Virus record (IMG/VR): IMGVR_UViG_3300027851_000109
Span: 1 to 27,557 of that record
Length of the DNA stretch: 27,557 bases
Strand: one strand, 5' to 3'
Origin: a virus
The translations under genes and the position numbers were made by a program. Shown in pieces: positions 1 to 27,557 of this stretch (position 1 is the stretch's first letter; every line of letters begins with the position of its first letter). The notes beneath the pieces were generated by a model. The model did no database searches. It was not told the DNA's origin and saw only the letters and a program-made list of their open reading frames with translations.

Positions 1-371
1 CCAGTGATGACACCAAATCGCGCCCATGCATCGCCGTGAGCTATCTGCTCCTCGATCTCAATGACGCGGCGTTCGAGTTCGTCCAGGCGCGTATCAATTG
101 CGTCGTGGTGATTTCGCACGTCACGAATGGCGGAAAGAAGGGCCTCTCGCTCCTTAGTAGCGCGCGCGGCAGAGCTATGGGGCGCGGGTATGGGGATGTT
201 GCGCAATTTTGCGGCATCCACCCACTCGTCCAGGGCCTTCATTCCGTCGGCAAGCGCATCTTCTGGCGTCTCGCCGTCGCCCATGCATCCAATCAGGTCG
301 GGGAAGTAGGCAAGATAGCCGCCGCCGTCCTCATCGGAAAGCCGATGAACGACAATGGGGTAATCCATCAT
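1..371 (-). CDS. hicB: HicB-like antitoxin, 3' end beyond the window
   Basis: Antitoxin partner of the HicA-like protein just upstream; HicB proteins bind and neutralise HicA and often repress their own operon. The visible 123 codons begin MMDYPIVVHRLSDEDGGGYL and continue with AYFPDLIGCMGDGETPEDAL, the typical HicB partial RNase H-like fold. The region from about residue 65 is helical and charged (ERRVIEIEEQ) and is still open at the window edge, so the C-terminal DNA-binding part cannot be judged. AAGGAG lies 4 bases before the ATG at 371 (7 before a second ATG at 368), and the start overlaps the hicA stop as ATGA, so the pair is translationally coupled. By position it belongs to the repressor operon and should be made in lysogens. 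The family call is strong; the gene is incomplete here. Confidence 0.85.
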   Translation of the reverse strand, partial: MMDYPIVVHRLSDEDGGGYLAYFPDLIGCMGDGETPEDALADGMKALDEWVDAAKLRNIPIPAPHSSAARATKEREALLSAIRDVRNHHDAIDTRLDELERRVIEIEEQIAHGDAWARFGVIT

Positions 372-637
372 TCGGCTCCTTTGTATTGTGCTTTAGCGAT
401 TATATGGGCATCGATCATGGCAACGAGTGCCTTAATGTAGAAGGCCTTAATGGGGCGCTTATACGGTATCGACTGGTGCGCCGCCAGATAGGGGCTCGCC
501 GCCTTGTAGTGGCTGTCTCGTGTGGGCCTCATAAGGTCGATCCCATGCTCATCGCACAATCGCTGTATGTCAGCAACGGTCCAGTTGTCGCGGGGGTTCC
601 GGCGCATTTGATCGAGCAGACTTACCTTCGGCGCCAT
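368..637 (-). CDS. hicA: HicA-like mRNA interferase toxin
   Basis: A small protein (89 aa) with the order of features expected of HicA: an N-terminal helix (DNWTVADIQRLCDEHGIDL), a conserved histidine in RDSHYKAASP where HicA normally has G-S-H, and a basic strand (IPYKRPIKAFYI) followed by a helix. HicA toxins have a double-stranded RNA-binding-like fold and cleave mRNA; the histidine is the known catalytic residue of the family. GGAGG lies just upstream of the ATG at 637. Only 8 bases separate it from the repressor gene stop, and its own stop overlaps the hicB start. The layout repressor-toxin-antitoxin implies co-expression from the lysogenic promoter. Activity is inferred from family, not shown. 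Confidence 0.8.
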   Translation of the reverse strand: MAPKVSLLDQMRRNPRDNWTVADIQRLCDEHGIDLMRPTRDSHYKAASPYLAAHQSIPYKRPIKAFYIKALVAMIDAHIIAKAQYKGAE

Positions 638-645
638 TGATCCTC

Positions 646-1440
646 CTAAGCCCTGCTTATCCTGCCCACGACGCGGCCAACGATACGGAACTCCGTTGCA
701 GCTCGCTCGTCGGGGTGCTCCCGATCCGCTTCCGAAATGACCAGATATCGAGGTGGGTAGGAGCTAGTCACCTTGCGCAGCGTCTTGGCCTGAAACACCG
801 TGCCGCCGTCATCGATCAGATAGATCGCATCCCCAATCCACTCGTTCTGCGACACGTCTACAATCAGCCTGTCGCCTTCGTTCAGGCGCGGCTCCATCGA
901 ATGCCCGATCACCGGCACGATGATCGTGGCGCTCGGCTGGCCGCCCAGACCGTGCCGCAGGTAACTCGGGGGGATCACCCACTCGGCTGCCACGGCATGA
1001 CCGCTGGCGATGCCATTGGACTGAATGCGCGCCACGCCGGAATCGACAATCTGCCCTAACCCAGCGCCACCCTTAGCCATCGTCTCGGGCTGGCTACCGG
1101 GCAGCTTTCCATGGAACACAACGTTCCCGTCAATTAGCGCCGCGTTGCCGACGCCGGGCTCATCCTCGAAACTGTCGATTTCATCTGGGGCAGGAGCGGC
1201 GGGGTCGTCGCTGGTGTATGTTAGGTCGCGCGGTGGCGGAGCATATAAGCCCGCTACCGTGGTCCCAAACAACGCTGCCAGGCTGTCCATATAGTCCGTG
1301 CTGGGCTCAGTCCCAGCCGTCCATCTCGACACATTGCTTTTGTCGGCGCCGGTGCCCGCGATCAGATCGGCGTTGGTCTTGCCGGTCGCCCGCATCCATT
1401 CGGCGATGAAGTGACGTTTTTTGCGCTTCGGTCTGGCCAT
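646..1440 (-). CDS. cI-like phage repressor, HTH plus S24/LexA-type peptidase domain
   Basis: 264 aa. Residues about 10-60 form an XRE-type helix-turn-helix (NADLIAGTGADKSNVSRW), followed by an acidic linker to about residue 105. The C-terminal half is a LexA/cI S24 domain: GHSMEPRLNEGDRLIVD holds the catalytic serine (Ser181), and VFQAKTLRK the lysine (Lys219). An Ala-Gly pair (126-127, in GGAGLGQ) is a possible self-cleavage site. Together these predict a RecA-sensitive repressor that keeps the prophage silent and is cleaved on DNA damage. I chose the start at MARPKRKKRH (1440); the reading frame stays open to 1554, but the upstream part is arginine- and threonine-rich shadow and runs into the cro-like gene. 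No Shine-Dalgarno precedes 1440, so a leaderless message, as for lambda cI, is possible. It heads the repressor-hicA-hicB operon. Confidence 0.9.
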   Translation of the reverse strand: MARPKRKKRHFIAEWMRATGKTNADLIAGTGADKSNVSRWTAGTEPSTDYMDSLAALFGTTVAGLYAPPPRDLTYTSDDPAAPAPDEIDSFEDEPGVGNAALIDGNVVFHGKLPGSQPETMAKGGAGLGQIVDSGVARIQSNGIASGHAVAAEWVIPPSYLRHGLGGQPSATIIVPVIGHSMEPRLNEGDRLIVDVSQNEWIGDAIYLIDDGGTVFQAKTLRKVTSSYPPRYLVISEADREHPDERAATEFRIVGRVVGRISRA

Positions 1441-1535
1441 GCCAGGGAAGGTAAATGCGGCAACGCGGCGGGTCGTTAGCGTACTATGCAACGCCGTCTT
1501 GACGAGTGTTGCGTAGTGTGCAACTAATCGCGGCC
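1441..1535. promoter_or_regulatory. Divergent immunity control region with operator-like inverted repeats
   Basis: This 95-bp gap separates the repressor gene (minus) from the cro-like gene (plus). A 17-bp inverted repeat GTTGC-N7-GCAAC lies at 1508-1524, and a looser copy TTAGC-N7-GCAAC at 1476-1492; their centres are 32 bp apart, about three helical turns. A rightward -35-like TTGACG is at 1499-1504, with AACTAA at 1522-1527 as a poor -10 at 17-bp spacing. That would start transcription only a base or two before the cro-like ATG. Neither gene has a ribosome-binding site, which fits leaderless transcripts. The operator assignment is inferred from symmetry and position only. Confidence 0.5.
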
Positions 1536-1754
1536 ATGGCGAACACTTCCACACTCCAGCAGTACAGGGACGCGAACAAGATCAGCTTGGCCGCGTTCGC
1601 TAGCAAATTTGGCATCAACAAATCGACCGCCATGCGGTGGCAAAAGCGCGTCCCGGCTGACCGTGTGCAGGACGTGTCGGACATTACCGGCATCCCTCCG
1701 CACGAACTGCGCCCCGACGTGTTCCGCGCTCCCCAAGCCGAGGATGCAGCATGA
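1536..1754 (+). CDS. Cro/YdaS-like early repressor
   Basis: 72 aa, one helix-turn-helix domain. The segment ISLAAFASKFGINKSTAMRW is the DNA-binding motif, and the tail TGIPPHELRPDVF matches the YdaS/Cro-type regulators encoded divergently from cI in many prophages. Its expected role is to turn down the repressor promoter once lytic growth begins. I use the ATG at 1536 (MANTSTLQQYR); an upstream TTG/GTG extension to 1506 would run into the likely promoter. There is no Shine-Dalgarno, so the message may be leaderless. Its stop overlaps the next start as ATGA, placing it first in the early operon. Confidence 0.8.
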   Translation: MANTSTLQQYRDANKISLAAFASKFGINKSTAMRWQKRVPADRVQDVSDITGIPPHELRPDVFRAPQAEDAA

Positions 1755-2032
1755 CCAACGGCATCACAGACGAAGCCATTGCGGCCTATGCGACCGACCT
1801 CCTCGACAAAGAGGCGGACATCGAGACGCTGCAGAACGACAAGAAGGCAATCTACGCCAACCTCCGAGACGCCTACGGCAAGCGCGTGGCCGACGCGGTC
1901 AAGCTGGCCGTGAAGCGTCATCGCATGGACGCGGAGAAGTTGCAGGCGGCGGAAGAACTCGACGCCGAAGCAGAGCGAATTTTGGCCATCCTTCGCGCGC
2001 CGCGCGCCACGCGCACACGTGAGGCCGCATGA
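1751..2032 (+). CDS. GapR/DUF2312-like small DNA-associated protein
   Basis: 93 aa, almost entirely helical. The segment LQNDKKAIYANLRDAYGK followed by VKLAVKRHRMD and a final EELDAEAERILAIL helix follows the DUF2312 pattern (E-KK-I--D-----A---G-D-KA-R---R-R). The cellular prototype of that family, GapR of Caulobacter, binds overtwisted DNA as a coiled-coil clamp; the family is characteristic of Alphaproteobacteria. Here it is a divergent phage version, so its function is only inferred, perhaps helping phage DNA replication or transcription. It starts with an ATGA overlap on the cro-like stop and ends overlapping the next small ORF. Confidence 0.55.
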   Translation: MTNGITDEAIAAYATDLLDKEADIETLQNDKKAIYANLRDAYGKRVADAVKLAVKRHRMDAEKLQAAEELDAEAERILAILRAPRATRTREAA

Positions 2033-2139
2033 TGGACGCATTTGATCCCATCTCGCTTGTGGTCGCCGTCACCGCCTTTGTCTGGTTCTGCACCTACGTC
2101 AGTGGCGTGCGTCTCAGCGACTTCAGGGGGCGCAAGTGA
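2029..2139 (+). CDS. Tiny single-span membrane peptide
   Basis: 36 aa: MMDAFDP, then a hydrophobic stretch (ISLVVAVTAFVWFCTYVSGV), then a short basic tail ending FRGRK. This is one transmembrane helix with a positive cytoplasmic end. The ATG overlaps the preceding stop (ATGATGG), and its own stop overlaps the GTG of the next ORF (GTGA), so translation looks coupled on both sides. I do not recognise a family. Peptides of this kind in early phage operons are often exclusion or host-modulating factors, but nothing in the sequence shows that here. Confidence 0.5.
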   Translation: MMDAFDPISLVVAVTAFVWFCTYVSGVRLSDFRGRK

Positions 2140-2234
2140 AGTGGCTCGTGATCCTCGGCATGGTGGCGATAGAGCCGATCATTCTCCTCGCGGGCGTTGC
2201 TCTGGTGCTGACCGTAGCGGCGGCGCTGGCATGA
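2136..2234 (+). CDS. Tiny single-span membrane peptide, GTG start
   Basis: 32 aa, nearly all hydrophobic after KWLV, with only Glu13 interrupting (GMVAIEPIILLAGVALVLTV). It begins with GTG overlapping the previous stop in GTGA. It lies immediately upstream of the two stem-loops with CCTCC-rich loops, so those loops would form its 3' untranslated region. No family recognised; support is coding-style overlap and a clean membrane segment only. Confidence 0.45.
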   Translation: MKWLVILGMVAIEPIILLAGVALVLTVAAALA

Positions 2235-2244
2235 CCCATTCCCA

Positions 2245-2318
2245 TTCAGCAGCAGCCGTCTCCCTCCCGGTAGCGCTGAAAGGCCGGGGCGCGGGCCTCC
2301 TCCCCCCGCGTTCCGGCC
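2245..2318 (+). ncRNA. Cuckoo (CcsR)-like twin stem-loop RNA with anti-Shine-Dalgarno loops
   Basis: Two hairpins separated by one base. Hairpin 1: TTCAGC (2245-2250) pairs with GCTGAA (2275-2280), then an inner GCCG/CGGT stem presents the loop TCTCCCTCC (2259-2267). Hairpin 2: a 14-bp stem (2282-2295 with 2305-2318, two G-U pairs) presents exactly CCTCCTCCC (2296-2304). Alphaproteobacterial cuckoo RNAs, for example CcsR1-4 of Rhodobacter, are defined by paired stem-loops exposing CCUCCUCCC-type loops that can pair with ribosome-binding sites, and are often processed from the 3' end of a small-protein message. Here the element follows two tiny ORFs in the same way. The structure is read directly; that it is expressed or processed as a small RNA is inference. 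Confidence 0.55.
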
Positions 2319-2348
2319 ACCCTATCGTTGTCCACCACCAACACCAGA

Positions 2349-2401
2349 GTACTGACGGCACCGAGCGTGGGGCGCGCTCGTGGGGTTCGTGCCGCCAGTA
2401 C
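2349..2401 (+). ncRNA. Long RNA hairpin upstream of the early terminator
   Basis: GTACTG-A-CGGCAC (2349-2361) pairs with GTGCCG-C-CAGTAC (2389-2401), 12 of 13 positions, and inside it CGAGCG (2362-2367) pairs with CGCTCG (2375-2380). A further short stem CCTGC/GCAGG (2402-2406 with 2422-2426) abuts its base. No ORF across this stretch looks convincingly coding. Placed between the anti-SD-loop hairpins and an intrinsic terminator, it could be part of the same small RNA, or an RNA that controls read-through, as the put RNAs of phage HK022 do. There is no recognisable put sequence. Confidence 0.4.
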
Positions 2402-2477
2402 CCTGCTGTTGCTGACCACTTGCAGGACTGGCCGCGCAAGCGGGCTGGGATGGTCACCTCCAACTGTTCCCGAACTG

Positions 2478-2510
2478 GGGGCGGGCTTCGTAGTGCTCGC
2501 CCCGCTTTTC
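2478..2510 (+). terminator. Intrinsic terminator inside the early operon (tR1-like position)
   Basis: GGGGCGGGC (2478-2486) pairs with GCTCGCCCC (2495-2503) over nine positions with one G-U pair and an 8-base loop. TTTT follows two bases after the stem (2506-2509). It lies after the cro-like gene, GapR-like gene and small peptides and before the methyltransferase block, the same logical place as lambda tR1. Downstream early genes would then need read-through or antitermination. Confidence 0.6.
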
Positions 2511-2633
2511 ATCATTTCGATTTCCGCGCGCAGCCACGCTGGCAGGGCATCGCTGACGTGTGTCCAAGTCATTCAAACCACTCCGTTCGCTCCGTGTCTG
2601 CTGGGATCAAACCTAGCTGTGGAGTTGTCGGAG

Positions 2634-3020
2634 ATGTCCGAGACCAAAGAGGAGAAGCGCGAAATGTCTGAGTTGGCATTCGCTTCCAATGCCATGCGCC
2701 AGCGGATTGCACCGCCCGCGCTTGGCTCAGTCAAACAACGGATCAACCGGGCAGCGGCGGCGCTCCGGTGGTCTGCAAGCCGTACCAGGGATGTCTGGTA
2801 CGCCGACCCTCGGGTCAGCATCAAGCCGCGAGAACTGCGCAAAATCGAGGAGATCGCAGGTGTCGCCTATGGACGAAAAGAACTCAGCGAGATCGACGCC
2901 ATCATCTCCCGAGCCGACGCTCTCCTCATGGGCACGGATCCGGATTTCGTTCGCCCGTTCCTTGCTGCGCTCCGCGCGCTGGCTGGCCATCCTGATCGCA
3001 CCGGAACTGAGGGGGAGTGA
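2634..3020 (+). CDS. Unknown early protein, possibly winged-helix-like
   Basis: 128 aa. After a charged N-terminus, the segment QRINRAAAALRWSASRTRDVWYADPRVSIKPRELRKIEEIAG is reminiscent of small alphaproteobacterial phage proteins that look like DNA-binding helix-turn-helix proteins, but I cannot name a family. The remainder is helical and acidic (RKELSEIDAIISRADALLMG). I place the start at ATG 2634 with GGAG nine bases upstream; ATG 2664 (MSELAFASN) also has an AGAGGAG at good spacing, giving 118 aa. The frame is open further upstream to 2328, but only through the structured region. The stop is directly followed by the methyltransferase ATG. Confidence 0.6.
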   Translation: MSETKEEKREMSELAFASNAMRQRIAPPALGSVKQRINRAAAALRWSASRTRDVWYADPRVSIKPRELRKIEEIAGVAYGRKELSEIDAIISRADALLMGTDPDFVRPFLAALRALAGHPDRTGTEGE

Positions 3021-3590
3021 ATGACAGTCGTCGCTTCGAACTACGCCCGCAAGGAAAACGACCTGTACCAGACCGAACCTTGGGCGACCGAGGCGCTGCT
3101 GAGGCACGTCAACGTCGCAGGCAAGACGGTTTGGGAGCCAGCGGCTGGCAATCACCTCATCGCTGACGTGTTGCGCGAAGCCGGGGCAAGCGTCATCACC
3201 AGCGACATTGCCGTCTATGATCGACGGCATGACGCGGAAGTCAACTTTCTTGAGCCGCGTTTCGCCTACAAGAACCCGAAGCATGACGCCATCATCACCA
3301 ACCCGCCCTACGGCAAGGGCAACCGGGATGCCGTGCGCTTCGCTGAACTAGCTCTGGAACGTTGCGACGGAATCGTTGCGCTGCTGCTGACGGCCAAGTT
3401 CGATTTCGGCAAGACGCGCCGTCACCTCTTCGCGGACAATCCGCGGTTCTGGGCCAAGATCGCGCTTGTCGACCGCATCCAATGGTTCCCCGGTGAAAGC
3501 AGCGGGACCGAGGATCATGCTTGGTACGTCTGGACGCCAGACGATCCGCCGCACGCTGGCCCGCATATGTTCTGGGAGGCGCGTCAGTGA
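3021..3590 (+). CDS. DNA adenine methyltransferase with NPPY motif
   Basis: 189 aa. TVWEPAAGNHLIADVLREAG (about residues 36-55) is the S-adenosylmethionine-binding motif I, SDIAVYDR the motif II acidic strand, and IITNPPYGKGN (about 91-101) the catalytic NPPY motif of amino-methyltransferases acting on N6 of adenine (or N4 of cytosine). No target-recognition domain or partner endonuclease is visible, so this is a solitary phage methylase. It may protect phage DNA from host restriction or mark it for regulation. GGGGGAG precedes the ATG, which abuts the previous stop. A second, unrelated methylase follows 130 bp downstream. Confidence 0.85.
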   Translation: MTVVASNYARKENDLYQTEPWATEALLRHVNVAGKTVWEPAAGNHLIADVLREAGASVITSDIAVYDRRHDAEVNFLEPRFAYKNPKHDAIITNPPYGKGNRDAVRFAELALERCDGIVALLLTAKFDFGKTRRHLFADNPRFWAKIALVDRIQWFPGESSGTEDHAWYVWTPDDPPHAGPHMFWEARQ

Positions 3591-3721
3591 CCTCCCACCC
3601 CGCCAAGCCCGGCCGCGTCGTGTCCCGTAAGACACCCCACCGGATAACGACGAGGCTTCCCCACAAGTTTGCCCTCGTCACAGCCCAGCTCCGCGAAGAG
3701 ATGAAGGCGAGGGGACGATGA
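3587..3721 (+). CDS. Small basic protein between two methyltransferase genes
   Basis: 44 aa, starting with GTG at 3587 (GTGA overlap with the preceding stop, GGGAGG upstream) and ending in ATGA with the next gene. The sequence is very basic (KPGRVVSRKTPHRITTRLPHK) with a short C-terminal helix (LVTAQLREEMKARGR). The overlaps on both sides support translation. No family recognised. Confidence 0.5.
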   Translation: MTSHPAKPGRVVSRKTPHRITTRLPHKFALVTAQLREEMKARGR

Positions 3722-4785
3722 GCCTAGACGCGCCCTTTCCTTGGTTCGGCGGCAAGTCGGCCGTAGCTGCCCAGGTATGGGCGGCGCTCGGCAACGTGTC
3801 GCACTATGTCGAGCCGTTCTTTGGCTCCGGTGCTGTGCTCCTGCAGCGCCCGCACGTGGCAAGATTTGAAACGGTCAACGACCTAGACGGCATGGTCGCA
3901 AACTTCTGGCGCGCAACCAAGGCCGCTCCCGATGATGTTGCCGAGTATGCGGACTGGCCGTGCAACGAGGCTGATCTTCATGCGCGGCATCTGTGGCTTG
4001 TAGGCCAGCGCGAGCGGCTTACGGAGCGACTAATGGGGGACGCGGAATGGTTTGACGCGAAGGCGGCTGGGTGGTGGCTTTGGGGTGCCTGCAACTGGAT
4101 TGGTTCTGGCTGGTGCAGCGGCAAAGGCCCTTGGATTTCAGTTGACGGGGTGATGACGGACTCGCGCCAGCTACCACACCTATCCTCGGCTCAGGGCGTC
4201 AACCGCAAGCTACCACACCTATCCTCGGCTCAGGGCGTCAACCGCAAGCTACCACACCTATCCGAGGGTCGGGGCGTCAACCGCAAGCTACCACACCTAT
4301 CCGAGGGTCGGGGCGTCAACCGCAAGCTCTTTATAACCGAATGGGTTGCAGCGTTGTCGGATAGGTTGCGTGACACGCGCATTGCCTGCGGAGACTGGGC
4401 GCGCGTCACAGGCCCGGCCGTCCTTGACGCAGGCGGTGGCATGACTGGTGTGTTCCTCGACCCGCCATATGATCAGGCAGGGCGCGCAGACGTTTACGCG
4501 ATGGAGTCGCCGGTAGCAGGCGAAGTGCGCAAGTGGTGCGCTGAGAACGGCAGCAATCCAACCATTCGGATTGTGCTTGCAGGCTACGATGGCGAGCACA
4601 ACGAACTTCAGGCGCTCGGCTGGCAAGTTTTCGAGTGGAAGGCGCGCGGCGGCTACGGGTCGCAGGGCGAAGGGCGGGGGCGGGATAACGCCAGTCGCGA
4701 AAGGCTGTGGCTATCGCCCAACTGCATGGGGGTAGCGCCAGACCTGTTTAGCGAGCCCGCAAAGCAGGAGGCGCTGTCGCTATGA
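3718..4785 (+). CDS. D12-class (Dam-like) N6-adenine DNA methyltransferase with internal 13-residue repeats
   Basis: 355 aa. The N-terminus FPWFGGKSAVA carries the D12-class motif I (normally F-W-GGK), YVEPFFGSGAV follows, and VFLDPPYDQ (about residue 245) is the DPPY catalytic motif. The enzyme transfers a methyl group to adenine N6. In the middle, residues 152-203 are four tandem 13-residue repeats, two LPHLSSAQGVNRK and two LPHLSEGRGVNRK, encoded by 39-bp DNA repeats at 4171-4326. Similar LPHL...GV repeats occur in phage methylases of this type, so they are probably a variable loop near the target-recognition region and not damage. Starts and stops overlap neighbours as ATGA on both sides. 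Confidence 0.9.
   Translation: MSLDAPFPWFGGKSAVAAQVWAALGNVSHYVEPFFGSGAVLLQRPHVARFETVNDLDGMVANFWRATKAAPDDVAEYADWPCNEADLHARHLWLVGQRERLTERLMGDAEWFDAKAAGWWLWGACNWIGSGWCSGKGPWISVDGVMTDSRQLPHLSSAQGVNRKLPHLSSAQGVNRKLPHLSEGRGVNRKLPHLSEGRGVNRKLFITEWVAALSDRLRDTRIACGDWARVTGPAVLDAGGGMTGVFLDPPYDQAGRADVYAMESPVAGEVRKWCAENGSNPTIRIVLAGYDGEHNELQALGWQVFEWKARGGYGSQGEGRGRDNASRERLWLSPNCMGVAPDLFSEPAKQEALSL
4171..4326 (+). repeat. In-frame tandem repeat, 4 x 39 bp, inside the D12 methyltransferase
   Basis: Units start at 4171, 4210, 4249 and 4288. Units 1 and 2 are identical to each other, as are units 3 and 4; the two pairs differ only in the middle (tcctcggctcag versus tccgagggtcgg). Because 39 is a multiple of three, copy-number change keeps the reading frame. 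The pairwise identity suggests recent duplication or ongoing homogenisation. Confidence 0.97.
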
Positions 4786-4994
4786 CCCACCTCAACCTCA
4801 CCAGATCCCTTGCCGACGTATGGGGCCTAACACCCGAACAGGTGGCCCATGAGCGCACCCTGCACGCCGCTGCAACCCTTTCCAAGCCCTTCCGCCGTCC
4901 TTTGCCCGAGGCCCGCGTCATAGACGTAGTGCCCACTCGCAAGCCCTACGCCGGCAAGGAAGCCCAACCCGTCATTGTGGAGAGTACCAGATGA
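4782..4994 (+). CDS. Unknown small early protein
   Basis: 70 aa. The N-terminus LTRSLADVWGLTPEQVAHERTLHAAATL is helical and may form a small helix-turn-helix-like unit; the rest is proline- and arginine-rich (FRRPLPEARVIDVVPTRKPY). Start and stop overlap neighbours as ATGA, placing it between the D12 methylase and the DnaA-like protein in one transcription unit. No family recognised. Confidence 0.6.
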   Translation: MTHLNLTRSLADVWGLTPEQVAHERTLHAAATLSKPFRRPLPEARVIDVVPTRKPYAGKEAQPVIVESTR

Positions 4995-5551
4995 GCTACG
5001 AGGCTGAACTCGCAGGGCGCTACGCTGGCGCCCGTAAACGGCTGGGGATGATTGCCCCGCCGAAAGCCAAGGTGGCGGTGAAACCGCGCGCGCCGCGCAT
5101 TCCCGAATCTGCTCTGGCGCCGTGGCCGGAACATGAGCCAATCCCGTCGTACCGCACGATTTTACGCGAGGTCGCCGCCAAGCACAACACCACCGTTGCT
5201 GCGATCATCGGCGGTTCCCATGCCCGCAGCATTATGCCCGCTCGGCGTCAAGCGGCGGCGCGGATGTACCTGGAGCTTGGCATGAGCCTGACCAGCATAG
5301 GTGAGCGCATGAACCGGGACCATACCACCATCTTGCACATGCTGCGTAAGGCGGCCGTGGAAGTCCCGGAACTGGCCGCCCTGATAGAGCAGCGTCGAAT
5401 GATGGCCGACGCAGAGCGCGAACTCAAGCAAAGCGAAGCGATGCGCTATTGCCGGATGGGCCTTTCACGCAACGAAATCGCCCGCCTAACGGACCTGAAC
5501 CCACGCATCGTGACAACCATCATGGCGTCAGTTCGAGAGGCACAGCAGTGA
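4991..5551 (+). CDS. DnaA domain IV-like DNA-binding protein
   Basis: 186 aa. Residues about 55-120 resemble the C-terminal DNA-binding domain of the replication initiator DnaA: a helix (YRTILREVAAKHNTTVAAI), then RRQAAARMYLELGMSLTSIG, then the signature RDHTTILH (109-116; GRDHTTVLH in DnaA). There is no AAA+ ATPase part. A second helix-turn-helix-like segment (RYCRMGLSRNEIARLTDLNP) follows at about 152-171. Known phage proteins with this domain act as replication or transcription factors. Its position just before a DUF1376 protein fits a replication module that recruits host machinery. Specific DNA targets cannot be told from sequence. Confidence 0.75.
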   Translation: MSYEAELAGRYAGARKRLGMIAPPKAKVAVKPRAPRIPESALAPWPEHEPIPSYRTILREVAAKHNTTVAAIIGGSHARSIMPARRQAAARMYLELGMSLTSIGERMNRDHTTILHMLRKAAVEVPELAALIEQRRMMADAERELKQSEAMRYCRMGLSRNEIARLTDLNPRIVTTIMASVREAQQ

Positions 5552-6123
5552 GCGAGCGGCCCTTTATGCAGCTCTACGTCTCCGACTTCATCGGGGACAC
5601 CCTGCACCTGTCAGCAGAGCTTGTCGGGGCCTATCTGCTGCTACTCATGGCCATGTGGAACGCGGACGGCGAACTGCCGAACGATGAGGCCAAGCTGGCG
5701 CGGATCGCTCGCGTGTCGCTCAAGAAGTGGCGCGCAATGACGGCAGATCTGATGCCGTTTTTCACGGTCTCGGACGGCAAGATCACCCACGGTCGGCTGC
5801 AGAAGGAGCTCCGAAAAAGCGAGCGTCAATCGCAATCGAGAGCTTCCGCCGGGGCAATGGGTGGCGCCGCTAAGGCATTGAAATACAACAAACCGCACGT
5901 AGCAAATGCCTTAGCAATGCCAAAGCATCTTCCAGAACCATATAGAAAGGAGGGAAATGTTTTGTCTGACCCGACTGCAACCATCACGGTTGACCGATGG
6001 AAAGACGAGGCCCTTTTCAAAGCCTGTGAGCGTCTGAGAGGAAAGGCTGCCCCGGCGACTGTCCAGAAGTGGTCGTTCCCCGCCAGCATCGTTGACCAAG
6101 CGAGGCGAGATGCTGCGCACTGA
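5548..6123 (+). CDS. DUF1376 (YdaU-like) replication-associated protein
   Basis: 191 aa from the GTG at 5548 (GTGA overlap with the previous stop, GAGAGG upstream). Residues 6-85 are a clear DUF1376 domain: FMQLYVSDFIGDTLHLSAEL, GAYLLLLMAMWNADGELPND, then LARIARVSLKKWRAMTADLM. This family sits at the position of phage replication initiators (lambda O-like) and has a winged-helix-like fold. The middle is lysine-rich and low in complexity; the end (SFPASIVDQARRDAAH) is short. A longer start at 5449 would run inside the preceding gene and is rejected. With the DnaA-like protein it forms the putative replication module; no helicase or primase is visible nearby. Confidence 0.85.
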   Translation: MSERPFMQLYVSDFIGDTLHLSAELVGAYLLLLMAMWNADGELPNDEAKLARIARVSLKKWRAMTADLMPFFTVSDGKITHGRLQKELRKSERQSQSRASAGAMGGAAKALKYNKPHVANALAMPKHLPEPYRKEGNVLSDPTATITVDRWKDEALFKACERLRGKAAPATVQKWSFPASIVDQARRDAAH

Positions 6124-6203
6124 TGGGTTGCATTATCCTTGGATAACTTGGGCGCAGCGAAACGGGCTTGTAGAACGAAGCGCGAATACGTGCGAAAAAG
6201 GTC

Positions 6204-6673
6204 GTGCGGCCGGGCGACTTGTCCTCCCCCAGCCGCACATAGCGACGGGGTTTACTTGTGGAAGTTTACCCGTCGCGGTTGGAAGCCTTAGCGCGTGCGC
6301 TGAAGGGCTGCAACCCCTTAAACCCCGCAACGAGCTGGCCGGTTCCTCCCAAAGAGCCGGAACCAAAAAACACCAGGTGCGCGTGACCCATAGCGCCCTG
6401 GGCCTTCACGCCGGGCAACCCCCGGATCGGTCCGAAGGCTATCGTGCCGTCCAGCCGGGCTTGGCCGCTCGGAACATGGCCGATAGTGGCGCCAGCCGAA
6501 CAAAATGGCGCCAAGGCAACGAGCTGGGAACCAGTTCGGCGGCGAAAGCCGGAAAAGGCACTGAGTATGCGACCTCAATCGAGGTTCCTCTTAGCCAGAG
6601 GCTTCACGCGGGGCAGGCGCCCTATACCGTGAAGGCAGAAAAGGGTGGAACTATGCCCGGAGCCACCGGCTCC
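6204..6673 (+). ncRNA. Large, densely structured RNA candidate with a duplicated module
   Basis: The gap between the DUF1376 gene and the next clear gene folds into successive hairpins. Perfect or near-perfect stems: 6204-6210/6232-6238 (GTGCGGC), 6242-6249/6269-6276 (GCGACGGG), 6277-6315 (GGTTG/CAACC around an 11-bp bulged stem), 6341-6346/6359-6364, 6373-6382/6393-6401 (one bulge), 6402-6407/6434-6439 enclosing 6411-6415/6421-6425, 6461-6466/6478-6483, 6487-6494/6506-6513 (TGGCGCCA twice), 6572-6576/6581-6585, 6587-6591/6597-6601, 6602-6608/6628-6634 enclosing 6611-6614/6619-6622, and 6659-6664/6668-6673. Several abut exactly, as coaxially stacked helices do. CAACGAGCTGG (6328, 6517) and CTTCACGC (6404, 6602) mark two copies of one module. 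I recognise no known class. A frame open from 6110 to 6700 exists but has codon use unlike its neighbours. Confidence 0.5.
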
Positions 6674-6696
6674 CCTGAATCAGAGGAACATGCAGC

Positions 6697-7008
6697 ATGA
6701 GCTACGACTTTTTCAACACGAAGGTTGTGACCACTCGAAAGTCGCATCATTGCGAGCAGTGCCATCAGCCAATCGCCGTTGGCGAACGCTGCTCTTATGG
6801 AGCGGGGCTCTTTGAGGGACATTTTATGTCTTACTACGAGCACGAGGACTGCCGAGCGGCTTGGTTGGAGGTTGTGGCGGATGTGCTGCGCGACGACGAC
6901 GCTGCGCCATTTCTCGCCGATTACGATGACCTCAGTGAGAGTCGTGGCTTGCTGTCGGACAAGTATCCGGCCGTTGCCGCCAGACTGTGGCCGGAGCACG
7001 CAGCATGA
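6697..7008 (+). CDS. Unknown protein with a zinc-binding CxxC motif
   Basis: 103 aa. KSHHCEQCHQPIAVGERC (about residues 15-32) plus HEDCRAAW (about 50-57) give a Cys/His set that would bind one zinc ion, like small treble-clef or HNH-related fingers, but no HNH catalytic core is present. The C-terminal half is acidic and helical. AGAGGA lies nine bases before the ATG at 6697. Its stop overlaps the next start (ATGA). It is the first gene after the structured RNA region. Function unknown. Confidence 0.7.
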   Translation: MSYDFFNTKVVTTRKSHHCEQCHQPIAVGERCSYGAGLFEGHFMSYYEHEDCRAAWLEVVADVLRDDDAAPFLADYDDLSESRGLLSDKYPAVAARLWPEHAA

Positions 7009-7217
7009 AGAAGATTGAGTTCACTACGCCGAAGCAGGGTAGGCCGCACCGCGTCCACCAGTGGATGAACACGGACACGATGGAGCCGTTGTTCGGCGTC
7101 GAGTGCAACGTCGAGTACGGCAAGTGGGTGCATGTCGTAGTCGATGGCGAAGTCTATCTGCGTCGAGAAAGGCCGAACGCAGCGAGCGCGGCCAAGGCAT
7201 GGAGCAAGCCCGCATGA
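7005..7217 (+). CDS. Unknown small early protein
   Basis: 70 aa from the ATG at 7005 (ATGA overlap). Beta-rich and aromatic: KKIEFTTPKQGRPHRVHQWM, then VECNVEYGKWVHVVVDGEVYL, suggesting a compact beta fold. Its stop overlaps the next start (ATGA at 7214). No family recognised. Confidence 0.6.
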   Translation: MKKIEFTTPKQGRPHRVHQWMNTDTMEPLFGVECNVEYGKWVHVVVDGEVYLRRERPNAASAAKAWSKPA

Positions 7218-7459
7218 CCCATCCCCCCTCCCTCCCCAATGGGTTCAGCACGGACTTCAGCGAGGCGCACGGTGAGGAGATCATCGTGTACGTTAAACTG
7301 GGCATTTCTCCGGCAATGCCGAACGTTGGCGTTTATAGCGGCGGCGAGTTCCAGACACTGGACGGCTTCACTTACGACCGTTCCGAATTGCTCTGCTGGT
7401 GCCCCATCCCCACCCCTGGCGATGCTGTCCTCAAGGAACTGGCGGAGGAGGGGAAATGA
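7214..7459 (+). CDS. Unknown small early protein
   Basis: 81 aa from the ATG at 7214 (MTHPPSLPNGFSTDF). It has two beta-type segments (EEIIVYVKLG and VGVYSGGEFQTLDGF) and a CWCP cysteine pair near residue 62. The frame extends upstream to 7061 only as a shadow of the previous gene. Its end overlaps the next start (ATGA at 7456), preceded by a strong GGAGGAGGGG. No family recognised. Confidence 0.55.
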   Translation: MTHPPSLPNGFSTDFSEAHGEEIIVYVKLGISPAMPNVGVYSGGEFQTLDGFTYDRSELLCWCPIPTPGDAVLKELAEEGK

Positions 7460-7863
7460 GCTATTGCAGATGGTCTTCGATGGATTTCGGATGTGACATC
7501 TACGCATTCGAGCATGTAGGCGGCTGGTGGCAAATTTACGTGGCTGGCAATCGGGTCGTTGGCGACATTCCGAAAACGCCAGCCGTTCCGCCTCCGGGCG
7601 CAACTGAGGCTGAGAAATTGGCATGGGCAACAGCCTATGTCGAGACTAGCCGAATGCAGTCGCAATTCCTGAAAACTGCCGAGCGTGAGGATATCACGTT
7701 GCCGCATGCTGGCGAAGCATTTCAGTGCCCAACGATTGAAGATTTCAGGGCGAAGATGCTGGAACTGCGCGAGCTTGGCTACGTGTTCCCTGATGCTGTC
7801 TTTGACGAAATTGACGAGGAACTAGCCGCCTCCCCAACCCTCAAGCAACTGGCAGGTGAGTGA
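7456..7863 (+). CDS. Unknown early protein
   Basis: 135 aa from the ATG at 7456, with GGAGGAGGGG just upstream. The N-terminus MSYCRWSSMDFGCDIYAFEHVGGWWQIYVA is a compact aromatic beta segment seen in small phage proteins. The rest is helical (TEAEKLAWATAYVETSRMQS, FRAKMLELRELGYVFPDAVFDEID). The stop is directly followed by the next ATG. No function can be assigned. Confidence 0.65.
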   Translation: MSYCRWSSMDFGCDIYAFEHVGGWWQIYVAGNRVVGDIPKTPAVPPPGATEAEKLAWATAYVETSRMQSQFLKTAEREDITLPHAGEAFQCPTIEDFRAKMLELRELGYVFPDAVFDEIDEELAASPTLKQLAGE

Positions 7864-8040
7864 ATGAGCGACGGGCTTACGATTTTCGGATTGCTGTTCT
7901 TTGCCGCGCTGATGGCCGTTGGCATCGTGTCCTGCACCCAGACGTGGGACGCCTGCAAAGCGGCAGGTGGGCGCCCGGTTTACGAGTACAAGAGCACGCC
8001 CTCGTGCTGGGATGCTGACGGCCGGAGGATTTTCCCATGA
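7864..8040 (+). CDS. Small membrane-anchored protein
   Basis: 58 aa. A short start (MSDGLT) is followed by one hydrophobic span (IFGLLFFAALMAVGIVSC) and a short soluble tail with two more cysteines (DACK, PSCWDADGRR). The Cys at the end of the span resembles a lipoprotein cleavage box only weakly. It starts right after the preceding stop and overlaps the next ATG. It could be an inner-membrane or secreted peptide; no family recognised. Confidence 0.5.
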   Translation: MSDGLTIFGLLFFAALMAVGIVSCTQTWDACKAAGGRPVYEYKSTPSCWDADGRRIFP

Positions 8041-8285
8041 CCCCCGACATCCGAGAGAAAGCGGAGAGGCTGTGGCGCGAAGAACTCGGTTTTGCCAACG
8101 ACCGGTTCGGTTCCATCAGCATCATCTCCCAAGCCCTTCTCGAAGCCCACAATGCCGGAAGGGAGGAGGAACGCGAGCGGTGTGTGGAAATTGCTGAGCA
8201 CTACGAGGTGTATTTGGCGGCGGCAGACATGCGCAATCCCGGGTTCACGGTCGCCAAGCTGGCCGCCATCCGTTCAATCAAATAG
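8037..8285 (+). CDS. Unknown helical early protein
   Basis: 82 aa, mostly helix, with a very charged middle (AHNAGREEERERCVEIAEHYEVYLAAADM). It starts with an ATGA overlap. Similar short acidic proteins occur in many Rhizobiales-type phages, but I cannot name a family. The last gene of the overlapping run; a 12-bp gap follows. Confidence 0.55.
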   Translation: MTPDIREKAERLWREELGFANDRFGSISIISQALLEAHNAGREEERERCVEIAEHYEVYLAAADMRNPGFTVAKLAAIRSIK

Positions 8286-8297
8286 GGGACTAGACAC

Positions 8298-8897
8298 ATG
8301 GGGCGCAGGGGACCGAAACGCAAAGCAGTGACACGGCAACCGAATGGCCAGCCGTCTCGCTCAAAGGCCGCACTCGACACGCGCGCCAAGCTTGCACGCG
8401 AAGGGCTGGACAGGGAGCAGCAGGACATGATTGCGGTAGGCATAGAAGCCCGCCAGCGGGTGTTTGGCTTGCCGGCGCCCGTCTCTCGCGACCAAATGGC
8501 AGGATGCGCTGTAGGTCGGTACTGCCTGCTTGGCGGCAAGGACGGCATCACCCGGTTGCAGTACGATGCGGCAATGCTGTACTTGGCGGACTGCGAAGCG
8601 TACTCTCGTGCCATCGCTACGCCCGGCATTCCGCGCGCCGTTGACCTCAACGCAACCGGTGGGCAAAACCACCACGAGAACGTCGGCAAGGTGCTGGCTA
8701 CGATCCGCAGCCATGAGGCAATGGTCAAGGCGGTGCAGTCAGCGCAGAACGAGCTGCGCAACACGGCCAACCTGTTCGGCGCCCTCGACGCTGTCATCCG
8801 CCGTGACGTGATGCTTGACCACCTCCTCGGGGATCTGCGCACGGCTCTCAACGCATTGGTGCGGCACTACGGAATCGACGGCAGAGCAGCCGCTTGA
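8298..8897 (+). CDS. Unknown DNA-binding-like protein at the end of the early region
   Basis: 199 aa. The basic N-terminus MGRRGPKRKAVTRQPNGQPS looks like the start of small-terminase-type proteins, but the body (helical, EARQRVFGLPAPVSRDQM...) does not match a family I know. GGGGA lies eight bases before the ATG. Its stop codon lies inside the TTGACA of the next promoter-like element. In lambdoid phages this position is occupied by the late antiterminator Q, so a regulatory role is possible. That is inference from location only; a role in packaging is the alternative. Confidence 0.6.
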   Translation: MGRRGPKRKAVTRQPNGQPSRSKAALDTRAKLAREGLDREQQDMIAVGIEARQRVFGLPAPVSRDQMAGCAVGRYCLLGGKDGITRLQYDAAMLYLADCEAYSRAIATPGIPRAVDLNATGGQNHHENVGKVLATIRSHEAMVKAVQSAQNELRNTANLFGALDAVIRRDVMLDHLLGDLRTALNALVRHYGIDGRAAA

Positions 8898-8922
8898 CAG
8901 GCGGGTCCAAATCATGCGCAAT
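8894..8922 (+). promoter_or_regulatory. Candidate late promoter
   Basis: A perfect -35 TTGACA (8894-8899) with CGCAAT (8917-8922) as a weak -10 at 17-bp spacing. It lies at the end of the last early gene and upstream of all virion genes. Transcription would begin near 8930 and meet a terminator about 50 bases later. The -10 is poor, so a phage or host activator might be needed. Confidence 0.35.
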
Positions 8923-8953
8923 GGTTTCCACGCTAGGCGCAAAGCGCCGGTAG

Positions 8954-8978
8954 GGCTCGGGGCAACTCGGGCCTTTTT
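8954..8978 (+). terminator. Intrinsic terminator just before the late operon (tR'-like)
   Basis: GGCTCG (8954-8959) pairs with CGGGCC (8968-8973), one G-U pair, 8-base loop, immediately followed by TTTTT (8974-8978). A smaller hairpin GGCGC-AAA-GCGCC (8936-8948) sits just upstream. It separates early and late genes; virion genes start 60 bases further on. Confidence 0.55.
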
Positions 8979-9037
8979 GCTGTCCGCGCTCCAGAACATG
9001 CAGCGTGCCCCGTACAAATCACAGGCAAGGACAAATC

Positions 9038-9331
9038 ATGGCTCGCGTGAAGTCAAACGGTATGCCGTGGCCATTGGCCAACAAGAAAACCGTTGGTCGC
9101 GGCGGTGGCGCCCCTGGGGCATACAAGGCCGGCAGGGACGACGCGTCTATTGCTAGCGCAAAGGAAGCCAAGGCCGCTGCTGCCGCCAAGGCGCACATGA
9201 AGAAGTCCGGCCCGGCTGGCAAGGTGGGAGCGCAGAACATCATGGCCGACTATGACGCAAGGCAGAAGGTCGGCACCTCGAAGTACCGTGAGCGCAATCG
9301 CTCCATGGCGTCCCGCATAGCGGGCAAGTAA
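9038..9331 (+). CDS. Small basic protein at the start of the late operon
   Basis: 97 aa from the ATG at 9038, with AAGGA upstream. Glycine-, alanine- and lysine-rich: NKKTVGRGGGAPGAYKAGRD, then a helix AKEAKAAAAAKAHMKKSGP and a basic end KYRERNRSMASRIAGK. Composition suggests a nucleic-acid-binding or disordered protein. It may be part of the packaging module because the terminase genes follow, but no family is recognised. Confidence 0.6.
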   Translation: MARVKSNGMPWPLANKKTVGRGGGAPGAYKAGRDDASIASAKEAKAAAAAKAHMKKSGPAGKVGAQNIMADYDARQKVGTSKYRERNRSMASRIAGK

Positions 9332-9385
9332 CCAAGCATCACCATCAAGCCGATCTGCCTAACTAGGCCCCGGCAAGAGGTTGGC

Positions 9386-9679
9386 ATGACCGAAAAACAA
9401 ACGACTGAAAACCTTATCGGCAAGGGGAAGCCTGGCCCCGGTCGCCCCAAGGGGCTGCCCAACAAAACCACGCAGCTTTTGAAGGATGCGATCCTCAAGG
9501 CTGCTGAGGAAGCTGGTGGCGCCGAGGGCATGGTCGGCTATCTGGTCATTCAGGCCAAGACCAACCCGCAGTCGTTCTTGCCCCTGCTGGGCAAGGTGCT
9601 GCCAATGCAGGTCACTGGCCCGGAAGATGGCGCCATTGAGATCAACGTGACCATCGGCGGCAATGCGGGTCAATCTTAA
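9386..9679 (+). CDS. Probable small terminase subunit-like protein
   Basis: 97 aa. The N-terminus KGKPGPGRPKGLPNKTTQLLKDAILKAA is a basic arm with an AT-hook-like GRPKG and a helix; this arrangement is typical of proteins encoded immediately upstream of the large terminase and is often annotated as DUF5681-like or small terminase. GLPNK-type arms contact DNA. It overlaps the large-terminase start by 17 bases, supporting joint translation. A small-terminase role is inferred from position and the basic arm; the protein is short for that role. Confidence 0.55.
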   Translation: MTEKQTTENLIGKGKPGPGRPKGLPNKTTQLLKDAILKAAEEAGGAEGMVGYLVIQAKTNPQSFLPLLGKVLPMQVTGPEDGAIEINVTIGGNAGQS

Positions 9680-10916
9680 CCTTGCAGCCCGGCCACAGTT
9701 TGTCCCATACCTCACTCGGGAACAACGTTGGGCCAGCGTCATCGCACACCGCCGTGCTGGCAAGACCGTCGCCTGCATCATGGATCTGGTCAAGAAGGCT
9801 GTAGAGCACACAGGGCGCGAACCTCGCTTCGCCTATGTCGCTCCGACCTACACGCAGGCCAAGGACGTGGCGTGGTCCTACCTCAAGGAATACACCTCGG
9901 CCATTCCCGGCATGGAGAAGTCGGAAAGCGAGCTAAGCGTCACGTTCCCGCACAACAAGGCGCGCATCAGGCTCTACGGCGCTGAGAACTACGACCGCAT
10001 TCGAGGCCTGTACCTGGACGGCGTGGTCATTGACGAGACGGGCGACATTGACCCGCGTGCATGGCCTGAAGTCATTCGGCCGGCATTGAGCGACCGCAAG
10101 GGCTGGGCAACGTTCATCGGCACGCCAAAGGGCCGCAACGCGTTCTATGACCTGCACACCAAGGCCAAGGCCGACGATGTGTGGTTCACCGATGAGCTGC
10201 GCGCCTCCAAGACCGGCATCATTGATGAGCTTGAGCTTGCCGACGCCAAGCGCACGATGACGGCGGAAGCCTACGCTCAGGAATACGAGTGCTCGTTCCA
10301 GGCTGCAATTGTCGGCGCCTTCTATGGCCGCGAGATGGCAACAGCCGAGCAGGATGGGCGCATTGGCCGTGTCCCGCATGATCGGTCGGCCGATGTGTTC
10401 GCCTCATGGGATCTGGGCATTGGCGACAGCATGGCGATCTGGGTCGGCCAGATCATCGGCCGCGAGTGGCACTGGATCAACTATTACGAAAGCAGCGGCT
10501 TCGCCCTCGACCACTACGTCGATTGGATCAAGGCGCTGCCCTACAAGGTGCATCACCACTACCTGCCTCACGATGGCGAGGCGAGGGAGTTGCAGACCGG
10601 CAAGAGCCGCAAGCAGTTCCTCGAAGAACGCAACCTCAGCGTTTCGATTGTGCCTCGGCACGAGCCGATGGACGGCATCGACGCTGCCCGCGTTCGCTTC
10701 AATCGCATGTGGTTTGATGAAGAGAAATGCGCTCGTGGCATCGATTGCCTGCGCATGTACCGCAGTGAGTACGACGACAAGAACCAGGTGCTGCGCCAGC
10801 GGCCATTGCATGACTGGGCTTCGCACGGCGCCGATGCTTTCCGGTGCGGCGTGATGGGTGCGGAAGAGAATGTGGTGCGTGATTTGCCGCAGATTGAAAC
10901 GGACTGGGTGAGCTGA
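9663..10916 (+). CDS. terL: Large terminase subunit (packaging ATPase and nuclease)
   Basis: 417 aa. The ATPase part has Walker A HRRAGKTV (29-36), Walker B VVIDE (121-125) and the coupling motif FIGTPKG (151-157). The RNase H-like nuclease part begins with SWDLGIGD (Asp250) and ends with DWASHGADAFR (about 384-394), giving the metal-binding acidic residues. It cuts concatemeric DNA and drives it into the prohead through the portal. The ATG at 9663 overlaps the upstream gene and has GGCGG nearby. The length is usual for this compact terminase group. The stop overlaps the next start as TGATG. Confidence 0.93.
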   Translation: MRVNLNLAARPQFVPYLTREQRWASVIAHRRAGKTVACIMDLVKKAVEHTGREPRFAYVAPTYTQAKDVAWSYLKEYTSAIPGMEKSESELSVTFPHNKARIRLYGAENYDRIRGLYLDGVVIDETGDIDPRAWPEVIRPALSDRKGWATFIGTPKGRNAFYDLHTKAKADDVWFTDELRASKTGIIDELELADAKRTMTAEAYAQEYECSFQAAIVGAFYGREMATAEQDGRIGRVPHDRSADVFASWDLGIGDSMAIWVGQIIGREWHWINYYESSGFALDHYVDWIKALPYKVHHHYLPHDGEARELQTGKSRKQFLEERNLSVSIVPRHEPMDGIDAARVRFNRMWFDEEKCARGIDCLRMYRSEYDDKNQVLRQRPLHDWASHGADAFRCGVMGAEENVVRDLPQIETDWVS

Positions 10917-11194
10917 TGGCGATCTATGGAGTATGCGACCATTACGGGGTGTTTGAGCAGGAAGTGGCGCAGCGTCGTTACCCTCACGCACTGCGCCCAG
11001 CATATCTCGTCAACGATGCCGGCGGGACTATCAAGTGGGAGTCGTGGCTAAAGCGCACCAAAGCGGACCCTGGCATCAACATTGTCGCGATGGTGTTTGA
11101 AGACGGCTACGCGGCGGATGCTGATGGCGTGATGTTTGTCGGCAACGGACAAACGCGCGCGACCGTTTTCCGAGGTCGAACCTATAATGGCTGA
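10916..11194 (+). CDS. Unknown protein between terminase and portal genes
   Basis: 92 aa. YGVCDHYGVFEQEVAQRRYPHALRPAYLV and SWLKRTKADPGINIVAMVFEDGY suggest a small alpha/beta fold; no motif is recognised. It overlaps both neighbours (TGATG at the start, 8 bases at the end), so it is translated as part of the head operon. Role unknown. Confidence 0.6.
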   Translation: MAIYGVCDHYGVFEQEVAQRRYPHALRPAYLVNDAGGTIKWESWLKRTKADPGINIVAMVFEDGYAADADGVMFVGNGQTRATVFRGRTYNG

Positions 11195-13523
11195 TGAACA
11201 GGAAATCGAGGGCTCCAGCCTCGAAGCCATCATTGCCGACGAAATCCGCACGTCGCTGGCCTATGATCAGAGCGAACTCGCCAGCAAGCGCGCCACGGCC
11301 ATTGCCTACATGCGCGGCGAAATGCCGGACCTCAAGCCGCGCCCCAACGGGTCGACGCAGACCAGCCACGATGTGGCAGACACAATTTCCAAGGTGCTGC
11401 CCGGCGTGGTGCGCATCTTCACTGCGGCATCCAAGATGGTGTCGTATGAGCGGGTCCGCGATGAGGATGACCGCTGGGCATCGGAAGCCACCGAGTACAT
11501 GAACCATTCGTTCTTCGTGGAGAACGATGGCTATCAGATCCTGCTCAATGCGACCAACGATTCACTGCTGCTCGGCAACGGGCTGGCGTGCTCGTACTGG
11601 GATGCACCGGAGATTGAAACCAAGACCTTCCGCGACCTCAGCGAAGTTGAGCTGGTGGTCAAGACCGAGGAAGGCTGGGAGCCGGTTGCAGCCAGCCCCG
11701 GCAAGCCGCAGACGGTCGATGATCTGGAGCTGCCGACCTACACGGTCAAGATGCAGCGGACACTGCGCCCGGGCCGCATCATCGACAAAACCGGCAAGCC
11801 TGAGAACCTTGTCATCAACGACACGGCCACGTCCATCGATGACGCGCGCTTCGTTGGCTACCTGCACGACGACAAGACCCGCTCCGACCTGATGGAGATG
11901 GCGGACGCCTACGGCTGGGACACGGGCGTCATCGAGGAAATCCCGTCGTACTCGCTGCCCTTGCAGAGCGAAGTGGCGACGGCACGTACCAGTGACCGGG
12001 AATACAACACCTCAAGCCCGGTGGCGTCCGGTGACCCCATTGACCTCTACGAAATCTACATGCGGGTTGACGTAGACGGCGACGGCATCGCTGAGATGAT
12101 CCAGGTCTGGTACGCTGGCCGTGGTGGCGCTGGCGTTGTGCTCGGCTGGGAGGAGTGGGAAGACGAAGTCCCGTTCACCGACATCCCGTGCTACCCAGTG
12201 CCGCATCGCTGGGACGCTGAGGGGCTGTTTGACCGGCTGGTGGACATTCAGCGCGTCAAGACCACGCTGCTGCGTCAGGCGCTGGACAACATCTATGCCG
12301 TCAACATGCCGATGCGTGAGGTCGAGCAGGGCTCGGTGCTCAACCCCGACATTCTGGTCAACTCCAAGTTCGGCGGTCTGATCTGGAAGAAGGCAGGTTC
12401 GAATCCGATCATCCCGCATGTGATCCCGTTCACGGCGGACAAGGCCTTCGCGGCCATGGAGTACATGGACAAGGTGCGTATCGAGCGCACTGGCGTCAGC
12501 AGCGCCTCGGCTGCACTTGACCCTGAGGCATTGCAGAACCAGACGGCGACGGCATCGCAGCTCCAGCACGATGTCAACTATTCGCAGACCGAGTTCATCG
12601 CGCGCAACCAGGCCGAACTTGGCTGGAAGAAGTTCTTCCGCAAGCGCCTGAAACTGGCGATCAAGCACGAGCAGGTGCGCAGCATTCCGTCCGATGAGGG
12701 CGACGAAATCCAAGGCGAAGACGGCTCGGTCGAGGCCAGCGATTTTCGCACCGTGTCCCCGCCAAAGTGGGACGCCGGCATGAAAGTGTCGATCAATGTG
12801 GGGCTGGGCACTGGCTCGCGCGACCGCGACATGTCGATGCTGAACCTGATCCTCAATGGCCAGATCGGCATGGCGGATCGTCTGGGCATGGCGGGGATGC
12901 AGTCAAAGGCGCTGGAGTTCCTGCCGCGCATTCGCATGACGGCGGTCAAGCTGGCGGAAAGCTCCGGCCTCAAGAACCCGGAAGAATACTATCCGGAGAT
13001 TACCGACGAAGAACTGGCGCAGATGAAGGCTGCGGCCGAGGCGCCGAAGGTTGACCCGGCGATTGAGCTTGAGAACGCCAAAGGCGAGAACGCCAAGGCA
13101 CTCAAGCAGGTCGATGCTCAGGTTGCCATGCAGCAGGCGCAGCTCAAGGCCGAGGGCGACGTTCTCAAGAACAAGGCCGAGCTGGAAGCGGACATGCGCA
13201 CGGCGCAGGCCGAACTTGAAAGCAAGGCTGCATTGGAACGCATCAAGCAGGATGCTGAAGATCAGCGGTTTTTTGCCAAACTGAAGCAGGATCGCGAGCT
13301 GACGCTGTTGCAGATGGGCATGGCGGAGCGAGACAGCGCGGAAAAGGACGAAGAGGGCAACGCGGTCAAGAAGCCGGTCGACGCCACGTCTGCCATGCTG
13401 ATGGATGGGCTGCAAAAGCTGGGCGAAATGGTGGGCGGATTGAGTGCAGCCATGTCGGCGCCGACCGAGATTGTTCGCGGGCCTGATGGCAGGGCGGTCG
13501 GCACTCGCAAGGCCATGAACTAG
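11187..13523 (+). CDS. Portal protein, P22 gp1-like
   Basis: 778 aa from the ATG at 11187 (MADEQEIEGSSLEAIIADEI); the frame is open to 11136 but that part belongs to the preceding gene. The length and features fit podovirus portals of the P22 gp1 class: an N-terminal helical region, the SLLLGNGLACSYWD segment, the long clip/stem region (RVKTTLLRQALDNIYAVNMP), and a strongly charged coiled-coil tail from about residue 630 (EAPKVDPAIELENAKGENAK, LESKAALERIKQDAEDQRFF). Twelve copies form the channel at the head vertex through which DNA enters and leaves. It sits between terminase and scaffold, as expected. Confidence 0.85.
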   Translation: MADEQEIEGSSLEAIIADEIRTSLAYDQSELASKRATAIAYMRGEMPDLKPRPNGSTQTSHDVADTISKVLPGVVRIFTAASKMVSYERVRDEDDRWASEATEYMNHSFFVENDGYQILLNATNDSLLLGNGLACSYWDAPEIETKTFRDLSEVELVVKTEEGWEPVAASPGKPQTVDDLELPTYTVKMQRTLRPGRIIDKTGKPENLVINDTATSIDDARFVGYLHDDKTRSDLMEMADAYGWDTGVIEEIPSYSLPLQSEVATARTSDREYNTSSPVASGDPIDLYEIYMRVDVDGDGIAEMIQVWYAGRGGAGVVLGWEEWEDEVPFTDIPCYPVPHRWDAEGLFDRLVDIQRVKTTLLRQALDNIYAVNMPMREVEQGSVLNPDILVNSKFGGLIWKKAGSNPIIPHVIPFTADKAFAAMEYMDKVRIERTGVSSASAALDPEALQNQTATASQLQHDVNYSQTEFIARNQAELGWKKFFRKRLKLAIKHEQVRSIPSDEGDEIQGEDGSVEASDFRTVSPPKWDAGMKVSINVGLGTGSRDRDMSMLNLILNGQIGMADRLGMAGMQSKALEFLPRIRMTAVKLAESSGLKNPEEYYPEITDEELAQMKAAAEAPKVDPAIELENAKGENAKALKQVDAQVAMQQAQLKAEGDVLKNKAELEADMRTAQAELESKAALERIKQDAEDQRFFAKLKQDRELTLLQMGMAERDSAEKDEEGNAVKKPVDATSAMLMDGLQKLGEMVGGLSAAMSAPTEIVRGPDGRAVGTRKAMN

Positions 13524-13533
13524 GAGATTTTGA

Positions 13534-13815
13534 ATGGCGACCTATAGCGAAGTCAAGCACGGCCTTGACGCCGTTGCCGGCATTATCAGCGACCAGCGGG
13601 CCGTCATGGTCAAGGTCAAGTCCAATGCTGCGCTGGCCTCGGCGGCGCTGGCGGCCCTGCCAACCGATTATGCCGATGTCGTTGCGACCATCAACGCCTA
13701 TGGCACCACAAACGCGGCCGAAGCGACGGCCAAGGCAGAGCTTGCCAAAATGGTCTCGGAGTATCAGGCCCTGAAGGCCGTTGCCGACCAGATTGCAGCG
13801 GCGAATCTGGGCTGA
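13534..13815 (+). CDS. Unknown small virion-region protein
   Basis: 93 aa, alanine-rich helices (KSNAALASAALAALPTDYAD, ATAKAELAKMVSEYQALKAV). It has TAGGAGAT upstream and overlaps the next gene by one base. Helical small proteins at this position may be head-assembly factors; no family recognised. Confidence 0.6.
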   Translation: MATYSEVKHGLDAVAGIISDQRAVMVKVKSNAALASAALAALPTDYADVVATINAYGTTNAAEATAKAELAKMVSEYQALKAVADQIAAANLG

Positions 13816-14486
13816 TGCAAGGCCAGCACTTTCCCAAGCAGGATCTGCAATTCGAGGAGGGCGGTCCTCGGATTATCGCCTCCAGCGACCTGATCCTGTT
13901 TGCCTCCAGCTCATCGACTGGCACAACGATTACCGTCCCAACCGGCATTGCGAACAATGATATCGCGGTGCTTGTCGACCGTGGCTTCGGCTTCTCGGGT
14001 GTGCCTACCGCTGTTACCCCATCGGGTTACACATCGCGGGCCAATGTGGCAGCGCCAGCCAGTCAGCGCGTTATGGTCACGACCAAGATACTGACGACGG
14101 CCGATGATAGTGCAACCGTGACCGGCATGGCCTCGGACAATAGCCGCAAGCGCATGATGATCTTCCGGCGGGTTGGGGGCGCGACCACAATCACCGGAAG
14201 TGCCGTCACTTCGGTCTATACCGATAACACCGATCCGGCAGCGGCTTCGGCGAGCTACACCGGGTTGAGCGGCAGTTCGATCACGCTGGGCATTCTGGCT
14301 GTCGGCTTTACGACAACGCCGACCTCACCGTCGTTCTCGCCAACAGAGACAGGCGTTCTCGCTGCGGGGGAATTGAGGGTTTACTATCTGCTGACTTATG
14401 CAGGTGATCCGGGCTCGGTATCGGTCGACCAGGGCAATAGCAGCGCCCGAAACCAGAATATCCTGCTCAATCTTGAGGTGTCGTGA
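13815..14486 (+). CDS. Beta-rich structural protein, probably a head or tail appendage
   Basis: 223 aa, dominated by Ser, Thr, Gly and Ala in beta-type strings (SSSTGTTITVPTGIANNDIA, TTITGSAVTSVYTDNTDPAA) and a final SSARNQNILLNLEVS. This composition is typical of exposed virion proteins such as decoration or fibre proteins. It overlaps the preceding and following genes by one base each. No named family. Confidence 0.6.
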   Translation: MQGQHFPKQDLQFEEGGPRIIASSDLILFASSSSTGTTITVPTGIANNDIAVLVDRGFGFSGVPTAVTPSGYTSRANVAAPASQRVMVTTKILTTADDSATVTGMASDNSRKRMMIFRRVGGATTITGSAVTSVYTDNTDPAAASASYTGLSGSSITLGILAVGFTTTPTSPSFSPTETGVLAAGELRVYYLLTYAGDPGSVSVDQGNSSARNQNILLNLEVS

Positions 14487-15514
14487 TGCGCATACCATCC
14501 GGCGTCACCGACCAGTACATTTACTTCATCGCCCTCGATGCGACCGACTTTGTAACGCCTGAAACCGGGCTGTCGAGCTTCACGGTCTATCGCTCGCGCA
14601 ATGGCGGCACGGCGACGGCGTATACCACGCCGACGATTACCGAGGTCAGCTCGGCCAATATGCCTGGCTGGTACAAGCTGCTGCTTGACGAGGACATGAC
14701 CATCGACAGCGGCGACGACAGCCAAGAGGTCGCGCTGCACATCACGGCAACCGGCATGGCTCCTGCCCGACGCGTGTTCGAACTGTACCGGCCCAAGGCC
14801 ACGGCCGGCGAGACGCTTACGGTTGCGTCCGGTATCGGGCGGGCCTCGGTGCAGTCGATTGCCGCCAACGCAATTACGGCGACCTCGATTGCCACGGACG
14901 CCATTACCGCAGGCAAGATTGCCGCCGATGCGATTGGAGCGTCTGAACTGGCGGCCGATGCTGCAACCGAGATCGGGACGGCTGTATGGGCGTCTGCGGC
15001 CCGGACATTGACGGCGAACACCAATCTGAACGACCTCAGCGCGGCTGGTGTGCGTGCGGCTATTGGCCTGGCCTCGGCCAACCTTGATACCCAGATCGGC
15101 ACGCTGGCGACGGCGGCGAACCTCGCAACGGTAGACACGGTGGTCGACGCCATCCAGGCCAAGACCGACAACCTGCCGACCGATCCTGCCGACCAGTCGA
15201 TTATCATCGCTGCAACCGACGCGATCATGACTGCGGTGGGCGATGTTCCGACCAATGCAGAACTGAGCACGGCGCTGGCTGCTGCGGACGACGCGGTGCT
15301 TACGCAGGTGGCGTTGGTAAAAGCAAAGACGGATCTGATCCCGGCGAGCCCGGCAGCGGTTGGCGACATTCCGACCGCCGACATCACGGCAATCAAGGCC
15401 AAGACCGACAGCCTGAATTTCACCGTTGCGGGTCAGGTCGACGCCAACATTCAGTACGTCAACGACGTGCAGGTCAACGGGACAGGCGCCGCTGGCAACG
15501 AATGGGGGCCGTAA
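14486..15514 (+). CDS. Head or tail fibre protein with AI-type repeats
   Basis: 342 aa from the ATG at 14486. The N-terminal 110 residues form a beta-rich domain of the kind found in phage baseplate/fibre proteins (FTVYRSRNGGTATAYTTPTI, EVALHITATGMAPARRVFEL). It is followed at about 125-170 by short repeats (IAANAITATSIATDAITAGK, IAADAIGASELAADAATEIG) common in triple-stranded phage fibres. The rest has repeated AKTD and helical segments (VDTVVDAIQAKTDNLP, IKAKTDSL). It ends in NGTGAAGNEWGP. Likely an exposed trimeric fibre on the virion; receptor binding is possible but unproven. Confidence 0.7.
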   Translation: MRIPSGVTDQYIYFIALDATDFVTPETGLSSFTVYRSRNGGTATAYTTPTITEVSSANMPGWYKLLLDEDMTIDSGDDSQEVALHITATGMAPARRVFELYRPKATAGETLTVASGIGRASVQSIAANAITATSIATDAITAGKIAADAIGASELAADAATEIGTAVWASAARTLTANTNLNDLSAAGVRAAIGLASANLDTQIGTLATAANLATVDTVVDAIQAKTDNLPTDPADQSIIIAATDAIMTAVGDVPTNAELSTALAAADDAVLTQVALVKAKTDLIPASPAAVGDIPTADITAIKAKTDSLNFTVAGQVDANIQYVNDVQVNGTGAAGNEWGP

Positions 15515-15970
15515 GTGGCATCCGTATGGGGCGGTTCGTGGGGCACAAGCTGGCTCAATAGCTGGGCCGAAACCGTTGTAGCGCGCCGCGACCGTGGCGA
15601 CGATGCGCCGCCGCTGCGCAGCCCTGCCGAACGCCGGGCACGCAAGGCGCGGTACGTCCGCAATCGCCACTATGTCATTCGCGAGCCAAGGCCGGTTGAG
15701 CCCGGCCCCGGGGAAGAGCCCCGCAAGGTTACAGCGGCCATCATCGAGGAAGCCGTTGCGGGCGTCCCCGAGTGGTTTGGATCGCGGGCACAGGCAAGGC
15801 AGGCGGTGCCCCGCACCATCCCGATGCTGACGCCGCCAACCGGGCAATGGACCGATACCGACCGCGCGCAACTGGTTGCAGCGGCTCGGGCCTACCTTGA
15901 GCAAGCCGTGCGCGACTATCAGGCGCAACTGGACGAAGACGACATCGAACTGCTGCTGCTGGCGGCATGA
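15515..15970 (+). CDS. Unknown virion-region protein with WGGSW motif
   Basis: 151 aa, GTG start directly after the previous stop. The N-terminus VWGGSWGTSWLNSWAE is a tryptophan-glycine motif seen in short proteins next to phage fibre genes. The middle is arginine-rich and the C-terminus helical and acidic (LEQAVRDYQAQLDEDDIELL). It may be an assembly or attachment factor for the fibre; function not established. Confidence 0.6.
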   Translation: MASVWGGSWGTSWLNSWAETVVARRDRGDDAPPLRSPAERRARKARYVRNRHYVIREPRPVEPGPGEEPRKVTAAIIEEAVAGVPEWFGSRAQARQAVPRTIPMLTPPTGQWTDTDRAQLVAAARAYLEQAVRDYQAQLDEDDIELLLLAA

Positions 15971-15984
15971 CAGGAGCCTAACCA

Positions 15985-16269
15985 ATGAGCAAAGTCCGCT
16001 ATTCTCGCAAGACCGCTGACGGGCAGGTGAAGGCGTCCTCCGGGTTCGTCCACACCGTCTCGATTGCCCCGACCACGGCAACCCCGACCGCTGGGCTGCT
16101 GTCGATCTATGACAGCACAACCGAGACGGGAACGGTGGTGTTCTCCGAATGGGTGTTCGCCACCACGCCGGGGCACACCGTCACGCTCGACGTGTTCTGC
16201 GATAACGGCATTTACGTGGGCTACGACGCCACGCTGGCCAATGTGTCCGTCACGGTGGGCTATCGCTGA
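15985..16269 (+). CDS. Unknown beta-rich structural protein
   Basis: 94 aa, with CAGGAG upstream. Beta-type sequence throughout (GFVHTVSIAPTTATPTAGLL, TGTVVFSEWVFATTPGHTVT), suggesting a small jelly-roll or Ig-like virion protein. It overlaps the next gene by one base. Perhaps a decoration protein; no family recognised. Confidence 0.6.
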   Translation: MSKVRYSRKTADGQVKASSGFVHTVSIAPTTATPTAGLLSIYDSTTETGTVVFSEWVFATTPGHTVTLDVFCDNGIYVGYDATLANVSVTVGYR

Positions 16270-16529
16270 TGGCTGACGCGGTCGCCGCGCACTTTGCCAA
16301 TGAAGCCAAAAGGCTTCTCAACGATGAAACGCTGGCAACGGCCATGACCGAAGTGCGCACCAAAGCACTGGTGGCGCTTGGCGAAGTCGATGCCACCGAC
16401 ACCAAGGAAATTTTGAGGCTACAGGCTATCGCCAACTGCCTTCTCGACGTTCGGGATCAGCTCGAAGCCGCCATCACAGCGATGGGTTCGGCGGACGGCG
16501 GTTACGATCCCAACAAGCCGACCGCGTAA
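16269..16529 (+). CDS. Unknown helical protein before the scaffold gene
   Basis: 86 aa, helical (AHFANEAKRLLNDETLATAM, LRLQAIANCLLDVRDQLEAA). Its size and composition resemble the small unassigned proteins next to head genes in podoviruses. The start overlaps the preceding stop as TGATG. No function assigned. Confidence 0.6.
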   Translation: MADAVAAHFANEAKRLLNDETLATAMTEVRTKALVALGEVDATDTKEILRLQAIANCLLDVRDQLEAAITAMGSADGGYDPNKPTA

Positions 16530-16575
16530 GCGACCTCGGCTTATTGCCCCGCAGTGATGCGCGGCCAGCCCATAG

Positions 16576-17625
16576 ATGGACCCTTACCCTATGTCAGATG
16601 ACAATCTCCCCGATGTTCCGGGGCCTGTTGAAGACGCACCGAAGACCTTTGACCAGTCGGTCGAGGACATTTCCAATCTGCTAGGCGATGACCCGGAAAC
16701 GGACCCCATTGCAGGCGATGCGGACCCAGCGACAGCCGAGGCGAGCGACGACGGCGACGAGCCCGAGATCGACGTGTCGGAAGACGTTGAGGACAGCGAA
16801 GGCGACGAGAACGAAGACGGCTCCGACGAGCCCGAAATCAAGGGTGGGCGCTTTGCCCCTGACACCGCCAAGGTGACGCTTGATGACGGGACAGTGATCA
16901 CCGTTGCCGATCTCAAGCGCAACAATCTGTTCCAGCGCGATTACACCAAGAAAACCACGGAACTGGCTGCCGAACGCGAGCAGATCACGGCCCGTGCAAC
17001 CGAGGTGAATCAGCAGGCTCAATCACTGGCTCAGCTTGCTGAGAGAATCCAGCTTTTCAGCCAAAACTACCTGCCCACTCCCCCCGAGCCGTTCACCGGG
17101 TCATCCGCGACAGACCCCATAGGCTACATGGCCTACATGGAAAAGCGGGAGGCCTATGAAAGGGCCTACAGCCAGTACATGGCTATCGACCAGGAACGGC
17201 AAAAGCTCGCCGAAGCGCAGCAGCGTGAACAGGAAGAGATGTCCGCCAAGGCCATCGAATCCGAGTTCGCCACGCTCCGCAGCAAGGACGCCTTCTTTGC
17301 CGACGCCGGCAAGGTTCGCGGCTTTCTCGATGAGGTTTCGACCAAGGGCGCCGAGTGGTGGGGTCTGACCCCCGAGCGTATCGGGCGAATGCAGACCGCC
17401 GAAGAGTTCCTGATCCTCCGGGACGCCATGCGCTACCGCAAGGCACTCGCGAAGGCCCCAGAAGCCCGGCAGCAGGTACAGGCCAAGCCAGCAATGGCGA
17501 AGGGCGGCAAGCGCGCCGACCCGAAAGCGAGAATCTCCAGCGAACAGCGAGCCCGGTCTGAGCGGCTTCGCAATGACGGCTCCCTCGAAAACGGGGTGGC
17601 ACGTCTCATGGACCTCATCGACTAG
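16576..17625 (+). CDS. Scaffolding protein
   Basis: 349 aa. It starts with a long acidic stretch (DDGDEPEIDVSEDVEDSEGD), followed by a charged coiled-coil centre (KKTTELAAEREQITARATEV, DQERQKLAEAQQREQEEMSA) and a basic C-terminus (KGGKRADPKARISSEQRARS). This acidic-coiled-basic layout, directly upstream of the major capsid gene, is that of P22-type scaffolds, which guide capsid assembly through the basic tail and then leave. Start ATG 16576, or 16591 (MSDDNLPDVPG); neither has a clear ribosome-binding site. Confidence 0.8.
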   Translation: MDPYPMSDDNLPDVPGPVEDAPKTFDQSVEDISNLLGDDPETDPIAGDADPATAEASDDGDEPEIDVSEDVEDSEGDENEDGSDEPEIKGGRFAPDTAKVTLDDGTVITVADLKRNNLFQRDYTKKTTELAAEREQITARATEVNQQAQSLAQLAERIQLFSQNYLPTPPEPFTGSSATDPIGYMAYMEKREAYERAYSQYMAIDQERQKLAEAQQREQEEMSAKAIESEFATLRSKDAFFADAGKVRGFLDEVSTKGAEWWGLTPERIGRMQTAEEFLILRDAMRYRKALAKAPEARQQVQAKPAMAKGGKRADPKARISSEQRARSERLRNDGSLENGVARLMDLID

Positions 17626-17636
17626 GAGAAAACAAA

Positions 17637-17651
17637 ATGGCCCAAGTGGCT
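17637..17651 (+). CDS. Major capsid protein, exon 1 (first five codons)
   Basis: ATG GCC CAA GTG GCT encodes MAQVA. AGGAG lies about ten bases upstream (17624-17628). Reading on gives GLSVT and then a TAA at 17667-17669. Joining to 18468 restores MAQVA-NTFETYDAVGNREEL, the expected beginning of this capsid family. The last base, T17651, pairs as U-G with G17660 of the intron guide sequence, marking the 5' splice site. Confidence 0.75.
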
Positions 17652-18467
17652 GGATTATCGGTCACTTAAAACGGTGTGAATTGCTGGGAAGTCCTTAGAG
17701 CCTACCTGCCAAAGCGGAATCAGTAATGGTATACGTAACGGCTTGAAAAGTGGTAGGATTGGGCAATCAGCAGCCAAGCGACCCGGTGACGGGTTGAAGG
17801 TTCAACGACTAGGCCAAGTACGCTTTGAAGATCGATAGAAAGACAGGGGTGCCGACTCCGCCGGCTTTATTTGACGGCGAGTGGCTGCGCGAGCAGTACG
17901 TGTCCCTGAAGCGGAGTACACCAGACATCGGGAAAGAGTTGCATTGCGCACCGAACACGGTTCGCAAGTGGCTCATTCACCACGGCGTGCAAACTCGCTC
18001 AAGCGGCTCAGAGAAGGGCCACCAGCGAGCAAGCACGCAATCTCGTGAGAAGATGTCGGTTGCCAAACGCGGTGCATTTGTAGGCGAGAAGAATCCGAAC
18101 TGGCGGGGCGGGATCGCCCTTAAGGACCCGGATCGCAACAGATACCCCGCGAAGATGTGGGTGAAGGCGGTCAAGGACCGTGACGGGTGGGCATGCCGTG
18201 AGTGCGGTTCAACCGCTCGGCTCCATGCGCATCACATCAAACGTTGGCGCGATTACCCCGAACTTCGATATGAAGTCAGCAACGGCATTACCTTGTGTCA
18301 TGAGTGCCACGAAAAGGCGCATGGCAGAGGGTTCAAATTTCGCTGGCCTCGCAAAGCAGAAAATCCCACGAGTGCATCGGCCCTGTCCCAAGCAGGGTAA
18401 GATATAGTCTGAGCTGCCGGGAAAGCCGGCAGAAGCGCGGATAAAGAGCCGCGCGATAACAACCCTG
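17652..18467 (+). mobile_element. Group I intron with HNH endonuclease gene, in the major capsid gene
   Basis: 816 bp. P1: exon AAGTGGCT (17644-17651) pairs with guide GGTCACTT (17660-17667), ending in the U-G splice-site pair. P3: GGTGTG (17673-17678) with TACGCT (17819-17824). The P-like element AATTGCTGGGAA (17679-17690) and Q-like element AATCAGCAGCCAAGC (17765-17779) form P4. P6 is CCCG-GTGA-CGGG. P7: GACTA (17807-17811) with TAGTC (18405-18409), in the classic AAGATATAGTC context. P9 hairpins: 18414-18432 and 18435-18454. The terminal G is placed at 18467 because AG/CU could form P9.0 and the joined protein is right; G18455 would also keep frame and add ITTL. The HNH ORF fills the P8 loop. 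Confidence 0.88.
17849..18400 (+). CDS. HNH homing endonuclease of the group I intron
   Basis: 183 aa from the GTG at 17849 (AGACAGG upstream); a TTG at 17825, right after P3, would add eight residues. The N-terminal half has a helix-turn-helix-like DNA-binding segment (PDIGKELHCAPNTVRKWLIHHG), and a linker typical of intron endonucleases follows (GEKNPNWRGG). The HNH core is WACRECGS, LHAHHIKRW, then NGITLCHECHEKAHGRG: His-His and the final His form the active site and four cysteines bind zinc. It would cut intronless capsid genes and copy the intron into them. Its stop overlaps the base of P8/J8-7. Translation must come from the unspliced transcript. Confidence 0.85.
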   Translation: MPTPPALFDGEWLREQYVSLKRSTPDIGKELHCAPNTVRKWLIHHGVQTRSSGSEKGHQRASTQSREKMSVAKRGAFVGEKNPNWRGGIALKDPDRNRYPAKMWVKAVKDRDGWACRECGSTARLHAHHIKRWRDYPELRYEVSNGITLCHECHEKAHGRGFKFRWPRKAENPTSASALSQAG

Positions 18468-19460
18468 AACACCTTCGAAACCTACGACGCCGTAGGCAAT
18501 CGCGAAGAACTCGCGAACACCATCTACCAGATCACCCCCGAGAAGACGCCGTTCCTGTCCCTCGTGGGCCGCAAGTCCGTCTCCACGGTTCACCCGGAAT
18601 GGCAGACCGACACCCTCGGCACGCCGGACGCGGACAACAACCAGCCGGAAGGCAACGACTGGTCGTATGACGCGACCAGCCCGACCACCCGCGTGGGCAA
18701 CTACACCCAGATCTCGGAAAAGTCCCTGATCATCTCGCGTACCCAGGAGAACACGGACAAGGCCGGGCGCAAGTCCGAGCTGGCCCGCGAACTCGCCAAG
18801 AAGGGCACCGAGCTGAAGATCGACATGGAAGTGATCGGCCTCAGCAACCAGGCGGCCTCGGCTGGCACCGGCAACGGCGCGACCAACCGCAAGCTCGCTG
18901 GCTTCCGTGCATGGCTTGCCACGAACGACAGCCTCGGCGCCACTGGCGCTTCCGGCACGTTCTCGAACGGCATTCAGGGCGCTGCGACCAACGGCAACCA
19001 GCGTGCGCTGACCAAGGCCCTCATGGATGAAGTCGTGCTGTCGACTGCCAATGCCGGCGGCGAAGTGCAGGGCGGCATTATGATGATGTCGAACTACAAC
19101 AAGACGGTTGCGTCCCGCTTCCTCGATGACGCCGATATCGTCCCGCTCCGCAAGGCGCTGGGCTCTGGTGCGGCCACCATCGTCGGCGCTGCCGATGCCT
19201 ACCTCACCGACTTCGGGCTCATCACTTTCGTGCCCAACGTCCAGATGACCCGTGCCGGCGCCACCATCGCCCGCAACGTGTTCCTGATCGATCCGTCGAT
19301 GGTCAAGTACGGCATCTTCGATGACATCCAGGTCCACAAGCCGGCGAAAACCGGTGACGCTGAAAAGCGTGTCCTGAACGTCGAATACACGCTGCTCGTG
19401 ATGAACGAGGCTGCTCACGGCGTCGTTGCCGACACCTACGGCATCTCGGCTTCGAGCTGA
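18468..19460 (+). CDS. Major capsid protein, exon 2 (join with 17637-17651; DUF5309-like)
   Basis: 330 codons, giving a 335-residue protein after splicing. The start NTFETYDAVGNREELANTIY, ITPEKTPFLSLVGR and the following HPEWQTDTLGTPDADNNQPE are the conserved N-terminal part of DUF5309-type capsid proteins (HK97-fold shell protein). The rest fits: EWQTD, ISRTQENTDKAGRKSELARE, then IMMMSNYNKTVASRF and a C-terminal beta region (ITFVPNVQMTRAGATIARNV). Without splicing, exon 2 has only internal starts such as GTG 18564, which would remove the conserved N-terminus. Scaffold upstream and adaptor downstream support the assignment. Confidence 0.88.
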   Translation, partial: NTFETYDAVGNREELANTIYQITPEKTPFLSLVGRKSVSTVHPEWQTDTLGTPDADNNQPEGNDWSYDATSPTTRVGNYTQISEKSLIISRTQENTDKAGRKSELARELAKKGTELKIDMEVIGLSNQAASAGTGNGATNRKLAGFRAWLATNDSLGATGASGTFSNGIQGAATNGNQRALTKALMDEVVLSTANAGGEVQGGIMMMSNYNKTVASRFLDDADIVPLRKALGSGAATIVGAADAYLTDFGLITFVPNVQMTRAGATIARNVFLIDPSMVKYGIFDDIQVHKPAKTGDAEKRVLNVEYTLLVMNEAAHGVVADTYGISASS

Positions 19461-19461
19461 T

Positions 19462-19502
19462 CCCGCTGACTATCGCGGGGCGGTCAATGACGGCTGCCCC
19501 GC
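19462..19502 (+). other. Stable hairpins after the capsid gene
   Basis: CCCGC (19462-19466) can pair with GCGGG (19475-19479), or alternatively GCGGGGC (19475-19481) with GCCCCGC (19496-19502), seven perfect pairs. The two folds exclude each other. No T-run follows, so this is more likely an mRNA-stabilising or attenuating structure that helps set capsid mRNA level than a true terminator. Confidence 0.4.
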
Positions 19503-19532
19503 CCTACACCCCGAACAAAAAGGATCAGCATC

Positions 19533-19952
19533 ATGGCTGTCACATTCGTTCCCGTGTCCATCCCGGACGCGGCCACCTACACCGTCCTCGCGGACAATTC
19601 CGGCATTCGTCACTACGTTCCCGACTTCACGTCGACTTGCACCGCAACTTTGCCGGCTCCCAAGGCTGGGCTGTGGTTCGATTTCGTCTATGCCGGGCTC
19701 GCGGCGGACGCGCAGAACTTCGTCATCTCGACCGGGTCTGACACCAACTACTTCGTTGGCTCGATCACCTTCATCGACCATGACACCGACGTTGTGGCGC
19801 CCGTGGCCCCTGACGGCAACAGCAACTCGAAGCTGACGCTCGTCACTCCGGCCGGCGGCACCATTCTCCGCGTCGAGAGCACGAACGGCACGACGTGGAC
19901 CGTCTCTGGCTTTGCCGCCAGCGCGACCGTCCCGACCTTTGCCGACCAGTAA
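19533..19952 (+). CDS. Beta-rich protein following the capsid gene, possible head decoration protein
   Basis: 139 aa, AAGGATC upstream. Beta-type sequence throughout (FVPVSIPDAATYTVLADNSG, GSITFIDHDTDVVAPVAPDG, GTILRVESTNGTTWTVSGFA). Position directly after the capsid gene and before a strong terminator suggests high-level expression, as for decoration or head-fibre proteins. No family is recognised with certainty. Confidence 0.6.
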   Translation: MAVTFVPVSIPDAATYTVLADNSGIRHYVPDFTSTCTATLPAPKAGLWFDFVYAGLAADAQNFVISTGSDTNYFVGSITFIDHDTDVVAPVAPDGNSNSKLTLVTPAGGTILRVESTNGTTWTVSGFAASATVPTFADQ

Positions 19953-19958
19953 CGAATT

Positions 19959-19987
19959 GGGGCGGGCTTCGGCCTGCCCCTTTCTCT
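19959..19987 (+). terminator. Intrinsic terminator after the capsid block
   Basis: GGGGCGGGC (19959-19967) pairs with GCCTGCCCC (19972-19980) over nine positions, one G-U, with a TTCG tetraloop, followed by TTTCTCT. It is a textbook stem; the T-run is short. It would set a step-down in expression between capsid genes and adaptor or tail genes. Confidence 0.75.
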
Positions 19988-20034
19988 GCCCCGCATGATT
20001 GCGCGGCCTTCCTCAACAAATGGAGTTTGGATCT

Positions 20035-20373
20035 GTGGCACAAGCCGCCCCCAACAAGACTGCCGACGAGCCCAGCAAGACCGTTCGCATGACGCTGCTC
20101 AAGAACTACCGCCCCGGTGGCGAGGTTCAGGTGCTTGGCTACAACAAGGAACCCGTCCTCCGCAAACGCCCTGATGGCAAGGTGGTGGAAGTCGAGCCCG
20201 GCGGGTTCATCGAGGAGATGGACGAGAACGGCAACATCATGGCAGCGCCGCCGAAACTGGCTGGCACTGGCTTTGCCGACAAGCTGCTCGCGGGCACCGT
20301 GATCCGCATCGGCGCCGACGAGGCCAAGGCCATGCGCGCCAACGGCATCGGGGAGCGCGACATTGAAGATTAA
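20035..20373 (+). CDS. Unknown protein after the capsid block
   Basis: 112 aa from the GTG at 20035, with GGAG nine bases upstream; an ATG at 20020 (MEFGS) would add five residues. It contains a beta segment (TVRMTLLKNYRPGGEVQVLG), a charged turn (RKRPDGKVVEVEPGGF) and an acidic helix near the end (IGADEAKAMRANGIGERDIE). Similar small proteins lie between capsid and adaptor genes in podoviruses. The stop overlaps the next gene by 11 bases. No family name. Confidence 0.55.
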   Translation: MAQAAPNKTADEPSKTVRMTLLKNYRPGGEVQVLGYNKEPVLRKRPDGKVVEVEPGGFIEEMDENGNIMAAPPKLAGTGFADKLLAGTVIRIGADEAKAMRANGIGERDIED

Positions 20374-20752
20374 GCTCACCGAGGCCGATTGCCAGAACGT
20401 GACCTGGCAAGTGGTGGAAGTGACGCCGGAATACAGGCGCTCGGTCGGTCATGGGACGCATCCCGTGACCGGCTTGCCCATCATGGTGCAAAAGACCGAG
20501 TTCCTTGCCGAAGACGAGCTGCTGGCGCTCAACAAGGAGCGTCGGAACAACACGGCGAACAAGCGCTGGTCGTCCGGCAATGGCAGCGAAAAGGGCGGCA
20601 ATCTGCCCATGATCCATGTCGGTTCGATCCCGATGAACAAGTACCTCTCCGACTTTGCCGCCAAGGCGCAGGAGGGGGACCGCGACTTCGGCCGCTGGTG
20701 GCTTAACCGCGACGAGAACCAGCCGTTCCGTACCCGTGAAGGGAAGCTGTGA
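20363..20752 (+). CDS. Unknown protein, TTG start
   Basis: 129 aa starting at TTG 20363 with GGGGAG seven bases upstream (20350-20355); no in-frame ATG near the beginning keeps the conserved-looking N-terminus KIKLTEADCQNVTWQVVEVTPEYRR. The C-terminus FAAKAQEGDRDFGRWWLNRD is aromatic and charged. It lies inside the head-completion cluster. No family recognised. Confidence 0.6.
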   Translation: MKIKLTEADCQNVTWQVVEVTPEYRRSVGHGTHPVTGLPIMVQKTEFLAEDELLALNKERRNNTANKRWSSGNGSEKGGNLPMIHVGSIPMNKYLSDFAAKAQEGDRDFGRWWLNRDENQPFRTREGKL

Positions 20753-21369
20753 TGGCGCACACGACCTATTCCGGGCTGACAGCGGATCTCAACGCGTACA
20801 CGGAACGGACCTATTCGCAGGAACTGGCCGACACCTTTATCAGCAATGCCGAGGCCAAGTTCAACCGCCGCCTCGGACCGAACTACCGGCGCATGACATC
20901 GGCAACGCTGACGACCGACGCATCGGGCGAAGCATCCCTGCCGTCCGGCTTTGTCACCATGCGGTCGCTGGTGCGTGACGTTGCTGGCTCGACGCCGCTG
21001 GTCCAAGTCAGTTGGGATGCGCTGATCCGGCTCAACCCCTACGAGATTTCCAGCGATGCGGAGTTCTTCGCAATCAAAAGCGGCACGACGCTCCGCGTGG
21101 CGCCCGTGACCGAGGACAGCTATCTGGCGGCCTACGATGCCTCGCTGACCCCGCTATCGAGCGGCAATACCAGCAACTGGCTGTCGGTCGAGGCGCCGGA
21201 CATTTACCTGACCATGATCCTGGCGGAAGCCCGGATGTTTGAGGAGGAGTGGGGAACTGCGGCTGGCCTTGAGGGCAAGGCTTACGAGATGTTGGACGAC
21301 CTGACCAATCGCGACGTGGTGGCACAATACGCCAATGTCGAGATTGTGCTGGATATGGCGACGCCCTGA
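20752..21369 (+). CDS. Head-tail adaptor protein, SU10-adaptor-like
   Basis: 205 aa from the ATG at 20752 (a GTG just before it is possible). The pattern YSGLTADLNAYTERTYSQEL, then IGNAEAKFNRRL-type FISNAEAKFNRRLGPNYRRM, then TLTTDASGEASLPSGFVTMR matches the podovirus adaptor family (SU10 adaptor/P22 gp4-like), which forms a ring below the portal. The C-terminal half is helical (IYLTMILAEARMFEEEWGTA). Position between capsid and tail genes agrees. One-base overlap with the next gene. Confidence 0.7.
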   Translation: MAHTTYSGLTADLNAYTERTYSQELADTFISNAEAKFNRRLGPNYRRMTSATLTTDASGEASLPSGFVTMRSLVRDVAGSTPLVQVSWDALIRLNPYEISSDAEFFAIKSGTTLRVAPVTEDSYLAAYDASLTPLSSGNTSNWLSVEAPDIYLTMILAEARMFEEEWGTAAGLEGKAYEMLDDLTNRDVVAQYANVEIVLDMATP

Positions 21370-22781
21370 TGGCTGTCCCGTTCGGCGCATGGGGCCCTGA
21401 TCGCGACGGGGCCAGCGATGCCATCGAGGGCGCTGTGCCGCAGTCGGCGTCGACTGGCTTGGGCTATGGGCCGTTCCCCCAGCTTGTTGCTGCGTCAGGT
21501 GCGGCGGCGCTTCCCTCGGAGCCTCGTGGCATCATCTCGCTGGAGCGCAGCGACGGCACATGGTCGGTGTTTGCCGCAACGGGCACCACCATTGAGATGC
21601 TGGCGTCCGACTACTCGTGGACCGAGATCGAAAACACCCGCACCGTCCCAACCGGCTATGATGTCTCGTTTGCCCGGTTCGGCAAGTACCTCATCAACAC
21701 CGACACGTCCGATGGCATGAAGGCCTATGACGTGGATGCGGGCGGCACCAACAACGCGATTTCCGGGGCACCAGCGGCCCGGTTTGTGTTCCAGTGCAAC
21801 AACGTACTGTTCGCTCTCGGAACGTCCTCCAGCCCCCGCAGATTCGCAAACAGCGACATCGGCAGCCATACCCGATGGTCTGGTGGCGCGGCGGACGGCA
21901 AGACGCTTGAGGATGGCGGCAATCTGATCGGTGGCGCCGACCTCAAGAACGGCATGGCCGTGTTTTTCCAGCAGTTCGCTATCCGTGGCGTGCAATTCGG
22001 GACCGGCGCATCGACCTATTCTGTGGTCAAGATCGCAGACGGTCGCGGTTGCGCTGGCGCGAAGACCATTGCGGCGTTCGATGGCCGGGCGTTCTGGTGG
22101 GACACGGACGGGCCGTGGATGCTGTCCCCTGGCTCCGCCCCAGTGCCGATTGGGGCCGAAAAGATCAATCGTTGGGCAGAAAGCAGCATCGGGCGCGAAA
22201 ACTACGGGAATTTGCAGGCCACCGTTGACCCGGTGCGCAATCTGGTGATCTGGCGCATCGATGGTTCGCGCCTCTTGGCCTATAACTGGCTGCTGGGGGA
22301 GTTTTCGATCCTTCCTGCATCGACAGTCGCGCTGGCCCGTCTTGCCGCTCCAGCCGCAAGTATCAACAGCCTGTCAGGCACCATTGACGCGCTGGAAGGC
22401 TCTATTGACGATCTTGGCGGTGGCGGCGGAGCCCCGCAGCTTGGCGCTCTAAATTCGTCGCGCAAGTTTGCGCTGTTCAATGGCCCGAACATGGCGGCGA
22501 CACTGGAGACGGGGCGCATCATCAACCCCGTGACCGGCATTGTCGGCTGGGCCACCCCGATGGACGATTGCGCCACGGGAACGCTGCAAGTTGGCGTTGC
22601 GGATACCGCCAGCGAAACCACGACATGGAAGACTGGCGTTGCCAAGGTCGGTGCGGGCCGGGTGCCGTTGCGGGCGCGGGGGATGAACATCACGTTCCGC
22701 CGCAATATCCCTGCTGGCGCTGACTGGACCTATGCGAACGGCGTAGACAGCATTCAGGCAACCTCGGGTGGTCCGAAATGA
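21369..22781 (+). CDS. Tail hub/nozzle or P22 gp10-like stabilisation protein
   Basis: 470 aa, beta-rich with repeated blade-like segments (GIISLERSDGTWSVFAATGT, DVSFARFGKYLINTDTSDGM, RAFWWDTDGPWMLSPGSAPV, NLVIWRIDGSRLLAYNWLLG), consistent with a beta-propeller body. The P22 packaged-DNA stabilisation/tail nozzle proteins have this shape and this place after the adaptor. They plug and extend the short tail. The C-terminus is an Ig-like beta region (ITFRRNIPAGADWTY). Overlaps both neighbours. Confidence 0.6.
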   Translation: MAVPFGAWGPDRDGASDAIEGAVPQSASTGLGYGPFPQLVAASGAAALPSEPRGIISLERSDGTWSVFAATGTTIEMLASDYSWTEIENTRTVPTGYDVSFARFGKYLINTDTSDGMKAYDVDAGGTNNAISGAPAARFVFQCNNVLFALGTSSSPRRFANSDIGSHTRWSGGAADGKTLEDGGNLIGGADLKNGMAVFFQQFAIRGVQFGTGASTYSVVKIADGRGCAGAKTIAAFDGRAFWWDTDGPWMLSPGSAPVPIGAEKINRWAESSIGRENYGNLQATVDPVRNLVIWRIDGSRLLAYNWLLGEFSILPASTVALARLAAPAASINSLSGTIDALEGSIDDLGGGGGAPQLGALNSSRKFALFNGPNMAATLETGRIINPVTGIVGWATPMDDCATGTLQVGVADTASETTTWKTGVAKVGAGRVPLRARGMNITFRRNIPAGADWTYANGVDSIQATSGGPK

Positions 22782-23158
22782 CCCTTCTCCAAAGCCAGAT
22801 CAACCAGGTTGTCGAGGAAATCGCCGTCAAGGTGACGGGAAACACGGCGACCACGATTGTCAGCGGCGCTGCTGCCCCGGTGGACCCTTCCTCGTGGCTC
22901 GTGGCCAAGTTGCAGGTGAACGAGAACAACGGCTCTACGCCAAACCTGACCGTGGACCTTTATGACGTGGCCAATACGACGGCCTACTATCTGGGTTCTG
23001 GCGGCTCGACATGGGTCGTCAAAGCAGTCACGGCCAAGCAGTCCATCGAGTTTACCGATATCGTCGTCCCGGCGGGCTGGCTGTTGCGCGTGACCTCCAG
23101 CGATGCGGCGGGCCGGTTCGATGTGGTCGGCGTCAAGGCACGGCGTCTCGCTGGGTGA
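22778..23158 (+). CDS. Unknown beta-rich structural protein
   Basis: 126 aa. A helix (LLQSQINQVVEEIAVKVTGN) is followed by beta strands (WLVAKLQVNENNGSTPNLTV, SIEFTDIVVPAGWLLRVTSS). It starts with ATGA overlap on the preceding gene. Its stop overlaps the GTG of the repeat-coded ORF. Perhaps a small tail or decoration component. Confidence 0.55.
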   Translation: MTLLQSQINQVVEEIAVKVTGNTATTIVSGAAAPVDPSSWLVAKLQVNENNGSTPNLTVDLYDVANTTAYYLGSGGSTWVVKAVTAKQSIEFTDIVVPAGWLLRVTSSDAAGRFDVVGVKARRLAG

Positions 23159-23304
23159 ATAAATTGAATTTCCGATCGGCAAATCCGGCAAACCCGGCAA
23201 GCATTGATATTCCTAGTGTTTTTTGCTTTTTGGAATTTCCTGATTTTCCTGATTTTCCTGATTTTCCTGATTTTCCTGATTTTCCGGTCGGTAGGCTGAC
23301 ATGA
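23155..23304 (+). CDS. Repeat-coded 49-residue ORF with (FPD)n motif
   Basis: 49 aa starting with GTG (GTGA overlap) and ending with ATGA overlap on the next gene, as neighbouring true genes do. The sequence is low-complexity: ANPANPA near the start, then SIDIPSVFCFLEF and five FPD units followed by FPVGRLT. The DNA is AT-rich for this region and made of two 9-bp repeat arrays. No ribosome-binding site beyond the coupling. It may be a recently expanded, poorly constrained peptide or non-coding. Confidence 0.4.
   Translation: MNKLNFRSANPANPASIDIPSVFCFLEFPDFPDFPDFPDFPDFPVGRLT
23178..23204 (+). repeat. 9-bp tandem repeat, three CGGCAA-type units
   Basis: CGGCAAATC, CGGCAAACC, CGGCAAGCA in direct succession. 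The unit length equals that of the TTTCCTGAT array 32 bases downstream, so both keep the same reading frame (ANP and FPD units). Confidence 0.85.
23236..23285 (+). repeat. 9-bp tandem repeat, five TTTCCTGAT units
   Basis: Perfect units start at 23236, 23245, 23254, 23263 and 23272, with a partial TTTCC at 23281. On the plus strand they encode FPD; on the minus strand one frame reads GKS. The array is AT-rich and has no spacer structure, so it is not CRISPR. Likely slippage-prone. Confidence 0.97.
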
Positions 23305-23606
23305 CGTTCCTGCCACCCATCGGCATCATCCGGGCAGGCGTCCGGGTGATGATCCGCCTTGAGGCTTACGAAGACAACGGGGCGGTTATCTGCCTCATCC
23401 ATACCCTGAGCGGCAAGATATCGCTTCCTCCCAGAAAGTGGGTGCGCGCCGTTCGCGACGAAATCACCAAACTGGAACGCATAGCGAAGTCGTCCGGGTG
23501 CGCAGAGATGCGGATCGAGGGCAGGGACTGGTCGCGTGTGCTCCGGGGATTGAACTACCAGCCTTGGCCGGAAGGCGAAGGGCACGGGCTACGAAAGGCG
23601 CTTTGA
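23301..23606 (+). CDS. Unknown protein in the tail/ejection region
   Basis: 101 aa. MTFLPPIGIIRAGVRVMIRL, then a central KISLPPRKWVRAVRDEITKLERIAKS and the end MRIEGRDWSRVLRGLNYQPW. The end resembles the position of small GNAT-like or tail-completion proteins (a conserved R-EGR-W-R-L---Y pattern), but there is not enough for a call. ATGA overlap with the repeat-coded ORF. Confidence 0.55.
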   Translation: MTFLPPIGIIRAGVRVMIRLEAYEDNGAVICLIHTLSGKISLPPRKWVRAVRDEITKLERIAKSSGCAEMRIEGRDWSRVLRGLNYQPWPEGEGHGLRKAL

Positions 23607-23609
23607 CCG

Positions 23610-24290
23610 ATGGGCTCCAGCAACAATACCACCACGACCAAGTCCAGCTCGAAGGCGGTCAACACCGCCGTCGACAAGCTGGCAAGCGGGCTCAGCAACT
23701 CGTATTCACAGGGCCAGTCGCTGTACCAGGCACCGAGCGCGAACACGACGCAGGGTTGGCAGGCCTCGTTGGCAGCGGCAAACAACCCTGCATTTTCGCA
23801 GGGCCTCGCTGGCGCCATGACCAGTTTTGGCAACCGGGCGGCCGGCAACGAACTGGGGATGCAAGATCCCGGCTATGCCACGCTTCGGGCCAAGCTCGAA
23901 AACGACGTGATGCGGTCGACCAACACCGCGTTTAACGAATCTGGCCTGTTCGGATCGGACAGCAACCAGAAGGCAGCGGCAAGCGGTCTGGCGGACAGCC
24001 TCGGCGCACTTGACTATCAGCAATATTCCAACTCGCTGGACCGCCAGTCCTCGGCTGCTGCCATGCTCCCGCAACTGTTCTCGGCGGGTCAACTCCCGGC
24101 GTCGATCCAACAGAGCATCGGCGCGGCACAGGACGCAGACGCAGCGGCGAAGGCAGCGGGGCCGACCGACTATCTGGCAAAGCTGTCCAGCGTCATGGCG
24201 GGGCAGGCGGGCGCCGCTGGCACGTCGACAAGTCAGCCCTCAACCCCGCTCTGGCAGACGCTGCTGGGGCTGGGCGTTTCGGCACTGTAA
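23610..24290 (+). CDS. Probable internal virion (ejection) protein
   Basis: 226 aa. A Ser/Thr/Asn-rich start (SSNNTTTTKSSSKAVNTAVD), then GYATLRAKLENDVMRSTNTA and ESGLFGSDSNQKAAASGLAD, and an Ala/Gly-rich helical end. This type of small, helical, Gln/Ala/Ser-rich protein precedes the large ejection proteins in alphaproteobacterial podoviruses. It is probably carried in the head and injected with DNA. Family-level homology is moderate. Confidence 0.55.
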   Translation: MGSSNNTTTTKSSSKAVNTAVDKLASGLSNSYSQGQSLYQAPSANTTQGWQASLAAANNPAFSQGLAGAMTSFGNRAAGNELGMQDPGYATLRAKLENDVMRSTNTAFNESGLFGSDSNQKAAASGLADSLGALDYQQYSNSLDRQSSAAAMLPQLFSAGQLPASIQQSIGAAQDADAAAKAAGPTDYLAKLSSVMAGQAGAAGTSTSQPSTPLWQTLLGLGVSAL

Positions 24291-24302
24291 GGAGCTAACA
24301 CG

Positions 24303-25223
24303 ATGGGCCTTGCTGAACTCCTTCTGGGCAAAGACAACGCGTTTGCGCAGTGGGCTGGGAACAACCAGAATTACCTTGGCGCGCTTGGTGCCGGCATCGG
24401 CTCGGGGCAGAACATCCAGAGCGGGCTTTCCAACGGGCTCCAGATGGTCCCGCAGGCCAAGCAGATGGACCTTGAGGCCCGGCGCCAGCGTGAGGCCGAT
24501 GCCAAGGTGCTGGCCCAGACCAACGCTACGCAGGCATGGTTGCAGCAGAACCACCCCGATCTTGCGCAGATGGTCGAGGCCGGTATGCCGGTGGGTGAGG
24601 CATGGAACATCGCAACGGAGCGGATGTCGCCGAAGGGCGGGGGCGAACCCTTCACACTTTCGCCGGGGCAGGTTCGGTATGGCCCAAATGGTGAAGTCGT
24701 AGCGTCGGCGGGACCGGAGCCGCAGGACCCAAAGGAACTGTTCGGCTTTGAAAAAGACTTGTCGTCACAGTACCTCGGAACCGACCCGGTAAAGACATAT
24801 CAGGTCGTACGAAACGGCTTTGAGAAGGTTCGCGCGAGCGCAAATACCGACTCTGGCCCCGGCGATATGTCGATGATCTTTGCCTACATGAAAATGCTCG
24901 ACCCGACTTCTGTCGTGAGGGAAGGCGAGTTCGCGACCGCTGAAAACTCAGGCGGTGTGAGCCAGACCGTTTCCAACCTTTACAACAGGATACTAACTGG
25001 CGAACGGCTGACCCCTGAATTGCGCAAACAGTTTCTTGCGGCGGCTGAGCAGCTTTACGCTGAGGCGGCGAAGAACGTGGGCGACATCAATTCACAGTAC
25101 AGTTCGCGGGCCAGTGAGTGGGGCGTTGACCCCACCCGCTTCATCATCGCCCCGGAAGTCTATGGCCCGGTGGGCAGCGGTGGTGACATAGATAGTCTCG
25201 TGAACAAGTATCTGGGGCAGTAG
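24303..25223 (+). CDS. Probable internal virion/DNA ejection protein
   Basis: 306 aa, AAGGAG upstream. The first third is amphipathic and Gln/Gly-rich (GAGIGSGQNIQSGLSNGLQM, QAKQMDLEARRQREADAKVL). The centre holds DMSMIFAYMKMLDPTSVVREGEFATAENSG followed by YNRILTGERLTPELRKQFLA, a segment conserved in phage internal and ejection proteins. No catalytic motif is visible. Follows the small internal protein and precedes a split ejection gene. Confidence 0.6.
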   Translation: MGLAELLLGKDNAFAQWAGNNQNYLGALGAGIGSGQNIQSGLSNGLQMVPQAKQMDLEARRQREADAKVLAQTNATQAWLQQNHPDLAQMVEAGMPVGEAWNIATERMSPKGGGEPFTLSPGQVRYGPNGEVVASAGPEPQDPKELFGFEKDLSSQYLGTDPVKTYQVVRNGFEKVRASANTDSGPGDMSMIFAYMKMLDPTSVVREGEFATAENSGGVSQTVSNLYNRILTGERLTPELRKQFLAAAEQLYAEAAKNVGDINSQYSSRASEWGVDPTRFIIAPEVYGPVGSGGDIDSLVNKYLGQ

Positions 25224-25676
25224 ATGGCAACCCTGGAACAAATCGAGCAGGCACTTCGCGCAGCCGATGCGGCTGGCAATGTTGAGGACGCCCGCGCGCT
25301 GGCGCAGGCTTATCGGGAAATGCAGGCTAAGGTCCGGGTCACGCCGTCACAAAATGGACCATCTTCTCAGCCGCCGAAAGGACTCAAGCCGGGCTCTCGC
25401 GAATATGCGGATTGGGCTGCTGCCGAAACTCGCGCAGGCAGGAAAGTGCCACGGGTTAGCGAAGCGCCGCCAGAGTGGGTTGATCCTGCTTCCGGCATAG
25501 AAGGCAAGTTTACGGCTGGCTACACTTCGTTCCTTAACGGCGTGCCGATTGCCGGGCCGTCGATCCTGGCGGGCGCAGAAAACCTCCGCGCGGCGGTGCA
25601 GGGGGTGCCTGTCGAGGACGTTCAGTATGAAACGCGCCGCGCACAGGAAGCGAACCCGATCTCGACTCTGCATTGA
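25224..25676 (+). CDS. N-terminal piece of a split ejection-type protein
   Basis: 150 aa. A helical start (TLEQIEQALRAADAAGNVED, ARALAQAYREMQAKV) common to phage ejection and injection proteins, a Pro-rich linker, then AGYTSFLNGVPIAGPSILAG and the end TRRAQEANPISTLH. In related proteins a long Gly/Ala-rich hydrophobic segment normally follows such a sequence; here the frame stops at 25674. The next gene supplies what looks like the C-terminal part in a different frame. Probably a truncated half of one gene; it could still be a functional two-part protein. Confidence 0.6.
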   Translation: MATLEQIEQALRAADAAGNVEDARALAQAYREMQAKVRVTPSQNGPSSQPPKGLKPGSREYADWAAAETRAGRKVPRVSEAPPEWVDPASGIEGKFTAGYTSFLNGVPIAGPSILAGAENLRAAVQGVPVEDVQYETRRAQEANPISTLH

Positions 25677-25687
25677 CCGGGACGACG

Positions 25688-26977
25688 GTGCCTAAGCAGG
25701 CACGCGTGGCGGGCCGGGCGCTAAAGGATGACCAGATCCCGGCGTCCCAGATCGCCCAGCGTCTACAGGCGCTCGGCCCGGATGGCATGCTGATGGACCT
25801 CGGGCCGAACTTGCAGTCTCAGGCCGGCGCCCTTGCCGCCGTGCCGGGGCCTGCGCAGAAGACCGTTCGGGAAGCCGTCGAAAATCGGGTTGCTGCCGCA
25901 CCCTCGCGTGTAGCGAACGACGTTGCGCAGACGGTAGGCAATGGCCCCGATATCGAGACACTCAAGCAGGCCATCACTCAACAGCAGAAGCAGGCAGCAA
26001 AGCCGCTCTACGATGCCATCCGCAACGTTCCCGTAGACGTGACCAAGGGCAATTTTGGCTTTGTGTTGGCTACCCCGATGGGCAAGGCGGCGCTGAAGAA
26101 CGCCATCGACCTTGCCGCGAATGACGGCGTGGTGTTCAGCAACACCGGCATGACCGCCGGGATGATCGACTATACCAAACAGGCGCTTGACGACATTGCC
26201 AAAGAGGCATTTCGGCAGGGAAAGGACAATGTAGGCAGGCAGGCCTCGGAGTTGGCTCGCGTTCTCCGAACTGAGGCCGACAAGGTGGTTCCGGGATACA
26301 AGCAGGCGCGCGAGGCGTTTGCTGGCCCGGCTGCGATCAAGGATGCCATTGACGAAGGCGCAACCGTCTTCTCCAAGGACATTTCGCCAGACCAGTTGCG
26401 CCGCTCATGGTCTGGAATGAGTGTCAGCGAGCAGGACGCTTACATTCAGGGCGTGCAGGCTTCACTGGAAGCGCAACTTGGCAATGCGGTCAACGATGTC
26501 GCATCGCTGCGCAACATGTTCAAGAAGGGCTGGAACGAGGAGAAGCTTCGCATCATCTTGGGCAAGGACATTGCCGACGATCTGCTGAAGCGCATCGACC
26601 GTGAATTGCTATTCGGGAACACGACGAACGTGGTCGCTCGCAACAGCGAAACGGCACGCCGTACAGCGTCTATGTCCGAAGTGGCGCCTGAACAGGCCGA
26701 CTTGCGACAAGTCAATCTGGTCGGCGGCATCTTGGCGGCGTTCAATGCCGCGCGAGGGGCGGTTGCGCAAAAGCTACGCGGCAACGCCAACCAGGAACTC
26801 GCCAAGCTCTTGACGACCAAGACGGGGCAGATGACACCGGAAATGGTGCAGATGCTCTATCGCGGAACTCAGGCGATGAAGCCGTCTTTGCTGGCCCCCG
26901 GCGCGGCTATTCCGGCCATCAATGGCATGGGGCCTGAAAAACGGAAGCCTCTAGAGATCACGGTGCGCGGGAACTAG
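25688..26977 (+). CDS. C-terminal piece of a split ejection-type protein
   Basis: 429 aa from GTG 25688 (a TTG at 25673 overlaps the preceding stop). IAQRLQALGPDGMLMDLGPN and LQSQAGALAAVPGPAQKTVR are the typical C-terminal-domain beginning of large phage ejection/internal proteins. The rest is helical (AIKDAIDEGATVFSKDISPD, LRNMFKKGWNEEKLRIILGK). There is no strong ribosome-binding site, which fits a gene broken off its own N-terminus. The stop TAG shares CTAG (26974-26977) with the stop of a minus-strand gene. Confidence 0.6.
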   Translation: MPKQARVAGRALKDDQIPASQIAQRLQALGPDGMLMDLGPNLQSQAGALAAVPGPAQKTVREAVENRVAAAPSRVANDVAQTVGNGPDIETLKQAITQQQKQAAKPLYDAIRNVPVDVTKGNFGFVLATPMGKAALKNAIDLAANDGVVFSNTGMTAGMIDYTKQALDDIAKEAFRQGKDNVGRQASELARVLRTEADKVVPGYKQAREAFAGPAAIKDAIDEGATVFSKDISPDQLRRSWSGMSVSEQDAYIQGVQASLEAQLGNAVNDVASLRNMFKKGWNEEKLRIILGKDIADDLLKRIDRELLFGNTTNVVARNSETARRTASMSEVAPEQADLRQVNLVGGILAAFNAARGAVAQKLRGNANQELAKLLTTKTGQMTPEMVQMLYRGTQAMKPSLLAPGAAIPAINGMGPEKRKPLEITVRGN

Positions 26978-27219
26978 TCCCGGAAAGTGCTGCGTAGCAT
27001 CCAGCCGACCAAAAACGCCACCACTGCGGCGCCACAAAAAAGATACTCCGCAGACAGTTCGTATCTGACCGAAAATGTCCACCAGAGGGCGCCGGTTAGC
27101 AGCAGCGCCATGACCAAGGGCAATTTAGGGTCGTCCTTGTGGCTCCAGGGCAACCGCCAGCGCCACCCCTTCGGCTTCCGCTCGGAATAGTCGCCGGGCT
27201 CAAGATCAATGTGAGGCAT
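26974..27219 (-). CDS. Two-span membrane protein on the minus strand (moron candidate)
   Basis: 81 aa, start ATG 27219 with AAGGAGG four bases upstream. A basic N-terminus (ERKPKGWRWRLPWSHKDDPK) is followed by two predicted spans (LPLVMALLLTGALWWTFSV and YLFCGAAVVAFLVGWML). All neighbouring genes run on the plus strand, so this is an independently expressed unit, as are many superinfection-exclusion or lysogenic-conversion genes. A holin is an alternative by size, but holins are rarely antiparallel. No family recognised. Confidence 0.65.
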   Translation of the reverse strand: MPHIDLEPGDYSERKPKGWRWRLPWSHKDDPKLPLVMALLLTGALWWTFSVRYELSAEYLFCGAAVVAFLVGWMLRSTFRD

Positions 27220-27258
27220 CTGGCCTCCTTACCACCAACTCGCATCACCTTCCAGACG

Positions 27259-27286
27259 GCGGCTCTCGCGGGCCGCTTTTTCTTTT
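27259..27286 (+). terminator. Intrinsic terminator (plus strand)
   Basis: GCGGCTC (27259-27265) pairs with GGGCCGC (27270-27276), one G-U, TCGC loop, followed by TTTTTCTTTT. It is the strongest terminator in the window. It stops plus-strand reading from the ejection genes upstream of the gene beginning at 27299, and shields it from the minus-strand gene's promoter region. Confidence 0.8.
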
Positions 27287-27298
27287 GGAGTACGGCCT

Positions 27299-27557
27299 AT
27301 GGCTTCTGAATCCGAAAAGGCACTGGCCGCTCAGTACGGCGGCAACGGGCCGTTGTTCATGCCCCCGACGCGCGTCCAAGACCTTTATGCCGGGATCTAC
27401 CCCAACGCGGCGCCGCGCACGAACCCGCTGGCCCCGTCGCAGGGCGGAAGCTGGCCGACAACGCAGCCGCAGCGCCCGCGTGCCACGGCCCTTTCTCCCC
27501 AGAACTACAATCCGACCGTGCCGCCGCAGATCCCGAACGATCCGAACCGGTTGGCTT
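27299..27557 (+). CDS. Proline-rich virion-region protein, 3' end beyond the window
   Basis: 86 codons visible, ATG 27299 with GGAG upstream, right after the terminator. It starts ASESEKALAAQYGGNGPLFM and becomes proline- and asparagine-rich (PNAAPRTNPLAPSQGGSWPT, PRATALSPQNYNPTVPPQIP). It could be the beginning of a larger internal or tail protein; nothing specific can be assigned from this part. Expression must come from read-through or its own promoter. Confidence 0.6.
   Translation, partial: MASESEKALAAQYGGNGPLFMPPTRVQDLYAGIYPNAAPRTNPLAPSQGGSWPTTQPQRPRATALSPQNYNPTVPPQIPNDPNRLA

Follow-up and report, generated by a model that had tools for sequence, protein, structure and literature searches.

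A cuckoo-like tandem hairpin RNA conserved in phages of rhizobia and related bacteria

Many phages of rhizobia and related bacteria carry a conserved RNA structure of two adjacent hairpins, in which the stems are rewritten from phage to phage and the shape is retained. In the IMG/VR virus record analysed here (27,557 bases, the whole of which is referred to as the window), the phage is of the temperate type and the hairpins sit in an untranslated stretch within its rightward early operon. We consider it fairly probable that they belong to a cuckoo-like structured RNA which phages of Hyphomicrobiales (Rhizobiales) make from such a stretch of the early operon, and whose CUCC loops would silence messages in trans. 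Regulation in alphaproteobacteria relies heavily on small RNAs directed against the Shine-Dalgarno (SD) sequence, and a version in a phage early operon would, if the proposal is correct, let the virus act directly on the initiation of translation.

Two hairpins in an untranslated stretch

The window has a repressor/Cro-type early region with a divergent CI-like/Cro-like gene pair. Downstream of the Cro-like gene come a 93-aa ORF and two tiny hydrophobic ORFs, followed by about 400 nt without a convincing gene up to the phrog_27989 gene. The features of this region are:

646-1440, minus strand: CI-like S24 repressor (phrog_4, 6.5e-26)
1536-1754, plus strand: Cro-like HTH regulator, opening the rightward early operon (phrog_35, 1.1e-6)
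2032-2139, plus strand: tiny ORF 1, 35 aa, hydrophobic N-terminus, coding-like codon-position G+C
2136-2234, plus strand: tiny ORF 2, 32 aa, hydrophobic, stopping 10 nt 5' of the first hairpin
2245-2280, plus strand: hairpin H1, 12 bp with small internal loops, loop UCUCCCUCC at 2259-2267 (evidence: fold, relatives)
2282-2318, plus strand: hairpin H2, 14-bp stem, loop CCUCCUCCC at 2296-2304 (evidence: fold, relatives, CcsR1/ar14 matches)
2353-2455, plus strand: second conserved RNA motif of the type CAGCACCAGAC..CCTGCTGCTG..GCAGGACTGG..GGGCTGGGAT, covariance model R1 (66.5 bits, the window being among the six training sequences of the model)
2478-2509, plus strand: intrinsic-terminator-like hairpin of 9 bp (2478-2503) with a CTTTTC tail
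2634-3020, plus strand: phrog_27989 gene of unknown function, 3' of the RNA region (1.7e-46)
3021-3590, plus strand: DNA methyltransferase, used as bait for relatives (phrog_799, 1.2e-49)

The segment 2240-2325 folds at -44.6 kcal/mol (z -5.2), a stability reached by none of 200 shuffled sequences, and its MFE and centroid structures are concordant. A single unpaired base (2281) separates H1 from H2. The coordinates, loop positions, one-base gap and 14-bp stem given in an earlier note on this DNA all match the computed fold, and the two tiny ORFs that it placed 5' of the hairpins are present and both hydrophobic. Its description of paired anti-SD loops was borne out for H2, the only loop with the exact CCUCCUCCC, and has to be amended for H1, in which the loop is UCUCCCUCC and not the exact motif. 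No U tract is found 3' of H2; the terminator-like hairpin further downstream, with an 8-nt loop UUCGUAGU, probably marks where the first early transcript stops.

A mechanical ORF (2231-2671) spans the hairpins. Its G+C content at the three codon positions is flat (0.68/0.60/0.64), as it is over the stretch 2236-2632, unlike most surrounding genes; the typical values for genes of the window are about 0.65/0.45/0.75. The ORF had no Pfam or PHROG match and its sequence is not conserved among relatives. Owing to this flat composition and the lack of homologs and conservation, a coding explanation was rejected.

As a separate observation, a predicted DNA adenine methyltransferase ORF further along (3718-4785) contains, at 4166-4335 of the window, a repeat of about 42 bp (QLPHLS..GVNRK) in four nearly identical copies.

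Conservation in related phages and larger structured RNAs

Relatives were fetched by means of the methyltransferase and the phrog_27989 protein, which gave about 100-105 loci from IMG/VR, bacterial genomes and named phages, and these 1.22 Mb of related loci were scanned by a fold-based search for two adjacent hairpins with CCUCC-type loops. Tandem hairpins were found in 31 of about 105 loci, representing 25 distinct sequences, with 35 registers on the coding (plus) strand against 2 on the minus strand, while 12 dinucleotide-shuffled copies of the whole locus set contained 0-2 tandem pairs each (mean 0.4). The observation is thus far above chance. The stems and loops, whose loss in homologs the earlier note had named as evidence against its own proposal, are kept across the 25 distinct elements: stem positions mostly take 4-6 standard pair types and the loops retain the CUCC core. 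Loop 2 is mostly CUCCUCCC; loop 1 is variable and drifts, and the motif is gone from it in some phages, such as RHph_N28_2 (no CUCC) and locus L049 (a C-rich loop without CUCCC). The gap between the hairpins is 0-4 nt, mostly 1-2 nt, and the plus strand folds more stably than the minus strand in 15 of 25 elements, a difference that does not decide between the strands. Since a MAFFT alignment of the whole tandem hairpins misaligns the stems, no covariance model of the hairpins was made.

The free stems and conserved loops also bear on whether the hairpins might act on RNA polymerase, as put-like antitermination or terminator-type structures in which the loops would be incidental. The arrangement of two stem-loops one base apart resembles the put sites of phage HK022, and a terminator is located downstream in the window. 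The put RNA of HK022, however, has a conserved stem and bulge sequence that is bound by RNA polymerase, whereas the phage element conserves its loops and not its stems, the reverse of what polymerase binding requires, and H2 is not followed by a U tract. We therefore regard an action on the polymerase as very unlikely.

The usual neighbours of the element are a small, often hydrophobic ORF on one side and a gene of about 110-150 aa on the other, the latter, in the cases tested, being phrog_27989, phrog_35370 or phrog_26665. The element is missing from about 70 of the loci fetched and is thus not essential to these phages. A relaxed scan of these loci for decayed copies gave, with few exceptions, little new, indicating that the element is mostly either present or absent. 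Other phages with the same methyltransferase carry a lone hairpin with a CUCC loop followed by an intrinsic terminator (L042 at 4207, L045 at 3609, L048 at 4628, L050 at 4965, L052 at 1301, L054 at 4666 and L076 at 2929).

The earlier note treated the hairpins on their own; in many phages they turned out to be part of a larger structured RNA. In a first class (L058-L079, L009, L015 and L087) a conserved run of hairpins lies directly 3' of the tandem pair. In the core of this run (H3-H5; L079 3667-3811 and relatives), 93.5% of cells are paired and 13 of 25 pairs have changes on both sides, with a covariation score of 0.353 compared to 0.154 when shuffled and at most 0.125 when slid, a value that none of 500 shuffles reached. 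Core and flanking hairpins together measure about 400 nt. A GGGAGGG stretch in hairpin H6 of this class, tried as a partner of the loops in cis, pairs with them on paper and is not conserved in L087, L009 and L015; it was rejected.

A model of the H3-H5 core (R2) was built with the tandem hairpins left out. It matched four loci outside its training set (L040, L049, L086 and L103), and a search of 298 genomes from the family of Sinorhizobium glycinis turned up matches in eight. In each of these 12 new copies the core is immediately preceded by a pair of adjoining hairpins whose loops are rich in C and U, with fold z-scores between -3.6 and -6.6; L086 and L049 both have a C-rich first loop. Control stretches 515-600 nt upstream of the new copies were unremarkable except in L150 (z -2.6). 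That the hairpins formed by chance within a G+C-rich coding frame, which the spanning ORF could suggest, is given practically no credence: conservation across distant phage lineages already refutes it, and the plus-strand excess, the shuffled controls, the flat codon-position G+C, the free stems and the independent test with R2 all stand against it.

The window represents a second class with a different conserved motif, that of model R1 (2353-2455), for which no Rfam match was obtained. The R1 motif adjoins tandem hairpins in other phages too, lying 5' of them in L020, L031, L041 and L097 and 3' in the window, and this difference in order shows that the parts behave as modules. Among 136 genomes from the family of Devosia LC5, R1 matched six, five of them new; clear tandem anti-SD hairpins accompany the motif in three of the five and at least one hairpin in another, and in the last no recognisable tandem hairpins were found beside it. 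Both cores look like new RNA families.

Relation to the bacterial cuckoo RNAs

The definition of the cuckoo family applied here follows in part two publications (PMC10746234; PMC10253847). At gathering thresholds, Rfam had no match in the window, and none of 11 related loci matched a cuckoo family. The covariance-model search proposed in the earlier note nevertheless aligned the window element end to end with both cuckoo models, at 17.4 bits (E 0.0066, per record) for ar14 (RF02344) and 17.2 bits (E 0.0015, per record) for CcsR1 (RF02791), the matches spanning 2241-2354; the gathering scores are 58.8 and 65.3 bits, respectively. In 26 of 32 records searched whole, ar14 had a match with an E-value of at most 1, usually coinciding with the element. 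The best phage element reached 50.9 bits with ar14 (E 8e-11) and none attained the gathering score, and with CcsR1 the best was 35.1 bits, also below gathering. For both models the element was the best match in most of the carrier records searched. The E-values of the carriers are conditional, as most records were picked for having the hairpins, whereas those of the window are unaffected. When the whole genome of Rhizobium alvei was searched, the prophage element was an ar14 match of 32.0 bits (E 7e-4).

Cuckoo RNAs have two to four adjacent hairpins with variable stems and with CCUCCUCCC in each loop, and the window element shares part of this architecture, with two hairpins 1 nt apart, free stems (mostly 4-6 pair types per position) and one exact loop. 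As in ar14/NfeR1 of Hyphomicrobiales, adjacent hairpins with CCUCCUCCC-type loops and free stems occur in the same host group; unlike ar14/NfeR1, the phage element has two hairpins and not three, lies in a phage operon, is often fused to another structured RNA and scores below the cut-off. The third hairpin of ar14 is a terminator with an anti-SD loop, and the loop of the window terminator is not of this kind. With CcsR1-4 of Rhodobacter the element has in common hairpins with CCUCCUCCC-type loops, a small-protein gene upstream and a terminator at the end. CcsR1 is cotranscribed with a DUF1127 gene (ccaF1) in the CIN1 locus, however, and no DUF1127 match was obtained in the two ORFs 5' of the window hairpins. 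The resemblance to CcsR that the earlier note proposed is upheld by the covariance models, and falls short in the scores below gathering and in the DUF1127 partner. Because of the sub-threshold ar14 and CcsR1 scores, the missing anti-SD third hairpin and the lack of a recognised DUF1127 neighbour, we describe the element as a cuckoo-like phage RNA, a variant that is not classed as a member of ar14 or CcsR.

The earlier note knew of no described phage member, and likewise no link between phages and cuckoo, CcsR or NfeR1 RNAs was found in the literature searched, mostly open-access papers; none of the three appears in a 2025 review of phage sRNAs. The element is a genuine and apparently undescribed phage-borne relative of an established bacterial RNA family. 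The prophage sRNAs of E. coli, AgvB among them, are also phage-encoded RNAs that enter the small-RNA network of the host (PMC4104026), but AgvB is unrelated in sequence and host and imitates the mRNA on which a host sRNA acts, while the phage element itself bears an sRNA-type seed.

In the host genomes of the prophages, ar14 has as many as nine matches per genome, the majority of which exceed the cut-off in rhizobial genomes, and the phage loops copy the host motif. This raises the question of whether the element could be a decoy that titrates a host factor binding cuckoo RNAs (an RNA-binding protein, for example a DUF1127 protein similar to CcaF1, or else RNase E or the 30S ribosomal subunit), or whether it might compete for targets with the ar14/CcsR RNAs of the host. 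CcaF1 is indeed reported to promote the maturation of CcsR RNAs by RNase E (PMC10253847). In contrast, NfeR1 has no known loop-specific factor and its chaperone is unknown (PMC10746234), and we find a decoy role rather improbable.

Proposed action and carriers

The most likely role, in our analysis, is that of a UTR-borne anti-SD regulator acting in trans, and the phage RNA probably impedes the translation of selected messages. Once the phage has infected a cell or been induced, the hairpin RNA would be transcribed together with the early genes, up to a transcript end predicted at the terminator (2478-2509). RNase E, which cuts CcsR1-4 from the 3' UTR of a small-protein mRNA (PMC8625941), may also trim the phage RNA. 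By analogy with NfeR1 and CcsR1-4, the CUCC loops would then pair in trans with ribosome-binding sites of the GGAGG type on host or phage messages and lower the translation of these targets; the same motif in NfeR1, the three loops of which are redundant, pairs with the ribosome-binding region of ntrB and blocks translation (PMC10746234). Predicted pairing of the loops with the ribosome-binding sites of the window itself follows ordinary SD strength and is strongest at the methyltransferase start (3021); it is not taken as evidence of a target.

Control in cis is the main rival to this proposal, since in some phages (L183, L184, L189, L190, L191, L210 and L216) only about 5-20 nt separate H2 from the following start codon. 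Here the hairpins would form an intercistronic element that controls how the messages of neighbouring phage genes are translated, degraded or processed, for example by sequestering the SD of the downstream gene or shielding the upstream 3' end. They are always on the coding strand between early genes, and the structured RNA of the first class extends up to the SD of the next gene, as such a role might predict. The distance from the hairpins to the next gene nevertheless ranges from about 10 to 320 nt, the R1 motif can lie on either side of the hairpins, the loops showed no conserved partner in cis resembling an SD, and host RNAs with the same loops act in trans (PMC10746234). Control in cis thus appears unlikely to us, though it deserves serious consideration.

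A broader form of the proposal for action in trans is advanced more tentatively. Many Hyphomicrobiales phages may make an early structured RNA of about 250-400 nt with the anti-SD hairpin pair at its 5' end, resetting which messages ribosomes choose, the hairpins being swappable modules on at least two cores and either taken from, or convergent with, the cuckoo RNAs of the host.

The assignment to phages made in the earlier note agrees with the origin of the window in a virus record and with seven named carriers, namely Sinorhizobium phage phiLM21 and Rhizobium phages RHph_Y25, RHph_I1_23, RHph_TM3_3_3, RHph_N28_2, RHph_N2 and RHEph18, the last counted from BLAST similarity only. As phiLM21 is known to be inducible, by mitomycin C (PMC5537653), the idea is testable now. 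A pattern search of IMG/VR in the strict form CCTCCTCCC-N22-46-CCTCCTCCC extended the range of carriers, with tandem hairpins in 37 of 79 newly fetched contigs inspected among the matches listed; about a dozen of the 37 are ar14-like triples and possibly host flanks. Viral contigs L162, L165, L195, L236 and others have such triple hairpins with a terminator, which may be prophage cargo or host flank.

In the named phages, annotated hypothetical genes lie over or directly beside the RNA region (L104 6488-6682, L281 1044-1286, L282 917-1195 and L283 917-1183), three of them on the minus strand, and are probably spurious. Matches to other RNA families were also observed: Y RNA-like (YrlA, RF02553) matches below the cut-off in RHph_I1_23 (L105 10081-10143, 39.4 bits) and RHph_Y25 (L104 11053-11115, 34.9 bits), an abiF RNA match in viral contig L056 (8539-8574, 42.8 bits) and a full ar35 sRNA in viral contig L061 (10780-10916, 97.3 bits).
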